DNA from: Candidatus Latescibacterota bacterium
GTDB taxonomy: Bacteria; Latescibacterota; UBA2968; UBA8231
NCBI GenBank assembly: GCA_022820485.1
Contig: JAJEFJ010000034.1
Span: forward strand, 49,324 to 113,323
Length of the DNA stretch: 64,000 bases
Direction of reading: 5' to 3'
Shown: positions 1 to 64,000 of the stretch, in pieces
How positions within the stretch are numbered: the stretch's first letter is position 1
Layout: each line of letters starts with the position of its first letter
Position numbers and translations under genes: made by a program
Notes under the pieces: generated by a model
Seen by the model: only the letters and a program-made list of their open reading frames with translations
What the model was told of the DNA's origin: nothing
Databases searched by the model: none

Positions 1-368
1 TGGCCGTAGAGGATGTAATTGACATTGAGGGTGCGCGCGAGCTGCTCCATGTGGGTGAACAGCTCTTGTTTGCAGTAGTAGCAGCGATTGGGCGCGTTTT
101 TGGCGTAGTCGGGATTGTCCAACTCGCGGGTCTTGACCACCTCGTGGCGGATGCCGAACTCGCGGGTGATCTCGGCGGCCTTCTCCAACTCGCCGGTGGC
201 ATAGCTCTCAGAATCCGCAGTGACGCAGATGGCACCCTCGCCCAAGACCCGCTGGGCTGCTACCGCCAGTGTAGCACTATCGACCCCGCCCGAATAGCCG
301 ACCAGCACCTGTCCCATCGGGCGCAGAATTTCTTCGAGGTGCGTTAGCTTTTCGTCTAGGGAAAGCAT
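1..368 (-). CDS. larE: LarE-type PP-loop ATP pyrophosphatase, 3' part outside window
   Basis: The 5' part of a reverse-strand gene cut by the left edge; about 122 codons are visible, beginning MLSLDEKLTHLEEILRPMGQ. A PP-loop signature, VGYSGGVDSAT, lies about 25 residues in. It is followed by a segment reading NPDYAKNAPNRCYYCKQELF, which carries the Cys pair typical of LarE-like sulfur donors. In characterised members LarE activates the pyridinium dinucleotide with ATP and donates sulfur while building the nickel-pincer cofactor of lactate racemase. The gene starts 5 nt after the stop of the upstream ATP-grasp-like gene, so the two are probably co-transcribed. larB and larC are not in the window. 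The family call is firm; the substrate is inferred from the family. Confidence 0.8.
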   Translation of the reverse strand, partial: MLSLDEKLTHLEEILRPMGQVLVGYSGGVDSATLAVAAQRVLGEGAICVTADSESYATGELEKAAEITREFGIRHEVVKTRELDNPDYAKNAPNRCYYCKQELFTHMEQLARTLNVNYILYG

Positions 369-373
369 GGCAA

Positions 374-1822
374 TCAGAAGGAGGATTTTTCCGCGGACGC
401 AGCACAGGGCATGATCGCAGCGTCAACCATGCCGTGCAGGATTTTCTTGTCGGCTGGGAACACCAGCGCTTGGATGCCGCACAGGCGCGGTTCATCGCCG
501 ACGATGTAGTAATAAGGACGCAACATCACCCGGCCCCGCATGGGCACGATTTCGTCGCGGTGGAAGTCGTAGTAGCGCACGGTGCGGCGGGCGGCCTTGT
601 GGAATTCCTGCAAGATATAGGGCTGGTGATCAAAGCGGTCCAGGGCCTCTTGCACGCGCTCGGCCCATTCGGCTTCGGACAGATCGTGGCCAATGGACAC
701 GCCCTTGCTCTCATACGCTATGTTGGAAAAACCCGAGGGCTTGAGCACCAATTCGCGCTGCTTCTTGGTTAGGTGCTTCAACTGCTGCCAGTCGCCGACG
801 GGCTGGCCGCCAATGTCGAGGCCGGGAATGATGGCGTGAGGCGGCAGCGGCCGCGCATCGACAATCCACGAGCGCGGGATCAGGCTATCCAAGGCGGCAA
901 AAGGCTCCTTGCCCAAGGTGCGGCGCCAATAGGATTTGAGCGCGGGGTGGTGGTAAAACGCCAGCCAGAGTTTTTCTTCGAGGTATGCCTTCGGCGGCGG
1001 GGTCAGGCACAGGGCGTTTTTTTTGGTGAAATAGGTAAAAAGCTCGGCCTTGGGGATGTTTTTGAGATCAAACAGCTCAAAGAAGCGATAGGCCGCGTCA
1101 ATGCGCCAAGGAACCGACTTGTCAGCGTCTTGAAGGAAGAGGCCATTTTCGTCAAAGCGGGCCTCGCGCGGGTGGGCACTGCGGGCTGGCTTGCCAGCCG
1201 CCTGCAAGCGCTCAACCAGCCATTCCATTTCGCGGCGATAGGCTTCGGACTCGTCCGAGACAAAGAGGGCGAAATGCGGCTCATCCACCTTGGCGGCCGC
1301 GGCAATGGCTTCGTAGAATGGGTCAATCAGGCCGCGAGCACCACCGATGATATCGTAGCCGAGATCCGCATAGACCTCCGAGACTTGGGCGGTGAAGCCC
1401 ATGCCGCCGGGGATGGCGTCCAGCTCGACTAGCTTGAAGCCGTCCTCGGTGAGCAGCAGGTCCGGACGGATGACCAAAGGCAACTGGGACTTGATGCGAT
1501 TCCAGAGGCCCATTTCGCGCACGGCACTCGGTTTGCCCAAATCCAAGTATTCGTGAATCCAAGGCGGCTCGACGCCCTTGACGCTCTGGTGGTAGAGCTG
1601 GTTGGAGGCCTTGTAAAACTGATGCAGGACCCCGCCGAGTTGGTCTAGGTAGCGGTGTTGCGCCGGCGAAAGCCAGAACGGCTCCGGGGCAATGCGCCAC
1701 GGCAGATTACTGTCCGGGTGTAAATGGGTGCGGTCGCCTTCAAAAAGGCCGCCGGTGGGACAATGGGCATTGATGTGGAGGCAGAGCGCTTTGAGGTCGG
1801 GTGCAGTACTGGGCAGGGACAT
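374..1822 (-). CDS. ATP-grasp-like protein of unknown substrate
   Basis: A protein of 482 residues without signal peptide or membrane segment. Acidic and glycine-rich motifs (VIRPDLLLTEDG, LVELDAIPGGMGFTAQ) lie at about residues 115-145. A later stretch, ELVLKPSGFSNIAYESKGV, has the lysine and small-residue pattern of the nucleotide-binding part of ATP-grasp enzymes, followed by QPYILQEFHKAARRTVRYYD. The order resembles glutathionylspermidine-synthase or peptide-ligase-like ATP-grasp proteins, but I cannot assign a substrate. It lies 5 nt upstream of larE on the same strand, which suggests linked expression and perhaps a shared cofactor or modification role (inference). The ATG start is followed by a continuous reading frame with coding-like composition. 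Confidence 0.55.
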   Translation of the reverse strand: MSLPSTAPDLKALCLHINAHCPTGGLFEGDRTHLHPDSNLPWRIAPEPFWLSPAQHRYLDQLGGVLHQFYKASNQLYHQSVKGVEPPWIHEYLDLGKPSAVREMGLWNRIKSQLPLVIRPDLLLTEDGFKLVELDAIPGGMGFTAQVSEVYADLGYDIIGGARGLIDPFYEAIAAAAKVDEPHFALFVSDESEAYRREMEWLVERLQAAGKPARSAHPREARFDENGLFLQDADKSVPWRIDAAYRFFELFDLKNIPKAELFTYFTKKNALCLTPPPKAYLEEKLWLAFYHHPALKSYWRRTLGKEPFAALDSLIPRSWIVDARPLPPHAIIPGLDIGGQPVGDWQQLKHLTKKQRELVLKPSGFSNIAYESKGVSIGHDLSEAEWAERVQEALDRFDHQPYILQEFHKAARRTVRYYDFHRDEIVPMRGRVMLRPYYYIVGDEPRLCGIQALVFPADKKILHGMVDAAIMPCAASAEKSSF

Positions 1823-1953
1823 CGAATAGGCTCGCTAAGATGTATGCTTACTAATTTAGGATGAATGGTCCGCTAGGTCAACGACGGGCCTGTTGGCCTT
1901 TGGCAAGAACAAGCCAACACCGCATATTTGCTCAAACGACGGAGGAGCGCGAT

Positions 1954-2784
1954 ATGGAGCTGATAGGCAGGCGTTGCCTAGTAACCGGCGGGGGGCGCGG
2001 CATTGGCCGGGCCATTGCCTTGGCCTTGGCGCGAGAAGGAGCGCATGTGGCGATTTTGGCCCGCACCGGATCAGAGCTGGACGAGACAGCCGCGCTTTTG
2101 GCAGACCAAGGCCAAACAACGTTGAAACTACAGGCGGATGTGGTGCGGCGCGAGGAAGTAGATGCGGCTATTGAGCGCGTAATCGCAGCTTGGGGCAGGG
2201 TCGATGTGCTGGTCAACAACGCGGGAATTCAGGGGCCTATAGGGCGGGTGGAAGAGGTCGATCCAGACGCTTGGATGCAGGTGGTACAGGTCAACCTCGG
2301 CGGCTGTTTCTACTGCACCCGCAAGGTCTTGCCGGCCATGGTCGCCCAGCACTACGGCAAAATCATTAACCTCTCGGGCGGCGGCGCGGTAGGACCGCGG
2401 CCCTTTTTTAGCGCGTATAGCGCCTCCAAGGCCGCAGTCGTGCGCTTTAGCGAAAACTTGGCGGGAGAAGTGGCTGAGCACGGCATTGACGTCAACGCCA
2501 TTGCCCCCGGAGCGGTCAACACGCGGATGCTCGACCAACGGCTAGCGGCCGGCGCGGCCGTAAGCGCAGAGGAACGAGAGCAGGACCAGCGCCTGCTGCG
2601 CGAGGGCGACGCTACGGGCGAGCGAGCGGCCGCGCTGGCAGTCTATCTGGCTTCGGCGCGCTCAGACGGGCTGACGGGGCGGCTGCTGTCAGCGGTTTGG
2701 GATCCGTGGGAAACCTTCGATGTCGAGGCGATTATGGCCACGGAGGCCTTTGCCGTGCGGCGCGTCCAACAGCAGGAGGACTGA
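1954..2784 (+). CDS. Short-chain dehydrogenase/reductase (SDR)
   Basis: A 276-residue classical SDR. The Rossmann motif TGGGRGIG is at residues 11-18, NNAG at 88-91, and the catalytic set is Ser141 with Tyr155 and Lys159 (YSASK). The frame stays open further upstream, but the ATG at 1954 is chosen because GGAGGAG lies 6 nt before it and the protein then begins right at the nucleotide-binding fold. It catalyses NAD(P)-dependent oxidation or reduction of an alcohol or sugar-like substrate; the substrate is unknown. The stop codon directly abuts the GTG start of a Gfo/Idh/MocA oxidoreductase, so the pair forms an operon and probably acts on the same carbohydrate or polyol. Confidence 0.9.
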   Translation: MELIGRRCLVTGGGRGIGRAIALALAREGAHVAILARTGSELDETAALLADQGQTTLKLQADVVRREEVDAAIERVIAAWGRVDVLVNNAGIQGPIGRVEEVDPDAWMQVVQVNLGGCFYCTRKVLPAMVAQHYGKIINLSGGGAVGPRPFFSAYSASKAAVVRFSENLAGEVAEHGIDVNAIAPGAVNTRMLDQRLAAGAAVSAEEREQDQRLLREGDATGERAAALAVYLASARSDGLTGRLLSAVWDPWETFDVEAIMATEAFAVRRVQQQED

Positions 2785-3804
2785 GTGTACAAGGTGGGGA
2801 TCATCGGAGCGGGTCGGATAGGGCGGCGGCGAGCGGCTACGGCCCACGCCCATCCCGCGTCCGCAGTAACCCTGATCTACGACGAGTACTCGCCCGCCGC
2901 GGCTGAACTGGCCGCCGAATGCGGGGCCGCAGTCGCCGCTTCGTGGGCGGAACTCGTCGCGGCCGACCTCGACATCGCGGTGGTCGCGACGACGCACGAC
3001 GCACTAGCTCCCATCAGCGCCGCCGCACTCTTGGCCGGTAAACACGTCTTGTGCGAAAAGCCGCTAGGGCGCAACCCCGAGGAAGCTCGGCAGGCCGTCG
3101 CCGCGGCCGAGCAAAGCGGGCGCGTGCTCAAGGTCGGCTACAACCACCGCTATCATCCCGCTATCCAAAAGCTGCACGAGGTTTGCACGGCGGGCGAGAT
3201 CGGCCCGCTACTGAGCATCCGGGCGCGCTATGGCCACGGCGGGCGGCCCGGTTATGAACGAGAGTGGCGGACCAATCCCAAGAAGGCGGGCGGCGGCGAG
3301 CTTTTAGACCAGGGAGCGCATCTAATCGACTTGGCCAAATGGCTCGTGGGGGACTTTGCCGAAGTCACAGGCTATGCCGAGACCCACTTCTGGGACTCGC
3401 CCGTGGAAGACAACGCCTACTGTCTCTTTCGCACCGCCACCGGACAGATCGCCTCGCTGCACGCGAGTTGGACGCAGTGGAAAAACCTCTTCAGCTTTGA
3501 GGTTTTCGGACGCGATGGTTACGTCTGCGCCGAGGGGTTAGGAGGCGCTTATGGGCCAGAACGCGCCGTAGTAGGGCGGCGGAATTCCCAAGGCGGCGCA
3601 CCCGACAGCGAGCATTTTGACTACCCGGGCGAGGATCGCTCGTGGGAGCTGGAGTGGGCCGATTTTTTGCGCGGCCTAGCCGGCGCGGGAACCCCTTATT
3701 CGCTTGGCCGGGAGGCTTTGGAGACTATCGAGTGGATCTACCGCCTCTACCGGGCTGCGGCCGAAAGGCGCTCGGTGCGGCGGGAAGAATCTCTAAACAT
3801 GTAA
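2785..3804 (+). CDS. Gfo/Idh/MocA-family oxidoreductase
   Basis: A 339-residue NAD(P)-dependent oxidoreductase starting with GTG immediately after the TGA of the SDR gene; AGGAGG lies a few bases upstream inside that gene. The N-terminal Rossmann motif GAGRIG is at residues 8-13. EKPLG at residues 91-95 supplies the family lysine, and a GGGELLDQGAHLIDL segment matches the substrate-side histidine region. Members act on sugars, inositols or related cyclic polyols. Translational coupling to the SDR suggests two steps of one sugar or polyol conversion. The precise substrate cannot be read from the sequence. Confidence 0.9.
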   Translation: MYKVGIIGAGRIGRRRAATAHAHPASAVTLIYDEYSPAAAELAAECGAAVAASWAELVAADLDIAVVATTHDALAPISAAALLAGKHVLCEKPLGRNPEEARQAVAAAEQSGRVLKVGYNHRYHPAIQKLHEVCTAGEIGPLLSIRARYGHGGRPGYEREWRTNPKKAGGGELLDQGAHLIDLAKWLVGDFAEVTGYAETHFWDSPVEDNAYCLFRTATGQIASLHASWTQWKNLFSFEVFGRDGYVCAEGLGGAYGPERAVVGRRNSQGGAPDSEHFDYPGEDRSWELEWADFLRGLAGAGTPYSLGREALETIEWIYRLYRAAAERRSVRREESLNM

Positions 3805-4041
3805 AAAAAAAAGAGTTACGAATAGTATAGCCGCCACGCCATTAGGTGCTGCGGTTATTTTTTTGTCGTGCGCGTTATTTTTTTGAAAATTTTGCGCGAA
3901 AATTTCTTACCATTATAGATAGCTAGACGGTAAACACTACTCTTTTGTCTATAGAAAGGAAGGAACGCTTTTAGACGAAGTTAAGCACCTCAATTCTTTA
4001 TTTGTCGCATTTCATATACCCTTAACCCCGCAGGAAGTGCT
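3805..4041. promoter_or_regulatory. AT-rich intergenic region with 12-bp direct repeats
   Basis: A strikingly AT-rich spacer between GC-rich genes. It holds an exact 12-nt direct repeat, GTTATTTTTTTG, at 3854-3865 and 3874-3885. The copies are 20 bp apart, about two helical turns. An imperfect A/T-rich palindrome around GCGCG follows directly. The arrangement could be an operator or a bent upstream element for the small gene at 4042. A usable ribosome-binding site (AGGAAG) precedes that gene. No convincing sigma70 hexamer pair was found. Confidence 0.3.
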
Positions 4042-4293
4042 ATGAGAACAGATCAGGATATTGCCCAAGTGGAACGCATTGCGATGGCTTATCGACGCCT
4101 TGCTAACGCTATGATTCTCAGTACTTTACGCGAAATATCCAAGATGGATGAGGTCGTGGTAACCCCAGATGGCACCCCGGAGATGGCCTTTGTCGAAAGC
4201 TCTAGGATTGATCCTTGGTGCGAGCTGGCTGGCCTCGAACCCGAAGTCGTGCGCAAGGCCGCTAAACGACTGATAGAGGAACGACCTTTTTAG
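4042..4293 (+). CDS. Small uncharacterised soluble protein
   Basis: An 83-residue protein with an ATG start and AGGAAG about 7 nt upstream. It has no signal peptide or transmembrane segment. The sequence is mostly helical in character (DIAQVERIAMAYRRLANAMI) and ends LEPEVVRKAAKRLIEERPF. I do not recognise the family. A clean terminator hairpin begins 28 nt after the stop, and an AT-rich upstream region with direct repeats precedes it. Both argue that it is a real, independently transcribed gene. Confidence 0.55.
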   Translation: MRTDQDIAQVERIAMAYRRLANAMILSTLREISKMDEVVVTPDGTPEMAFVESSRIDPWCELAGLEPEVVRKAAKRLIEERPF

Positions 4294-4320
4294 CACCGCA
4301 CAGCACAATCCAAAACAAGA

Positions 4321-4353
4321 AAGCTCCGGAAGTGTTCCTTCCGGAGCTTTTCT
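4321..4353 (+). terminator. Rho-independent terminator, probably bidirectional
   Basis: A perfect 12-bp stem: AAGCTCCGGAAG (4321-4332) pairs with CTTCCGGAGCTT (4338-4349) around a 5-nt loop, followed by a short T run. It lies between the convergent small gene ending at 4293 and the amidase gene ending at 4358, and could serve both. Confidence 0.85.
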
Positions 4354-4357
4354 GCGT

Positions 4358-6361
4358 TTAGTAGCCAGCGCGGAGCGTGGCGCGCGCGGCGTGGTCGAGG
4401 AGGCCGCGCACCACTTTTTCGGCATCGCGGTGGCGTAGATCCTCAAAGCGCAAGGCCCAGACGTGGTCCCGGTACGCCATGTTGCGTATTTCGATGAGGA
4501 CCTTGACATCAGCGGGGTTGTTGCGCAAGACCCCTAGGTTCTGCCCGCGGAAGCGAGCACCAGCCCCTAAGGCCGGCAGCAGGGAGCGAGCGAACTGGCG
4601 CGAGACGCGATCTACGCGCCCACTCTTGCTGTTTTTGTAGTATAGAACCAGCGGCGCTTCTGGGGCCTTCGGTTCAACATCAGCGTGGAAGGAGAGAAAT
4701 ATCCGCCGTCCCTTTGGAGCTTTGGCAAAGGCCTGGCGGGCAATGCGTACGCGGGTCGAAAGATTGCTGCCGCGCGGCCAAGCGCTGAGCTTGTTGGTCT
4801 GGTTGTAAGCGGCCGAGTTGTACACTTCGTTCTTTTCGTGGACAAAGGTCTGAGTCGGCGGCTCGCTTTGGCGGATTAGGTGGTTGGGGCTGAGTAAGGT
4901 CATGGTGACTTGGGCCCCGTGCAAGCGCGTCAAAACATAGACCCGCAGCGCAATGTCGAAGACGTACTCGTCCTCTACTACATAGAGCTTATTGCCGTTG
5001 CCGTCGCGAGCAGAAACTAATGCGCCCGGGTCCAACCCGCCGTGCCCCGGGTCGAGGACGATGTGCCAGCCTTCTAATCGAGAACTCAAGCGCCCCATGT
5101 TCCCGACCTTGCGCTCGAATTCCCGCCACAGACGCGCTGCTTGGCGATACGTCTGGCGCGGCGAGCTTGGATGGCCTTCGTAAGATTTCTTGTTCGGCTG
5201 GCGCGTTTTGCGAGGCCGTGAGAAGTAGTACGGACCGTTGCCGAGGGCGATTTTCGGCATGTCAGCGCGGTGGATTTGCAGGTCGTCCCAATTGATCTCA
5301 GACAATTCCACCCAGCGCATCGGGCGCACCTTGAGCCGGTCCCCTGGGTGAATGACGGCGTTCTTCTTCAGTTTGTTGATGCGGGTGATCTCAGCCACGC
5401 TCATCTGGTGTAGCCGAGCGATCTGTCCTAGGTAATCGCCCCGCTGCACCACGTACGTGGCCAGTCGCGGGCCGGCCGACGCGGTACTCGGTTCGAGCTT
5501 CCCGTCTGGGTAGAGCTTGATCTCTTGGCCTGGGTAGATGCGGTTTGACCGGAGGCCGTTGAGTATCTTGAGGCGATAGACGCTGACTCCGTACGCGCGG
5601 GCAATCTCCCACAGCGCGTCCCCGCGCTCCACGATGTGTACCGTGCTCGCCGCATCTTTGAGGCGGAGCTTCTGGCCGATGAGAATCCGGTCGCCGACAA
5701 GGGCATTGAGGCTCTGCAACTGGCTGACCGAGACTCGGTAGCGCCGGGCAATCTCGGTCAGAGTTTCGCCCTCTTTCACCACGTGGACGGCTTCCTCTAA
5801 CCGCGAAGCGCGCAGGCGGAGCTTTTGCCCGGGCCGGATGAGGTCGCTTTTGAGCTTGTTGAGCTGGCGTAGGAAACCCAAGCCCACGTCAAATCGCAGG
5901 GCGATTTTTGAGAGCGTGTCGCCGCGGCGAACCGTGTATTCGCGCGGCTCTTCGTCGTGATCGTCGGCTGAGACACTCCGAGCGGGCGCGGCCGATTTCA
6001 GGCGGAGCTTTTGCCCGACGTGGATGACATCCCCGTCGAGGCGGTTGATCGCCTTGAGTTTATAGACCGGGATGGAGAACTGTCGGGCGATTTTCGAGAG
6101 GGTGTCACCGCGCCGGACGCGATACCAATCGCTGCTTCGCGCTGGCGACCCAACTTTGAGTTTCTGGCCAGCGTATATTCTACTGCTGCGGAGCTTGTTC
6201 CAGCGCTTGATTTGCTTCTGCGAGACTCGATAGCGTGCGGCAATCTCAGACAGAGTATCCCCTCGTTTGACCACGTGGACACTTGGACTTCTGCGCTCGG
6301 CGGCGTCCAGTGCAAAAGCACACAGGAGCAGCGCCACTAGGATGTAAACCGGGCGCGACAT
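4358..6361 (-). CDS. Six-LysM N-acetylmuramoyl-L-alanine amidase
   Basis: A 667-residue secreted cell-wall hydrolase. Residues 1-20 form a signal peptide. Six LysM domains follow at about 27-70, 78-122, 140-184, 191-235, 240-284 and 301-346, each with the GDTL...IA...N.L...I..GQ.L pattern. The C-terminal Amidase_3 domain starts near residue 431. It has DPGHGG (His440), an acidic ligand in the VVEDEYVFD segment, SFHAD (His559) and the late glutamate in VLIEIRN (about 624), matching the zinc and catalytic residues of AmiC-type enzymes. It should cleave the amide between MurNAc and the stem peptide in the periplasm, with LysM domains binding glycan. Six LysM units are more than in most amidases of this type. 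Confidence 0.92.
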   Translation of the reverse strand: MSRPVYILVALLLCAFALDAAERRSPSVHVVKRGDTLSEIAARYRVSQKQIKRWNKLRSSRIYAGQKLKVGSPARSSDWYRVRRGDTLSKIARQFSIPVYKLKAINRLDGDVIHVGQKLRLKSAAPARSVSADDHDEEPREYTVRRGDTLSKIALRFDVGLGFLRQLNKLKSDLIRPGQKLRLRASRLEEAVHVVKEGETLTEIARRYRVSVSQLQSLNALVGDRILIGQKLRLKDAASTVHIVERGDALWEIARAYGVSVYRLKILNGLRSNRIYPGQEIKLYPDGKLEPSTASAGPRLATYVVQRGDYLGQIARLHQMSVAEITRINKLKKNAVIHPGDRLKVRPMRWVELSEINWDDLQIHRADMPKIALGNGPYYFSRPRKTRQPNKKSYEGHPSSPRQTYRQAARLWREFERKVGNMGRLSSRLEGWHIVLDPGHGGLDPGALVSARDGNGNKLYVVEDEYVFDIALRVYVLTRLHGAQVTMTLLSPNHLIRQSEPPTQTFVHEKNEVYNSAAYNQTNKLSAWPRGSNLSTRVRIARQAFAKAPKGRRIFLSFHADVEPKAPEAPLVLYYKNSKSGRVDRVSRQFARSLLPALGAGARFRGQNLGVLRNNPADVKVLIEIRNMAYRDHVWALRFEDLRHRDAEKVVRGLLDHAARATLRAGY

Positions 6362-6477
6362 AGACTAATAGTTGGAATTGGACAACAGGGGAAGGGGTTT
6401 TGCAAGTATAAGGTTATTAAGACTATAGCGCAAAGACTACTTGCTGGCTACAGAGGGGCAACCTATACTTCGCCTCC

Positions 6478-7860
6478 ATGAATGAAGCTAAGCTGCCTTC
6501 GGTAGATCAGATGCTCAAGCAGGTCGCCGACCTCTTGCAAGAGTACGACCGCGCCTATGTCGTCGAGCAGGTGCGCCGCTGCATTGCGGACGTGCGTCGC
6601 CAAGTGCGGATGGGCACTGTAGATGAGGAGCGGGCGGCCTTGGACGCGCGGATCGAACGGGCCGTACGCCACGGTATCGAACAAGAGGCCACGCCCCGGC
6701 TGCGCCGCGTCGTCAACGCCACCGGCGTGGTGCTGCACACCGGCTTGGGCCGAGCCCCGCTGCCCCAAGCGGCCCAAGCGGCCGTCGCGCGGGTGGCCAC
6801 TGGCTATTGCAACCTCGAATTTGAACTGGAGTCGGGCAAACGCGGCGAGCGCGTCGCGCACGTCGAGGCCCTTATATGCTCAATGACCGCTGCGGAAGCT
6901 GCCGTCGTGGTCAACAACAACGCCGCCGCCGTACTCCTGTTGCTCGACACCTTGGCGCGGGGGCGGGAAGTGGTGGTCTCGCGGGGGCAACAGGTCGAAA
7001 TCGGCGGCTCATTCCGCCTGCCCGACATCATCGCGGCCAGCGGGGCCAAACTGCGCGAGGTTGGCACGACGAACCGCACGCACTTGCGCGACTACGAGCG
7101 CGCCGTCGGCCCGGAAACCGGCGCTATTTTAGTGGTGCATCCGAGCAATTACAGGGTACAGGGCTTTACCGCGGAGGTGGACCTAAAGGACTTGGCCGCT
7201 CTGAGCCAGTGCGCGAAAGTGCCGCTGGTCCACGACTTAGGGAGTGGTGCCTTGGTCGATCTGGAGCAGTGGGGGCTGCCGCCCGAGCCGGTGGTCTCCG
7301 CCAGTCTCAAGGCCGGAGCGGCCGCGGTCAGCTTTAGCGGCGACAAGGTGCTGGGCGGCCCGCAAGCCGGTATCATCGCCGGCCAACGCCTATATGTAGA
7401 GCAAGTGCGCCAAAATCCGCTGATGCGCGCCCTGCGCTGCGACAAGCTGATCTACGCCGCGCTCGAAGCGGTGTTGTCGCTCTATCGCCTACCGCCGAAC
7501 AAGCTAACGCAGACCCTGCCAGCGCTGGCTATGCTGCGGGCGCCGGTCGAGACGTTAGAGGAGCGTGCCCAGAGGCTGCTGTCCCTTTTGCCCGAGGAGG
7601 TCGGCCGCGCCCTGCGCCTCAAAGTGGTCGAATCGCTAGCGCAAGCCGGCAGCGGGTCTTTGCCTCTAGCCGAGATCCCCAGTCGGGCCGTGGCCCTCCA
7701 GCCAAGCGCGGTCCAGGTCGAGCAGCTAGGTCGCCAGCTCAGGCGGCAGGGCGTAGTCGGTCGCATCACCCGCGAGCGGCTCCTGCTCGACATGCGCACC
7801 GTGCGCGACGACGAGGTGGAATGGATCGCCCAAGCATTGTTGCACGTTACCGCGCAGTAA
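6478..7860 (+). CDS. selA: L-seryl-tRNA(Sec) selenium transferase
   Basis: A 460-residue PLP enzyme matching bacterial SelA in length and motifs. These include RRVVNATGVVLHTGLGRAPL near residue 77, TTNRTHLRDYE, the HDLGSGALVDL segment, and the PLP lysine in SFSGDKVLGGPQAG (Lys290). SelA converts seryl-tRNA(Sec) to selenocysteinyl-tRNA using selenophosphate, in the cytoplasm. The ATG at 6478 gives the full N-terminal domain. The companions selB, selD and the tRNA-Sec gene are not in this window, so selenoprotein synthesis depends on genes elsewhere. The 3' end overlaps the next gene by 40 nt. Confidence 0.95.
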   Translation: MNEAKLPSVDQMLKQVADLLQEYDRAYVVEQVRRCIADVRRQVRMGTVDEERAALDARIERAVRHGIEQEATPRLRRVVNATGVVLHTGLGRAPLPQAAQAAVARVATGYCNLEFELESGKRGERVAHVEALICSMTAAEAAVVVNNNAAAVLLLLDTLARGREVVVSRGQQVEIGGSFRLPDIIAASGAKLREVGTTNRTHLRDYERAVGPETGAILVVHPSNYRVQGFTAEVDLKDLAALSQCAKVPLVHDLGSGALVDLEQWGLPPEPVVSASLKAGAAAVSFSGDKVLGGPQAGIIAGQRLYVEQVRQNPLMRALRCDKLIYAALEAVLSLYRLPPNKLTQTLPALAMLRAPVETLEERAQRLLSLLPEEVGRALRLKVVESLAQAGSGSLPLAEIPSRAVALQPSAVQVEQLGRQLRRQGVVGRITRERLLLDMRTVRDDEVEWIAQALLHVTAQ

Positions 7861-8282
7861 GAACTGCGCTGTTGCTAGCCGCTTGGCTGCTCAGCGGCTG
7901 TGGCGGCAAAGACTCCACCGCACCGCTTGCACCTGAGCCTGCGCCTGCGTCCCCCGAACCCACCAGCCAAGCCGGGACCGTCGCGGTCGCCAATCACACC
8001 GCCTACGATCTCGAAGTGGCGTACCTCAACGAGACCGATGCGGACGCGCCGCGGATCGTGCGCACCCACGTACCGGCCGGCCAGCGCGCGGAGGTTTCGG
8101 GCGGGGTGCTGCCAGCGGGTCTAGAGGTGGAATTCGACTTGGTACTCGTGCCGCGCACGGAAGACGGGATTCGGGTGCGGCGCAAGATCCGGGTCTCGAT
8201 TGACGGCGATTGGGTGTTAAATGTGCGCTTGGCGGACGAATCCGACCCCTTCAGCCTAGCGGTAGCCAGCGCGTCTCCATAG
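7821..8282 (+). CDS. Putative lipoprotein
   Basis: A 153-residue protein with a basic N-terminus, a hydrophobic stretch and a lipobox LLSGC, with the lipidated Cys near residue 27. A Pro/Glu/Ala-rich linker follows, then a compact beta-rich domain (GTVAVANHTAYDLEVAYLN). The start lies inside selA, so translation may be coupled; a shorter start inside the signal sequence cannot be excluded. No family recognised. It is probably attached to the periplasmic face of a membrane. Confidence 0.7.
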   Translation: MDRPSIVARYRAVRTALLLAAWLLSGCGGKDSTAPLAPEPAPASPEPTSQAGTVAVANHTAYDLEVAYLNETDADAPRIVRTHVPAGQRAEVSGGVLPAGLEVEFDLVLVPRTEDGIRVRRKIRVSIDGDWVLNVRLADESDPFSLAVASASP

Positions 8283-8453
8283 GCTGCAAAGAGAGCGCAA
8301 CATTTTCGCTTGCTTTATCGCGGGGTGGGTTTTACGTTTGTTATCCCCACGATGAATTTCAGCACTTTCCCCTTGCATAATTTCATAGAGCACTTCCCTA
8401 TAGTCTAGTAGTTGTGCCGCTCGTTTTGGCACAACTATGAGGATCAAAAACCT

Positions 8454-9449
8454 ATGGTGTTGGACATCCGCGACTTGCGCCAACAGGCCGCGCCAGTCGC
8501 CGAAACATCGCTAGACCAATTACTCCACGGCGAACAGGCCCAAATACATGGGCTGGTGCTCAGCGCGGACGATTTGGAGCAACTCTTGACCATCGCCGAG
8601 GACTCGGGCGACAGCCGCCGGCTAGCGGCCATCGACATCTTGAGTCATCACCGCTCCTGGCTGTCTTCGCTGCGCCTGCTGCGCCGGATCGTGCGGTTGG
8701 CGCACAAGGAACTCGATTCCCGACTAGCCGCAGCCTTGGTGCAAGCACTGCGCCAATGCGACGAAGTCGCCCAATTTCTAACCAGCAAAGAGCGCACGGT
8801 CGCCCGTGAAGCAGCGCAAGGCGTGCCGATCAGCCGCCAGACCCTCGCGCCGATCACTGAGGCACTAGCGGCGGGCCTCCCAGCCGACATCGCGGCCGTA
8901 TTGCTCGACAAAATGCGCCGCACGCATCCATCTATGGTGCCCTATGCCGTCGATTGTCTCCTCAAGTGCGATCCCAATGAGAGCCTCTTGCGCGCGTTCT
9001 TGGCGCACTTGCCGCAGATACCGCTCTTCGCGCTCTTTGTCGAGACCGGGCTGCCGCAAACTATGACTTCGACCACCCGCGTCTGGCAACGGGCAGCGCG
9101 GATAGCCGCTGAAATCCTCCAAGAGGCTCCATCGGCCAAGCTGCTGCGCCACCTGCTCAGCAAGTGCGGCGAGGACGCGGCTTTCGCCCGCAGCCACGCC
9201 CGCTTCCTGCACCAAATCACCCAACGCGCCGACACCTCGTCGGACGCCGATTTAATCGGTCACTTTGAGCGGCTCACCTCCGGTGCATCCGAAGCCAAGG
9301 TCGCTCGCCTAGCCCCGCTATTAGTCGGATTAAGTGGGAGACTCGACGGCCAAGCAGGGCAGCAAGCGGCCGCCTTGCTAGAAAATTGGAAATCTCGCTC
9401 GGCTTCGCTCAAACTCAAGATCTATCACCTAGAGCAAGGCATCCGCTGA
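8454..9449 (+). CDS. HEAT-like helical-repeat protein, function unknown
   Basis: A 331-residue soluble protein made almost entirely of amphipathic helix pairs (RRLAAIDILSHHRSWLSSLRLL, DIAAVLLDKMRRTHPSMVPYAVDCLL), consistent with HEAT or armadillo-like repeats. The frame opens earlier at 8412, but the first ATG is at 8454, so that start is chosen. It has no signal peptide or enzyme motif. A strong terminator begins 30 nt after the stop. Such proteins usually act as scaffolds; no partner is evident from the neighbours. Confidence 0.6.
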   Translation: MVLDIRDLRQQAAPVAETSLDQLLHGEQAQIHGLVLSADDLEQLLTIAEDSGDSRRLAAIDILSHHRSWLSSLRLLRRIVRLAHKELDSRLAAALVQALRQCDEVAQFLTSKERTVAREAAQGVPISRQTLAPITEALAAGLPADIAAVLLDKMRRTHPSMVPYAVDCLLKCDPNESLLRAFLAHLPQIPLFALFVETGLPQTMTSTTRVWQRAARIAAEILQEAPSAKLLRHLLSKCGEDAAFARSHARFLHQITQRADTSSDADLIGHFERLTSGASEAKVARLAPLLVGLSGRLDGQAGQQAAALLENWKSRSASLKLKIYHLEQGIR

Positions 9450-9478
9450 GCATTTGTTCCAATACGAGTCTCCCCAAG

Positions 9479-9509
9479 GGCCGTTCGCCGACGGGCGAAC
9501 GGCCTTTTT
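9479..9509 (+). terminator. Rho-independent terminator
   Basis: The 11-bp stem GGCCGTTCGCC (9479-9489) pairs with GGCGAACGGCC (9494-9504) around loop GACG, followed by TTTTT. The T run overlaps the stop codon of the convergent lptG gene. Confidence 0.9.
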
Positions 9510-10581
9510 ATTTGTGCACGCGCCACAGCAGCACCAAGGCCAATACGGCAAACAACAGGTTGGCTATCCACGCGCCTAGCCAAGGCGAGAGGATTTGATT
9601 CCAACCGAGGGCTTGGCCGGCCTTGACGCAACTGTAGTAAACAAAGCAGATCAGGACCCCCAAGCCGAAGCTGTTGGCCAAGCCAGCGCGGCGGGCATTG
9701 GCACCGAGGATCGCGCCAAGGGCGATGATGATGAAACTAGTCAGGGGAAAGGATACTTTCAGATGCAAATCGACGCGCTGGCGCGTGGCGTCCTCCCCGT
9801 TGAGCGTGGCGCGGGCGATGTAGTCGGCCAACTCGGCGTAGCTCATTTCCTCGGGATCCTTCTGCTGGCGAGCAAAGTCGCTGGGGAGCAACGACAAACT
9901 CGGTAAGGATAGGGTATCAAAAGAAGAAGTCGCCACAGCCTCGTCCGCGGCAAAACGAAAGCGGCGGCCTTCAAAAAGCACCCACATGCCCTCCCGCCAC
10001 TCCATGCGCCGAGCCACGGCGCGCTCCAGCGGCGCGTAGCCGCGCAGTCGCTCCCAAGACACTTCGCTGGCGCGTTGCCGCTCCGCATCGTAGCTGCGGG
10101 CGTACACGAACTGGTTGTCCGCGTCTTGGAGCAGGACTTGGCGGCGCGATCCATCGCTGCGGTGATAGGACTTAATCTCATCGTTGATTTGGTTGTAGCG
10201 ATAGGTGGCGGACGGCACCACCCAATCGGTAAAGAAAAAGGCCGCGACCGCAACGACGAGGGCACACGCCAAAACCGGGGCCAGCAGGCGATACAGGCTA
10301 ATGCCAGTGGCCTTCATGGCGGCAATTTCATTCTGGCGCGCCAAGCTGGTCAAGGCAAAGAGCGCGCCCAGCAGGGCGGCGATGGGCAGGGTCAAGATGA
10401 GCCAGTACGGGAGCCGATAGACGTAGTAGAGCAAGATCTGCTCGGGACGAGCTTCAAAGTCGATAAACGTGTCGATGTTTTCGGTGAGATCGATAATCAC
10501 CGCAATGAGCAACAGGCTGACCACGGCAATTCCCAGACACAACAGAAAGCGGCGCGTCAGATAGAGGTCGAGGATGCGCAT
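9508..10581 (-). CDS. lptG: LptG-type LPS export permease (YjgP/YjgQ family)
   Basis: A 357-residue protein starting MRILDLYLTRRFLLCLG. It has the LptF/LptG layout: two N-terminal transmembrane helices, then two more after VPSA (TM segments near 10-35, 55-80 and 95-120), a periplasmic beta-rich domain at about 135-255, and three C-terminal helices. With LptF and the ATPase LptB it would extract LPS from the inner membrane. The start at 10581 is preferred over an upstream in-frame start because it fits the family N-terminus. It lies 1 nt after the lptF-like gene, so the genes are co-transcribed. LptF and LptG are hard to tell apart; second place in the operon favours LptG. Confidence 0.85.
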   Translation of the reverse strand: MRILDLYLTRRFLLCLGIAVVSLLLIAVIIDLTENIDTFIDFEARPEQILLYYVYRLPYWLILTLPIAALLGALFALTSLARQNEIAAMKATGISLYRLLAPVLACALVVAVAAFFFTDWVVPSATYRYNQINDEIKSYHRSDGSRRQVLLQDADNQFVYARSYDAERQRASEVSWERLRGYAPLERAVARRMEWREGMWVLFEGRRFRFAADEAVATSSFDTLSLPSLSLLPSDFARQQKDPEEMSYAELADYIARATLNGEDATRQRVDLHLKVSFPLTSFIIIALGAILGANARRAGLANSFGLGVLICFVYYSCVKAGQALGWNQILSPWLGAWIANLLFAVLALVLLWRVHK

Positions 10582-10582
10582 C

Positions 10583-11881
10583 TCAGGTCTCTTTCGCCCC
10601 TCGGCGGCCAGCGCGGTCGTACGCGACCACCCGCAACAGCCCCCATCCGACGAGGGCAAAAACCAAATTGGGCGCCCACATCGCCAACGGCGGTGGAATA
10701 TAGCCGCGGTCGGCCAACTCCTCGCCGCCGATGAGGAACATCCAGTAGATCCAAAAGAAGAACAGGCTGATGCCTACGGAGACGGCGGCACCGCGGCGGC
10801 GAATCAGCGCCCCCAATGGGGCACCGACCAGCGCGAAGACCAGGCAGGCGGCCGGAATGGATAGCTTCTTGTGAATCTCGACCAAGTACTCGTTGATCCG
10901 CCCCGCGCGGCGGTCTATGTGCCGCCACTGTCGGCCCAGAGCCTCGGCCGCCTGTTCCCTTTCTCGCTCTAGCCCGTCAGCCGTGGAGTCGGCGAGTTGG
11001 CTTTGGTGCAGTTCGAGGTAGCGCGCGGCAATCGAATCGAGGCGTCCGTAGGCGCGCTCCTGCTCGCGGCGGCGCTCCTGCACCAAGCGGTGCATGGCCG
11101 CGATGTCTAGCTCGCGGTCGCTGCGATAGGACGAGGGGCGGTGCTCGTAGCGGCGGCGCTCGTCCTTGATGTGCAGCACTTGGCGGGCAAAAGTGCCGTA
11201 GAAAAAGCGTTCCTCTTGGCCAGCTTCGACGCGCTGAACATGGCCTTCCTCCAACTCTAAGCGGATGTAAGCCCCATCGCCTAACAGCGCGAGGCGGCCT
11301 CTAGGGGCGTGGACAATAACCGGCGGCCCGGGGCGCGAGGCGTCGTAGAGTGCGATGCCAGTTAGTTCGTTAGTCTCCGGGTCAATCTGGCGGATGAGCA
11401 GGTGATAATCGCCCAAGTCGGGTATGAAGACTCCTTCCTTTTCCCTCAGCACTAAGGCCGCTTTCGTCCGTTGCAAGCTCGACGACAGGACCCGGGCTTG
11501 GTGGTTCCAGTCCGGGAGGATCTGGTCGTTAAAAAGCACCATCAACAGGGTGAGCAAAAACGCGGCTACCAGCACCGGCCGCAGGAGCAGCCAAAAGCTC
11601 ACCCCGCAGGCTTTGGCTGCGATGATTTCCCCGTCGGCTGCGAGGCGGGCAAAGGCCATGAGTACGGCGATGAGCACGGCCATCGGCACGGCCAGCGCCA
11701 CGATCCAAGCTAAGTTGAAAAGCAAAAGTTGGAGAGCGGCCAGCAGGGTTAGCCCCTTGCTCAGCACCTGATCCATCGTCTGCAATACGACGTCGATCAG
11801 CAGGATGAAGAGGATCAGCGCAAAGCCGAGCGCAAAGGGCCAACCGTGCTCTTTGAGCACATAGCGGGACAGGGTCGTCAT
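10583..11881 (-). CDS. lptF: LptF-type LPS export permease
   Basis: A 432-residue protein of the YjgP/YjgQ family: MTTLSRYVLKEHGWPFALGF leads into the first transmembrane helix, with the family motif AKACGVSFWLLLRPVL near residue 95. The periplasmic beta-jellyroll region is longer than in LptG and includes an arginine/glutamate-rich helical insert at about 270-330 (RRREQERAYGRLDSIAARYL). Three C-terminal helices follow. The partner gene lies 1 nt downstream. Together they indicate a diderm envelope with LPS or a similar lipid. Confidence 0.85.
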   Translation of the reverse strand: MTTLSRYVLKEHGWPFALGFALILFILLIDVVLQTMDQVLSKGLTLLAALQLLLFNLAWIVALAVPMAVLIAVLMAFARLAADGEIIAAKACGVSFWLLLRPVLVAAFLLTLLMVLFNDQILPDWNHQARVLSSSLQRTKAALVLREKEGVFIPDLGDYHLLIRQIDPETNELTGIALYDASRPGPPVIVHAPRGRLALLGDGAYIRLELEEGHVQRVEAGQEERFFYGTFARQVLHIKDERRRYEHRPSSYRSDRELDIAAMHRLVQERRREQERAYGRLDSIAARYLELHQSQLADSTADGLEREREQAAEALGRQWRHIDRRAGRINEYLVEIHKKLSIPAACLVFALVGAPLGALIRRRGAAVSVGISLFFFWIYWMFLIGGEELADRGYIPPPLAMWAPNLVFALVGWGLLRVVAYDRAGRRGAKET

Positions 11882-12053
11882 GGGTCGAAAGGGTTACGGG
11901 GCTGTGGCGCGTAGCACTCAGGGCACCTCGTTGCAAGCGGCGCGCACTCGGACCGGCCACGGACCTAGTTCCCTCAAATATAACGACTTAGGCTGCCGAC
12001 TAAAAAAGCACTCCCCGCACCGTGCGATAGGAATGGTTTTTGCAAGGGCTTCC

Positions 12054-12082
12054 TTGAAATAATTGCAGCCGCGTGCTATGTT
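12054..12082 (+). promoter_or_regulatory. Sigma70-like promoter upstream of sprA leader
   Basis: TTGAAA (12054-12059) and TATGTT (12077-12082) are separated by exactly 17 nt. It lies 280 nt before the sprA start codon and would initiate near 12089, placing a long structured leader ahead of sprA. Confidence 0.5.
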
Positions 12083-12088
12083 TTCAGG

Positions 12089-12345
12089 TAGTTGCCCGCT
12101 TCGTCTGGGCAGCGTCCTCCTGTTTTTGGGTCTGGAGACCGCCTATCGCGTTTGGTTAATACAGAAGCCGCTCGGCGCATTGCTTTGGCTGTGGCCGCAT
12201 CACCAGTGAAGGCTTCTGAGTCGTTTCCGCGAAACCTCAATTGAAAGACTGCTCTTTAGTTGAGACTGCATTAAGACTGCCGAGCGCATTCGGCTTGACG
12301 CCGCGAGCTCCCACCTTTTAGGGGCTTGCGATCACGTCAAACAAT
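12089..12345 (+). ncRNA. Candidate structured RNA or long 5' leader of sprA
   Basis: The 478-nt gap between lptF and sprA has no credible coding sequence but several strong stems. These are TGCCC/GGGCA near 12093-12111, GGTC/GACC near 12129-12140, CAGAAGCC/GGCTTCTG enclosing about 12162-12218, and CTCAA/TTGAG enclosing an AAAGA/TCTTT stem at 12236-12263. Further stems are GCCGA/TCGGC near 12279-12294 and AGCTCC/GGGGCT near 12306-12326. A possible long-range helix pairs GCAGCGTC near 12110 with GACGCCGC near 12297. The helix density suggests a small RNA or a cis-acting leader. I considered 6S RNA but cannot establish it by eye. No U-run terminator precedes sprA. Confidence 0.35.
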
Positions 12346-12359
12346 AGACGTCGATAGGT

Positions 12360-15300
12360 GTGAATTTAGAGGTGTTTCTCCGCTTTTCCCGCCAAGCGTT
12401 TTCCTCGTGGCTGTGTGTTTGCTTGCTCGCGGTAGTGGTGCGCGCCGAGCCCAAGCTACATTTTGAGCCGCTATACGGCCCGCTTTCCCAGCGCTTTGCC
12501 GTCCCTAGCCAAGCTGCCTTTGGGACTGGCCAGCCGCTCTTGCCCGCCCCCGACCGCGCGCTGATCTCGTACCAAGCCACAGTGGACTCCTTGGGAATGG
12601 CCCACTACGGCCGCCGCGTCAGCGGATTCACCGAGGGACCAACGGTCGCCGTGGCTTTAGACCACTATCTCCGCATGGAATACCAAGCGAGGCACCGACA
12701 GCTTTGGCACCAGCAAATCCGCCGCGACTTTCGCAGCACAGCTTCCGGGCAGCGCCAGCGCCGGGGCAGCCGCTTTGAGTGGACGGTGCCCTTTTCCGCG
12801 CCCAAGCCCCTGCGGCGCTTTATCGGCGACGAAGGCCCCAGCCTCGCGCTCAATGGTTCGCGCACCATCATCGTTTCTGGCAAGAGCGAGTGGACCGACG
12901 GCGAGGTGCAGACCTCGTTTGGCCGCAGTTCCAAGTTTCCCTCGCTGGGCATCGAACAGGAATCTGATTTCACGGTGGAAGGCAAAGTCGGCGAGCTGAT
13001 CAACATCCGCATCAATCAAGACACCCAAAACTTCGGCTCGGCCATTGGCTCCGGTTTGGGCGATCAGCTATCCAACCAGATCAAGCTCGACTACGAAGGC
13101 GAGGAAGACTCCATATTCCAAGAGATACAGGCCGGCAACACCACGCTAGAGCTGCCCAACACGCGCTTCGTCGGCTTCCGGCAGAAGAACAAGGGCCTCT
13201 TTGGCATCCGCGCTAAAGGGCACGTCGGACCGCTGGCCTTTACGACCGTAGCCAGCCACGAAAAGAGCAAGTCCAACCGCCAGACCTTCAAGGGCGGAGC
13301 GGCCATCGACACGCTCCAGCTAAGGGACTACCAATACATCCGCAACACGTATTTCTTCTTACACGAGTTCTATCGCGCCCACCTTGCCGACTTCCGCAGT
13401 CTGTTGGCAGGAGTGCCGTTTGGCGCGGAAAACTTCGTCGATATCAGCCGCCTCGAAGTCTATATCAACGACTTCAATACGCGGAATGACGCCGAACTGT
13501 TCGCCAAGCCCGGCGTTGCGTGGGTCGATCCGTCCGATTCCCTCTCCACCATCGAGTGCTTTGACGCGGCGGGCAATCGCCTGCGCAACAGCGGCTGCTT
13601 TGAGGAAGGAACTTGGCACCGGCTCGACCCGGACGACGACTACTCGGTCGTGGCCGAGGCGGGTTATATCATCCTCAACAGGCCCGTATCCGCCCCCTAT
13701 GCCATGGCCGTGCATTTCAAAACCAACGCGCCGGACTTCGACGGCACGCTCCAACAGGAGACAGCGCGGCTCACAGCCGGTGCCGAATCCGACTCCTTGT
13801 ACCTGAAGCTGATCAAAGCCCGCAATCCCCGCCCGGGTTTTCCCACTTGGAACCTAGAGTGGAAAAACGTGTACCGCATTGCCTCTGGGTTTTCCACTGG
13901 CCGCCGCTTCGACCCCAAGACTTTGCAGGTCGATATCGCCAAGGAAGTGCCCGGCCAAGAAGACCAACTTTCGCAACAGGGGCGCTCCTACTTGCAGATT
14001 TTGGGCTTGGACGAGCGCGGCAAAGACCCCGGCAGCGCACCCGACCGCGTCATCGACGCCGACTACATAGGGCTGGACGACATCCGCGGGCACTTGATTT
14101 TCCCCGACCAGCGCCCCTTTGATCCGCGCGCCAACAAATATCGCGGCCTGCTCGACGAACCCGTCCCGGCCATCTACGACGAGCAGCAGCAGCGCACCCA
14201 GATCGAGGCCAGCCGCTACAAAATCCTCGTCCGCGCCGCCTCCTCCGAGCAGCGCATCCGGCTGGGCGGCATCTTCGGCGGCGTCCGGCCCGAGACCGTG
14301 GAGGTGCAGCTAAACGGCCGACCTCTAACGCGAGATACCGACTACCGAGTCGATTACACCGGCAGCGTGACGTTTATTGGTTCGGTCGCTCAGGAAGTGG
14401 CCGACCCCGGCGCGGACTTGGAAATCTCCTTTGAATCCGAGGACGTCTTCAACATCGGCAGCCAGCAGAAGACCTTGTTGGGCTTGCGCACCGAGTACGA
14501 GTTCTGGGGCGGCGACGGGCGCGTGGGCAGCACCATGATCTACAACAACGAGCGTTCGAGCGACCGGCGGGTGCGGGTGGGCAATGAGCCGACGCGCACG
14601 GTGATCTGGAACCTCGACCTGCGCGCCCGGCGCGAAGTGCCAGTCCTCACCCGCGTCGTCGATATGCTGCCGCTGGTCAAGACGGCCGTTCCCTCGGAAG
14701 TGACCCTAGATGCCGAAATCGCGCAAAGCCGCCCCAATCTCAACACCAAGGGGCGCGGCTACATCGACGATTTTGAAGACAGCGAGCGGCCCATTTCCCT
14801 AGTCGTCAACCGCACGCGCTGGACACCGGCTAGCGCACCGGTTGGCGCGCGCTTCGGCGCGGAAAATCGCACGCATTTCATCTGGTACAATCCCTATAAC
14901 GGGGTGCTGCGCACCGACATTTGGCCCAACCAAGAAGAGCAAATCGAAGCCCAAAACCGGCGCACCGACATCCTAGCGCTAGAGCTGCTGCCGCGCCTCG
15001 AAGCCCCCGAGTCTTGGGGCGGAGTCTCCCTCGCCTTTTCGACGGTCAACGACTTGTCCGAGTCCAAGTTCCTAGAGATCTGGGTCCGGGGCCAAGAGGG
15101 CACCTTGCACGTGAACTTAGGCGATCAAATCAACGAGGACTACATCGCCAATGGCCGCCTCGACACCGAAGACGAGCCTTTCCCTGGGCAAGCCGCAGGG
15201 GATGGCTTGGTGGAGCGGGAGGAAGACGTGGGCATCGACGGCCGCAACGACGAAGCTGAATTGAACTTCTACTTGCGGCTGCAAGACGCTGCGTTCGACA

Positions 15301-18300
15301 CCACCCGCTCCCTAGCCGAGCGGCAGCAGGCCTTTGCCGCGCTCTACCCAGACCCCGATCCCCTGCGCCCCAACCGCTCGCCCGACGACCCCGAGGGCGA
15401 CAACTGGAAATACGACCACCAGCGCAACAAGAACGATTACAGCCACATCAACGGCACCGAGAACAACAAAAAAGACGTTGAAAGCGGCGACCGCCCAGAC
15501 ACCGAAGACCTCAATGGCAACGGCGTGCTCGACCGACGTAACAACTACTACCACTACGAGATCGACTTATCCTCAATCCACTACGAGGTCGCCGGCACCG
15601 AGAACAAGGGCTGGCGTCAGCTCCGCGTGCCCCTGTTCGGCCCCCACGTCGAGCGCGTGGGCTTGCCCGACTCCACCCGCATCGAATACGCGCGCCTGAT
15701 GCTTTCAAGCGAGCCGCGGTCGGACGTAGCAGACACCGTGCGAGCCGAGATCGCGCTGGTGGAAATCGTCGGCAACAAGTGGCAGGAAGACGAAGTAGTG
15801 CGGCTCGATGATCGCTTCCCGCTCGGCGACCGCGAGGCCCTCGACGTCACGGTCATCGGCACCGACAAAAGCCAGAGCTACCGACCGCCACCCGGCGTGA
15901 AGATCCGCCGCAACGTGCAGTCGCGCACCCGCGAACGCGAGCAGTCCCTCGTGCTGGCCTACGAAAACCTAGAGCCTGGACACCAAATGTCGGCGACTCG
16001 CATCCTGCCCCGCTCTGCCAATTACACCAGCTACGAGCGGCTGCGCATGTACGTCTATGGCGATTCGAGCGGAACCATTGAATACGCCCACGGCGATTCG
16101 AGCGACTTGGTGCTCTTCGTGCGCTTTGGCGTGGATTCGACCAACTACTACGAGACCATCAGCCCCATTTTTCCGGGTTGGAGCGGGGGACGCAAGGGCT
16201 GGAAAGGCAATCAAGTAGATGTGGACCTGCCGGTCATCTCCCAACTCAAGGCCCTGCTGCAATCCGGGCAGGCCGATACTACCACGGGCGAGTTCTACTA
16301 CACGTACCGAGTAATCGACCCGCGCGGGGCACCGCTAGACGGCAAGAGCTTGATCGCTCAGCGCGAGTTGGAGGCGCTGCACGTGGCTGGCTACGATCCC
16401 CAAGTCGAGCGCTTTTCCCTAGACCAAGTCTTTGCGCGGTCGGGCCTGCGCAGCGGCGAGCAAGCCATTTACCGGGTGCGCGGCAACCCGTCAATGCAGT
16501 CGATCAAACAACTGAGCATTGGCCTGCGCAACCGCGCTGCAAACCGCGCGTACAGCGGCCGCATCTTCCTCGACGAACTGCGCCTCGACGAGGCGCGCAA
16601 CGATCCCGGGCTGGCCGCGTACGCCCAGCTCAACACCAAGCTAGCCGACTTTGCCAACCTCGGCGGCAACGTACTCTGGCGACAGGAAAACTTCCGCAGC
16701 TTTACCGGCCAAGGCGGCAACAGCACAGACCGCGAAGCTGCGTTGTCGGTCTCCACCAACGCGCAAAAGCTCCTGCCGAGTAGCTGGGGTTTTTTAATCC
16801 CGGTCAAGGTAAATGTTAGCCGTTCGACTAGCTTGCCGCGCTTCGGCCCCGGCTCAGACGTGGAGCTGACCGCCGAAGAAAAGCTAGCGCAACAAGCCGT
16901 TCGCTCCAAAGAATTCTACGACGTGTCCATCAGCCGGCGGCAGGGCAAAAACTTCTTCTTGCGCTGGACCCTCGACCAGATGAACCTGCGGCTGTCGCAT
17001 TCGCGCGAACACAGTTCAGATCCGGTGCGCCCAATCAACGAGCGCGAAGCCCAGACCATGAACTTCAACTACAGCATGCCCCTGCCCAAACCAGAACTGC
17101 GGATCATGCGCTGGCTGCCGGAGTTCATGCCTACGGGCTGGACGCGGATGGAGTTCCGCCCGCTGCCGACGAGCCTGACCTACGCGGTCAACGGCAGCCG
17201 GCGCACCTCGCGGCTTTTGCGTCGCGGCGACGACGAACCAACCGCACAGGAGGACTTTACACTCGTCGAAACCTATGCCTCTAAGCTCAATCCGCTCTCC
17301 GGTCTATCGGCCAACTACAACCTCAAAATCGACCGAGACTTGCGCAAAAAATTCGTCCCCGACAAGCGCAGCTTTGGCCGCGAAGTCGGGCGCCGACAAA
17401 CAGCCGACTTGGGCTTTTCGCTGCGCTTGATCTCGTGGCTGGACCAAAACTACACCTTCAAGGCCAATTACGAAGAGCAAAATGACCCAGCGCAGCGGCG
17501 CGGAGTAGCCCCGATCGATTCAATCAGCGGCCTGCCGTTCAATACCCTCGAAATCCGCAACCAGAACGACCTCTCCGCCCGCCTCAATTTTAAAATCCCA
17601 ACGCTGCTCAAGAACTTGGGGCAGTCCCCGGGACAAAGCCGCAAGGCGCAACAGCGCGACGACCGAGACCGCAATCGAAACCGCAGTCGAAACCGAAACA
17701 TAAACGAGGACGCGCCGACCTCAAAGGAAAGCCAAGCCGAGCAAAAGAAAAACCAAGCCGAGGACGCGCAAAGAAAAGCCGAGCAAGAGCAAAGCAAAGC
17801 CGAGCAAGAGAAAGACCAAGCCAAAGAAGAGCAAAGCAAAGCCGACCGAAAGAAAAACCAAGCCGAAGAAGAGCCAACCAAAGCCGAACCGCCGCGAGGT
17901 CCCAATATCCTCCGCCGCCTCGCCGGATGGACCGGCCGCCTCGTCGAGCCGGTCAACGCCAGTTGGCGGCGCAACACCAACTCGCGCCGCTTCAATTTGC
18001 TGCAGCGGCCCTCGCTTTCCTATCAACTCGGCCTCGAAGACACCCTGCGGGTGCGGCAAGTGACCCAAGGGCTAACCCACCAAGACAATTGGTCGCACAC
18101 GTCCTCGTTTGAGGCTGGCTCGGGGATGCGGTTGCCTTTTGGCATTAGCGTCAAGGTCAACTCCAGGGAGCAGACCACCGAGCGCAGCGGCGCTTCGCAG
18201 CAACGGTTGCGCTTGCGCAACGAGCGGACCTACCCGCGCGTGAGTCTTAGCTGGGGACGAGCCGACCGGATTCCGTTGATAAAGCGAGTGATCAACAGTG

Positions 18301-18863
18301 CGCAGGTAAACGCGAGTTTCGAGACCTCGGAGGCCAGCGAGGGCGAGGGCAGTCTCGCGCCCGGTCACCTGCTCTCTGAGGAGACCAAGACCGAGTTTAG
18401 GGCGTCGTGGAATGGCCGTTGGCGCTGGGGACCGACCACGACCATCGAGCGCGTGCTCTCCACCTCGGAAAGCCGCGATTTTGAACCAACCGCCGGAGAG
18501 AACAGCGGCGAGCAGCCCTTGCGCGGCACTCGCGACCGAGAGCAGGTGACCACCACCTTCAAGATCACCCATAATCTCAAGCCGCGGCGACTGCCCCTAA
18601 TAGGCCGGCTCAAAAGCGACGTCACTCTCAACTTAGAACAGAAGTTTGAAGGAGAAATCCGCTCCATCGCCACCGGCGACGAAGAGCGCGTCCCCAATGG
18701 CAAAGAAAACCGCTGGCGCACTCAGTTGTCCATGACCTACAATTTCAGCACGAATTTCCGCGGCGAAGGGCGAATTCGCATCGAAAACAACAAAGACCAC
18801 CTCAGAGATAAGACGCGAAAAATCCGCGAAGTGCGGCTTTCGGGCACGTTCTTCCTCCGCTAA
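12360..18863 (+). CDS. sprA: SprA-family outer-membrane translocon of type IX secretion
   Basis: A 2167-residue secreted protein beginning with GTG and a signal peptide (about residues 1-33, ending VVVRA). Family landmarks are the early LGIEQESDFTVEGKVGELIN segment, the QDTQNFGSA region, GYIDDFEDSERPISL near residue 800, and a C-terminal half of alternating aromatic beta-strands consistent with a giant beta-barrel. In Bacteroidota SprA (Sov) forms the outer-membrane pore of the type IX system that exports adhesins and hydrolases. Length is close to known SprA (about 2300-2400). A highly charged Lys/Glu/Gln/Ala-rich insert at about 1760-1845 interrupts the barrel portion. Other T9SS components are not in the window, so system completeness is unknown. 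Confidence 0.85.
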   Translation: MNLEVFLRFSRQAFSSWLCVCLLAVVVRAEPKLHFEPLYGPLSQRFAVPSQAAFGTGQPLLPAPDRALISYQATVDSLGMAHYGRRVSGFTEGPTVAVALDHYLRMEYQARHRQLWHQQIRRDFRSTASGQRQRRGSRFEWTVPFSAPKPLRRFIGDEGPSLALNGSRTIIVSGKSEWTDGEVQTSFGRSSKFPSLGIEQESDFTVEGKVGELINIRINQDTQNFGSAIGSGLGDQLSNQIKLDYEGEEDSIFQEIQAGNTTLELPNTRFVGFRQKNKGLFGIRAKGHVGPLAFTTVASHEKSKSNRQTFKGGAAIDTLQLRDYQYIRNTYFFLHEFYRAHLADFRSLLAGVPFGAENFVDISRLEVYINDFNTRNDAELFAKPGVAWVDPSDSLSTIECFDAAGNRLRNSGCFEEGTWHRLDPDDDYSVVAEAGYIILNRPVSAPYAMAVHFKTNAPDFDGTLQQETARLTAGAESDSLYLKLIKARNPRPGFPTWNLEWKNVYRIASGFSTGRRFDPKTLQVDIAKEVPGQEDQLSQQGRSYLQILGLDERGKDPGSAPDRVIDADYIGLDDIRGHLIFPDQRPFDPRANKYRGLLDEPVPAIYDEQQQRTQIEASRYKILVRAASSEQRIRLGGIFGGVRPETVEVQLNGRPLTRDTDYRVDYTGSVTFIGSVAQEVADPGADLEISFESEDVFNIGSQQKTLLGLRTEYEFWGGDGRVGSTMIYNNERSSDRRVRVGNEPTRTVIWNLDLRARREVPVLTRVVDMLPLVKTAVPSEVTLDAEIAQSRPNLNTKGRGYIDDFEDSERPISLVVNRTRWTPASAPVGARFGAENRTHFIWYNPYNGVLRTDIWPNQEEQIEAQNRRTDILALELLPRLEAPESWGGVSLAFSTVNDLSESKFLEIWVRGQEGTLHVNLGDQINEDYIANGRLDTEDEPFPGQAAGDGLVEREEDVGIDGRNDEAELNFYLRLQDAAFDTTRSLAERQQAFAALYPDPDPLRPNRSPDDPEGDNWKYDHQRNKNDYSHINGTENNKKDVESGDRPDTEDLNGNGVLDRRNNYYHYEIDLSSIHYEVAGTENKGWRQLRVPLFGPHVERVGLPDSTRIEYARLMLSSEPRSDVADTVRAEIALVEIVGNKWQEDEVVRLDDRFPLGDREALDVTVIGTDKSQSYRPPPGVKIRRNVQSRTREREQSLVLAYENLEPGHQMSATRILPRSANYTSYERLRMYVYGDSSGTIEYAHGDSSDLVLFVRFGVDSTNYYETISPIFPGWSGGRKGWKGNQVDVDLPVISQLKALLQSGQADTTTGEFYYTYRVIDPRGAPLDGKSLIAQRELEALHVAGYDPQVERFSLDQVFARSGLRSGEQAIYRVRGNPSMQSIKQLSIGLRNRAANRAYSGRIFLDELRLDEARNDPGLAAYAQLNTKLADFANLGGNVLWRQENFRSFTGQGGNSTDREAALSVSTNAQKLLPSSWGFLIPVKVNVSRSTSLPRFGPGSDVELTAEEKLAQQAVRSKEFYDVSISRRQGKNFFLRWTLDQMNLRLSHSREHSSDPVRPINEREAQTMNFNYSMPLPKPELRIMRWLPEFMPTGWTRMEFRPLPTSLTYAVNGSRRTSRLLRRGDDEPTAQEDFTLVETYASKLNPLSGLSANYNLKIDRDLRKKFVPDKRSFGREVGRRQTADLGFSLRLISWLDQNYTFKANYEEQNDPAQRRGVAPIDSISGLPFNTLEIRNQNDLSARLNFKIPTLLKNLGQSPGQSRKAQQRDDRDRNRNRSRNRNINEDAPTSKESQAEQKKNQAEDAQRKAEQEQSKAEQEKDQAKEEQSKADRKKNQAEEEPTKAEPPRGPNILRRLAGWTGRLVEPVNASWRRNTNSRRFNLLQRPSLSYQLGLEDTLRVRQVTQGLTHQDNWSHTSSFEAGSGMRLPFGISVKVNSREQTTERSGASQQRLRLRNERTYPRVSLSWGRADRIPLIKRVINSAQVNASFETSEASEGEGSLAPGHLLSEETKTEFRASWNGRWRWGPTTTIERVLSTSESRDFEPTAGENSGEQPLRGTRDREQVTTTFKITHNLKPRRLPLIGRLKSDVTLNLEQKFEGEIRSIATGDEERVPNGKENRWRTQLSMTYNFSTNFRGEGRIRIENNKDHLRDKTRKIREVRLSGTFFLR

Positions 18864-18898
18864 AGCATATTGCCCGACGCGGCTGTGGGAGGTATTAT

Positions 18899-19264
18899 TT
18901 GTTCAATCAACGCGAGCAACGTGCGCTCATCGGCCTGACAGCGGCCTTGCTCATCGGGATGCTCGTCGCCATTGGCGATTGGTATCGCCCCTCGCAGTCA
19001 GAGGAATTTAGCGTCGTGCCGCGCGCAGTCGCTCCGCCGCCACCGCGCCAAGTGATAGCAGCCGAGCAGGGGCCGCTATCGCTCAATTCGGCTACGGTAG
19101 AAGAGTTAGTTGCCCTGCCGGCAATCGGCCCTAAGATCGCCGCGCGGATCGTCGCCTTTCGCCGCGAGCACGGCCCTTTTGCACGGCTGGAGCAACTAAC
19201 CGAAGTCAATGGCATCGGCGCGAAGACGCTAGCAAAGCTCCGTCCTTTGCTCACAGTGGAGTAG
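18899..19264 (+). CDS. ComEA-like helix-hairpin-helix protein
   Basis: A 121-residue protein with a TTG start preceded by GGGAGG. It has one N-terminal transmembrane helix (about 9-24), a Pro-rich linker, and a C-terminal tandem helix-hairpin-helix region (residues 61-118) with LNSATVEELVALPAIGPKIA and TEVNGIGAKTLAKL. This is the ComEA layout, a membrane-anchored DNA-binding protein used in DNA uptake. dprA lies further downstream on the same strand, which fits a competence role. HhH proteins of this size also occur outside competence. Confidence 0.75.
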   Translation: MFNQREQRALIGLTAALLIGMLVAIGDWYRPSQSEEFSVVPRAVAPPPPRQVIAAEQGPLSLNSATVEELVALPAIGPKIAARIVAFRREHGPFARLEQLTEVNGIGAKTLAKLRPLLTVE

Positions 19265-19287
19265 AGACCACTTTGTAAAAGAAGGGG

Positions 19288-20181
19288 TTGGGATTGTTTG
19301 GACTTGGCAGGACAAAGGCCACCGGGATTCACATCAGCGGCCAGACCATGCGCATCGCCGCCCTAGACGCTGACCGCGCTGGCATCCGGCCGCTAGTCTT
19401 GACCGCCGAAGAGTTGGAGCGCCCCTTCAACCCGGTGTCCCTAGGCGACGAGCAGCAGCGACAAGAGCTAGCCACCAAGTTAGCCGCGCTCGCGGCGACT
19501 TATAACTTCGACTATAGCACGGCCTGTTTCGCGCTAGACCGACGCTTGGGTCTCGTTCAGCGCCGGCCCCTCGTAGCGAGGACTGAGCGCGAAAACTGCC
19601 AACAACTCTTGTGGGAAGCCGGGCAGTTCTTGACCGAAGACGCGAAAGCGTTTAGCTGCGATTTTGTGCTGACCTCGCAGTGGGGCTTTGTGGTGGCGGC
19701 GCGCCACCGCGCACTCGATGGCTACCGCGCCCTAGGCAAGGCTGCAGCGGTCGGTCGGCTCGATGTGGATCTAGTGCCTTTTGCCCTGTACAACGCCAGC
19801 GAATGCGCCAATCTGCTCGCCGAAGATACATTCTCGCTGCTGCTCTACGCAGACGTGAGCGAGGCTTGGCTCCTGCTAATAGAGGAAGGCGAACTGTGCG
19901 CAGTGACTAGTTGCTGCTGGGAGCAAGAGGATGACGCGCCCGCAGCCTTAGAAGGCGCAGTGCGCAAGCTGCTAAGAGCGGGCGACAACGGCCTCCAACG
20001 CCTGTGGGGGGCCGGCTTCGTCTATTGGAGCGAGGGGTTAGCCGCGCATTTGGGGGTGCCGCATTCAATCCTCGACCCACTCGCCGCGGTCAAACCCAAG
20101 CTGCTCGGCAGCACCCCGCCCGCGCAGCGATCCGAGTATGCCATTGCCGTTGGGCTAGCTCAGCGGGGGTTGGCGCGATGA
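19288..20181 (+). CDS. PilM-like actin-fold protein
   Basis: A 297-residue soluble protein with a TTG start after GAAGGGG. Its N-terminal segment KATGIHISGQTMRIAALDADR resembles the first phosphate-binding loop of PilM/FtsA-type actin-like proteins, and the body has alternating strand-helix character. It overlaps by 4 nt (ATGA) a gene for a single-pass membrane protein, which is the PilM-PilN arrangement of type IV pilus and type II secretion systems. Sequence support is modest, so PilM-like is a structural guess. Confidence 0.45.
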   Translation: MGLFGLGRTKATGIHISGQTMRIAALDADRAGIRPLVLTAEELERPFNPVSLGDEQQRQELATKLAALAATYNFDYSTACFALDRRLGLVQRRPLVARTERENCQQLLWEAGQFLTEDAKAFSCDFVLTSQWGFVVAARHRALDGYRALGKAAAVGRLDVDLVPFALYNASECANLLAEDTFSLLLYADVSEAWLLLIEEGELCAVTSCCWEQEDDAPAALEGAVRKLLRAGDNGLQRLWGAGFVYWSEGLAAHLGVPHSILDPLAAVKPKLLGSTPPAQRSEYAIAVGLAQRGLAR

Positions 20182-21137
20182 TCCGCGTCGAGCTGCTCAG
20201 TCGCCAAGGGCGGTCACCTTGGGCCAAAGCCTTGCTTGCGGTGCTAGTCGTCTGTGGCGGACTATACGGCATCCACCACTTCTTCCCCGCGCTGACGGGG
20301 CCGATTTTTAGCGCGAGTTCCTCCCTCATTGCCGCAGCGCAGCAAGAAATCGCACCACAGCGAGAGACCACTCCAAGCCCCGAAGAGGCTATCTCTAGCC
20401 CCGTGCAAGAAACCGCCCCCAAGCCCGCGACCCAGCAAGAGGTCGCCCGCAGTGCTACGGCGCACCAAGAGGCGACTCCGAGTCCTGAGCCAGAGACCTC
20501 GTCAAGCCCCGTGGTCCAGCGAGAAACAACACCCCGTCCCGACCCAACAACATCCCAAACCCCTGTTCCCCTAGCCTGCCACCAAGTCATGCGGATTGAC
20601 GAACAGGTTCCCACCGGGATTCGCGTCGCGTCGCTGAATTGCAACTCAATCGGAGAATACTGGCTGGAGGGGACCAGCCCCTCGTACAAAGCGCTGCGCG
20701 AGTTTCGGCTTCGCTTGCAGGCGTTGCCATCGCGGGTATCGTTTTCGACTTGGTGGGAGGAGCGCACGCTGCGCTTTTCATTCCAAGGCCGCTTTGCCGA
20801 GCGGGATACCCCGCCACTGACGGTCCTCTCGTCCGACCAAGCGGAGCAATTCTTCGGCAAGTTGGCCCGCTGGGCCGGCGCGAGTGGTCTAGACAGCCTC
20901 TCGATCGAAGAGCCCACCCATAGGGTCTTGTCGGCGGCGCGCACGCACCAACGGCAAAAATTGCGGGGCCTTGGCTCCCCTCAGCAGATCAACGCCTTCT
21001 TGCAGCAATTGCAACAGGCCGAAGAAGTCGCGACCCTCGGCGAGGTTTTGCTCATGCCCGTCACCAGCGACGAGCGCGGCTGGGTGCAAGCGCGGCTCTA
21101 TGCGGCCGTGGACCTCTTAGTAGAAGCCTCCGAATGA
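20178..21137 (+). CDS. Single-pass membrane protein with Pro/Glu/Thr repeats, PilN/GspL-like position
   Basis: A 319-residue protein whose ATG overlaps the stop of the PilM-like gene. A cytoplasmic N-terminus of about 15 residues is followed by one transmembrane helix (about 17-37). Next comes a low-complexity region of imperfect repeats such as QETAPKP, QEVARSA and QEATPSP (about 55-130), then a folded alpha/beta domain. Topology and linkage resemble PilN or GspL/GspM platform proteins, but no motif proves it. The repeat linker looks like a periplasm-spanning or cell-wall-crossing tether. It is translationally coupled to coaD. Confidence 0.5.
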   Translation: MIRVELLSRQGRSPWAKALLAVLVVCGGLYGIHHFFPALTGPIFSASSSLIAAAQQEIAPQRETTPSPEEAISSPVQETAPKPATQQEVARSATAHQEATPSPEPETSSSPVVQRETTPRPDPTTSQTPVPLACHQVMRIDEQVPTGIRVASLNCNSIGEYWLEGTSPSYKALREFRLRLQALPSRVSFSTWWEERTLRFSFQGRFAERDTPPLTVLSSDQAEQFFGKLARWAGASGLDSLSIEEPTHRVLSAARTHQRQKLRGLGSPQQINAFLQQLQQAEEVATLGEVLLMPVTSDERGWVQARLYAAVDLLVEASE

Positions 21138-21625
21138 ACAACGCAGACGCGGCCATCTATCCCGGCAGCTTCGATCCCATCACCTTTGGCCACCTAAACA
21201 TCCTAGAGCGGGCCTTGGGCATCTTCTCCCAAGTCACCCTGCTGGTGGCGATCAATCCCAACAAAAAGCCGCTCTTTTCGCTGGCGGAGAGCCGGGCGAT
21301 GATCTCCGAGGCCATTAGCGACTGGCCCCAAGCCAAGGTCGACTTCCACGACGGCCTGACCGTTGACTATGCGCGGCAGCACAACATCCGCACGGCCGTG
21401 CGGGGCTTGCGGGCGGTGACCGACTTTGAGCACGAGTTTGCCATGGCCTTGACCAACCGCTCGCTGTGGCCAGAATTCGACACAGTCTTTCTAATGACTA
21501 AGGCCGAGTACATGTATCTCAGTTCGTCGGTCGTGCGCCAAGTGGCGCAAATGGGCGGGCAATTGAACCAGTTCGTGCCGCCTTGTATCGAGCGACGCCT
21601 GCGGGAGAAATTCCACAATGCCTGA
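21134..21625 (+). CDS. coaD: Phosphopantetheine adenylyltransferase
   Basis: A 163-residue enzyme of the CoA pathway converting 4'-phosphopantetheine and ATP to dephospho-CoA. The nucleotidyltransferase motif GSFDPITFGH is at residues 11-20, followed by AVRGLRAVTDFEHEFAMALTNR and the C-terminal YMYLSSSVVRQVAQMGG segment. All match CoaD at full length. Its ATG overlaps the previous stop (ATGA), and its own end overlaps dprA by 8 nt. Confidence 0.96.
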   Translation: MNNADAAIYPGSFDPITFGHLNILERALGIFSQVTLLVAINPNKKPLFSLAESRAMISEAISDWPQAKVDFHDGLTVDYARQHNIRTAVRGLRAVTDFEHEFAMALTNRSLWPEFDTVFLMTKAEYMYLSSSVVRQVAQMGGQLNQFVPPCIERRLREKFHNA

Positions 21626-22694
21626 GTCTCAACGCGAAGTGCAGGCGCTCCTCGCGCTGAACCAAGCCGAGCGGCCCAAGCGCGTGCGGCGCTTGCTCAC
21701 CCACTTTGGCTCGGCGCAAGAAGCCCTTGCCGCCGCAAATTGGACGGCGGCAGTAGGCTCCCGTGCGCCCGAGCAGCGTCCGACGCAGGCCGACTTCGCT
21801 TGGGCCGCCGAGCAATGGCAACGGCTCTGCGCGGCCGGCGGTCGCTGTCTGGCCCCAGCAGACGCGGACTATCCTCCATTACTGGGCCAAATCGCCGCGC
21901 CGCCCCCCGTGCTGTTTGCGCTGGGGCCGGACGACTTGGTCCCGCCCACCATAGCCATCGTCGGCTCGCGCAAGGCCTCGGACAGTGGCAAGCTGATCGC
22001 TGCCGAACTAGCCCGCGGGCTAGTGGCCCAAGGCATCTGCATCGTCAGCGGCATGGCTTTCGGCATCGACGCAGCCGCCCACGAAGCCGCGCTCGCGGCC
22101 GGGGGACGCACCATCGCCGTGTTGGGCTGCGGGGCCGACGTGCCCTATCCCCGCACCCACATCCCGCTCTACCGCCAAATCCGCGAACGGGGAGCCATCG
22201 TCTCCGAGTTTGCTTGGGGGGCACAGCCAGAGCGGGGGGCCTTCCCGCGCCGCAACCGCATAATCAGCGGGCTGAGCTTGGGAGTAGTCATCGTCGAGGC
22301 TCCGCAAAAGAGCGGCGCACTGATTACGGTCCAACACGCCTTGGATCAAAACCGCGAGGTTTTCGCCGTGCCCGGAGACGTGCGTTCGGGCCGCAACGCC
22401 GGCTGCCATCAACTCATCAAAGACGGGGCGAAGTTGGTGGAGAATGTAGAAGACGTGCTAGAGGAATTGACTATGTGGGCGGTACCGCGCCCGCAAAGTG
22501 CCCCCGCACCCACTCTGCCTCCAGAGGACGAGAGCGTCTATGCCCTGCTCTCGCGCCAACCGCGGCACATTGACGAACTCGCCCAACACAGCGCCCTCCC
22601 CCCGGCGACCCTACTCGACGTGCTGCTGAGGTTGGAACTCGACGGCCTAGTCGATCAGCTCGCAGGCAAGCGATTTTTGCGACGCGCGGGGTAA
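21618..22694 (+). CDS. dprA: DNA processing protein DprA/Smf
   Basis: A 358-residue protein: an N-terminal helical region, a Rossmann-like DprA core with IAIVGSRKASDSGK, IVSGMAFGIDAAAHEAAL and FAVPGDVRSGRNAGCHQLI, and a C-terminal winged-helix segment (VYALLSRQPRHIDELAQHSAL). DprA binds incoming single-stranded DNA and loads RecA during transformation. The start lies within the coaD 3' end. With the upstream ComEA-like gene this hints at natural competence, though comEC and pilus motors are not seen here. Confidence 0.95.
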   Translation: MPESQREVQALLALNQAERPKRVRRLLTHFGSAQEALAAANWTAAVGSRAPEQRPTQADFAWAAEQWQRLCAAGGRCLAPADADYPPLLGQIAAPPPVLFALGPDDLVPPTIAIVGSRKASDSGKLIAAELARGLVAQGICIVSGMAFGIDAAAHEAALAAGGRTIAVLGCGADVPYPRTHIPLYRQIRERGAIVSEFAWGAQPERGAFPRRNRIISGLSLGVVIVEAPQKSGALITVQHALDQNREVFAVPGDVRSGRNAGCHQLIKDGAKLVENVEDVLEELTMWAVPRPQSAPAPTLPPEDESVYALLSRQPRHIDELAQHSALPPATLLDVLLRLELDGLVDQLAGKRFLRRAG

Positions 22695-22727
22695 TCCGAC
22701 CCAGTCACCGGCACACAGTTCGCGCAG

Positions 22728-22865
22728 CTAGTCGTCCGAGTCCCCGATCTGCAAAGGTTCATCGCGGTGGGATTTGTCTTGGAAGAAAGGTCGCGCCAAA
22801 CGCCACAACACGTACGCTGCGGCGAGCGCGGCAAGGGCGATGGCCACTGGCGTTTGCCAGTCCAC
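22728..22865 (-). CDS. Small FeoB-associated membrane peptide
   Basis: A 45-residue reading frame with a GTG start placed 1 nt downstream of the feoB stop. The N-terminal half is one hydrophobic helix (VAIALAALAAAYVLWRLARP), followed by a polar, acidic tail ending IGDSDD. Small single-helix proteins often end feo operons. This one lacks the cysteines of the usual Cys-rich type. Position, frame and composition support it; the function is unknown. Confidence 0.6.
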   Translation of the reverse strand: MDWQTPVAIALAALAAAYVLWRLARPFFQDKSHRDEPLQIGDSDD

Positions 22866-22866
22866 G

Positions 22867-24999
22867 TCAAAGGCCCCAGGCCGTGCCGACCTGATAGGTC
22901 GCCAAGGCTCCGAAATAAGCGAGGGCCGTCATATAGCCAAAGCTGAACAGAGACCAGCGATAGGAGCCGGTCTCTTTTTTTATGACGACCAAGGTCGATA
23001 GGCACTGGGCGCAGAGGGCAAAGAAGACCATAATCGACAGCGCCACCGCCAAGGTGTAAATCGGGCGGCCATCCGGCCACGTAGCAGCGGCCAAGGTCGC
23101 GCGCAGGCTCTCGGAGCCTTCGTCCTCGCCCGCGCCGAGGCTGTAGATGGTGCCCAAGGCCGAGATGATGACTTCGCGGGCTGGGAAAGAGGCGATAACT
23201 GCCATGCCAATGCGCCAGTCCCATCCCAAAGGACGCACGACCGGCGCGACCCAGTGCCCGGCCTGACCGAGATAGCTGTTTTCCACCAACTCAGCCGCTT
23301 GGTGCTTTTCCAAGGCGTCGAGGGCTGCGGGCGCGACCGCTTGGCGCTCGATTTGGTGGCGCTCGACCACGGCTTCCGAGCGCGGGAAGTACGCCAGCGC
23401 CCACATCGCAATCGTCGTCGCCAAGATGAGGCTGCCTGCGCGGACGACAAAGGCCCGGCTACTGTGGTACACGCGCAGCAACACCGTGCGCAGGTCGGGC
23501 GTCTTGTACGAAGGCAACTCCAGCAGAAAGGGCGGAGGATCGCCCTTGAGCAAGGTCCGCTTAAGCAACCAAGCCATTGGGATGGCGACGAGGGCGCCGA
23601 GGCAATAGAAGGCGAGCAGGGTCAGCGCCTGCAAGCCAATGACCCCACCCAACAGCGAGCGGTCCGGGACAAAGGCCCCAATGAAGAGCACGTACACCGG
23701 CAGGCGCGCCGAGCAACTCATCAGCGGCGCGACCAAGATGGTGGCAAAGCGGTCGCGCCGGTCTTCAATGGTGCGGGTGGCCATAATGCCCGGGACGGCG
23801 CAGGCAAAACTGGACAGCAGGGGCATGAAGGCCGTGCCAGACAACCCCACGCGGGTGAGTAGCCGATCCATCAACAGCGCCGCCCGCGCCATGTAGCCGC
23901 TGTCTTCGAGCAGGGCGATAAAAAAGAACAAAATGGCGATCTGCGGTAGGAAGATGAGCACGCCGCCGACGCCGGCAATGAGGCCATCGACGACAAGGCT
24001 TTGCAGGGCACCGGGGGGAATGAGCGCCGCGGCGCGGGCACCGCAGGCACCAAAGAGTGCGTCAATGCCATCCATCAGTGGCCCCGACCACGTGTAAATG
24101 GCTTCAAACACCAAGACGTTGACCAGCACAAAAATCGCCACGCCGAAGAGGCGGTGCGCGAGAATGCGGTCGGCCCGATCCGAGCGGCGGCTCTCTAGGC
24201 GGCTGGGCTGGTCAATCGCCCGTGCGAGCAGGCCATCGATCCAAGCATAACGGGCGTTGCTTTCCAGCTCGGACAGAGCATCCGCACCGCCCGTGCGCAG
24301 GCCGTGCAAGCGGTCTGCGATGCCATCACCAGCGGACGCCAACAAGCGGCGCTCGGCATAGCCGTCTTCATCAACTAGCGCGCGCAGGGCCTCTACCGAA
24401 GAGAGCGGCCCTGGGACTGCGGCTTGCAACTCGGCCATGGCGCACCGAAGCTGATCGGGCAGTTCCACCCGCTGCGGCTGCGCGGGTGCGGGATCCGCAC
24501 TCAAATCCGCCAACGTGCGCCGCAACTCGGCCAATCCCTGCCGTCGGTGGGCGCAAATGGGCACCACTGGCGCACCAAGTGCCGCAGACAAGGCGCTAGC
24601 GTCGATGCGAATGCCTCGCCGGATAGCTATGTCCCCCATGTTGAGGGCCACGACCAAGGGCAACCCTATTTCCGCAAGTTGAGAAACCAAGTAAAAATTG
24701 CGCCGCAGGTTGCTGGCATCAACGACCGCCAAGATGCCATCTATGGACGGCGCGTCTTGCTGTTGGCCCAAGAGCACGTCAATGGCCAGCATCTCGTCGG
24801 GCGAGTGCGCAGCGAGGCTATAGGCACCGGGCAGATCGATCAGCTCGAGCGCGTCTTCCCCATCCAGCGTCAGGGTCCCCACTTTGTATTCCACCGTGAC
24901 GCCCGGGTAGTTGCCAGAGTGCTGTGCAAGGCCGGTCAGCGCGTTAAAAAGCGTGGTTTTGCCCGTATTGGGATTGCCAATAAGTGCGAGGGTCCGCAC
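22867..24999 (-). CDS. feoB: Ferrous iron transporter FeoB
   Basis: A 710-residue inner-membrane Fe(II) transporter with a GTG start. The N-terminal G domain has GNPNTGKT (8-15), the G3 motif DLPG (55-58) and NMGD as G4. A helical spacer precedes the membrane domain with two gate repeats, including GTAFMPLLSSFACAVPGIMATR and GMAVIASFPAREVIISALGT, whose cysteine and gate residues are typical. It is one operon with feoA upstream and a small membrane peptide downstream. It supplies iron under reducing conditions. Confidence 0.96.
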   Translation of the reverse strand: MRTLALIGNPNTGKTTLFNALTGLAQHSGNYPGVTVEYKVGTLTLDGEDALELIDLPGAYSLAAHSPDEMLAIDVLLGQQQDAPSIDGILAVVDASNLRRNFYLVSQLAEIGLPLVVALNMGDIAIRRGIRIDASALSAALGAPVVPICAHRRQGLAELRRTLADLSADPAPAQPQRVELPDQLRCAMAELQAAVPGPLSSVEALRALVDEDGYAERRLLASAGDGIADRLHGLRTGGADALSELESNARYAWIDGLLARAIDQPSRLESRRSDRADRILAHRLFGVAIFVLVNVLVFEAIYTWSGPLMDGIDALFGACGARAAALIPPGALQSLVVDGLIAGVGGVLIFLPQIAILFFFIALLEDSGYMARAALLMDRLLTRVGLSGTAFMPLLSSFACAVPGIMATRTIEDRRDRFATILVAPLMSCSARLPVYVLFIGAFVPDRSLLGGVIGLQALTLLAFYCLGALVAIPMAWLLKRTLLKGDPPPFLLELPSYKTPDLRTVLLRVYHSSRAFVVRAGSLILATTIAMWALAYFPRSEAVVERHQIERQAVAPAALDALEKHQAAELVENSYLGQAGHWVAPVVRPLGWDWRIGMAVIASFPAREVIISALGTIYSLGAGEDEGSESLRATLAAATWPDGRPIYTLAVALSIMVFFALCAQCLSTLVVIKKETGSYRWSLFSFGYMTALAYFGALATYQVGTAWGL

Positions 25000-25041
25000 G
25001 GAGAGTCTGCTAAGCAGGAAAAACTAGGCTTCGACCTGAGC

Positions 25042-25299
25042 TCAGCCGAAGGGGACGAGGCGGATGGCGGCAGCATCCCTGCGCCGGAGCGCAAGGCGGG
25101 TCTGTCCTATTTGGACGATGATCGCGGTCCCGGAGCGCAAAACGCGCAAGTGCTCGCCGGGCAAAAAGCCCAATTCGCGCAGGCGGGCGGCCAAGCGCGC
25201 CGGGGCCAAAATTTCGGCGACGACAGCTTCGGCGTGCCGCGGCATTTGCGACAAGTCGAGCGGGGTGTCTGAGGGACAGGGGGTTTTGCTACGTTCCAC
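25042..25299 (-). CDS. feoA: FeoA, ferrous iron transport accessory protein
   Basis: An 85-residue SH3-like protein with a GTG start. LRELGFLPGEHLRVLRSG followed by a beta-rich C-terminus (VQIGQTRLALRRRDAAAIRL) matches FeoA. It probably acts with FeoB, whose gene starts 42 nt downstream. The N-terminal 15 residues, with Cys and several Pro, may be an extension; an alternative start would shorten it. Confidence 0.88.
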   Translation of the reverse strand: MERSKTPCPSDTPLDLSQMPRHAEAVVAEILAPARLAARLRELGFLPGEHLRVLRSGTAIIVQIGQTRLALRRRDAAAIRLVPFG

Positions 25300-25606
25300 G
25301 AGATAGCTCCGGCCAGAGAAGGCGGCAATCAGATTAGTTGCGGGAATAAGTGTTTAAGATGCCAATAAGCTGTTCTGTATGCCAAACTTCTGTAAATATA
25401 GTCAATCGGCGAGCAATACGTCAATGGATTTTTCATATTATTTCACTGATGTTACGCAGCTATGGTTATCTGCGGTTTCCTACCGCCCTGCCCGGTGTCA
25501 TTCCCGTGCAAACGGGAATCCAGCCTTGTACGCGATGCGGATTGGGCGCGACGCTGTAGGGGGCGGTTTGCAAACCGCCCCCTACCTACGAAAAAGAGAG
25601 GCAGCC
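25300..25606. other. 307-nt intergenic region with repeat debris, no gene
   Basis: It separates feoA from the next forward gene. It contains a copy of a CATTCCCGTGCAAACGGGAAT-type inverted repeat near 25500-25520 and the palindrome annotated at 25556-25585. A short segment near 25446 (ACTGATGTTACGCAG) is similar in inverted orientation to sequence near 30888. No coding potential was found. Confidence 0.5.
25556..25585. repeat. Perfect 30-nt palindrome (REP-like)
   Basis: GTAGGGGGCGGTTTG is followed directly by its reverse complement. It lies 21 nt before the next start codon. A second palindrome with the same GTAGGGG/CCCCTAC ends but a different centre occurs at 36901, suggesting a dispersed family. 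Confidence 0.75.
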
Positions 25607-26485
25607 ATGATAAAATGGATCATAGGATCAATGTTGCTCGGCGCGGCGCACGTGGGTGCGGTGGATTTTTACGCGCACTGGGCCGATGGGAAGGCCGAGA
25701 TTTCTAGCTACGAGGTGGTTCAGCCGCGCTACGGCGAGCTGCGACAGGGGTATGGGGTGATGATTTTCGTGACCGAGAGTCTGCATCGGCAGACCTTTAT
25801 CAAGGCCGATCCGCCGACGCCAGAGGCCGACCAATTCTACGCGCTCAAGCTCAACCACATCCTCAACTTTACGACCGGGATCTACGACTATTCGGTAATG
25901 ACCTCGGTGTTCAGCCAAGTGGCGGGCGAGTGGCATCCCTTTGAGTTGCGACGCATTTCGTTCAGTGCGCAAGAGTGGTGCGGGCAGGTCTTTGACGAGG
26001 CCCTGTTCCGCAACGGGCAGATCGACGGGCACATCAGCAGCTATTTTGCCAGCGAAGGCCGGGGGGCCTATCAGCTAGAGCAACCAGAAAACTTCGCGAG
26101 CGAGGACCATCTGCTGATCCGCATCCGAGAGCTACAAGGGCCGTTTATGGCGCTGGACGAGATGCGGGAGGTGGAAATACTGCCGAGTTTTTGGCAGCTT
26201 CGGCAGGCGCATCAACCCCATGTGACCGTGGCCGGGTGGATCCACAAGGCCGCCGAGGAGCAAGTCGAGACGGCAGTCGGCGCACTGGCCAGCGTGCGGT
26301 GGGAGTTGCACATTGGCCAGCGGCAGCGGACCCTGTGGACGGAAAGAGCCTATCCACATCGGATTCTACGCTGGGAGGACAGCGATGGTGGGCGCGGCGA
26401 ACTGATGCGGACGATAAGAGTGCCCTACTGGCAGTTGCAGGCTAACACAGATGAGGTGTACCGGCGGGAGTTGGGCATTCCCTGA
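25607..26485 (+). CDS. Secreted protein of unknown function
   Basis: A 292-residue protein with a short signal peptide (MIKWIIGSMLLGAAHVGA). The mature start FYAHWADGKAEISSYEVVQPRYGELRQG resembles a family seen in FCB bacteria, some members of which carry a misleading Maf label. That likeness is recalled, not computed. No catalytic motif is evident. The ATG at 25607 is preferred because it begins the signal sequence and is preceded by AGAGAGGC. Beta-rich character suggests a periplasmic or lipid-associated domain. Confidence 0.6.
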   Translation: MIKWIIGSMLLGAAHVGAVDFYAHWADGKAEISSYEVVQPRYGELRQGYGVMIFVTESLHRQTFIKADPPTPEADQFYALKLNHILNFTTGIYDYSVMTSVFSQVAGEWHPFELRRISFSAQEWCGQVFDEALFRNGQIDGHISSYFASEGRGAYQLEQPENFASEDHLLIRIRELQGPFMALDEMREVEILPSFWQLRQAHQPHVTVAGWIHKAAEEQVETAVGALASVRWELHIGQRQRTLWTERAYPHRILRWEDSDGGRGELMRTIRVPYWQLQANTDEVYRRELGIP

Positions 26486-26507
26486 AAAGTGGCTGACAAC
26501 CGTCTCG

Positions 26508-28964
26508 TCACTGACGATTTCCTTCCATCGACTTTAGCAGAGCCGTGCGATTGGCACGTGCGGTTTCTAGGTTCGGATTGAGGAAAAGCGCTCGGTCGAA
26601 GCTGTGCAGCGCCTCGTTGCTTCTGCCCAAGTAGAAGAGGACGATGCCTATGTTGCCATGGGCCACTGCGTCGCTCGGGTCGATGGCGATGAGGCGCTGA
26701 AAAAGTTCCAGCGCCTCATCGTAGCGCTGCTGATCCGACCTCAGATGGGCTAGCCTACGAATAGCTTTCGTATAATGTGGGTCTATCTCTAAAGCGCGCT
26801 TGTAGTATTCTGTCGCCACCTCGGGTTGCCCGTTTTCCTGTGCTGTCTGTCCCATGAGGCAATGCAACTCAATCGCCTGCGGCGAGGCCGGATCCAACGC
26901 CACCGCCTGCGCTGTAAGGTCAATCGCTTCTTCGTAGCGTCCCTGTGGCGTGAGTACTTCGATCAATTTCCGGCAAGCGTCCACATCCTGCGGATTGAGC
27001 GCGATGGCGCGGCGCAAATGGGTTTCGGCCTCCTCAAAACGCCCCAGCACATGGAGAATCGCGCCAAGGTTAAAATGGGCCTTAGCGTATTCCGGGTCTT
27101 GCTCTATGGCAACGCGGGTTGCATCCAAGGCTTCCGCATATCGGCCCTGCTTGTACAAGGCTGCGCCTAAGCTGAAGTGAGCGTCCACATCTTGCGGATT
27201 GAGCGCGATGGCGCGGCGCAAATGGGTTTCCGCTTCCTCAAAACGCCCCAGCACATTGAGAATCGCGCCAAGGTTAAAATGAGCTTCAAAGAAATCTGGG
27301 TCTTGTTTTATTTGTAAGGAAACGCGGGTTGCGTCCAAGGCTTCCACATATCGGCCCTGTTTGTACAGAACGTCGCCTAAGTTGAGGTGGGCATCCCGCG
27401 CTTGTGGATTGAGTGCGATGGCGCGGCGCAAGTGGGTTTCTGCTTCCTCGGAACGTCCCAGTGTGTTGAGAATCGCGCCAAGGTTAAAATGGGCCTTAGC
27501 GTATTCCGGGCGTCGCTTTACGGCGACGCGGGTTGCCGTAAGGGCTTCCTCATACCGGCCCTGATCATACAGGGCGTCGCCTAAGTTGAGGTAGGCATCC
27601 CGCGCCTGCGGGTTGTGTGCGATGATGTGGCGATTGAGGGTTTCGTCGTCCCGATAGACGCTTGCCTGCCGCCACGTCAGCAGCCCCAGCACAACGATAG
27701 CTACCGCCGCAACGACCCGCGCACCCTGCTGCCACCAGTCCGACAGGCGACCCACGCCATACGTGACCGCACCGATGACGACGGCCATAACCCCAATACC
27801 AGCCAAGTACTGAAAACGGTCGGCGACAAAAGCAAACTGCATATAGCCGTAATCGACAAAGCCCAACACCGGCGATAGCGTGACCGCAAAAAACAACGCC
27901 CCAGCCAGCGGCCCACGTCCAATCTGATGCCGGAAATACCAGAGAGTCAGGGCCAACACGGCAGCGGCGATGACATACCCCCAAGCCAGCGGATCGGCGA
28001 CGCGAATGTCCCAACGCGGATAGACGACGGCCAACTCAGACGGCCACAGCAACTTACCTGCATAAAACCACAGGGCGTGGGCGGCGATGAGTACCCGTTC
28101 GGTTAATGAATAGCCGAGCGACAAAGCCTCTCTAGACTGATAAAACGACAAGTCGCCGACCGTGATGGCTAGCCCTACCACCCCAAACGGCACGATCCGC
28201 AATAGGTCGGTTGCAGTCACCCGGCCTTGTTGCCACCAAGGCCAGAGCAAAAGCGCCACCGGCAGCGTAACCACGATGGACTTGCTCAGAAGACCCGCCG
28301 CATACAACGCCAGCGAACACACATACCACCCTCGGCGCGACTGCTCCACAAAACGCATCCACACCAGCACTGCTGCAAGATAGAACAAGCCCGAAAGCAC
28401 GTCCTTGCGCTCAATGACCCATGCGACCGACTCCACGTGCAGAGGATGCACCGCAAACACCGCAGCCACCACCCACGCCCCGGGCACTGACAACCGACGC
28501 ATCAGATGCCAGACCAAAAGCGTATTCCCTAAGTGCAGCAACACGTTGACTATGTGATAGCCCGCCGGATCAAACCCCCACAGCTTGTGCTCTAGCCAGA
28601 ACGTCGTATAGACCAGCGGCCAGTAATGCCCCTCCCCTTCAATAGTGCTAGGGGAGAACCAGATTTGCCACAGGCCGGATACGTCCCGAACTGGCTTGGC
28701 GGCGGTGAGTATGCTATCGTCCCAGACGAAGCCCCCCCACAGCATCGCCGGCAGATAGCAGATGGCCACCAGTAAGCTGAGCGCGACAAGAGCCAGCGCG
28801 TCCTGCCGCGAGCAGGATGTCGCCGCTGTTAGGGATGATGTGGTCTCAACCGTCTGCTGGGCTTTTGCGTCGTCGCGGGCGGCCTGCCTGCGATCCTGCC
28901 GCGAAGGCTTGGATGCGACAGATCGGTGGTGCGGTGTCTTTTCTGTAGGTCTTCTCTTGGCCAT
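26508..28964 (-). CDS. TMTC-like GT-C glycosyltransferase with C-terminal TPR repeats (copy 1)
   Basis: An 818-residue protein. A basic N-terminus (1-52) leads into a multi-helix membrane domain (about 53-435), whose first extracytoplasmic loop contains VWDDS, an acidic pair as in GT-C polyprenyl-sugar transferases. HPLHVESVAWVIERKDVLSG is a further conserved block. About nine TPR units follow to the C-terminus. Several TPR pairs (AHFNLGAILNVLGRFEEAETHLRRA type) are almost identical even in DNA, indicating recent internal duplication. The topology is that of TMTC O-mannosyltransferases, so protein glycosylation in the periplasm is likely. A close paralogue lies at 32305-34437. Confidence 0.75.
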   Translation of the reverse strand: MAKRRPTEKTPHHRSVASKPSRQDRRQAARDDAKAQQTVETTSSLTAATSCSRQDALALVALSLLVAICYLPAMLWGGFVWDDSILTAAKPVRDVSGLWQIWFSPSTIEGEGHYWPLVYTTFWLEHKLWGFDPAGYHIVNVLLHLGNTLLVWHLMRRLSVPGAWVVAAVFAVHPLHVESVAWVIERKDVLSGLFYLAAVLVWMRFVEQSRRGWYVCSLALYAAGLLSKSIVVTLPVALLLWPWWQQGRVTATDLLRIVPFGVVGLAITVGDLSFYQSREALSLGYSLTERVLIAAHALWFYAGKLLWPSELAVVYPRWDIRVADPLAWGYVIAAAVLALTLWYFRHQIGRGPLAGALFFAVTLSPVLGFVDYGYMQFAFVADRFQYLAGIGVMAVVIGAVTYGVGRLSDWWQQGARVVAAVAIVVLGLLTWRQASVYRDDETLNRHIIAHNPQARDAYLNLGDALYDQGRYEEALTATRVAVKRRPEYAKAHFNLGAILNTLGRSEEAETHLRRAIALNPQARDAHLNLGDVLYKQGRYVEALDATRVSLQIKQDPDFFEAHFNLGAILNVLGRFEEAETHLRRAIALNPQDVDAHFSLGAALYKQGRYAEALDATRVAIEQDPEYAKAHFNLGAILHVLGRFEEAETHLRRAIALNPQDVDACRKLIEVLTPQGRYEEAIDLTAQAVALDPASPQAIELHCLMGQTAQENGQPEVATEYYKRALEIDPHYTKAIRRLAHLRSDQQRYDEALELFQRLIAIDPSDAVAHGNIGIVLFYLGRSNEALHSFDRALFLNPNLETARANRTALLKSMEGNRQ

Positions 28965-28995
28965 TTAATGAATCGGGGATTCTGTGCTTTTGCGG

Positions 28996-30717
28996 CTATC
29001 TATCTCCCGCTTTTTTGTCGGCAAAGCGAATGCCCGCATTGGGTGGCGGCGTGGGTTCGTCGGGATAGAGTTCACGCATCACCTTGGTGAAGGTGCCACC
29101 AGCGATCGTCGGGGCGTACTCCTGCCATCGGCGGATAGCCGGCTCGTCGGCATCTCGGCACAGGACTCGAATGCTGCCGAATGTTTTTTCCACCGAGTAG
29201 CCGGGAATAGAAGTGGCCGGATCCGCCGACACAATGTGACTGACCGAGCTTGTAATAGCTTCCAACTCTATTTTCTTTTCGTCTGAGAATAGGAGAAACG
29301 ATGTACCGCCAGCATATAGGGGTATTTTCCGGTGCAGATAGTAGTAGCCGGGGATATTGAAATAGACGCGGTCCACCTGCCACACGGCGGCGACTCCGGG
29401 CGCACTAGCAAGATAGCGGTACGCAGCGAAAATCGGGTCCTGATTGCGCAAGAAGCCGACGACGCCGGTCCCATTTGAATAAGCCTTATATACTTTGTCT
29501 TGATACGGCAGCGCGTTCAGGATACCGGCGAGGGAAACCGCTGCGAAGGATGCCGTCAGCACGAGGGAAGTCGGCCCCAACAACATGCGCGACCTGCCCT
29601 CGCTAGCGCGGGACGCAAACCACACCACAAAGTCTGCGCTAATCAGCAGCCAGAGCGGGATGACGACGAAGATGAAGCGATACTCCTTGTGAGACTGAGC
29701 CGAGTGGATCAGCAGCGTCAGGGCGATAAGCGTCAGCAGGAGTCCGTAGCGTCGGAGGTCGGGCAAAGCTAAGACGCACAGGGCCACCAGTCCCATACTG
29801 GCGATCAAGAGCCAATAGAGGAATTGCCATGCCGGGCTTTCACCGGCGCGCAAGTCGCCAAGGACGAGGTTGACGCGGATGTTGACGATGTAGGAGTGGA
29901 ACAAGCCGCCGTCCCACGTAATCGCGTCAAATACACCGACGGCGACGAAGACCGTGACCGCAGCCAGCGCAAGCTGCATCTTCTTCTCGGTGCGTAAAAA
30001 GAACAGACCGAGAACAATCAAGGCCAACGGAGCATACTGCACCCGAATCGCCGCCACCAGCACCGCTAGCACCGCCACCGCCAAAACCACCCGCAGTTTG
30101 TCCGACGCAGGCCGCACACAGAGCGCGAGCAAAGACATCAGCAGGGCCGTGGCGACAAACTCGGTCATCGGCTTGTGGGCAAAACCAACAAGCTCGTACC
30201 AGAACGCACCCATCAGCAACGCGACCCGCGCCGCAGTCTCGCCAAAGTGCCACCGGGCAAAAAAGTACATGCCCGCCGGAATGAGCAGGGAGATCGCGCA
30301 AAACACGAGCTTGACGCCGCCGACGTACCAGAAAGGCTGACCAAGGCCGATGAGGTCGAAAAGCTTCAAGACGCCAGCAACCAACCCAGGCACCAGCCAC
30401 GAACGGGCACCGTAGAAGTACTCCCAGTAGGTCACACCGTTGCCGAAAACTAGGCGATGCGCCGGCTCCAGATACTGCATGATTTCGTCGGGGTGCAAAA
30501 CAAAGTCGCCGGACAGAGCAATAGCCGCCCGTGCAACAAAGGCGAGCGCGAGCACCGGCAACAAAAACTTCCACGGCCGCTCGTCGGGAGGGGACGGATG
30601 TAGCAGGAGGTCAGCCATTGAGTGCAGGCGCACGGACCAAGGCAGTGCCTGCTGGCGCTTCTCTTGGCGTGCGGCTGCGCCGCGACCACGCGCTTGAGAC
30701 CGATTGCGCTTGGACAA
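28996..30717 (-). CDS. GT22-like (ALG9/PIG-B type) mannosyltransferase family protein
   Basis: A 573-residue multi-spanning protein. After a basic N-terminus the first loop reads FVLHPDEIMQYLEPAHRL, the acidic DE motif of GT-C enzymes. GVTYWEYFYGARSWLVPGLV and HKEYRFIFVVIPLWLL match the GT22 family (HKEXRF motif). Such enzymes add sugars from polyprenyl phosphate donors at the outer face of the cytoplasmic membrane. It sits between two TMTC-like proteins and a GtrA protein, suggesting a dedicated glycosylation cluster. Acceptor unknown. Confidence 0.85.
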   Translation of the reverse strand: MSKRNRSQARGRGAAARQEKRQQALPWSVRLHSMADLLLHPSPPDERPWKFLLPVLALAFVARAAIALSGDFVLHPDEIMQYLEPAHRLVFGNGVTYWEYFYGARSWLVPGLVAGVLKLFDLIGLGQPFWYVGGVKLVFCAISLLIPAGMYFFARWHFGETAARVALLMGAFWYELVGFAHKPMTEFVATALLMSLLALCVRPASDKLRVVLAVAVLAVLVAAIRVQYAPLALIVLGLFFLRTEKKMQLALAAVTVFVAVGVFDAITWDGGLFHSYIVNIRVNLVLGDLRAGESPAWQFLYWLLIASMGLVALCVLALPDLRRYGLLLTLIALTLLIHSAQSHKEYRFIFVVIPLWLLISADFVVWFASRASEGRSRMLLGPTSLVLTASFAAVSLAGILNALPYQDKVYKAYSNGTGVVGFLRNQDPIFAAYRYLASAPGVAAVWQVDRVYFNIPGYYYLHRKIPLYAGGTSFLLFSDEKKIELEAITSSVSHIVSADPATSIPGYSVEKTFGSIRVLCRDADEPAIRRWQEYAPTIAGGTFTKVMRELYPDEPTPPPNAGIRFADKKAGDR

Positions 30718-30785
30718 AAGCTATCTCCTAGTGTGCTTATTCATCTTAGATACTGATGTTATCGTACAGAAGGCTTCTTGGGCAG

Positions 30786-30873
30786 GAGATGCTTCGCTGC
30801 GCTCAGCATGACAGTGGCCGGTGCTTTCTTTCCTTATCATGCTGAGCGCAGCGAAGCGGAGTCGAAGCATCTC
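30786..30873. repeat. Imperfect inverted repeat, dispersed-repeat type
   Basis: The arm GAGATGCTTCGCTGCGCTCA (from 30786) continues to 30811 and is reversed at 30837-30873, where an extra 11 nt (GGAGTCGAAGC) is inserted. It occupies the 200-nt gap between the GT22-like gene and the GtrA gene. It resembles small palindromic repeats scattered in environmental genomes. No coding potential. Confidence 0.7.
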
Positions 30874-30918
30874 ATCCCTACGGGTCTGTGCGTAACGTCA
30901 GTTAGATATTAAGGCCGA

Positions 30919-31326
30919 TCAACGCCCCTCTTCCCGAAAAGTCCAGTACGAGTTCAAGACGTAGTTGACCAACGTCCCCGGCGCGATCGCACACCCTTGC
31001 AGCCACACCGGATCAACTTGCGGCAACAACACCGACAGCGCGACAAACGTCGAATAACTCACCCCAAGGGCCAGCAGCGACACGATGTGAAACCGCAAAC
31101 CCCGGATCCGCTTGCGGCTGCTCAGGTCGCGGTCGGCAAAAGTCCAATAGTTGTTGATGAAAAAGTTCGAAAAGACCGAGATTTCAATCGCAATAGGCGA
31201 GGCCAGATACTTGTGGACGCCGAGTTCGAGCAGGAGCTGGAACGAACCTAAATTGACCACCACCCCGCTGAGGCCAGTCAGGCAGAATTTTACAAAGGTG
31301 CGGGGTGTGCCAAACGCAGCGACCAT
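30919..31326 (-). CDS. GtrA-family membrane protein
   Basis: A 135-residue protein with four predicted transmembrane helices. Family motifs are FVKFCLTGLSGVVVNLGSFQ at the first helix, NFFINNYWTFADRDL, and the C-terminal NYVLNSYWTFREEGR. GtrA proteins are thought to flip or present polyprenyl-linked sugars. Placement beside GT-C transferases agrees with supply of lipid-linked sugar for them. Confidence 0.9.
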   Translation of the reverse strand: MVAAFGTPRTFVKFCLTGLSGVVVNLGSFQLLLELGVHKYLASPIAIEISVFSNFFINNYWTFADRDLSSRKRIRGLRFHIVSLLALGVSYSTFVALSVLLPQVDPVWLQGCAIAPGTLVNYVLNSYWTFREEGR

Positions 31327-31345
31327 GTTGCGCGGGCTTCGCTGT

Positions 31346-32185
31346 TTACGCCGCGTCGTATTCGGCCATCAAACCGCGCAAATAGCGCACGGCCTTGGGC
31401 ACGGCCGTCGCCTCTGCTTCCACGTCCTGTCCTTCGTACACCACCGACAGCCAGCCATTGTAGTTGACCCCCTTCAAAATCTCGAAAATGCGCGGATAGT
31501 TGAGCCACTCTTCAACGCCGCTTTGAATGCGATAGATCTTGCAGCGGACGTGGACGGCCAACGGCGCAGTTTCCTCAATGCTGCCGTAAAAGTTGAGGGC
31601 CGGATCTTCGTGCCCGCGCTGGCCCGAGGCCCCGGGCGAGCCGACGTATTGACCCGTGTCGAGGATGTGCGAGAAATACGGATTATCGACGCCCTCGATA
31701 ATGCGGCGCACGTCTTTGCCCGTGCGCGTGACGCAGCCGTGGTTGTGGTTGTGCAAGCCGACCACCACGCCCTTTTCCTCGCCGTGGGCGGCCACTTCCT
31801 CTAGGCACGGCATCATCCGCGCCCACACGTCTTCTTCGCGGTCGCCTTCGGGAATCCACGCGGCAAAGACCCGCACCAGCGGAATGCCCATGAACGCGGC
31901 CACGTCGATCCACTCCTTGGCGGTGGAGACTTCCGCGGCAAGCTCGTCTTGGGGTTTGCCGAAGTTGGAGCTGACGCCGATATAGGAAAGCGCCAACCCG
32001 CGCCTGAACGCCTGCATGCGAATGCTGCGCAGATAGGCCGGGTCGAGCGAGGTAAAGGCGCGCGTGTGAATGTCGATGCCGTCGAGGCCGAGTTGGTAGG
32101 CGCGTTCAATAAACTGCTCCAAGTCGAGCTTGTTCGCGGCAAATTCGTCTTTGTAGCTGAGGGACATGCAGCCAAGTTTGAGCAT
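31346..32185 (-). CDS. Sugar phosphate isomerase/epimerase-like TIM barrel
   Basis: A 279-residue protein of the xylose-isomerase-like fold: it opens KLGCMSLSYKDEF, then DGIDIHTRAF, AWIPEGDREE, VVGLHNHNHG, ILDTGQYV and HVRCKIYRI. The spaced acidic and histidine residues (including the HNH and DTG positions) are consistent with a divalent metal site. Its substrate is probably a keto-sugar or inosose. It is on the same strand as the glycosyltransferase cluster but 119 nt from the next gene, so linkage is loose. Confidence 0.82.
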   Translation of the reverse strand: MLKLGCMSLSYKDEFAANKLDLEQFIERAYQLGLDGIDIHTRAFTSLDPAYLRSIRMQAFRRGLALSYIGVSSNFGKPQDELAAEVSTAKEWIDVAAFMGIPLVRVFAAWIPEGDREEDVWARMMPCLEEVAAHGEEKGVVVGLHNHNHGCVTRTGKDVRRIIEGVDNPYFSHILDTGQYVGSPGASGQRGHEDPALNFYGSIEETAPLAVHVRCKIYRIQSGVEEWLNYPRIFEILKGVNYNGWLSVVYEGQDVEAEATAVPKAVRYLRGLMAEYDAA

Positions 32186-32304
32186 TCGAGGCTTCCTTTA
32201 GATAAGAGGTGGATGTTGGACATAATTCACAAGCGAGAAAATAAGGAAAGGCGGAAAGGCGACCAAGAAAGGGTCCATTTGTGGCTATCACCTAGTATCG
32301 TCCT

Positions 32305-34437
32305 TCAGTCTTGGGTAGCTTCCATCGCCTTCAACACGGCCTCGCGGTTGTCACGCACGTTTTCTAGGGTCGGCTTGAGGGAAAGCGCTTGATCAAAATG
32401 TTGCAGCGCCTCGTCGCTTCTGCCCAAGTAGAAGAGGACGATCCCCATATTACCTTGGACCACTGCGTCGCTCGGATCGATGTGGATGAGCCGCTGAAAA
32501 AGTTCCAGCGACTCCTCATAGCGCTGCTGTTCTAACCTCAGATGGGCCAGCCTACGGATCGCCTTCGTATGACGTGGGGCTGTCTCAAAGGCACGCATGT
32601 AGTATTCTGCCGCCGTCTCGGGTTGCCCGTTGTCCTGGGCGTCCTGTCCCATCCGAAAAAGAACCTCGGCCAACTCTTGCGAAGCGTCCATGTCCTGCGG
32701 GTTGAGCGCGATGGCGCGGCGCAAGTGGAGCTCGGCTTCCTCGAAACGTTCCAATGCACTGAGAATCACGCCGAGGTTAAAATGGGCCTTAACAAAATCT
32801 GGGTCTTGTTCTATGGCGACGCGAGTGGCGGCGAGGGCTTCCGCATACCGGCCCTGCCCGTACAGGGCTGCGCCTAAACTGAAGTGGGCACTCTTTGCCT
32901 GCGGGTTGAGCGCGGTGGCGCGGCGCAAGTGGGGTTCGGCTTCCTCGTACTGCCCCAGCGCATTGAGGATCCTGCCGAGGTTAGCATGCGCATGCACTTC
33001 AAAGGACGCTGGGACTTGTTCCACGGCGACGTCGGCTGGGGCGAGGGCTTCCGCATACCGGCCCTGTTCGTACAGGACGTTGCTTAATATAAGGTGGGCA
33101 CTCCATGCCTGCGGATTGAGCGAGATGATGTGGCGATTGAGGGTTTCCTGGTCCCGATAGATGCTTGCCTGCCGCCAAGTCAGCACCCCCAGCACAACGA
33201 TAACTACCGCGACAACACCCAATGCACCCTTTTGCCACCAGTCCGATAGGCGACCCACGCCATACGCGACCGCACCGATGACGACGGCCATAACCCCAAT
33301 GCCAGCCAGATACTGAAAGCGATCGGCGACGAAAGCATATTGCATATAGCCGTGATCAACGAAGCCCAAAATCGGTGACAGCGTAACGGCAAAAAACAAC
33401 GCCCCGGCTAACGGCCCACGCCCAAGCTGCGGCCGGAAGTACCACAGGGCCACCACCAGCGCGACAGCAGCGATGAGATACCCCCAAGCCAGCGGGTCGG
33501 CGACGCGAATGTCCCAACGCGGATAGATGACGGCTAGATTGGTCGGCCACAGCAGTTTACCTGCGTAAAACCACAGGGCGCGGGCGGCGATGAGCGTCCG
33601 TTCGGTCAATGAGTAGTCGAAAGGCGCGGCACCCGTGGACCAGTAAAACGACAAGTCGCCGACCGTAATGACCAGCCCTACAGCGAAGAACGGCACTAGT
33701 CTCAACAGGTCGGTCGAGGTCACCCGGCCTTGTTGCCACCAATGCCAGAGCAAAAGCGCCACCGGCAGCGTAACCACGATGGACTTGCTCAAAAGACCCG
33801 CCGCATACAACCCCAGCGAACACACATACCACCCTCGACGCGACTGCTCCACAAAGCGCATCCACGCCAGTGCCGACGCAAGGTAGAACAGACCCGAAAG
33901 CACGTCCTTGCGCTCAATGACCCAAGCGACCGACTCCACGTGCAAAGGATGCACGGCAAACACTGCGGCCACCACCCACGCACCGGGCACCGCCAACCGA
34001 CGCACCAGATACCACAAAAGCAGTGTATTCGTCAAGTGCAGCAGCACGTTGACGATATGATAGCCCGTCGGGTCAAACCCCCACAGCTTGTGCTCCAGCC
34101 AGAACGTCGTATAGACCAGCGGCCAGTAATGCCCCTCCCCTTCAATAGCGCTGGGGGAGAACCAGATTTGCCACAGACCCGATACGTCCCGCACCGGCTC
34201 ACTCTTGACAAAATCAATGTCGTCCCAGACGAAGCCACCCCACAGCATCGCCGGTAGGTAGCAGATGACCACCAGCGCACCGAGCGCGAGGACGGGCAAG
34301 ATGTCCTGTCGCGTGAACCTACGCGCCGATGGAGGGACCGACTTCTCCCGATGCTTGGAGGCATCCCCCTGCGCCTTCCGCTCTCGCCGCAAGGGCCTTG
34401 CGCTGGGCATCCTTGTCGTCTGCTTTCTTTTTGCCAT
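32305..34437 (-). CDS. TMTC-like GT-C glycosyltransferase with C-terminal TPR repeats (copy 2)
   Basis: A 710-residue paralogue of the protein at 26508-28964. The start MAKRKQTTR corresponds to MAKRRPTEK of copy 1; an upstream in-frame start would add 16 unlikely residues. The first loop has GGFVWDDIDF with the same acidic pair, and the membrane domain is nearly identical over long stretches. It has fewer TPR units than copy 1 (about six to seven) and they are more diverged. The two proteins probably glycosylate different acceptors selected by their TPR domains (inference). Confidence 0.75.
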   Translation of the reverse strand: MAKRKQTTRMPSARPLRRERKAQGDASKHREKSVPPSARRFTRQDILPVLALGALVVICYLPAMLWGGFVWDDIDFVKSEPVRDVSGLWQIWFSPSAIEGEGHYWPLVYTTFWLEHKLWGFDPTGYHIVNVLLHLTNTLLLWYLVRRLAVPGAWVVAAVFAVHPLHVESVAWVIERKDVLSGLFYLASALAWMRFVEQSRRGWYVCSLGLYAAGLLSKSIVVTLPVALLLWHWWQQGRVTSTDLLRLVPFFAVGLVITVGDLSFYWSTGAAPFDYSLTERTLIAARALWFYAGKLLWPTNLAVIYPRWDIRVADPLAWGYLIAAVALVVALWYFRPQLGRGPLAGALFFAVTLSPILGFVDHGYMQYAFVADRFQYLAGIGVMAVVIGAVAYGVGRLSDWWQKGALGVVAVVIVVLGVLTWRQASIYRDQETLNRHIISLNPQAWSAHLILSNVLYEQGRYAEALAPADVAVEQVPASFEVHAHANLGRILNALGQYEEAEPHLRRATALNPQAKSAHFSLGAALYGQGRYAEALAATRVAIEQDPDFVKAHFNLGVILSALERFEEAELHLRRAIALNPQDMDASQELAEVLFRMGQDAQDNGQPETAAEYYMRAFETAPRHTKAIRRLAHLRLEQQRYEESLELFQRLIHIDPSDAVVQGNMGIVLFYLGRSDEALQHFDQALSLKPTLENVRDNREAVLKAMEATQD

Positions 34438-34537
34438 TTGGATTAGAAAATTAACGCACCAAAACGCGGCGGCCAATTTGTCCACAACTAAGGCTTGTGC
34501 TATTTTCCGCGCTCCAACTCAAACAGAAAGCAAAGCT

Positions 34538-35641
34538 GTGATCGAAATAGGAGCATACAAAGTCGCCGAGCCGGACGGCATTGAGACGCCAGCCATGCTG
34601 GTTTTTGCCGACCAACTCGACCACAACATAAAAGCAGTCGGCGAACTAGCCGGCGGCAGCGAACATCTGTTCGTCCATGTAAAGACCCACAAGTCCATCG
34701 ACGTAACGCGCAAACAGCTCGCGTCCGGCGTCGCTGGGTTCAAATGCGCCACGCTCAAGGAACTGGAAATGGTCCTCGACGCCGGCGCACAGGAAGCCAT
34801 TCTGTCCTATCCGCTGGTGCAAAAAAGCAAGGTCCTGCGCTTCGCCGCGTTGGCGCAGAGAGAGGCGACCGTCAGCGCGATTGCCAGCGCCCCCGCGCAC
34901 GTGCAGGTGTTGGGCGACGTGGCGCAAGAGCGGCAGCAAACCTTGCGAGTGATGATCGACCTCAACGTAGGCATGTTCCGCACCGGCGTCCCCTTGGACG
35001 GGGCCATTGACCTCTACCGCCAAGTCGCGCAACACCCCCACCTGTCGCCGGGCGGACTGCACGTGTACGACGGGCACGATAACCTCTCTGAGCCTCAGGT
35101 GCGCCAAGCAGCGGCCGAGCGGCACATCCGCGATATCCAACGCCTAAAAGCAGCCCTCGAAGGCGAGGGCTTGGCCGTGCCTTGGGTCGGCGGCGGCGGC
35201 TCCTTTTCCTCTTTGTACTACGCCCGCACTGAGGGGATGTACGGCTCCCCAGGCACCTGCGTGTACTGGGATGCTGGGTACGGCAGCAAAATGGCCGAAC
35301 TGCCCTTCAAGTGGGCGGCCCTCGTCCTGACGCAAGTGGTCGATCGCTATCCCGAGCACCAGACGCTCACCACGGACTTGGGCACCAAGGCCATCAGCGA
35401 TGATGGCCCCCTAGCGACCCGGGCCAAGCTCTTGCAGAACCCACAGGCCGAGCTGACCAGGCAAAACGAGGAACACGGCGTCTTCGCCTGGTCCGGGCCT
35501 CAGCCCGAAGTCGGCGACTACCTCCTCGCCGTGCCTTGGCACGTGTGTCCGACGACGATTCGCTATCCGGGTGTGCACGTCATCGACGGCCACGGGCAGG
35601 TCGCCGACTACTATCTGCACTCGGCCCGCGATCGGGACTGA
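34538..35641 (+). CDS. D-threonine aldolase / D-serine dehydratase-like PLP enzyme
   Basis: A 367-residue fold-type III PLP enzyme with a GTG start, chosen because the protein then begins IEIGAYKVAEPDGIETPAML as in family members; the frame is open further upstream. The PLP lysine is in HLFVHVKTHKS (Lys49). LHVYDGHDN and the metal site VPWHVCPTT near the C-terminus match the DSD1/D-TA group, which cleaves or dehydrates D-beta-hydroxy amino acids with a metal ion. It is divergent to the TMTC-like gene. Confidence 0.82.
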   Translation: MIEIGAYKVAEPDGIETPAMLVFADQLDHNIKAVGELAGGSEHLFVHVKTHKSIDVTRKQLASGVAGFKCATLKELEMVLDAGAQEAILSYPLVQKSKVLRFAALAQREATVSAIASAPAHVQVLGDVAQERQQTLRVMIDLNVGMFRTGVPLDGAIDLYRQVAQHPHLSPGGLHVYDGHDNLSEPQVRQAAAERHIRDIQRLKAALEGEGLAVPWVGGGGSFSSLYYARTEGMYGSPGTCVYWDAGYGSKMAELPFKWAALVLTQVVDRYPEHQTLTTDLGTKAISDDGPLATRAKLLQNPQAELTRQNEEHGVFAWSGPQPEVGDYLLAVPWHVCPTTIRYPGVHVIDGHGQVADYYLHSARDRD

Positions 35642-35650
35642 TAAGGTAAT

Positions 35651-35687
35651 CCGCAGATGGACGCAGATGGACGCAGATGGACGCAGA
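35651..35687. repeat. Short tandem repeat, 10-nt unit
   Basis: About 3.7 copies of ACGCAGATGG (first unit CCGCAGATGG). A related CCGCAGATGAACGCAGATGA occurs at 46276-46295 upstream of the O-methyltransferase gene. It lies just after the aldolase stop. Confidence 0.8.
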
Positions 35688-35746
35688 ATTTTAGGGCTGC
35701 TATAGGATGAACAACGCGACTATTGGCCGAGCTTGGGTTCACCGCT

Positions 35747-36895
35747 ATGCGTCGGCTAGCTGAACTGGCCGCCAAAGAGCGGCGGCGGGTCGTGGGCCTA
35801 ATGTCCGGCACCTCGGCCGACGGGATTGACGCCGTGCTAGTCGATCTGTGGGGCTGTGGCGAATCCACGCGCTACGAGGTTTTGTCCTTTATCACCACGC
35901 CGCTGCCCAGCGATTTGCGGCGCGAGGTGTTCGCCCTCTTTGCCGAGGATGCGTCGCTCGACGCCCTGTGCCGGGTCAACTTTGCCCTCGGCGAGGCGTT
36001 TGCCACCGCAGCCCTAGCCGCAGCCGAGCAGGCCAACCTCAACCCCGAAACCATCGACCTGATTGGCTCGCACGGGCAGACCGTGCGCCATCTGCCGGCT
36101 AGTGGGGCCACCTTGCAGATTGGCGAGCCAGCCGTCATTGCCACGCGCACGGGCGCGGTGACCATTGCGGACTTTCGCGCGGCCGACATGGCCGTTGGCG
36201 GCGAGGGCGCACCGCTGGTGCCGCTAGTAGATCACCTGCTCTTTGCTGGGCACGAGGGGCGTCTGCTGCTCAATATCGGCGGGATCGCCAACATCACGGC
36301 CTTGCCGGCCAACGCCGATGCCAGCGCAATACGGGCCTTTGATCTAGGACCGGGCAACATGCTCATCGACGCGGCCGTGGCACACTGCACCGACGGCCGC
36401 GAGCACTTCGATCGCGGGGGGATGCGGGCGTCGTGGGGGCGCGTCGATGAAGCCCTGCTAGCCGAACTGATGCGCCACAGCTTCTTACAGCGCGAGCCAC
36501 CCAAATCCACCGGGCGCGAGGAATTTGGCGAGCCGTTCCTCGCGGAAATTCTCCAGCGCGGCACGTGGCGCGACGACGATTTGATCGCCACGCTGACCGC
36601 GTTTACCGTGCAATCCATTGCCGAGGGCATTCTCCGCTTCTGTCCCGGCGAGTTCGCCAAGCTCTGGATCGGCGGCGGCGGCGTCCACAATCCGCGCATT
36701 ATGGCCGGGCTGCGCCACGAGTTGCCAGATACAGCGGTAAAATCGCTAGCCGACCTAGGCGTCGATCCAGACGCGCGCGAAGCGCTCTCCTTCGCGGTCC
36801 TCGCCAACGAGACGCTGATGGGCCGCACCGGCAATATCCCAGCCGTCACCCGCGCCCAGCGCCCAGTTATCCTCGGCAAAATCGCCCTGCCGTGA
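35747..36895 (+). CDS. anmK: Anhydro-N-acetylmuramic acid kinase
   Basis: A 382-residue sugar kinase: VVGLMSGTSADGIDAVLVDL near residue 15, IGSHGQTVRHLP, NIGGIANIT, FDLGPGNMLID and IGGGGVHNPRIM all match AnmK. It phosphorylates and hydrolyses 1,6-anhydro-MurNAc to MurNAc-6-P in cell-wall recycling. ATG 35747 is chosen over an upstream TTG. A REP-like palindrome follows the stop. Confidence 0.95.
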   Translation: MRRLAELAAKERRRVVGLMSGTSADGIDAVLVDLWGCGESTRYEVLSFITTPLPSDLRREVFALFAEDASLDALCRVNFALGEAFATAALAAAEQANLNPETIDLIGSHGQTVRHLPASGATLQIGEPAVIATRTGAVTIADFRAADMAVGGEGAPLVPLVDHLLFAGHEGRLLLNIGGIANITALPANADASAIRAFDLGPGNMLIDAAVAHCTDGREHFDRGGMRASWGRVDEALLAELMRHSFLQREPPKSTGREEFGEPFLAEILQRGTWRDDDLIATLTAFTVQSIAEGILRFCPGEFAKLWIGGGGVHNPRIMAGLRHELPDTAVKSLADLGVDPDAREALSFAVLANETLMGRTGNIPAVTRAQRPVILGKIALP

Positions 36896-36900
36896 ACCGC

Positions 36901-36928
36901 GTAGGGGCGACCGATCGGTCGCCCCTAC
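36901..36928. repeat. Perfect 28-nt palindrome (REP-like)
   Basis: GTAGGGGCGACCGA is followed by its reverse complement, 5 nt after the anmK stop. It shares its outer seven bases with the palindrome at 25556. It could also act as a weak terminator, but no T run follows. Confidence 0.75.
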
Positions 36929-37000
36929 ATTTGATAAAAATCCGCGCTGCCAATATGTTTGCCCGCTAGCTTTTTCGACATATACCACAAAGGAGACCCA

Positions 37001-39898
37001 ATGGATCGCCGCGATTTTGAACTGCTGCGCGACGAAGAAATTCCCGAACTCAACACCCGCGCCTTGCTCTACCGGCACCGCACCGGCTGCGAGATCGTCT
37101 CGCTGATCAACGACGACGAAAACAAGGTCTTTGGCATCAACTTCCGCACTCCCCCGACCGATTCGACCGGCATTGCCCACATCCTCGAACACTCGGTGCT
37201 GTGCGGCTCGCGCAAGTACCCGGTCAAGGAGCCGTTTGTCGAGCTGATCAAAGGCTCGCTCAACACCTTCCTCAACGCCTTCACCTATCCAGACAAAACC
37301 TGCTACCCGGTCGCCAGCACCAACGTGCAGGACTTCTACAACCTGATCGACGTGTACCTCGACGCCGTGTTCTACCCGAGGCTGACGCCGGAAGTCCTGC
37401 AACAGGAAGGCTGGCACTACGAGCTAGAAGCCCCCGGCGACCCGCTGCGCTACAAAGGCGTGGTATTTAACGAAATGAAGGGCGCGTATTCCGATCCCGA
37501 GCGGATTCTAGGCGAGCGCATCCAGCAATCCATCTTTCCCGACACCACCTACGGCGTGGACTCCGGCGGCGACCCGCGCCACATCCCGGCCCTCACCTTC
37601 GACCAGTTCAAGCGCTTCCACGACGACTTTTATCACCCGTCCAACGCTCGCATCTACTTCTACGGCGACGACGACCCCCAGCAGCGCCTCGCGCTGTTGC
37701 ACGACTATCTAAGCTCCTACGAGGAACATTCCGTTGACTCTACCATCGAAACCCAGCCGCGCTTTGCCGCGCCCAAGCGGCAGCAATTTCCCTATGCAGT
37801 CAATCCAGACGCGGTCGAAGAGCCAAAGTACTTCGTCGCGCTCACTTGGCTGTTGCAAGACGCGATTGACGCCGACGAGCGCCGTGCCCTCCAAGTGCTC
37901 GAACACGCGCTGCTCGGCACTCCAGGGTCTCCGCTGCGCAAAGCCCTGATCGACTCTGGGCTGGGCGAGGATTTGACCGGCAGCGGGCTAGAGGTCGAGT
38001 TGGCGGAGATGTTCTTCAGCGTGGGTCTGAAGGGCGTACAACAGGCCGATGTCGATGCAGTCGAGGCTCTGATCTTGCAACACCTCGGAGAACTAGCGGA
38101 CGGCGGGATCGACCAAGGGATGGTCGCGGCTGCGCTGCACACTGCGGAGTTCCGCTTCCGGGAAAACAACACCGGGTCCTTTCCGCGCGGCTTGGGGCTG
38201 ATGCTGCGGCTGTTGACCAACTGGCTCTACGACCGCGACCCCTTCACGCCCTTGCGCTTTGCCGACTCCTTCGCCGCGCTCAAGGCCAAGCTAGCGGCGG
38301 ACGACCGCTATTTAGAGGGGCTGATTCAACGCCATTTCCTAGACAACTCACACCGTACGACCGTAGTCCTTCAGCCCGATGCCGAGTTGGGGACGCGACA
38401 GGAGGAGGAAGAGACCACGCGCCTAGCAGCGGCTCGGGCGGACATGAGCCACGCGGATTTAGAAGAACTGGTCGCATCTACCGAAAAGCTCAAGCATCTA
38501 CAAGAAAAACCCGACGCGCCCGAAGACCTAGCCAAATTGCCTCGCCTGCAATTGAGCGACCTCGACAAAGCAATCAAAACCGTGCCTCGGCAAGAGGATC
38601 AAATCGCCGAGGTGCCAGTACTCCACCACGACCTCTTCACCAATGGCATCGTCTATCTCGACGTAGGCTGCGATCTGCGAGTGTTGCCCCAAGAGCTTTT
38701 ACCCTATATCCCGCTCTTTGGCCGCGCCCTGCTGGAGATGGGTACCGAACGCATGAGCTTCGTCGAGTTGCAACAGCGGATCGGCAGCCAGACCGGCGGC
38801 CTGAGTGCTCACTCAATGGTGGGTGCGCGCCCCGATGGCGGGCCGGCCGCGGCGTACCTCTTTTTGCGCGGCAAGGCCATGGCCGACCGGGTCTCCGACC
38901 TGACGGCGATTGTGCGCGACGTGCTGCTAGAGGGCCGCCTCGACGATCAGGAGCGCTTCTTGCAGATGGCCTTAGAAGAGCGGGCCAGCGCCGAGGCCGG
39001 GCTGGTGCCGGGCGGGCATCGGGTGGTATTGACGCGGCTGCGCGCGCAATTCGACGAGACCGGCTGGCTCGCCGAGCAGATGCGCGGCTTGAGCTATCTG
39101 GTCTTCTTGCGGCAGCTCATCGACGACATCCGCAGCGATTGGCCAGCGGTACAGGCGCGGCTAGAGCAGATCCGCGCCCTGCTGGTCAACCGGCCGGGTA
39201 TGCTGTGCAACGCGACCGTGGCCGGCGGCGACCGCGCTGCCTGCGACCAGAGCCTAGCAGCGCTGCTGCGCGAATTGCCGCAAGAAGCGCACCCGCCCGC
39301 GACTTGGACGCCGAGCCTGACCGCGGCCGATGAGGGCCTGACCGTTCCCGCCCAAGTCAACTACGTGGGCAAAGCGGCGAACCTCTTCGCACTTGGCTAC
39401 GAATTGGACGGATCCTCGGCCGTCATCACGCGCTACTTGGCCACCACTTGGCTGTGGGATCGGGTGCGAGTGCAAGGCGGAGCCTACGGGGCCTTTTGCT
39501 CCCTCGATCCGTTTACCGGCGTGTTCGCGTACGGTTCGTACCGCGACCCCAACCTGCTGGAGACGCTACAGGTGTACGACCAAAGTGGAGCCTTCCTGCG
39601 CGACCATCCGATCAGCCGCGACGAGCTGACCAAGGCCATCATCGGCACCATCGGCGACATCGACTCTTACCAGCTCCCCGACGCCAAGGGCTACGCCTCG
39701 CTGACGCGCTACTTGACCGGCATCGACGACGACTATCGCCAGCAAATGCGCGACCAAGTCTTGGGCACCAAGGCCGAGCACTTTGCCGATTTTGCCGCCG
39801 TGCTGGACCAAGTCGGCGCAGCGGGTCGGGTTGCGGTGCTGGGATCGGCGGATGCGATTGAACGCGCAAATTGGCTGACGCCGGTCAAGGTGCTGTGA
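37001..39898 (+). CDS. M16C peptidase, presequence-protease (PreP) type
   Basis: A 965-residue zinc peptidase. The inverted zinc motif HILEH is at 60-64, within STGIAHILEHSVLCGSRKYP. SLNTFLNAFTYPDKTCYPV and VVFNEMKGAYSDP follow, the latter supplying the distal glutamate ligand. The two halves form the clamshell of PreP-like enzymes, which degrade small unstructured peptides. The ATG at 37001 with AAAGGAGA 6 nt upstream is a clear start. There is no signal peptide, so it is probably cytoplasmic. Confidence 0.92.
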   Translation: MDRRDFELLRDEEIPELNTRALLYRHRTGCEIVSLINDDENKVFGINFRTPPTDSTGIAHILEHSVLCGSRKYPVKEPFVELIKGSLNTFLNAFTYPDKTCYPVASTNVQDFYNLIDVYLDAVFYPRLTPEVLQQEGWHYELEAPGDPLRYKGVVFNEMKGAYSDPERILGERIQQSIFPDTTYGVDSGGDPRHIPALTFDQFKRFHDDFYHPSNARIYFYGDDDPQQRLALLHDYLSSYEEHSVDSTIETQPRFAAPKRQQFPYAVNPDAVEEPKYFVALTWLLQDAIDADERRALQVLEHALLGTPGSPLRKALIDSGLGEDLTGSGLEVELAEMFFSVGLKGVQQADVDAVEALILQHLGELADGGIDQGMVAAALHTAEFRFRENNTGSFPRGLGLMLRLLTNWLYDRDPFTPLRFADSFAALKAKLAADDRYLEGLIQRHFLDNSHRTTVVLQPDAELGTRQEEEETTRLAAARADMSHADLEELVASTEKLKHLQEKPDAPEDLAKLPRLQLSDLDKAIKTVPRQEDQIAEVPVLHHDLFTNGIVYLDVGCDLRVLPQELLPYIPLFGRALLEMGTERMSFVELQQRIGSQTGGLSAHSMVGARPDGGPAAAYLFLRGKAMADRVSDLTAIVRDVLLEGRLDDQERFLQMALEERASAEAGLVPGGHRVVLTRLRAQFDETGWLAEQMRGLSYLVFLRQLIDDIRSDWPAVQARLEQIRALLVNRPGMLCNATVAGGDRAACDQSLAALLRELPQEAHPPATWTPSLTAADEGLTVPAQVNYVGKAANLFALGYELDGSSAVITRYLATTWLWDRVRVQGGAYGAFCSLDPFTGVFAYGSYRDPNLLETLQVYDQSGAFLRDHPISRDELTKAIIGTIGDIDSYQLPDAKGYASLTRYLTGIDDDYRQQMRDQVLGTKAEHFADFAAVLDQVGAAGRVAVLGSADAIERANWLTPVKVL

Positions 39899-39909
39899 AT
39901 TTCGACTAG

Positions 39910-40005
39910 CGGAAAAATTATTTGCGCGAGCAATTCGGGGTGAAGATGGAGCGCGTATCCGCGCCGATCACCTACGAGGTGTTGGTGCTGAAAGGCGCAA
40001 AATAA
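39910..40005 (+). pseudogene. Possible C-terminal remnant of a protein gene
   Basis: An open stretch of about 31 codons, closed upstream by an in-frame TAG, ends GVKMERVSAPITYEVLVLKG and a stop. It reads like the last strands of a SAM-dependent methyltransferase domain with its start missing. It is wedged between the M16C gene and the convergent MFS gene. It could be chance; the call is tentative. Confidence 0.25.
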
Positions 40006-40009
40006 GCGT

Positions 40010-41275
40010 TCACGCGCCCTCGCCTGCCAGGCGTTTGGCGTACTCGCCGCGCGGGATGCGGAAGTACCCCTGAAAGCATAGCACGCCCGCAGCCGTAATC
40101 ACGGCACTGCACAAAAACAGCGCCCGATACCCCAGCGCGTCGATCATCCAGCCGCCGCCGAGCGAAACGCCGGCAATGCTGATGCCGTAGGCCATAGTCA
40201 GCGCCGAACTCATGGTCACCCGCCAGTGCTCGGGGACCAATTCCTGCTGAAAGACGATATAGACCGAGCGGCGGACCGAACTGAGAGCGACCAAGGCCAT
40301 ACAGGCGGCTCCGGCCACTGCCCAATGGGCGATCAAGGCGAGGGGGATGAGGCACAGCACCATCCCCCCAGCCCCCACGGTTATCACCGGCACCCGACCA
40401 AAACGCCGACTGAGCGCAGGAGCGGCCAGCGCAGTACAGGCGGCTAGGAGCTGACCCCCGGCAGTCAAGCTGCCGATCAGCGCCGTGGAGACCCCAAGGC
40501 CGTCGTCCATATAGACATTGAAGAAGACGCGGAGACTGTTTTCCGCAGCCATCTGCAGGAAGGTGACCAAGCTCAAGGCGAGGACGATAGCCAAGGGAAA
40601 GGGCGTCGCCGCGCCGCGTTCCCTAGCGGGCGGTTTGGGCGGACGGGAGCGGGTTGCAGCAATAGCACCAGCACTGATGAATAACACGCCAGCGGCCAGC
40701 AGCAGCGGATAGCGGTAGGGGGCCGGGTGGTCTTCGGGCAGGCTGAGGAGCGCGGAGAACAGGCCGGGCAGCAGGCCGCCGCACAGACTACCGGCAAAAC
40801 CCGCCAGCGGCCACAGCGCCACCTGAGTCGAGAACACGTGATTGCGCAGGCGCGGCGGGCAGATCAGCGTCAGGAAGGGAATCGAGCAGACGAGGAAAAG
40901 CGTATTGCCGAGGACGCCGAGGGCATAAGCCCCCATGATCCAATCTAGCTGTACTGAGGGGGGAGCGAACTCGCCGAGGGGCAACAAGCCAAAACCAAAG
41001 GCGGCGACCACCATGCCGACAATCATGCTCCGACGCGCTCCCCAGCGGTTGGCCAACAGCCCCGCGGGCATGCTCAAGAGGGCAAACGACAGTGCGCCAA
41101 CGGCGTTGACTTGGCCGATCATTTGGGGGCCATAGCCTAGGCGCAAGAGATAGAGATTGAGCAGGACCGTATAGACGCCGCCGAAAATCGTAAAGCCGAT
41201 CAAGGCTTGGCTGAACAGCACCAAGCGCACGTCGCGGTTGAAAAGCGCCAGCGCCTCGCGGTGAGTAGAGACCAA
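40010..41275 (-). CDS. Major facilitator superfamily transporter
   Basis: A 421-residue protein with twelve predicted transmembrane helices and a TTG start. The loop between helices 2 and 3 reads LLANRWGARRSMIVG, the MFS signature. A short cytoplasmic Pro/Arg-rich loop (RSRPPKPPARERG) lies mid-protein. It has no drug- or sugar-specific motif that I recognise. It is divergent from the secreted FGE-like gene. Confidence 0.88.
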   Translation of the reverse strand: MVSTHREALALFNRDVRLVLFSQALIGFTIFGGVYTVLLNLYLLRLGYGPQMIGQVNAVGALSFALLSMPAGLLANRWGARRSMIVGMVVAAFGFGLLPLGEFAPPSVQLDWIMGAYALGVLGNTLFLVCSIPFLTLICPPRLRNHVFSTQVALWPLAGFAGSLCGGLLPGLFSALLSLPEDHPAPYRYPLLLAAGVLFISAGAIAATRSRPPKPPARERGAATPFPLAIVLALSLVTFLQMAAENSLRVFFNVYMDDGLGVSTALIGSLTAGGQLLAACTALAAPALSRRFGRVPVITVGAGGMVLCLIPLALIAHWAVAGAACMALVALSSVRRSVYIVFQQELVPEHWRVTMSSALTMAYGISIAGVSLGGGWMIDALGYRALFLCSAVITAAGVLCFQGYFRIPRGEYAKRLAGEGA

Positions 41276-41366
41276 TTTCTTTTTTGACGAAATGAGGGAG
41301 GGCAGTTATGTATAGGGCGGTAAATCAACGGCTCGCGGCGAAAAAAGGCAATGCAGCAGAGGCGAT

Positions 41367-42269
41367 ATGGCACGCAGCAGAATTCTTTGGTGCTTGTTGA
41401 CATGGGCACCAAGCGTCTTGGCCCAAGAGATAGTCCAAGTGCAGACGTCGGCTGGCACCATGCACGAGTTGGCCCGCGTCGCCGCCGGTTATTTTGCGAT
41501 GGGATCGGCCGAGGGGCGGGCGGACGAGCAGCCGGTTCACCAAATCTATCTCGACGATTTCTACATCGACCGTTTCGAAGTAAATAACGACCAGTACGCC
41601 GCCTTTTTGAACGACATTGACCGCAACGCAGACGAGGAAGGACACCTGCTGATCGATGTGCGCGACTCCGACGTGCAGATACTCTACAACGACGCGGGAT
41701 ACACAGCCGTTCCCGGCACTGAGCAGCGGCCAGTTGCCGAAGTCTCGTGGTACGGTGCCCGTGCCTATTGCACTTGGGCCGGCATGCAGTTGCCGACCGA
41801 GGCCATGTGGGAAAAGGCCGCCCGCGGCATTGACGGCCGCATCTACCCCTGGGGCGATTCCATCGACCGCAGCCGGGCCAACTACGGCAAGGAGGGCTGC
41901 TGCCGCGGCGACGACAGCGACGGGTTTTTCGACTCGGCCCCGGTCGGCTCTTATCAGCGCGGGGTTTCTCCCTATGGGGCCTACGATATGGGCGGCAATG
42001 TCTGGGAGTGGGTGGTGGATTGGTACGGCGAGGATTACTACGCGCAAAGTCCCGAGCGCGATCCGCAGGGGCCGGATGCAGGCATTAGCCGAGTGCTGCG
42101 GGGCGGGTCGCTGAGCAGCGACCCGTATCGCCTGCGCGCCACCGACCGCAGCGGGCTGCCGCCTTCGGCGAGCTACGTCATCGTCGGATTTCGCTGCGCT
42201 GCGCGCGAACTTCCCGCCACGGCAGTGCAATCCGCCAGTTGGGGACAAATAAAGCGCGATGCGCGGTGA
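41367..42269 (+). CDS. Secreted FGE/SUMF1-domain protein
   Basis: A 300-residue protein with a signal peptide (about 1-19, ending SVLA). The formylglycine-generating-enzyme-type domain has YFAMGSAEGRADEQPVHQIYL, VSWYGARAYCTWAGMQLPTEAMWEKAA, YPWG, GGNVWEWVVDWY and a C-terminal RGGSL...GFRCA. True FGE needs two C-terminal cysteines for copper. The final GFRCA keeps one, but the CxxxC-type pair is not obvious, so it may be a non-catalytic or differently acting member such as a ligand-binding domain. No sulfatase gene is adjacent. Confidence 0.82.
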   Translation: MARSRILWCLLTWAPSVLAQEIVQVQTSAGTMHELARVAAGYFAMGSAEGRADEQPVHQIYLDDFYIDRFEVNNDQYAAFLNDIDRNADEEGHLLIDVRDSDVQILYNDAGYTAVPGTEQRPVAEVSWYGARAYCTWAGMQLPTEAMWEKAARGIDGRIYPWGDSIDRSRANYGKEGCCRGDDSDGFFDSAPVGSYQRGVSPYGAYDMGGNVWEWVVDWYGEDYYAQSPERDPQGPDAGISRVLRGGSLSSDPYRLRATDRSGLPPSASYVIVGFRCAARELPATAVQSASWGQIKRDAR

Positions 42270-42282
42270 ACCGCACAAATGC

Positions 42283-42320
42283 AAACAGCCCCTCAGCTTG
42301 TGTAAGCTAAGGGGCTGTTT
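42283..42320. terminator. Terminator hairpin between convergent SUMF1-like gene and tRNA-Phe
   Basis: AAACAGCCCCT (42283-42293) and AGCTT pair with AAGCT and AGGGGCTGTTT ending at 42320, with one C-A mismatch. The flanking A and T runs allow use on either strand. Confidence 0.8.
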
Positions 42321-42334
42321 ATTGTTTATAATAG

Positions 42335-42410
42335 TGGTGGCGCCTCGCGGAATCGAACCGCGGACACAGAGATTTTCAGTCTCCTGCTCTACCTACTGAG
42401 CTAAAGCGCC
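42335..42410 (-). tRNA. tRNA-Phe (GAA)
   Basis: Reading the reverse strand, acceptor GGCGCTT pairs with AGGCGCC, with one G-T pair. The D arm is GCTC...GAGC, anticodon stem GGAGA/TCTCT around CTGAAAA (anticodon GAA), and T arm CGCGG/CCGCG. The CCA end is encoded. 76 nt including CCA. Confidence 0.97.
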
Positions 42411-42465
42411 ACCAAAAGAAAGACTAAAATTAAAGACCCCTCATTTGCATTGTCAAGGATGCGCC

Positions 42466-42987
42466 ATGCCAGTCTCGATCATCCCGTTTAACATGCCCGA
42501 ACCCGCTGAAATCCCTCCCCACATCGTCGCATCGCTTGAGGCCATGTCTCCAGACGAAGCCGTGATTCAAGGCATGGACTTGCTGCTGGGCATTGAAGCG
42601 GCAGATACCATCGTATACGAGCGCGTCGGCCAAGGGGTAGTCCACACGGCCGGAGCAGGAGCCGAGGTTTTACAACGGGTGCTGGAACAAGACGGCGTGC
42701 GCTCCTTCGCCGACCAGGACGGGGCCGGTCACTCCGCGTTGTTGCTAGTGGGGCAGGCCAGCGCCGACGAAGAAAGCCCCCTGCCAGCAGGAATAGTGCG
42801 CTTCCTGCTAGAGGGGGCTGAATGCGGGTCTATCGGCTTTAGCTACGTGTTGCCGCTCAAAGCTAGCGACGGCCCGCTATGGGGCGCGTTGACGCTGATT
42901 CGCCGTGCGGCGAGCGGGCCGCTCAACCACGAACAGCCCAATCTATGCGAGGGTATGCGGCGCGTGTTGAGCCGGATGGGCGACTAG
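42466..42987 (+). CDS. GAF-like domain protein, function unknown
   Basis: A 173-residue soluble protein, ATG with AAGGA 6 nt upstream. After an N-terminal helix, the middle (DLLLGIEAADTIVYERVGQG) and C-terminal part (SIGFSYVLPLKASDGPLWGALTLIRR) follow the strand pattern and closing strands of GAF sensor domains. There is no effector domain. Its end overlaps the convergent glutaredoxin gene by 4 nt. Confidence 0.5.
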   Translation: MPVSIIPFNMPEPAEIPPHIVASLEAMSPDEAVIQGMDLLLGIEAADTIVYERVGQGVVHTAGAGAEVLQRVLEQDGVRSFADQDGAGHSALLLVGQASADEESPLPAGIVRFLLEGAECGSIGFSYVLPLKASDGPLWGALTLIRRAASGPLNHEQPNLCEGMRRVLSRMGD

Positions 42988-43253
42988 GCCGAAACCGGCT
43001 CTACTACTCCGTTTGCCAGCATCCACGCCTCGACCTCACTGCCATCGACGTCGGCTAGCATCTGGCCGTTGATCTCGACGCAGGGCGATAGCGGCTGGCC
43101 GCTTTTCTGTACCATCTCAGCGTAAATATCGGGATTGTTGATAATGTCTTTGTCTTCGTATGCCAAGCTGTATTTGGCGAAGGTGGTGCGCACGCTATGG
43201 CTCCAGCCGCAAACAGGCTTCAGATAGGCGACGATATGGGGGTTTTCGGCCAT
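42984..43253 (-). CDS. Monothiol-type glutaredoxin-like protein
   Basis: An 89-residue thioredoxin-fold protein. The active site is CGWS (Cys15), a single-cysteine variant. QPLSPCVEING contains the cis-Pro, with an extra Cys right after it, and DVDGSEVEAWML closes the fold. It probably handles glutathione-linked or Fe-S transfer chemistry in the cytoplasm. Confidence 0.85.
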   Translation of the reverse strand: MAENPHIVAYLKPVCGWSHSVRTTFAKYSLAYEDKDIINNPDIYAEMVQKSGQPLSPCVEINGQMLADVDGSEVEAWMLANGVVEPVSA

Positions 43254-43431
43254 GATTGGGATTCCTTTCTGGCGTGATAGAAACGATTTTGCGTTTGGTG
43301 GAATATAGAGATGCGCCCCTCTCTGTCAAGCAAAGCATTGAGCGATTGACGAACCGCATACCCAATGTTACATTCGGAATATCCCCCTCCCCTTGGTGTA
43401 TTTGCTCGCCCTCTTAAACTCAGGATTGGCA

Positions 43432-44703
43432 ATGAGTTCTACCGAAGTTCTTTTCGTGCGCGGCGGCCGTCCTCTCCAAGGTGAGGTCGAGGTCCAAGGG
43501 TCCAAAAATGCCACTTTGCCCATGTTGGCCGCTTCGCTGTTGGCCACTGAAGGGCAAACCGTTTTGCACCGGGTACCCCCGGTCAACGACGTATTGGTGG
43601 CCCTAGAAGTATTGCGTCGGCTCGGCGCGCGCGTCGATTACGATGCGACCGAAGAAGTGGCCGTCCTAGACACCCGCGATGTCAAAGAAACCCAGCTTCC
43701 CGCGGATTTGACCAATCGCTTCCGCGCCTCGCTGCTTTTCGTCGGTCCGCTGTTGGCCCGTTTTGGCCGCGCTTGGATCCAAGAGGTCGGCGGCTGCAGG
43801 ATTGGCTCGCGGCCGACCGACTATCACTATCGCGGCTTTGCCCGGCTCGGTGCCGAGGTCCAAGGCGTCAACGGCGGCGGCATCGACGTGGTGGCCAAGC
43901 AGCTAGCCGGTGCCTTTATGTACTGCGATCTGCCCAGTCATACCGGCGTGGAAAACCTCGTTATGGCGTCCTGCCTAGCAGAGGGCGAGTCCGCAATCGA
44001 AAACGCGGCCTCCGACCCAGAGATCGTCGATTTCGCATCGCTCCTGCAAAAGATGGGTGCCCAAGTCGAAGGGGTCGGTACGCGGCAGGTGCATATCAAG
44101 GGAGTCGATGAGTTAGTAGGTGCCGAGCACACGATCATGTACGATCGCCTCGATGCCGGTCTCCTGATGATGGCGGGCGCGATTACCGGCGGCGACATCG
44201 CCCTCAAAGGCGTGGTGCGCGATCACCTGTACGTTTTTGAAGCCAAGCTCCAGCAGATGGGCGTCGAGATAACAGAGGAAGGGGCGTGGATGCGGGTGCG
44301 CGGGCCAGAAACCTTGTCGCCGATCAACGTAGTGACCACCTTTTACCCCGGCTTCCCAACGGACCTGCAGCCTGGGATGACGGCCTTGGCGTGCATGGCC
44401 AAAGGCGACAGCTACATCCGCGAGACCGTATTCGAAGATCGCCTCGGCCACGTCAAGGCCCTGCGCTCCTTCGGCGCTCGCCTTGCGCCGGAAAAGGACC
44501 ACTTGGTGTTGGTACACGGGCCAGCTCAGCTCAAAGGGGCCAAGGTCAAGGCCATGGACATTCGCGCTGGGGCCGCCTGCGTGCTCGCCGGTCTAGCGGC
44601 CGAGGGTTGCACCGAGATTGGCAACCTCTACCAACTCGACCGAGGGCACGCCCACCTCGAGCACCGCCTGCGGGCTTTGGGTGCCGACATCGAAAGACAC
44701 TAA
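43432..44703 (+). CDS. murA: UDP-N-acetylglucosamine 1-carboxyvinyltransferase
   Basis: A 423-residue EPSP-synthase-fold enzyme catalysing the first committed step of peptidoglycan synthesis. GSKNATLPML carries the catalytic Lys25-Asn26. GGCRIGSRPTD holds the catalytic Cys122, the residue alkylated by fosfomycin, so it is predicted sensitive. LDAGLLMMAGAITGG and RAGAACVLAGLAAEG complete the pattern. ATG 43432 is preferred over an upstream in-frame start. A strong terminator follows. Confidence 0.96.
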   Translation: MSSTEVLFVRGGRPLQGEVEVQGSKNATLPMLAASLLATEGQTVLHRVPPVNDVLVALEVLRRLGARVDYDATEEVAVLDTRDVKETQLPADLTNRFRASLLFVGPLLARFGRAWIQEVGGCRIGSRPTDYHYRGFARLGAEVQGVNGGGIDVVAKQLAGAFMYCDLPSHTGVENLVMASCLAEGESAIENAASDPEIVDFASLLQKMGAQVEGVGTRQVHIKGVDELVGAEHTIMYDRLDAGLLMMAGAITGGDIALKGVVRDHLYVFEAKLQQMGVEITEEGAWMRVRGPETLSPINVVTTFYPGFPTDLQPGMTALACMAKGDSYIRETVFEDRLGHVKALRSFGARLAPEKDHLVLVHGPAQLKGAKVKAMDIRAGAACVLAGLAAEGCTEIGNLYQLDRGHAHLEHRLRALGADIERH

Positions 44704-44730
44704 GGCGCGTTGCGCATCCACACGCGAATA

Positions 44731-44768
44731 AGCGGTCGAGAGCTTGCGGCTTTCGACCGCTTTTTTTT
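44731..44768 (+). terminator. Rho-independent terminator after murA
   Basis: AGCGGTCGA (44731-44739) pairs with TCGACCGCT (44753-44761), with an inner AGC/GCT pair, then an eight-T run. Confidence 0.92.
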
Positions 44769-44797
44769 GCTTGTCTATTACTCTACAGGAGAACACC

Positions 44798-45922
44798 ATG
44801 ATCGTAAATCCCGACGCAGTGTATTTAGCGCGTTCACCCATTGACCGCGCCGACGCTCCCTTTGCAACCTACCGGGAGTTGGCCCATCGCACTCTCGCCG
44901 CCCTTGAGGTGCCGCTACCTGCCGCAGGCACCATCTTACTCAAGCCCAACGCCACGGTGCTCTATCCACCGGAAAAGCGCGTCATCACCCATCCCGGATT
45001 TGTCGGCGGCCTGCTCGACGCCCTGCGCGACCGCGGCGTACCCGCCGAGCGCATGATGGTTGCCGACGGCCAGTCCGGGGAAAACCCCACGGCCGGGCAC
45101 ACTTGGGAACTATGCGGCTATCGCACCATGACCGAGGCGCGGGGCGTGCGGCTCGCAGAAATGAACACCGACGAGGATTCCCGCGTCGTCGAGGTTGCCG
45201 ACGGCGTAGTGTACGAGCGCTATCCCCTGTACCGGGAAGTGACCGACTGCGCCTTCTTTTTTAACGTCCCCCTCGCCAAGTGCCACAACTTGGGCTGCAC
45301 GACCTTGTCGATTAAAAATCTGATGGGCATCATCGCCAAGCCCGAGCGGCACCTGTGCGCGATCCAAGAGGTGGACAAGCCTTGCGCCGAGGACCTATGG
45401 CGGCTGACCGATAGCGGCTACAGCCTCTTTGAAGACCGCTTCTATCACAAGCTCTGCGATCTATTGGTCGCGCTGCGCGGCTTGGGGATGCCGCGGCTTT
45501 CAGTGGTAGATGGCCTTGTCGGCCGCGACGGCACGGCGTTCAACGAAGGGGGCAACTACCCCCTCGGCTGGGCTGTGGCCGGCGTCAACGAGGTACACGT
45601 AGATACAGTCGCCACCTACCTGATGGGCCTCGGTCCGCAGGCCACCCCCTACCTGCAATTCGCCCACGCCCGCGGCCTAGGGGCCATCGACCCTGGGGAA
45701 ATCGAGGTCGTCGATCTCGCGAGCGGCACGGCACTCACTGGCGCGGCCCTCGCTGAGCTGCAACCCACCGCACCCCTGATGCCCATCTCCCGCTGCAAAG
45801 GCGGCTACTACAAGCGCTTTCGCACCGACGGATCAGCCGTGCCTTGGCGCTTAGACGAGGTCAATGCCCAACGCCAGCAGGACGGTCTGGCACCCGTTCC
45901 CTATGAGCCAGCCAGCGCCTGA
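44798..45922 (+). CDS. DUF362-family protein
   Basis: A 374-residue protein, ATG preceded by AGGAGA. ILLKPNATVLYPPEKRVITHP and FFFNVPLAKCHNLGCTTLSIKNLMGI match the DUF362 core, a domain found with or without ferredoxin clusters. No Cys-rich Fe-S motif is present. Function is unsettled; redox or cell-surface metabolism roles have been proposed for the family. It overlaps the mazG-like gene by 20 nt. Confidence 0.8.
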   Translation: MIVNPDAVYLARSPIDRADAPFATYRELAHRTLAALEVPLPAAGTILLKPNATVLYPPEKRVITHPGFVGGLLDALRDRGVPAERMMVADGQSGENPTAGHTWELCGYRTMTEARGVRLAEMNTDEDSRVVEVADGVVYERYPLYREVTDCAFFFNVPLAKCHNLGCTTLSIKNLMGIIAKPERHLCAIQEVDKPCAEDLWRLTDSGYSLFEDRFYHKLCDLLVALRGLGMPRLSVVDGLVGRDGTAFNEGGNYPLGWAVAGVNEVHVDTVATYLMGLGPQATPYLQFAHARGLGAIDPGEIEVVDLASGTALTGAALAELQPTAPLMPISRCKGGYYKRFRTDGSAVPWRLDEVNAQRQQDGLAPVPYEPASA

Positions 45923-46250
45923 GCACACCCTCCGCGCCTGCCAACAAGCGGTGGACGAGTGGATCGCCGATGTCGGCGTGCGCTACTTTTCCGAGCTGAC
46001 CAATACGGCCGTGCTGATGGAGGAAGTCGGCGAGTTGGCGCGGATCATGGCCCGCACCTATGGAGAGCAGAGCTTTAAGGAGGGCGAGGAAGCCGATCTT
46101 GGCATGGAGATGGCCGACGTGCTCTTCGTCCTCATCTGCCTCGCCAATCAAACCGGAGTTGACTTAGAGGAATCCTTCCAGCGCGCACTGGCCAAGAAGA
46201 CCCGACGCGACCGCCGGCGTCACGCGGAAAATCCCAAACTCCAATCTTGA
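45903..46250 (+). CDS. MazG-like nucleotide pyrophosphohydrolase
   Basis: A 115-residue all-helical protein. NTAVLMEEVGELARIMARTY has the EExxE magnesium motif, and DLGMEMADVLFVLICLANQTGVDLEE supplies the second acidic ExxD set. It is a single MazG domain, as in house-cleaning NTP pyrophosphatases. The start lies within the DUF362 gene, giving translational coupling. Confidence 0.88.
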   Translation: MSQPAPEHTLRACQQAVDEWIADVGVRYFSELTNTAVLMEEVGELARIMARTYGEQSFKEGEEADLGMEMADVLFVLICLANQTGVDLEESFQRALAKKTRRDRRRHAENPKLQS

Positions 46251-46306
46251 GAAGCGGTCTCAAAAAGCAACGTATCCGCAGATGAACGCAGATGAAAGGT
46301 CAGCCC

Positions 46307-46969
46307 ATGAGTTCCCGCAACGGTTTTATCGAAACGCATATTTACGATTACATCCTCGCCAACTCGCTGCGCGACCGAGACGAGCTCAAGCGGTTGCGGC
46401 AGGAAACCCGTGCCATGCCCATGGGCGGCATGCAAATTTCGCCCGATCAAGGGCAGTTCATGGGGCTGCTCGTCGAACTGATCGGTGCCAAGCGGATCGT
46501 CGAGGTAGGGACTTTTACTGGCTACAGCAGCATCGCCATGGCGCTGGCCCTACCAGCGGACGGGCGTCTAATCGCCTGCGACGTCAGCGACGAGTTTACC
46601 CGCATTGCCCAACGCTATTGGCAGGAAGCTGGCGTGACCGACAAGATCGAATTGCGGTTGGGGCCAGCGGTAGCGACCCTCGACGGAATGCTCGCGGCTG
46701 GGGAAGCCGGTTGCTTCGACATGGCCTTTATCGACGCGGACAAGGAAAATTACGACGCCTACTACGAGCGCTGTCTGCAACTCTTGCGCCCAGGCGGCTT
46801 GATCCTAATCGACAACGTGCTGTGGGGCGGACGGCCCGCCGATGCCAACGAGCAGACCGAGAGCACCGTGGCAATCCGAGCACTCAACGCCAAAATCCAC
46901 GCCGACGAGCGCGTGACCGCGTCCCTGCTGTCGATCGGCGACGGATTGACGCTGGCGCGGAAGCGGTGA
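46307..46969 (+). CDS. Class I SAM-dependent O-methyltransferase (CCoAMT type)
   Basis: A 220-residue enzyme: GGMQISPDQGQFMGLLVEL, the SAM-binding loop IVEVGTFTGYSSIAMAL, DMAFIDADKENYDAYYERCL (metal-binding aspartates) and LILIDNVLWGG match cation-dependent caffeoyl-CoA-type O-methyltransferases. Substrate unknown. A copy of the CCGCAGATGA repeat lies just upstream, partly in the leader. Confidence 0.9.
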   Translation: MSSRNGFIETHIYDYILANSLRDRDELKRLRQETRAMPMGGMQISPDQGQFMGLLVELIGAKRIVEVGTFTGYSSIAMALALPADGRLIACDVSDEFTRIAQRYWQEAGVTDKIELRLGPAVATLDGMLAAGEAGCFDMAFIDADKENYDAYYERCLQLLRPGGLILIDNVLWGGRPADANEQTESTVAIRALNAKIHADERVTASLLSIGDGLTLARKR

Positions 46970-47020
46970 TAGACGGAGTGTCTCATCCGTTTGTATATGA
47001 CTCAATCAGGAGAGAACGCT

Positions 47021-47272
47021 ATGGTAACGGTTACTTTTGAACTGCCAGAGGATGTGCTTTCGTCGATGCGGAAAGATCCCGAGCGATTCACCCAAGAATT
47101 GCGTTTGGCTGCCGCTGTGAAATGGTACGAAATGGGGCTAGTTTCCCAAAGCCGAGCGGCCGAAATTTCGGGTTTATCTCGCAGTGAATTCATCTCGGCA
47201 CTAGGCCGATTCGAAGTCTCCGTATTCCAGTACAGTATAGACGAAATAGCGGAGGAAGTGGACCGTGAGTGA
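47021..47272 (+). CDS. UPF0175-family antitoxin-like protein
   Basis: An 83-residue protein, ATG with AGGAGA upstream. Its N-terminal strand VTVTFELPEDVLSSM is followed by a helix-turn-helix-like segment (AAVKWYEMGLVSQSRAAEISGLSRSEFISAL) typical of UPF0175. It overlaps by 8 nt a DUF3368 PIN-like gene. It probably represses the operon and neutralises that toxin. Confidence 0.85.
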   Translation: MVTVTFELPEDVLSSMRKDPERFTQELRLAAAVKWYEMGLVSQSRAAEISGLSRSEFISALGRFEVSVFQYSIDEIAEEVDRE

Positions 47273-47759
47273 TGGCTGGGTACTCAATGCCTCGCCCATT
47301 ATTACCCTAGCCAAAATTGGTCATCTGGACCTACTCGTGGAACTAGCACCCGAGATAGGTATTCCTCCGGCGGTTTTTAGAGAAATTACGGCAGGTCCAG
47401 AGGATGATCCTGGACGTCTTGCCTTGGAAAGTGGATGGGGCAAACAGTTGGCTGAATCTCGTATCCATCCCGAAGTCCTAGGCTGGAGTCTGGGGGCAGG
47501 AGAGACTGAGGTGCTTTCTGTAGCTTTGGAAAAATCTGGCTGGACGGCTGTTATAGATGACGCTACTGCTAGGGCATGTGCCCGGTCATTAGGTGTACCC
47601 GTTATCGGGACATTGGGGGTTGTGCTGCGTGCGAAAAGACGAGGACTGGTCGCGTCTGCCGCCAAGATTATCCGAGAGTTGCGCTATGCAGGTCTATATA
47701 TCGACGATCAATTCGTCCGATCAGTGCTCAAACAGGTCGTCGGAGAGGATTGGCCATAA
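47265..47759 (+). CDS. DUF3368 PIN-like toxin
   Basis: A 164-residue protein with a GTG start. WVLNASPIITLAKIGHLDLL is the first conserved block, with Asn where many PIN domains have the first catalytic Asp. LGAGETEVLSVAL and AVIDDATARACARSLGVPVIGTLGV contain the later acidic residues. PIN domains are metal-dependent ribonucleases; whether this one is active is uncertain given the Asn. It is paired with a UPF0175 antitoxin. Confidence 0.85.
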   Translation: MSDGWVLNASPIITLAKIGHLDLLVELAPEIGIPPAVFREITAGPEDDPGRLALESGWGKQLAESRIHPEVLGWSLGAGETEVLSVALEKSGWTAVIDDATARACARSLGVPVIGTLGVVLRAKRRGLVASAAKIIRELRYAGLYIDDQFVRSVLKQVVGEDWP

Positions 47760-47816
47760 ATAGCAAGCAAAGTCGGTAGTAGCTGTGAACTATTTTACTA
47801 TAGGAGAGGTCGGTCA

Positions 47817-48530
47817 ATGAACAAAATATGGGTGCTGCAAAACGCGCAACCGGAAAACTTGGGGATCGCCGGCCAAGTCTTCCAAGGCTGCGGTCTCGCG
47901 CCCGCCTACGTACATACCTTCGCCGATGAAGAGATTCCCCGCTACATGGACGAGGCTACCGGCTTAGTAGTCTTAGGCGGCCCGATGGGCGTGTACGAAC
48001 ACGACCGCTATCCGTTTATAGACGCGGCCATGCGCCTTATCGACCAAGCCCTAAAAGAAGACAAACCCGTACTCGGCATCTGCCTAGGCAGCCAGCTTTT
48101 GGCCACGGCTCTTGGCGCTCGGGTCGCCCGCGGTCCGCAAAAAGAAATCGGCTGGTATCCTATTGAGCGGAAGCCCGCTGCCAGTGAAGACCCACTGATG
48201 GGCGGACTCGAATCATCTTTTATAGGCTTCCACTGGCACGGCGACATCTTCGAGCTACCCAAGGGCGCTACGGCGCTGGCCTCTTCTGCTCGTACTACCC
48301 ACCAAGCATTTTCTTATGGCCGGGCGGCGTATGGCGTCCTCTTCCACATGGAAGTTACCACGCAAATAATCGCCGATATGGTGCGGGCTTTTGCCGATGA
48401 GGTGCGCGAGGAGGGACTAGACGGCGAGCAAATCAAGGCCGACGCAGCCCAGCACTTGCCCGCCCTACACGCCAACGGACGAACCTTCTTCCAGAACTGG
48501 GCCACTCTCTGTTTGGAGGCGGGTTCCTAG
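47817..48530 (+). CDS. Class I glutamine amidotransferase-like protein
   Basis: A 237-residue stand-alone GATase domain: VVLGGPMGVYEHDRYPF, the nucleophile elbow PVLGICLGSQ (Cys89), GFHWHGDIFELP and a C-terminal LFHMEVT with the triad His/Glu. It is like GMP-synthase-type GATases without a synthetase domain. Members include enzymes that hydrolyse gamma-glutamyl compounds. The RBS TAGGAGAGG lies just upstream. Confidence 0.88.
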   Translation: MNKIWVLQNAQPENLGIAGQVFQGCGLAPAYVHTFADEEIPRYMDEATGLVVLGGPMGVYEHDRYPFIDAAMRLIDQALKEDKPVLGICLGSQLLATALGARVARGPQKEIGWYPIERKPAASEDPLMGGLESSFIGFHWHGDIFELPKGATALASSARTTHQAFSYGRAAYGVLFHMEVTTQIIADMVRAFADEVREEGLDGEQIKADAAQHLPALHANGRTFFQNWATLCLEAGS

Positions 48531-48631
48531 CAGTAGTTCCGTGATTGCGGAAGAATTTCGCTTTGCGACCTTGAGCATGGATTTTTAGGGCTGCCTAGCA
48601 GTAGCGTCCCGACGGTACACGCTCTCCCCAC

Positions 48632-51313
48632 TCAGGTCGAAACCCCCAACAAACCCCGCGTCAATTGAAAATCGACGTTGCGCTGCTGCAAGGCACCGGG
48701 AACGTGCTCGCCTCGCGCCACCCGCGCTAACAAATCGGCCAGTTGCTCGGCCCAATCGTCGGCCGCACCCGTCAGCGCCAAATCAATATCATCGCCGTAG
48801 AGCGCCGCCACCGTTGGATCTGCACTTACCTGCACCACCGGCATTAGGGGATGCCCCTGTAAGGGATGCTCGCCGGTATGAGCCAAGATCAGATCCACGC
48901 CCGTGGCGCCCAGTCCGGTAGCCGTCTCCACCCAGTGGTCGGTGGGCGTCTCCATGACGTAAAAACCCGGTTCCACGGCGGCCTGACCGTAGGGCAACGT
49001 CGCGGCATCCGACGGCTCGACTAACACAGAGTCCAAATACGCCGATGCCTGCAGCAGAGCCGCGTTGTGCGGCACGACCACAGTGCCGCCTGCGGTCGCC
49101 ACCCAGCGCGTCAACTGGGCAAAAGACTGCGCCGCGTCCTCCCCCAACTCACCGGTCGCCTGCATCCCCAAGCGCAAGGCACCCAAGCCACCTTCTACGG
49201 CGATAGGTGCCTCCGTCTCGGCCAGCGCTTGGTGGAACCACGCCTCGACCCTGTCCATGGCCTTGACAATGCCGCCGTCCAACTGCACCGACGCCCAGCC
49301 GAAAACAGCCGGGTCCAAGCCCCATTCCTCAAGGCCGTTGCGCATGTAGTCGTTGTGCGTCTTTTCGCAACCGTGCTCCAGCAGCAACACGCGCCGCGCC
49401 AGCGGATGCGCTGCGTACCCCATCATGGTGCGCAAGTGCATTTGCTCGGTGGCACCGCTCGACGACAGCCCACAGCCCTCGGTGTGAACCAAGGCGACAA
49501 AGCGCGACAGACCCTGCTCGCGGCCCACTTGCCGGGCATTGAGCCGCTCGGCGCACATGCGGGCGATCTGGCCAGCGCACAGGCTGGTGGGCAATACCAA
49601 CCCCACTTGATCAATAGCCCCGTCCAGCATGGGGAACGACACCGCTGGCCCTACCTCGGGTCTCACCGGCACAGGCCGGCCCTCGGGCGCGGGAGTTGCC
49701 AATAGTTCTTCCAATTGACTGATATCGGTCTGTTGCCAATTGCGCCAGATGGACACTTGGGCGTGGCCGGCCCGCTCGCCCAGCGAGCGCTCGCCCGAGG
49801 CCACCCGCAAGGTGCGCTCGAATAGCTCCTGACCCAACTCGTCCATCGGCGTGCCATCCAAGTAGGCCCCGGCATTGACATCGAGATCCGCAGCCAGCAA
49901 CTGGTAGCGCTCCGAAGTAGTGACGATTTTGACCGTCGGCACAAAGGGAAAATTGGTAATGGAGCCGTTGCCCGTGACAAAGAAAATGGCGTTGCAGCCG
50001 CTGGCCACCTGCCCGGCAATGCTTTCCAAGTCGTTGCCCGGACTGTCCATAAAGTAGAAACCACTCCCTTTGAGCGGCTCACCGTACTCAATGGCGTAGT
50101 CCAAGCGCACGTCTGGATCGCGCTTGCGCGCCGCGCCAATGGACTTGAGCGCGATATTGTACAGACCGCGAAATTTGTTGCCCCCAGAGGGATTGCCCTC
50201 GGCTGAGGCACCGTGCCACGACACTCGCTCCTTGAAGCGCTCGACCATGTGCAAAAAGGTGCGCGCAGTCTCCACATCCTTGACGTTTTGCAGCACGTAC
50301 GGTTCGGCACCGATCAGCTCGTCGGTCTCGGCGAGGTTGGCTGCGCCGCCGTAGCGAATCAACTCGCGCGCCACCCAAGCGGCCAGCGGATTCCCCGAAA
50401 TGCCCGAAAAGGAGTCCGAGCCGCCGCACTGCAAGGCGATCTTGAGATGGCTTAGGTCGTGCTCGCCCCGCTCCTCGCCCGCCATTTCCTCGGCCCAAGC
50501 CGCCACTTGCCGCTCGCCCTCTGCCAAACGCGCCGCAAAGGAACCGTCCAAGCTCATAAAGCAATGCCGAACGTGGTCGAGGGCATAGCCGTGCGCCACC
50601 ATGTACTCCCGCAGCATTTCGTTGGTCACGGCTTCGCTGCCGTAGTCCACCGCCAGCACGGCACCGACGTTGGGATGGACGACAAAGCCAGCCAACGTGC
50701 GCAATAAAAGCTCGCGGTTATTGGGATCGGATCCACCGCCGCCCTCGGTGTGGGCAATCGGCACCACGCCATCGCCAGCCGGTCGGCCGCTCCAGCACTC
50801 GGCCAACAGCCGGGCATAACTAGCCGTGCGCGAGGACGTGCCCAAGACGACGATGTAATTGCGCGTGCCCACGCCCCGTCCCCCAGCGCGACCATAGCCT
50901 AAGAAGGTCCGCCGCTCCTCATGCGGATCGAGCGCAACCCCAGGCTGAAAATTCGCCGGGTCCAGTTGATACGGCTCAATGCGATCAACAAAATTGGCCT
51001 GCTCGGGCAAGTCGAAGTCCAACTGCCGGATGCCCAAGGCGTCGAGCATACTCTGGTTGCAGGCGTAATCGCCCGGCTGCAGGGCGCGCTCGGCCACGCC
51101 AAAGGGCAGTTGCCACGACAGCAAAAACTGACCGGGTTCAATCGGCTCGACGGCAAAGCGATGGCCTTCCATCACCGTGTGCGACAAAGTGAACGATCGT
51201 CCATTGTAGTCGATGCCCGTGCCCGTTTCCAAGCGCCGAGTGGCAATCGCCACATTGTCCCCGGGCATAGGCAGCCGGGCTACTTCGCTAAAGGAAAAAA
51301 CCGCGTTCGTCAT
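48632..51313 (-). CDS. Fused double UxaA/altronate-dehydratase-family protein
   Basis: An 893-residue protein, far longer than UxaA (about 500). Residues 1-90 are a SAF-like domain (GDNVAIATRRLETG...ISWQLPFG type). Residues about 130-545 form a full altronate/galactarate dehydratase core with GRAGGRGVGTRNYIVVLGTS, LKIALQCGGSDSFSGISGNP and MDSPGNDLESIAG. Residues about 560-870 repeat the core in diverged form: VHTEGCGLSSSGATEQMHLR, LLEHGCEKTHNDYMR, EGGLGALRLGMQATGELG and VMETPTDHWVETATGLGATG. Substrate is probably a sugar acid. An oxidoreductase gene lies 55 nt upstream on the same strand. Confidence 0.8.
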   Translation of the reverse strand: MTNAVFSFSEVARLPMPGDNVAIATRRLETGTGIDYNGRSFTLSHTVMEGHRFAVEPIEPGQFLLSWQLPFGVAERALQPGDYACNQSMLDALGIRQLDFDLPEQANFVDRIEPYQLDPANFQPGVALDPHEERRTFLGYGRAGGRGVGTRNYIVVLGTSSRTASYARLLAECWSGRPAGDGVVPIAHTEGGGGSDPNNRELLLRTLAGFVVHPNVGAVLAVDYGSEAVTNEMLREYMVAHGYALDHVRHCFMSLDGSFAARLAEGERQVAAWAEEMAGEERGEHDLSHLKIALQCGGSDSFSGISGNPLAAWVARELIRYGGAANLAETDELIGAEPYVLQNVKDVETARTFLHMVERFKERVSWHGASAEGNPSGGNKFRGLYNIALKSIGAARKRDPDVRLDYAIEYGEPLKGSGFYFMDSPGNDLESIAGQVASGCNAIFFVTGNGSITNFPFVPTVKIVTTSERYQLLAADLDVNAGAYLDGTPMDELGQELFERTLRVASGERSLGERAGHAQVSIWRNWQQTDISQLEELLATPAPEGRPVPVRPEVGPAVSFPMLDGAIDQVGLVLPTSLCAGQIARMCAERLNARQVGREQGLSRFVALVHTEGCGLSSSGATEQMHLRTMMGYAAHPLARRVLLLEHGCEKTHNDYMRNGLEEWGLDPAVFGWASVQLDGGIVKAMDRVEAWFHQALAETEAPIAVEGGLGALRLGMQATGELGEDAAQSFAQLTRWVATAGGTVVVPHNAALLQASAYLDSVLVEPSDAATLPYGQAAVEPGFYVMETPTDHWVETATGLGATGVDLILAHTGEHPLQGHPLMPVVQVSADPTVAALYGDDIDLALTGAADDWAEQLADLLARVARGEHVPGALQQRNVDFQLTRGLLGVST

Positions 51314-51368
51314 ATAGCCATCCTGAATGTCTTACAATAGTTGAGATTTTTAAGAACGGAAAAAATTA

Positions 51369-52463
51369 TCAGCCTATCCTCACTTCCCGCCCCTCGCTGG
51401 CCGAGCGGTACAGCCCATCGAGAGCGGCCATAACGTTGAGCACTTCCTCTTTTTTCACCATCAACTCGGCTCGCCCCTCAAGCACCTCGACGAAGTGGGC
51501 CGCAGCTTTCCAATGCCCCGAGAAGGGCACCGAGGGGTCGGGCGGCACGTTGAGCCGGGTGTCGGCCTGATAGCGGCCCAAGGTGCCGATAAAGGTGAGC
51601 GGATTAAACGTGAGGCCGCCTTTGGTGCCCATGATGAGGGTACCGCCAGTGCCATCGGGCAAATTGGCCGCCCAACTGGCCCGGATGCTGATGGTGGCGT
51701 CGTTTTCCAAGCGCAAAAAGCCAGCGGCCATATCCTCGACATCGTATTCGCCGATGTCGTAGTCCCGGGGCGCGAACACGCCCTCCGGCGCACCGCTGTC
51801 GGCCAGCGACGTGACCACGTCTTCGCGCTGGTCGGCCAGTTTAGTGTACGTCGCGCCCGAGGCAGCCACCACTTTGGGATTGCCCATGATCCACAGCAGG
51901 GCGTCGAGCGCGTGGACGCCAATGTCGTAGAGCGGGCCGCCGCCCGAGGCTTCTTTCATGTGGAAACGGCCCCAAGTGGGCACGCCGCGGCGGCGGAAGG
52001 CCGAGGTTTCAGCGTAGTACATCTCGCCCAAGTGCCCGCTGTCAGCCAGTTGCTTGGCCGCGGTATTACTGCCGGAGAAACGGCCTGTCTGAGTGACGAA
52101 TAGATGGCGTCCGGTAGCCTCGGCCACTGCGTACATGACTACTGCATCGGCATAGCTGGCGGCGATGGGCTTTTCGCAAAACACGTGGGCACCGGCCCGG
52201 AGGGCGGCTTCGGTGTAGGTGCGGTGCGAGGCGTTGGGGGTACAGACGCAGACGATATCGGGGCGTAACTCGGCCATCATGCGTCTAAAATTATTGTACG
52301 CGCGGGGAATGCCGTGGCGGTCGGCGGTTTGTTGGGCCTTGGCCAAGGTGTGATTGAACACGCCGACCACTTCTACGGCCGGGGCCAACTCCAGCCAAGC
52401 GGGGATGTGCCCGACGTTGGCGACCATGCCAGTGCCGACGATAGCTACTTTGTATGGGGCCAT
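51369..52463 (-). CDS. Gfo/Idh/MocA-family oxidoreductase
   Basis: A 364-residue NAD(P)-dependent dehydrogenase: VAIVGTGMVANVGHIPAW, VCTPNASHRTYTEAALRAGAHVFCEKPIA and GGGPLYDIGVHALDALLWIMG. It probably works with the downstream UxaA-type protein on sugar acids or their lactones. Unrelated in detail to the one at 2785. Confidence 0.9.
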   Translation of the reverse strand: MAPYKVAIVGTGMVANVGHIPAWLELAPAVEVVGVFNHTLAKAQQTADRHGIPRAYNNFRRMMAELRPDIVCVCTPNASHRTYTEAALRAGAHVFCEKPIAASYADAVVMYAVAEATGRHLFVTQTGRFSGSNTAAKQLADSGHLGEMYYAETSAFRRRGVPTWGRFHMKEASGGGPLYDIGVHALDALLWIMGNPKVVAASGATYTKLADQREDVVTSLADSGAPEGVFAPRDYDIGEYDVEDMAAGFLRLENDATISIRASWAANLPDGTGGTLIMGTKGGLTFNPLTFIGTLGRYQADTRLNVPPDPSVPFSGHWKAAAHFVEVLEGRAELMVKKEEVLNVMAALDGLYRSASEGREVRIG

Positions 52464-52514
52464 GTTTTCCTGTCTTTGGTCTGAGGATGGTGTTGGTCGC
52501 GGGATATGCGAAGA

Positions 52515-52709
52515 TTACGGTCGTCCCGTGGCGATGGCCTGTTCGATTTCCTCAGCCTGTATTGGGCTCGATCCTATTTGGACCCGCAGAGACCGGGCCC
52601 GAGTTAGGCGCTCTTCAGAAAAAATGCGCCGGGCGAGAAAAGTGCGTTGTCGGCAGGTGATGCTTGCGTTGTCGAGGTAATGGCGGCGTGTTGGGACGGC
52701 TTTTTTCAT
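52515..52709 (-). CDS. Small basic protein, doubtful
   Basis: A 64-residue frame (MKKAVPTRRHYLDNASITCR...) between the oxidoreductase and the MazF-like gene. It is rich in Arg, has no recognised motif and no strong ribosome-binding site. It could be real, a remnant of a toxin-antitoxin-type gene, or chance. Confidence 0.25.
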   Translation of the reverse strand: MKKAVPTRRHYLDNASITCRQRTFLARRIFSEERLTRARSLRVQIGSSPIQAEEIEQAIATGRP

Positions 52710-52728
52710 GTTCGCAGAGATCGAAAAT

Positions 52729-53067
52729 TTACGTGAGGTTCAGCCAATTTCGCAAAGATAAAATCAGTGTCGGTTGGTCTTTCTGCGTGAGGTGCCCCAC
52801 TTTCTTGAGGATCAAGTTCTGATGGATAGTATATATCCCTCGTTTAACAGCCGACGCGACATTGAGCCCTGATTGTGCCCAATTCTCAAGCACAAACTCA
52901 CTTGGCAGTAGGTTCGTTATTTTACTGGTGAGAGGGACAATAAAGACATCTTGAGAAATATGCGGCGCACTTACAATAATAGCCGGACGTACTTTGAATG
53001 CACTCAAATCAGAAAAGGGATAACGAACAAGCACAACATCATTCGTCGAGTAATCGGGCATACACAT
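52729..53067 (-). CDS. MazF/PemK-type toxin
   Basis: A 112-residue protein (or 110 from the second Met). It shows the MazF barrel pattern: NDVVLVRYPFSDLSAFKVRPAIIVSAP, FIVPLTSKI, and VKRGIYTIHQNLILKKVGHL. It is expected to be an mRNA endoribonuclease. It overlaps the small upstream gene by 29 nt, the usual antitoxin-first order. Confidence 0.85.
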   Translation of the reverse strand: MCMPDYSTNDVVLVRYPFSDLSAFKVRPAIIVSAPHISQDVFIVPLTSKITNLLPSEFVLENWAQSGLNVASAVKRGIYTIHQNLILKKVGHLTQKDQPTLILSLRNWLNLT

Positions 53068-53239
53068 CGTCCTCTTTATTGTCCCAAATCTGTTTCAGAG
53101 TTTCCTCGCTAGCTTCCTGCCAGAAAGTATCATCGTCGGGCAACATCGTTATCAGCACCTTTTTTCCTTCGGGCAACTCAATGTGCTCTAAAGTTTCGAT
53201 TTGGCCATTTTTCACAATGGCCAAAGCAGTGTTGAGCAT
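53039..53239 (-). CDS. Antitoxin partner of MazF-type toxin
   Basis: A 66-residue protein with a beta-strand N-terminus (IVKNGQIETLEHIELPEGKKVLIT) and an acidic C-terminal tail (EASEETLKQIWDNKEDDVYA), the layout of antitoxins that bind DNA with the N-terminus and the toxin with a flexible tail. Position decides the role. Confidence 0.7.
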   Translation of the reverse strand: MLNTALAIVKNGQIETLEHIELPEGKKVLITMLPDDDTFWQEASEETLKQIWDNKEDDVYARLLDE

Positions 53240-53408
53240 AGCAGCTCCTTTTCTGTGTGTCCAAACTACTGTTGGTATTAAAATGGTTTACTGTCGTTTG
53301 GTAGTCAAAGGGGCTGCTTTGAAAGAGGCCAAAAAATTAGATTTTTTCTTTCTAACGGACATTCCCTGTCCGCTTGGAGAACATCTTTATCCTGTGGAGA
53401 ATCAAGCT

Positions 53409-54395
53409 ATGCCCATAACCGATGCGATCCACAAGACAGATCGACTCGAAGAAATCAAAGTGCTGTTCCTGCGGCGGCCCGAAGGGGTGGGCACTAGGGA
53501 AATCGCCCAGCTTTTGCGTGTGAGTCAACGGACGGCCCGGCGCTATGTGCTGGAGTTGTCGGAGAAGGGACGGCTGCCGGTGTACCGGGAGGGGCGGGTC
53601 TGGAAGCTGGTGGAGGGCGGACAAATCGACCTGCGTCGCATCCAGTTGAACTTAGACGAGGCTCGCGCGCTCTACTTGGCGGCGCGGATGCTGTCGGCTT
53701 ACAGTGATAAGCACAATCCGCATGTGGTCGCGTCCCTGCTCAAGCTGGCCGCAGCCTTGCCAGAGGCCATTGGGGCGCACATTGAGCGCACGGCAGAGGC
53801 GGTTTCGCAAAGGCGGCTTGCGCCGGAGTATCTGAACGTCTTGGAAGGGCTGACTCGGGCTTGGGCTTGCCAGCGGCAGGTGCGGCTCAGCTATCGAGAT
53901 CCCATCTCTGGGAAGCGGTCAGAGCGTCTATTCGACCCCTTTTTCATTGAGCCGTCCTTTGTGGGCTATGCCTGCTATGTGCTCGGTTTCGATCACTCTC
54001 GGCAGGCGATCCGCATCTTTAAGGTCGAGCGGTTGGAGCGGGTCGAGGTGTTGGACTCCAGCTATGAGATGCCGCCGGATTTTGACCCCTACGACTACCT
54101 GAAGTTCGCTTGGGGGATCATGGGCGGCGACGAGGTGGTGGAGGTGAAATTGCGGTTTTCCGCGAAGGTGGCCTATCGAGTGCGGGAGTCAGACTGGCCG
54201 GGAGTGGTGAAGCGGGAGGAAGGTAAGGACGGACGGTGTACGCTGACTTTTTTGGTCAATCACGTTTTGGAAATGAAGCCTTGGATTAGAGGATGGGGGC
54301 CGGATTGCGAAGTGCTGGCACCGGAGGAATTGCGGCGGGAGATTGGGGTGGAGATGAAGGCGGCGGGGGCGGTGTATGAAAAAGATCAGAGATAG
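53409..54395 (+). CDS. HTH-WYL transcriptional regulator next to cas operon
   Basis: A 328-residue regulator. The N-terminal helix-turn-helix is at about 12-60 (GTREIAQLLRVSQRTARRYVLEL). The central WYL-type domain holds VRLSYRDPISGKRSERLFDP and CYVLGFDHSRQAIRIFKVERL, and a C-terminal WCX-like region follows. WYL proteins next to CRISPR loci act as ligand-responsive regulators of cas genes. The cas promoter begins 5 nt after its stop, with a palindrome over the -10 box. Start chosen at the first codon before the HTH, with GGAGA upstream; the frame is open further upstream. Confidence 0.85.
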   Translation: MPITDAIHKTDRLEEIKVLFLRRPEGVGTREIAQLLRVSQRTARRYVLELSEKGRLPVYREGRVWKLVEGGQIDLRRIQLNLDEARALYLAARMLSAYSDKHNPHVVASLLKLAAALPEAIGAHIERTAEAVSQRRLAPEYLNVLEGLTRAWACQRQVRLSYRDPISGKRSERLFDPFFIEPSFVGYACYVLGFDHSRQAIRIFKVERLERVEVLDSSYEMPPDFDPYDYLKFAWGIMGGDEVVEVKLRFSAKVAYRVRESDWPGVVKREEGKDGRCTLTFLVNHVLEMKPWIRGWGPDCEVLAPEELRREIGVEMKAAGAVYEKDQR

Positions 54396-54399
54396 AGGG

Positions 54400-54428
54400 T
54401 TGACAAATAATCGGTAGTAGCCTACTAT
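54400..54428 (+). promoter_or_regulatory. Sigma70-type promoter of the cas operon
   Basis: Consensus TTGACA (54400-54405), a 17-nt spacer, then TACTAT (54423-54428). Transcription would begin near 54435. It is the only strong promoter before cas6, and all eight cas genes overlap or nearly touch, so it probably drives the whole operon. Confidence 0.8.
54415..54427. promoter_or_regulatory. Candidate operator palindrome over the cas -10 box
   Basis: TAGTAG-C-CTACTA: two perfect 6-nt arms around one base, overlapping the -10 element. The position is ideal for a repressor. The neighbouring WYL protein is the obvious candidate (inference). Confidence 0.45.
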
Positions 54429-54445
54429 ATAGAGCATAAGTCAAT

Positions 54446-54469
54446 TTAATATGATGTTTCTTTTATATC
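54446..54469 (+). promoter_or_regulatory. Predicted self-target of the degenerate mini-array, with TTA PAM
   Basis: The sequence at 54449-54469 matches the 21 nt after the first pseudo-repeat (54542-54562) at 18 positions, with mismatches at 6, 12 and 19. It is preceded by TTA (54446-54448). It lies about 15-35 nt downstream of the likely transcription start, where a bound Cascade could block elongation. Confidence 0.6.
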
Positions 54470-54504
54470 CTAAAAAAAATAGGAGCTAATTTATTGATTA
54501 TAAA

Positions 54505-54597
54505 TGACTTATAATAAATTCAGAAAAATAAGAATTGAAATATATGTTGTTTGTTTTATGTCGAACAACAGAAATCCACCAAAATAAGGATATACAG
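54505..54597 (+). ncRNA. Degenerate mini-CRISPR encoding a CreR-like crRNA
   Basis: Pseudo-repeat 1 (54505-54541) matches the array repeat at 21 of its last 25 positions (54517-54541). Its hairpin is preserved: AATCC/GGATT in the array repeat becomes AATTC/GAATT here, a compensatory change. The pseudo-spacer starts at 54542 and runs 19-31 nt. Pseudo-repeat 2 (54573-54597; 5' part diverged) matches at 18 of 25 positions and ends 1 nt before the cas6 ATG. The pseudo-spacer resembles the operon's own early transcribed region. By analogy with CreR RNAs this should yield a guide giving partial pairing and repression without cleavage. A perfect TATAAT lies at 54510-54515, but without a good -35. 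Confidence 0.65.
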
Positions 54598-54598
54598 T

Positions 54599-55273
54599 AT
54601 GCTTGAAACTAGATGCGATGTAACCACTATAACTCTCTACTGCATAAGACCATTGCAAAATAACGAAACACCTAAATTACGTGGCTTCTTCGGCAACCTA
54701 TACCGTAATCGTGCGGAATTTCACCACCACGGAAATACGGGTCTGATTTACCAGCACCCTCTAATCCAATACAAAACTATAAGTGGTACAGGGAGAATGA
54801 TGGGACTAGAAAAGGGAGCATTCTTGTTACAGGCTGTCGATATACCAAACGCCATAGAGATAGATAGAGAACGCATAGAAGTTCTCGAAAGTAAAAGGAC
54901 AACTGAACAAGTCCCAATAGGCTCTACAAAAAAAAGTCTAGCATATCGATTCATCACGCCTTGGCTAGCCCTCAATGAACTCAACTACAAACGCTTTATC
55001 AGCACGAAAAGCATAACAGGGCGAGAGAACATCCTCAATAGAATTTTAGTTGGAAATATCTTGTCTTTATGTAAATCAATCGGTTTCTCGGTAGAAGAAA
55101 GGATCGTCTCTTCAATGCAAATAGAAGGTACGCAGCAGATCGAAATCAAAAATGGCGTCGAATTGCTAGGCATCGCAGGTACCTTCTCCGTCAATTTTGC
55201 ATTGCCCAACTGGTGGGGCATCGGCAAACAGAGTGCTCGTGGATTTGGCACCATCCAAAGAGTTGAGGAGTAA
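54599..55273 (+). CDS. cas6: Cas6 family CRISPR RNA endoribonuclease
   Basis: A 224-residue protein: an N-terminal ferredoxin-like half (ITLYCIRPLQNNETPKLRGF) and a C-terminal glycine-rich loop, GIGKQSARGFGTI, characteristic of Cas6. A His-rich segment (AEFHHHGN) may hold the catalytic histidine. It cuts the pre-crRNA inside repeats, leaving an 8-nt ATTGAAAC-type handle. The ATG at 54599 follows AAGGA; an upstream TTG frame start would run through the mini-array and is rejected. The RBS itself lies within pseudo-repeat 2. Confidence 0.85.
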   Translation: MLETRCDVTTITLYCIRPLQNNETPKLRGFFGNLYRNRAEFHHHGNTGLIYQHPLIQYKTISGTGRMMGLEKGAFLLQAVDIPNAIEIDRERIEVLESKRTTEQVPIGSTKKSLAYRFITPWLALNELNYKRFISTKSITGRENILNRILVGNILSLCKSIGFSVEERIVSSMQIEGTQQIEIKNGVELLGIAGTFSVNFALPNWWGIGKQSARGFGTIQRVEE

Positions 55274-55276
55274 GCA

Positions 55277-56980
55277 ATGAGCGAAGTCCAGATATGCTTT
55301 CCCAGACTCAACAATTTCTGGAACGACTCAGGGGTGTTGGGTATATATCGCTGCATCATGGGGGATGTCCACGCCGATATACAGCGCGGTGATAACGAGT
55401 CGTATAACCATATTGGTGAAGAGTGTTCAGTTACCGTCAATTTAGAAAAAGATGGTCTGAAAATCGGCGGTGAGGTGAAGGACGTTGAGGCAGTTTTAGA
55501 ACGGGCATACGGACGCTTAATAAAGCGCTATTATGATGTCTCTACGCAGCTTCAAATCGAGGACAGTCCTTCTTGGAATTTCTATTACGATTCCGAAAAA
55601 GACCAGTTTGTGTCTTTCCCCAAGCGAAAAGCGCGAGGTATCGCCGCGCTCGTTTTTGACAAGGCTCCCCGTCCAGCTAGTGGCCAAGTCCGTTGGAAGG
55701 ACAAGCAGCCTGGCCTGTTACCCGACTCACATACCCATATACAAGACAGATTAGACGCATTCTTAGAACAGCAAAAACTCAAGGCCGGACCTCCTGCAGG
55801 TATGCTGCTGGACGAACCCAACAGAGTACGACCTAAAGTAAAAATTAAAATCAAAGACGGCAGGCTCAAAGCCGACCCCTGCTTTCTTTGCGGCCAATAC
55901 TCTTCATCGATGGAAAAGGTCAATCAGACAATTTTTCCTTTTGTAACCGGCGACGCTGGCGTTCTATCTTTCTTTAATATGACTCGTGAAGTATCTCAGG
56001 TATGCTGGCGTTGTGCCTACGTCGGCAAATTTGTTCCAGTCAATGGGTTTTTCAGTAAATCAGGTGACCGCCTGCACATGTTCTTCCCCTTCGCACCCGA
56101 CTTACTCAAGATGAATCAAGTCTATGATACCCTGAATAGTCTCGTTGAGTGGGAACCCAATTTCTGGCGCAATTTTGAATCGCGTATAGGAGGCTATTTC
56201 ACCCATCCGCGAGAAGTGGCGTTTTCCTTTATGCACCGCGTTTACACACATCTGGCACAGGATCGCCAAAACGTCAATCAAGACGATGGCTATAGCGCAT
56301 TTATGGATGTGGTGTGGAGTGATGCGCCTCTTTCTTTCGCGTTGGTCTCTGCCGAACAGAAGGGAAATACCCAGATGCCCACACAGGTCTGGCTCTTTGA
56401 CGATGTGGTCTATCTGTTCCGTTTATTCCAACATATCCAAAAACAAGACGAAACTTGGAAAGACATCGCACATTCAATGATCGATTTCACAGCACAACGA
56501 AATGAAAATCGCTCTCTGGAACGCGATCGTTTGCTCGGATCGGTACTGCGTAAACAATCCATTTTACGTCAAGCAGAAGCATTCGCCTATCACATAAATC
56601 GAGAAGGACGGCAGTACTTTGCACCACTTTTTGATTTCGTCATTCACTACGAAGATGTTCTGCGGAAGAAAGGAGAAAGTATGGAAACACAAGCACGAGA
56701 AGCCGCCGTAACCCTAGGGAGACGCATCGGCTCGGTCATCGCCAAAGAAGGAGGTAAAAAGGGAAGTCTGTTCGCACTGAGAAAGTGTCGAACGCTTCCA
56801 GATTTTCTCAGCGAACTAAACCGACTTCAGTTTAAGTGGCAAATCGCCGTACCCCCAGCCGCTTACGAAGGTCAGCTAGACCAAACTAACTTTGAAGAGT
56901 TTCGCGGTTTCTGCATGTTGGCGGCTCTCAATTCCTTTAACGCTGGTACTGCCTCTAACGACAAGAAAGGAGAACAGTAA
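55277..56980 (+). CDS. cas8: Cas8-type large subunit, Cst1 (CXXC-CXXC) family
   Basis: A 567-residue protein with two zinc-knuckle pairs, CFLC (202-205) and CWRC (243-246), the hallmark of the Cst1/CXXC_CXXC group found in Tneap-type subtype I systems. In Cascade the large subunit recognises the PAM and recruits Cas3. It starts 3 nt after cas6 and overlaps cas7 by 1 nt. Cst1 is the member of the locus that points most clearly to the subtype (I-B/I-A-like). Confidence 0.85.
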   Translation: MSEVQICFPRLNNFWNDSGVLGIYRCIMGDVHADIQRGDNESYNHIGEECSVTVNLEKDGLKIGGEVKDVEAVLERAYGRLIKRYYDVSTQLQIEDSPSWNFYYDSEKDQFVSFPKRKARGIAALVFDKAPRPASGQVRWKDKQPGLLPDSHTHIQDRLDAFLEQQKLKAGPPAGMLLDEPNRVRPKVKIKIKDGRLKADPCFLCGQYSSSMEKVNQTIFPFVTGDAGVLSFFNMTREVSQVCWRCAYVGKFVPVNGFFSKSGDRLHMFFPFAPDLLKMNQVYDTLNSLVEWEPNFWRNFESRIGGYFTHPREVAFSFMHRVYTHLAQDRQNVNQDDGYSAFMDVVWSDAPLSFALVSAEQKGNTQMPTQVWLFDDVVYLFRLFQHIQKQDETWKDIAHSMIDFTAQRNENRSLERDRLLGSVLRKQSILRQAEAFAYHINREGRQYFAPLFDFVIHYEDVLRKKGESMETQAREAAVTLGRRIGSVIAKEGGKKGSLFALRKCRTLPDFLSELNRLQFKWQIAVPPAAYEGQLDQTNFEEFRGFCMLAALNSFNAGTASNDKKGEQ

Positions 56981-57900
56981 TGAGCGAAGATTGCACTCAG
57001 GCGAAAGCCTTGACCATTACCTATCTGACGCCCGTTTCGTTTGCTAGCCTCAACGGAGGTGATAAGGAAGCGGATAATATATCCAGTATCAAGAAGCTCA
57101 CCCGGGAGACAAACGAAGGCATCAGGGAGTATCCCTATGTCTCCTCTCAAGCGCTGCGCAGGGCATTGCGCGATCAGTTGGCCACGATGGGCCACAAGCT
57201 GTCCGAGGGAGTGGTGGCTGCGGCTAAAAAGGGAGCGGCGACAACTAAATGCGATCCGGCCTCCTATATCGACGATGACCTGTTCGGCTACATGAATGCC
57301 CAGTCGGGAGAGAGTGGCGGCAGAGGAAAGACCGATAAAAGAACCTCTCCCGTACGCGTCTCGCCGCTGGTCGCCATTCAGCCTTACCAAGGAGATTTGG
57401 ATTTCGGCACCAACTACATGAGTGTCGAAGCAGGTGGCGATCCCAATATCTACGAAACGGAAATTCACGGCGGTCTTTATCGGGGCACCATTCTCATCGA
57501 ACTTGATCGCGTAGGGGCAGGAGACGGTTTTGAAAGTGACTTGGAAGCCTCTCGTAAAGCCGAGCGCATTACTGCCTTGCTGGATGCCCTGCAAAATCTG
57601 TGGAGCACTGGACGGCAAAGCCGCTTCTTGGCCGATCTGACACCTAAGTTTATCGCTGCCGCTCTTACCTCAGTGAAGGCACCGATCTTTTTAGAATCCG
57701 TCCAAGTCAAGGGACAGACGCTTAACGGTGCGGTTTTGGACGAAGTGCTAAAAGACCATGAGGCTGTAGTGATCGATTCGGTAATTGGGGTGCGTTCGGG
57801 CTTGTTTGAAGGTGTCCCCGAAGGGGCCTGTACTATAGGTGAGGCATTCGTAAAGCTAAATGGTTGGGTGAAAGACTGCTACAGGCAAAACGGAGCGTAA
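56980..57900 (+). CDS. cas7: Cas7 (Cst2/DevR family) crRNA backbone protein
   Basis: A 306-residue RAMP-type protein. ALTITYLTPVSFASLNGGDKEADNI and YPYVSSQALRRALRDQLATMG match the Cst2/DevR family start. TSPVRVSPLVAIQPYQGDLDFGTNYMS and ETEIHGGLYRGTILIELDRVG are the later conserved blocks. It polymerises along the crRNA in Cascade. It begins in the last base of the cas8 stop. Confidence 0.9.
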   Translation: MSEDCTQAKALTITYLTPVSFASLNGGDKEADNISSIKKLTRETNEGIREYPYVSSQALRRALRDQLATMGHKLSEGVVAAAKKGAATTKCDPASYIDDDLFGYMNAQSGESGGRGKTDKRTSPVRVSPLVAIQPYQGDLDFGTNYMSVEAGGDPNIYETEIHGGLYRGTILIELDRVGAGDGFESDLEASRKAERITALLDALQNLWSTGRQSRFLADLTPKFIAAALTSVKAPIFLESVQVKGQTLNGAVLDEVLKDHEAVVIDSVIGVRSGLFEGVPEGACTIGEAFVKLNGWVKDCYRQNGA

Positions 57901-57903
57901 GAC

Positions 57904-58635
57904 ATGCATCTGGTATTGATCCAGGCATTCGCAGAGACCGCCTCCTTTCGCCTACCCGAAACACATACCTTTCACAAAACGCTTCCCCTGCCGTCCTATA
58001 CAAGTTGTATAGGATTGCTAGGGGCGGCACTCGGGTATGGATTGGAGGAGAGTCAACAGTTTGTCGAGGAGAATAAGGTGCGCGTTGGCGTCGGGGGCAG
58101 AGATCGCGGTACCTTCAAAGACCTCTGGAAGTACCGCAAAGTAAAGTCTGGAGAAGTGATTTCAGATGTATTACTGAGAGAATATGTTGTCGATCTATCT
58201 CTTGGTCTGGTGTACGGTGCTGAGGATAAATCTACTGTTCAGCGAATTGCTCAAGCGTTCAACGACCCGGTATATGCGCTTACCGCTGGTCACAGTGATA
58301 GCCTGCTCGTCTTGTGCTCCATCGAGTTGATGGAGGCAGATTGGGAACCCCTAGAATCGGTCCATTTTTGTGCAGTACCTCTGGATATGACAGGAGCGTA
58401 CCAAGCTGATAAATCTGTCTTAGATCTACCTCTCACTGAGTCCATACGTGCGCCCCAAGTATTCAATCTACCTGTACGCTTCAGTTTTGAAGGAGAGCGA
58501 CGTACGATTGCTGGACGGGAGTTTTTCACCTATATCGGCCATCCGATACAAGTCAAAGAGCCTATCGAGGGCTTTAGTTTAAGATCCCGAATCCTAGGCG
58601 CAGGCTACGACAAAATTACAGTGGTACCGCGATGA
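57904..58635 (+). CDS. cas5: Cas5 crRNA 5'-handle-binding subunit
   Basis: A 243-residue RAMP protein. It opens HLVLIQAFAETASFRLPETHTFHKTLPLPSYTSCIGLLGAALG, the Cas5 start with its 'P.PS...G..GA' segment, and ends with a basic C-terminal strand. It caps the crRNA 5' handle. It lies 3 nt after cas7, and its end overlaps cas3 by 4 nt. Confidence 0.88.
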   Translation: MHLVLIQAFAETASFRLPETHTFHKTLPLPSYTSCIGLLGAALGYGLEESQQFVEENKVRVGVGGRDRGTFKDLWKYRKVKSGEVISDVLLREYVVDLSLGLVYGAEDKSTVQRIAQAFNDPVYALTAGHSDSLLVLCSIELMEADWEPLESVHFCAVPLDMTGAYQADKSVLDLPLTESIRAPQVFNLPVRFSFEGERRTIAGREFFTYIGHPIQVKEPIEGFSLRSRILGAGYDKITVVPR

Positions 58636-60938
58636 CCTTTCTAGCTAAATGCAGACCTGATGAAACGTACGAAGAGCACGTTTGGAGTGTCTATTTGGCT
58701 TGGAAGCAATTGATCGATAAACACAGCGGTGCCATCAATAGGCTATGTGATCGCCACAGTATAAACCGAGATCGCTTTCTTTTAAGTAGCCTTCTGTGTG
58801 TAGCTTTTCACGATATGGGCAAGCTGTCTGCAAATTTCCAACGCATTATGCACGCCTCGTCTGAGGCAGAGCGACAAAGAGCCATAAAAGCCAATTTTCG
58901 CCATGAATACGCATCTACAGCCTTTGCTTTTCTAGGGGCGCGTAATTTGCAGCAGACGCATGGCCAATTGACCGAAGCCATCTGCACGGGAGTAATGGAA
59001 GCGATGGTAGTTCTCGGTCATCACAAAACGGTTGATGGGGAATTGACTCGTTTCGAGCGCGAGGGTAAAAACCCTAGTGCTCTTACATGGGCTGAAGGGG
59101 GAATTGAAGAAGGGCAACGTGTCGTTGAGAAAATTTACGACGATTTCGGTGCTTGCCCTCCGACACTGGATTACGAGAAGTGTAGTGAGTTAGCACGGAA
59201 TCAGCCTCCTTTCGCTGTAAACTTGAGTGGGTTTGTGAGAGATATAGGAACTACCCGAGAGTTGTTTATCCTGATGAAGGGACTATTGATGAATGCCGAC
59301 TGGCACGCTTCGGCACATAGTTTAGATTACCAATATGCTGTAGATGTAAGCCCTGAAAAAGTCGGTTCCTATCTCCAAGAAAAAGGCGAACGCGAGGGCT
59401 GGATTTTTTCGGAATTTCGCGATTTTCAACGTACTTGTGGAAGTATAGACGGCCATGTCATCGCGGTCGCTCCTACAGGCAGCGGCAAAACGGAAGCAGC
59501 CTTACTGTGGGCACTAGGACAGGTGAAACAAGGGCACGCTGGAAAAATCCTCTACCTCCTTCCCACCATGGTAACAGCCAACAGTTTGTATGAACGGATG
59601 CGTCAATTTTTTTGTTCTTATGATCATCTAGTGGGTTTAACTCACTCAATGGCGGATTTAGTGACCCGGCGAGAGCAAGAGCAGATGGACGATGCGGTCG
59701 GCGATAATAAAGAAGATGTACGTTCTCGTTCGCTCTTTGACCGCCATTTTATTCCACCAGTGACAGTGGGGACCGTTGATCAATTATTGACGACTTTGTT
59801 TCACGCTGGACGTTGGCCTCTTAAGGCGTTTGCCGCCTGCGATTCCGCAATTGTTCTGGATGAAATCCACGCATACGATCCCTACACGGCGGGATTAATA
59901 TTCAAAGCTATCGAGCAATTAGGAACCGCCGGAGCACGGTTTATGGTGATGAGCGCGACTTTGCCTCGTTTCCTAGAGCACGACTTGACAACCGCGCTAA
60001 GGCAATCGGCATGTGTAGAGGTAGTCAGAGACCACGAGCTGCTACAAGAATCTAGGAGTTTATATCGAGTTGTTGACGATGATCTAATAAGCTATCTGGA
60101 CATGGTCCGTGATAAGGTCTCTACCGGTAAAAAAGTCTTGGTAGTGGTAAATACTGTGGGGCGATGCCAAGAATTAGCTCAAGCGCTAGAGGATCTTCAG
60201 CCCGTCTGTTATCACTCCAAATTCATTCTCAAAGACAGGCGAAAAAAAGAGGCGTCTATTTTAAATCAGGAGCCTATGCTGTTAATTGCGACACAAGTGG
60301 TAGAAGTTGCTTTAGATATTGATTTCGATGTGCTTTTTACCGAATGTGCGCCCCCCGATGCGCTGGCGCAACGGGCAGGGCGAGTCAACCGAAAAAGAAA
60401 ACGGAATGGAGAAGTAATTATCTTCCGTCCGGGGCCTGGATCAGAGAAAATCTATTCCGATGATACGCATGTTGAGCAGAGTGAGAAACAGGCGCTCTTA
60501 AACCGCAGCTTCCGTGCATTTGCGGATAAGGATAATAGGCGACTAACTGAACAAGACCTACTGGATTTAGTGGAGGGTGTTTATGCTAATACGGAAATAC
60601 AGTCTCACGACGACTTCATCCTTGCCCAGCAAAGAGTGGATCATGACCAGAGACGTTTTCGAGGTATTTTAGATCCTATTTACGGTGAAGACGAACGTCG
60701 TCAAACCCGAATTTCTAAGTATGAACAGCAGAGCGTCATTCCTCACATATTTGAAAACGAAATAATGAGATTATCGGATATCAGAGATCGGCGTCTTTAC
60801 GAGTTGAAGATGCCTGTGTGGTACATAAAACAGCACTCATGGAGTGCTGAAGATGGCAGATTTTTGTTTTGCGAGATGGAATACGATTTTCACTTAGGTG
60901 GGCGTTTCGCCACGGACGATGCTCTGAGAATGTTCTAA
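58632..60938 (+). CDS. cas3: Cas3 HD nuclease-helicase
   Basis: A 768-residue effector. The HD domain has His60-Asp61 (AFHDMGK), His91, His130-His131 and Asp223 (NADWHAS). The SF2 helicase has Walker A APTGSGKT (280-287), DEIH (410-413), MSATLP and the motif VI region LAQRAGRVNRKRKR. Catalytic residues all look intact, so interference should be possible. It unwinds and degrades DNA after Cascade recruitment. It ends in the first base of the cas1 ATG. Confidence 0.95.
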   Translation: MTFLAKCRPDETYEEHVWSVYLAWKQLIDKHSGAINRLCDRHSINRDRFLLSSLLCVAFHDMGKLSANFQRIMHASSEAERQRAIKANFRHEYASTAFAFLGARNLQQTHGQLTEAICTGVMEAMVVLGHHKTVDGELTRFEREGKNPSALTWAEGGIEEGQRVVEKIYDDFGACPPTLDYEKCSELARNQPPFAVNLSGFVRDIGTTRELFILMKGLLMNADWHASAHSLDYQYAVDVSPEKVGSYLQEKGEREGWIFSEFRDFQRTCGSIDGHVIAVAPTGSGKTEAALLWALGQVKQGHAGKILYLLPTMVTANSLYERMRQFFCSYDHLVGLTHSMADLVTRREQEQMDDAVGDNKEDVRSRSLFDRHFIPPVTVGTVDQLLTTLFHAGRWPLKAFAACDSAIVLDEIHAYDPYTAGLIFKAIEQLGTAGARFMVMSATLPRFLEHDLTTALRQSACVEVVRDHELLQESRSLYRVVDDDLISYLDMVRDKVSTGKKVLVVVNTVGRCQELAQALEDLQPVCYHSKFILKDRRKKEASILNQEPMLLIATQVVEVALDIDFDVLFTECAPPDALAQRAGRVNRKRKRNGEVIIFRPGPGSEKIYSDDTHVEQSEKQALLNRSFRAFADKDNRRLTEQDLLDLVEGVYANTEIQSHDDFILAQQRVDHDQRRFRGILDPIYGEDERRQTRISKYEQQSVIPHIFENEIMRLSDIRDRRLYELKMPVWYIKQHSWSAEDGRFLFCEMEYDFHLGGRFATDDALRMF

Positions 60939-61915
60939 TGCAACTCGTCATCAATACATACGGTGCCTACCTCCAACGGCGCGGCGAACTCTTCCAGATC
61001 AAAGCAGATGGCAAGGTTTCGGAAGTCTCCGCCCGCAAGGTACAGTCTATTCTCATAACTACAGGTGCCGCTTTTTCTACTGATGCTGTCCAACTGGCGA
61101 CAGAGAAGAATATCGACATTCTGTTTCTGGATAAGTACGGCGATCCGTTCGGTCGGGTGTGGCACGGTCGGCCCGGTTCCACCACAGCCATACGCCGTCG
61201 GCAACTGGAAATCGCAGGGGAAAAGTACGGGTTAAAGCTGGCGTTGTCCTGGATGGATCGGAAAATACAGAACCAAATCGACTTCCTGACCGCGATGCGG
61301 GACCGACGCACTCGACTATCTACGCTGCTGACAGAGGCAATCGGCGGCCTGAAGGCTATGCAGTTGCAGTTACAGGACACGGAAGGAGGGTTAGATCAGG
61401 TACGAGACCAAGTGATGGGACTCGAAGGCCGCGCCAGTCGTACTTATTGGGCGGCGGTAAGTCGCTTATTGCCTGAGACGTACCGCTTTGATGGCCGTAG
61501 TCGCAATCCCGCTAAAGACGAATTCAACTGTCTGTTGAACTACGCCTATGGAGTGCTTTACGGCCTAGTGGAACGGGCTTGTCTGCTCGCCGGGTTGGAC
61601 CCGTACATTGGCTTTGTGCATACAGATCACTATAATAAACCGTCGCTGGTTTTCGACGTGATTGAAAACTACCGAATTTGGGCCGATGAGACTGTAGTGC
61701 AGCTATTTTCAAGGCACAAAATCAAAAAAGCACTATTCGATCAGCTCAAAAACGGGCTGACCCTAAACAAGGAAGGAAAGGCCGTCTTGCTGGAGGCTCT
61801 GACCGAACACCTAGATGAACGTATCAGGTACCGCAATCGCAATATCAGTCGGCGCGATGCAGTGCAGTTCGATCTCCACCGGATTGCTAACGACCTGCTC
61901 AAGGAGAAGCCGTGA
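60938..61915 (+). CDS. cas1: Cas1 integrase
   Basis: A 325-residue adaptation nuclease. The metal site is Glu163 (LEGRASRTYW), His228 (GFVHTDHYNKPSL) and Asp240/Glu243 (VFDVIENYR). The ATG overlaps the cas3 stop (TAATG). With Cas2 it inserts spacers at the leader end, so the two odd spacers there are its latest products. Confidence 0.96.
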   Translation: MQLVINTYGAYLQRRGELFQIKADGKVSEVSARKVQSILITTGAAFSTDAVQLATEKNIDILFLDKYGDPFGRVWHGRPGSTTAIRRRQLEIAGEKYGLKLALSWMDRKIQNQIDFLTAMRDRRTRLSTLLTEAIGGLKAMQLQLQDTEGGLDQVRDQVMGLEGRASRTYWAAVSRLLPETYRFDGRSRNPAKDEFNCLLNYAYGVLYGLVERACLLAGLDPYIGFVHTDHYNKPSLVFDVIENYRIWADETVVQLFSRHKIKKALFDQLKNGLTLNKEGKAVLLEALTEHLDERIRYRNRNISRRDAVQFDLHRIANDLLKEKP

Positions 61916-62217
61916 AACAAACAGAGACACTCGTCTGGGTCATATACGATATTCAGGAGGATAAAGCTCGCACTAAAGTGGCCAAAGCCTGCAAAGAAGC
62001 AGGTTTGTACCGCGTGCAAAAGTCGGTATTCGTAGGCACGATCCAGCGCAATCGGCTAGATGAACTATCAATGCGAACGGAAGACCTGATTAATCAGGAA
62101 GCGGATCGGGTGTACATCTTTCCGATGTGCGGTCCAGATTTCCAGAAGGCTATTCTGCAAGGTCAGGCTTTTGACCAACGTTTGGTGCAAGATGAGGTAA
62201 GGAATCTATTCGTATGA
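61912..62217 (+). CDS. cas2: Cas2
   Basis: A 101-residue ferredoxin-fold protein with a GTG start overlapping the cas1 stop. VWVIYDIQEDKARTKVAKAC carries the conserved Asp14, and YRVQKSVFVGTI the second strand. It forms the core of the Cas1-Cas2 integrase. Confidence 0.95.
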   Translation: MKQTETLVWVIYDIQEDKARTKVAKACKEAGLYRVQKSVFVGTIQRNRLDELSMRTEDLINQEADRVYIFPMCGPDFQKAILQGQAFDQRLVQDEVRNLFV

Positions 62218-62810
62218 TAGATACTGAAACTAGTCCGATGCTCACGCCATCGGAAGTCGTCGAACACATCTGGTGTCCGCGCTTCACCTATTTTATGAAT
62301 GTCCTGATGATTCCTCAGTTTGAGGACCGGCGCTATAAAGTGCTCAAGGGGCGAGAGATTCACAAACGCCGAGAAAAGGAGAATAGAGATTATTTGCGCA
62401 AGAAACTCGGCGTCGTCAATAAAGAACAGGCTGTATATCTGGCATCGCCGAAAGTACGAGTGAGAGGTATTGTAGATGAGGTTCTTTTTTTAGATGATGG
62501 CACAATGGCTCCGCTCGATTTTAAGTACACTGAGTATCAAGAAAGAGCCTTCAGGACACATGCTATTCAGGTAACACTGTACGGTCTATTGATTGAGGAA
62601 GTATATCAAGCCGAAGTTATACGGGGTTATGTCGCTTATATTCGCGGTGGAAGTAAGGTTGTGGAAGTGCCTCTTTCGGACGAGATTAGAGAGGCGACAG
62701 GTCAGATTTTGGATGAAATGTTTTCTATTATCCACACGGGGAAGCTACCTCGGAAGACGGCTAATAGAAACCATTGTATAGACTGTTGCTATAAAAATAT
62801 CTGCGTTTGA
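62214..62810 (+). CDS. cas4: Cas4 nuclease
   Basis: A 198-residue RecB-type Fe-S nuclease. Cys21 (EHIWCPRF) and the C-terminal CIDCCYKNIC supply cluster cysteines. GIVDEVLF and PLDFKYTEY give the D...D-x-K catalytic core. Cas4 selects PAM-flanked prespacers and their orientation. It is the last gene here, after cas2, rather than before cas1 as is more usual. Confidence 0.93.
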   Translation: MIDTETSPMLTPSEVVEHIWCPRFTYFMNVLMIPQFEDRRYKVLKGREIHKRREKENRDYLRKKLGVVNKEQAVYLASPKVRVRGIVDEVLFLDDGTMAPLDFKYTEYQERAFRTHAIQVTLYGLLIEEVYQAEVIRGYVAYIRGGSKVVEVPLSDEIREATGQILDEMFSIIHTGKLPRKTANRNHCIDCCYKNICV

Positions 62811-62980
62811 TCTTGACTTGTTTCTAATTTTATTAGAAACAATGGCTTATAAAAGTATTAACTTGAAAAATAGTAAAAAGACTGACTTGTAACGTTCTTA
62901 AAGGCGGGATTTATGTCTATTCTTCGATGGAGATACGCATGTGTAAATATCAGTTTTAAAAGTATTTATGAGAATTTGGC
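62811..62980 (+). promoter_or_regulatory. CRISPR leader with 11-bp palindrome
   Basis: An AT-rich 170-nt stretch between cas4 and the first repeat. It contains a perfect inverted repeat, TTGTTTCTAAT / ATTAGAAACAA, at 62818-62828 and 62832-62842 (3-nt loop). This could be a terminator for cas4 or a binding site. The repeat's ATTGAAAC end shows forward transcription, so the leader is on this side. No exact sigma70 pair is obvious. Confidence 0.6.
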
Positions 62981-63017
62981 GTTTCAGCGGCTAATCCAGA
63001 AAAACAAGGATTGAAAC

Positions 63018-63041
63018 TTTTTCTGGATTAGCCGCTGAAAC
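63018..63041 (-). repeat. 24-nt inverted repeat copy within spacer 1
   Basis: The first 24 nt of the 37-nt spacer 1 are the exact reverse complement of repeat positions 1-24. The remaining 13 nt (TGCTCCCAATCGA) are unique. Confidence 0.97.
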
Positions 63042-63091
63042 TGCTCCCAATCGAGTTTCAGCGGCTAATCCAGAAAAACAAGGATTGAAAC

Positions 63092-63115
63092 TTTTTCTGG
63101 ATTAGCCGCTGAAAC
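63092..63115 (-). repeat. 24-nt inverted repeat copy within spacer 2
   Basis: The first 24 nt of the 35-nt spacer 2 are the same exact reverse complement of repeat positions 1-24, followed by a different 11-nt tail, TGACAACATGG. Confidence 0.97.
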
Positions 63116-64000
63116 TGACAACATGGGTTTCAGCGGCTAATCCAGAAAAACAAGGATTGAAACATCTGTTGACGGGAACTCCCATCCTTGCCGCTGCCGC
63201 GTTTCAGCGGCTAATCCAGAAAAACAAGGATTGAAACCCGGAAGATCGTAGCGGAAGGGTTCACCCCGGCGAGTTTCAGCGGCTAATCCAGAAAAACAAG
63301 GATTGAAACGCCGAACTGAACGGCCAACACTGGCGGGATCGCTCGGGTTTCAGCGGCTAATCCAGAAAAACAAGGATTGAAACCGGATCGCGTCGGGCGT
63401 GATCGTGATGCTGTATTCCATTGTTTCAGCGGCTAATCCAGAAAAACAAGGATTGAAACTGGGGGTAGGTAGCCACCAAGGAGGACAGTCTTGGGTTTCA
63501 GCGGCTAATCCAGAAAAACAAGGATTGAAACCGAGAAAGCTCTTGGTATTCGCTCATCTTTTTCATTTGTTTCAGCGGCTAATCCAGAAAAACAAGGATT
63601 GAAACTTGCACAGCCGCCCGAAGCACGTGGGGTTCATTCCGAGTTTCAGCGGCTAATCCAGAAAAACAAGGATTGAAACCGCGAAGGTTTTTTGCAATCT
63701 AAGGAGGGGATTGTCTGGTTTCAGCGGCTAATCCAGAAAAACAAGGATTGAAACCAGGTGCCGGGCATCCGCTCGACCGTATGGTCGCAGTTTCAGCGGC
63801 TAATCCAGAAAAACAAGGATTGAAACCGGGAGGATTCTGCTCAGTGCAGGACGTGGCCGATGTTTCAGCGGCTAATCCAGAAAAACAAGGATTGAAACAA
63901 TGTTGACGTTTAAGCTGCCTACTCCGGGCGCAGGTGTTTCAGCGGCTAATCCAGAAAAACAAGGATTGAAACTTCATATAGCAGTCCTTTGCCCGTGCCC

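Follow-up and report, generated by a model that had tools for sequence, protein, structure and literature searches.

What do two degenerate CRISPR repeats do directly in front of cas6, when the short segment between them matches a site at the beginning of the same leader? The question is raised by a window of 64,000 nucleotides (the whole stretch of DNA analysed), which is part of the 6.26-Mb draft genome G000 of a Latescibacterota bacterium and lies on its contig 22. In our assessment the mini-array in the cas6 leader probably guides the operon's own Cascade to repress the operon, in the manner of the CreR RNAs.

The cas operon, its leader and the degenerate repeats

By the similarity of its genes the operon is of type I-B, of the Cst kind, and runs on the plus strand in the order cas6, cas8b, cas7, cas5, cas3, cas1, cas2, cas4, followed by a CRISPR array with 37-nt repeats. 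The cas proteins are ordinary. Their genes comprise cas6 (Cas6b, 54599-55273; Pfam Cas6b_C 8.4e-33, Cas6b_N 1.6e-18), a Cst1-type cas8b (55277-56980; PADLOC Cas8b 2.5e-35, with a weak match of 0.0067 to Cas_CXXC_CXXC, under the cut-off of that model), cas7 (Cst2/DevR, type I-B, 56980-57900; TIGR02585 6.1e-64), cas5 (57904-58635; TIGR02593 above cut-off, TIGR01895 8.7e-12 and below cut-off), cas3 with HD and helicase parts (58632-60938; TIGR01587 4.9e-77, TIGR01596 1.9e-13), cas1 (60938-61915; TIGR00287 4.7e-88), cas2 (61912-62217; TIGR01573 1.1e-16) and cas4 (62214-62810; TIGR00372 2.6e-36). The canonical array (62981-64000, plus strand) reaches the contig end and has spacers of 35-39 nt and a period of 72-76. 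Its first two spacers (63018-63054 and 63092-63126) each open with 24-25 nt that are exactly the reverse complement of the repeat's beginning and, to judge from this, seem to have been acquired from the CRISPR array itself, each from behind a TTG. Such self-derived spacers are 2 among 456 in 13 arrays, both in the window array, and they were the only matches when the 456 spacers were compared with the available loci; TTG is thereby hinted at as the PAM of the system.

The 203-base leader (54396-54598) separates cas6 from a gene for a WYL-WCX transcriptional regulator (53409-54395, plus strand; Pfam WCX 2.3e-18, WYL 1.3e-13), whose product is also matched by the PADLOC models of CRISPR-associated WYL proteins. 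WYL-WCX ORFs with Pfam support are likewise present upstream of the cas loci L019, L026 and L030, and the regulator is possibly a second layer of cas control. A predicted promoter of the leader and the cas operon, TTGACA-17-TACTAT (54400-54428, plus strand, 10/12), is the sole one found by a scan of 54300-54700. The sequence-only reading had called it the only strong cas promoter; it is indeed the single result of the scan, but chance alone would give as many (1 found, 1.4 expected), so that the "cas promoter" remains a prediction.

In the first degenerate repeat, psi-R1 (54505-54541, plus strand), the scored part 54517-54541 (AATTCAGAAAAATAAGAATTGAAAT) agrees at 21/25 positions with the final 25 nt of the repeat in the array (GTTTCAGCGGCTAATCCAGAAAAACAAGGATTGAAAC), as had been claimed and as direct reading bears out. 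All four differences are transitions. No other 25-nt stretch of the 64 kb, the array aside, matches the repeat as well, the next best reaching 18, and a match of at least 21/25 occurred in 0/20,000 dinucleotide shuffles of the leader, on the plus strand as well as on both strands. Over the full 37 nt psi-R1 scores 21/37 and is not outstanding (position 25000 scores 22/37), a consequence of decay in the first 12 nt (0/12). The predicted 5' handle, ATTGAAAT (54534-54541), is kept at 7/8 positions. A perfect TATAAT lacking a good -35 element is found at 54510-54515, in the decayed 5' part of psi-R1 and before its conserved part; a guide-only transcript might possibly start there.

The second degenerate repeat, psi-R2 (54561-54597, plus strand), is the joint second-best repeat match in the window (18/25 over the scored part 54573-54597; core 14/17, handle 4/8) and leaves a single base between its end and the cas6 start codon (54599). 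It encloses the motif AAGGA (54586-54590), which by sequence and position is the likely Shine-Dalgarno of cas6. By analogy with the real repeat, which is cut before the handle ATTGAAAC, a Cas6 cut is predicted between 54589 and 54590, inside this motif. With the overlooked second repeat at 54573-54597 taken into account, the RNA to be expected extends over 54534-54589 rather than over 54534-54572, as first proposed. The two repeats are identical at 21/37 positions and decayed in opposite ways, psi-R1 retaining the handle at 7/8 and psi-R2 at 4/8, with a core of 14/17 in both; oppositely decayed halves are described for two-repeat creA genes in Cheng et al. 2021 (PMC8501985). Near-identical repeats and full-length spacers, the marks of a canonical array, are thus absent from the mini-array: its pseudo-spacer psi-S (about 19-21 nt; 54542-54560, plus strand) has an implied length of 19 nt, against 35-39 nt in the array. 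A hairpin of 9 pairs is predicted in the RNA of 54545-54570, taking in some of the pseudo-spacer together with the decayed 5' portion of psi-R2; the fold of the leader RNA as a whole is not unusually stable (z -1.15).

The pseudo-spacer and its target

The pseudo-spacer, with the match extending to 54562, resembles a protospacer-like target at 54449-54469 (plus strand). The claim that 54542-54562 and 54449-54469 agree at 18/21 positions, with mismatches at 6, 12 and 19 and a TTA before the target, was fully reproduced. Positions 1-5 and 7-11, in the following termed the seed, match at 10/10, and positions 13-18 match as well. The target is preceded by TTTA (TTA at 54446-54448) and begins 20 nt after the -10 hexamer of the predicted promoter. 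An 18/21 match was obtained in 0/20,000 shuffles, irrespective of whether 54300-54541 or the AT-rich 54396-54541 was shuffled; the 10/10 seed alone appeared in 11/20,000 and 7/20,000 of these shuffles, respectively, and the seed combined with TTN in 3/20,000 and 2/20,000. Chance is excluded for the repeat match and the target match. The match starts exactly at the junction of psi-R1 and psi-S and, on the target side, follows the PAM-like TTA; neither would be expected from a simple duplication. TTN plus seed occurs at two sites in the own 6.26-Mb assembly, the window target and one other, which was rejected as it lies inside mechanically listed ORFs.

Mini-arrays and targets in related loci

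Cas6 searches gave matches in 9 of 64 genomes of the own phylum, 6 loci in a scan of genome contigs and, at 1e-20, matches in 11 of 395 genomes of the Desulfococcaceae phylum; these three sets overlap partly, and 20 cas6 loci were checked for degenerate repeats. The nearest relatives (P0002-P0008, Cas6 82-93% identical) are known as proteins and stand outside this comparison of DNA. Degenerate repeats are present at most 1.5 kb upstream of cas6 in 6/20 loci (window, L019, L020, L021, L023 and L027), and elsewhere at the cas locus in two, namely L026, where 1.9 kb separate them from their target in the leader of cas6, and L030, where they precede cas8. The other 12/20 loci gave no mini-array, with L081 lacking upstream sequence and L028 offering only about 260 nt. 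L043/G351 and L024 were given a first look only, and a scan of the whole locus L029/G026 found nothing. An order-wide Cas8 search recovered only the own genome among 25, and a scan of viral contigs with the Cas6 alignment revealed no relative. A pattern search in the 395 genomes of the Desulfococcaceae phylum returned 45 places in 42 genomes, and a mini-array of the window kind was recognised at the G065 place only; 29 of the other 44 places were read and rejected as mini-arrays, among them L050 and L060, which have a full repeat end directly after them and were taken as array edges. A stricter pattern was applied to a draw of 395 whose handles were largely the same; of the 7 places that resulted, 5 had already been examined and the other two are L105 and L106.

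Leaving aside L020, which possesses the second repeat only, seven mini-arrays are available, six from Latescibacterota and one from Desulfococcaceae HSG9 (L023). Their period is 55-58 in 7/7, compared with 72-76 in the window array, and in 7/7 the handle is better kept in psi-R1 (6-8/8) than in psi-R2 (3-5/8). The core scores higher in psi-R2 than in psi-R1 in the six mini-arrays other than that of the window, where both are equal (14/17). Repeat scores of L021, L023 and L030 are approximate, because these contigs carry no array and the repeat of a relative served as reference; for L026, which has two arrays, the reference was the repeat of one of them. The likely cas6 Shine-Dalgarno falls inside the second repeat in four loci (window, L019, L020 and L021), in all of which this repeat starts 25-28 nt before cas6; in L023, G056 and G062 there is no such overlap. 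L020 has two transposase-type ORFs upstream of cas6 and keeps psi-R2 with the Shine-Dalgarno, while psi-R1 and the target are absent, i.e. guide and target are missing together. Transposase genes with Pfam DDE domains occupy the upstream intergenic region in L026 (13767-15682) and L020 (8012-9863), and the contig of G057 begins near the site of these genes.

Targets were selected by positions 1-5 and 7-11 only. A target with a 10/10 seed is found in 5/7 mini-arrays, those of the window, L023, L027/G056, L026/G062 and L030/G054, and all five sit near a gene start of their locus. Position 6 is mismatched in 5/5 and position 12 in 4/5, and positions 13-16, which lie outside the selection, match in 20/20 cells. 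The four bases before the target are TTTA in 4/5 and CTTG in L030. Since L026 and L027 are homologous, the five targets amount to four independent cases. Judged by eye, the L023 target overlies the -10 of the putative promoter there. In L027/G056 the guide is antisense and 218 nt from cas6, and its target belongs to the cas6 leader, where by eye a TATCAT precedes it by 19 nt; in L026/G062, of the same family, an intervening DDE transposase gene (Pfam 5.7e-151) now holds guide and target 1.9 kb apart, and the match is kept.

The L030 mini-array (G054:C355, 6836-8199, minus strand) is located before a second I-B-like cas operon with a Cas_TM1802-type cas8. Its target, 1.3 kb from the guide, has the 10/10 seed and mismatches at 6, 12, 17, 20 and 21. 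A TIR-domain gene (Pfam TIR_2 1.4e-18) lies between target and guide, with the target 41 nt upstream of it, and this locus looks like a CRISPR-repressed TIR effector, that is, a CreTA/CrePA-like module with a protein effector.

In the controls, a 10/10 seed was found at 1/29 unrelated pattern places (read out of a total of 44), the single case being without TTTA, without the mismatch at 6 and without the matches at 13-16, and at 0/8 other pattern places in the own phylum. When the whole locus was searched, chance seeds appeared in 33/300 shuffles for L026 and 8/300 for L030; seed plus 13-16 appeared in 0/300 for either.

Two mini-arrays are without a 10/10 target. L021/G054 possesses psi-R1, psi-S and psi-R2 and no target on its contig, which covers about 320 nt before cas6. 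Three seed matches of its guide elsewhere in G054 were rejected as promoter targets, two because they lie in ORFs and the third (L102) by its sequence alone. In L019/G055 the seed of the target reaches no more than 9/10; this target follows TTTA, lies 650 nt upstream and is unmatched at 13-16. A sigma-factor-like ORF (Pfam Sigma70_r2 1e-5, r4 1.7e-5) follows it at a distance of 47 nt; the region 9290-9940 contains this sigma-70-like ORF (9337-9900) between the 9/10 target and the mini-array before cas6, and the L019 guide may control a sigma factor along with the cas genes. L028/G057 keeps the target sequence on a contig that starts close to cas6, and a genome search with up to 2 mismatches did not find the guide. 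Within the loci available as DNA, the comparison of homologous loci proposed in the sequence-only reading has turned out well for the five mini-arrays with a 10/10 seed and not for those of L021 and L019; the CreR-like interpretation itself gains support from the relatives, with 5/7 full seeds and position 6 mismatched in 5/5.

Proposed function of the mini-array and its relation to known systems

For the window we propose a CreR-type course of events. Transcription would proceed from 54400-54428 through psi-R1, psi-S and psi-R2 into cas6. Cas6, given the conserved handle, would cleave ahead of ATTGAAAT in psi-R1 and ahead of ATATACAG in psi-R2 and release an RNA of about 54534-54589. Cascade loaded with this guide would pair at positions 1-5, 7-11 and 13-18 with 54449-54469 behind the TTA and block RNA polymerase; the pairing pattern is visible in the sequence, the binding is presumed. 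As in published CreR systems, canonical crRNAs would compete for Cascade and so relieve the repression.

Could the guide instead be the CreA antitoxin of a CreTA addiction module, repressing a small toxin RNA, CreT, between the target and psi-R1? No ORF of size lies between them in the window. A mini-ORF of 6 codons (54494-54514, TTG ATT ATA AAT GAC TTA TAA) might be a CreT-like element or encode a leader peptide: its TTG follows an SD-like AGGAG (54481-54485) at 8 nt, and its AUA codon recalls the AUA-based CreT of H. hubeiense, where creTA is likewise directly upstream of the cas operon (PMC8501985). The TIR gene of L030 furthermore indicates that effector modules occur in the group. Both characterised CreT mini-ORFs, however, start with AUG and contain two consecutive minor codons (PMC8501985), whereas the window mini-ORF starts with TTG, has a single AUA and has its SD mostly paired in the predicted leader fold; the same transcript would run on into cas6. 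Nor do the relatives agree with such a module, as L023 has just a few dozen bases between target and psi-R1, and in G056 and G062 the guide runs antisense to the matching cas6 leader and stands apart from it. We regard an addiction module as unlikely.

That the target match plays no role appears very unlikely to us. It would suit psi-R2 holding the likely cas6 Shine-Dalgarno in the window, L019, L020 and L021, the retention of psi-R2 in L020 without psi-R1 or target, and L021 without a target on its contig; yet a seed pattern that leaves positions 6 and 12 free goes far beyond what chance would give and comes back at other loci with different sequences, and in L023, G056 and G062 mini-array and cas6 Shine-Dalgarno do not overlap. 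A fossil without present function, be it a self-matching spacer or the remains of a CRISPR array, would have degenerate repeats, and could have lost its target, as in L021, or its guide, as in L028. Such decay would hardly put mismatches at 6 and 12, where pairing is dispensable, leave 13-18 matched, erode the two repeats in opposite halves, give a period of 55-58 in 7/7, less than in the arrays examined, or let the match in G062 outlast the insertion of a transposase; we consider this explanation very unlikely too.

The CreR-type autorepressor would in addition carry a second loop. Each cut in psi-R2 would also disable the cas6 message concerned, because the cut falls inside the AAGGA Shine-Dalgarno, and would thereby provide a second feedback at the level of Cas6; that Cas6 cuts there at all is inferred from the position of the motif. 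Only tentatively, and with more doubt than confidence, do we suggest a double-loop autoregulator, in which a transcript trimmed by Cas6 yields the guide that shuts the promoter and loses the cas6 Shine-Dalgarno at once. Guide output, Cas6 level and cas transcription would then be locked one to one, and saturation of Cas6 by precursors of canonical crRNAs would release both loops together. The fallback is to take the window mini-array as a plain further member of CreR.

According to reviews, CreR guides autorepress cas genes of types I-B, I-E and V-A, in response to crRNA supply and anti-CRISPRs (PMC12737573, PMC13131331, PMC12948488), and are generally uncoupled from a toxin gene (PMC12737573). 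The window shares with them a crRNA-like unit from ectopic repeats adjoining cas genes, here directly before cas6, and the partial match to a cas promoter region, here a predicted promoter. A toxin gene is not evident in the window, where the 6-codon mini-ORF might yet be a CreT. It differs in the guide being inside the cas6 leader with the likely cas6 Shine-Dalgarno in its second repeat, in the Latescibacterota host and in the Cst-type I-B system. With CreA of CreTA in H. hispanica and H. hubeiense (PMC8501985, PMC9458426) it has in common two oppositely decayed repeats, the seed pairing at 1-5 and 7-11 with 6 and 12 free and a PAM-like motif (TTA in the window; PMC8501985), and the position upstream of the cas operon known from H. 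hubeiense (PMC8501985). In the latter each of positions 1-5 and 7-11 is required for promoter repression by Cascade, and 6 and 12 are tolerant (PMC8501985). In contrast to CreTA, the window has no convincing toxin between target and guide, and its transcript would continue into cas6. The scaRNA/Cas9 system of F. novicida (PMC9458426) also redirects a defence effector by an ectopic repeat RNA to repress transcription, with a type II effector and other target genes. Racr and solitary phage repeat units (PMC10651486) are repeat mimics outside arrays that likewise act through Cas6; they are viral and yield aberrant Cas complexes, whereas the window repeats belong to a host cas operon and have a target.

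CreR itself is known; the overlap of a repeat with the cas6 Shine-Dalgarno looks new. Among the titles listed in literature searches, none mentions a guide with a repeat overlapping the cas6 ribosome-binding site, an absence of little weight because the primary CreR article was not covered. That article reportedly appeared in Cell Host and Microbe in 2023.

If the proposed reading is true, RNA-guided self-control of CRISPR-Cas would reach into the uncultured Latescibacterota and into Cst-type I-B operons. The seven mini-arrays provide a simple rule for searches, a handle followed after 38-41 nt by AAAAYAAGGAT, from which G062 deviates in the last bases. The window would also offer an experimentally accessible case of a predicted mutual exclusion between guide production and cas6 translation, and it would open the question of whether the supply of Cas6, beyond that of crRNA, sets the level of a CRISPR system.
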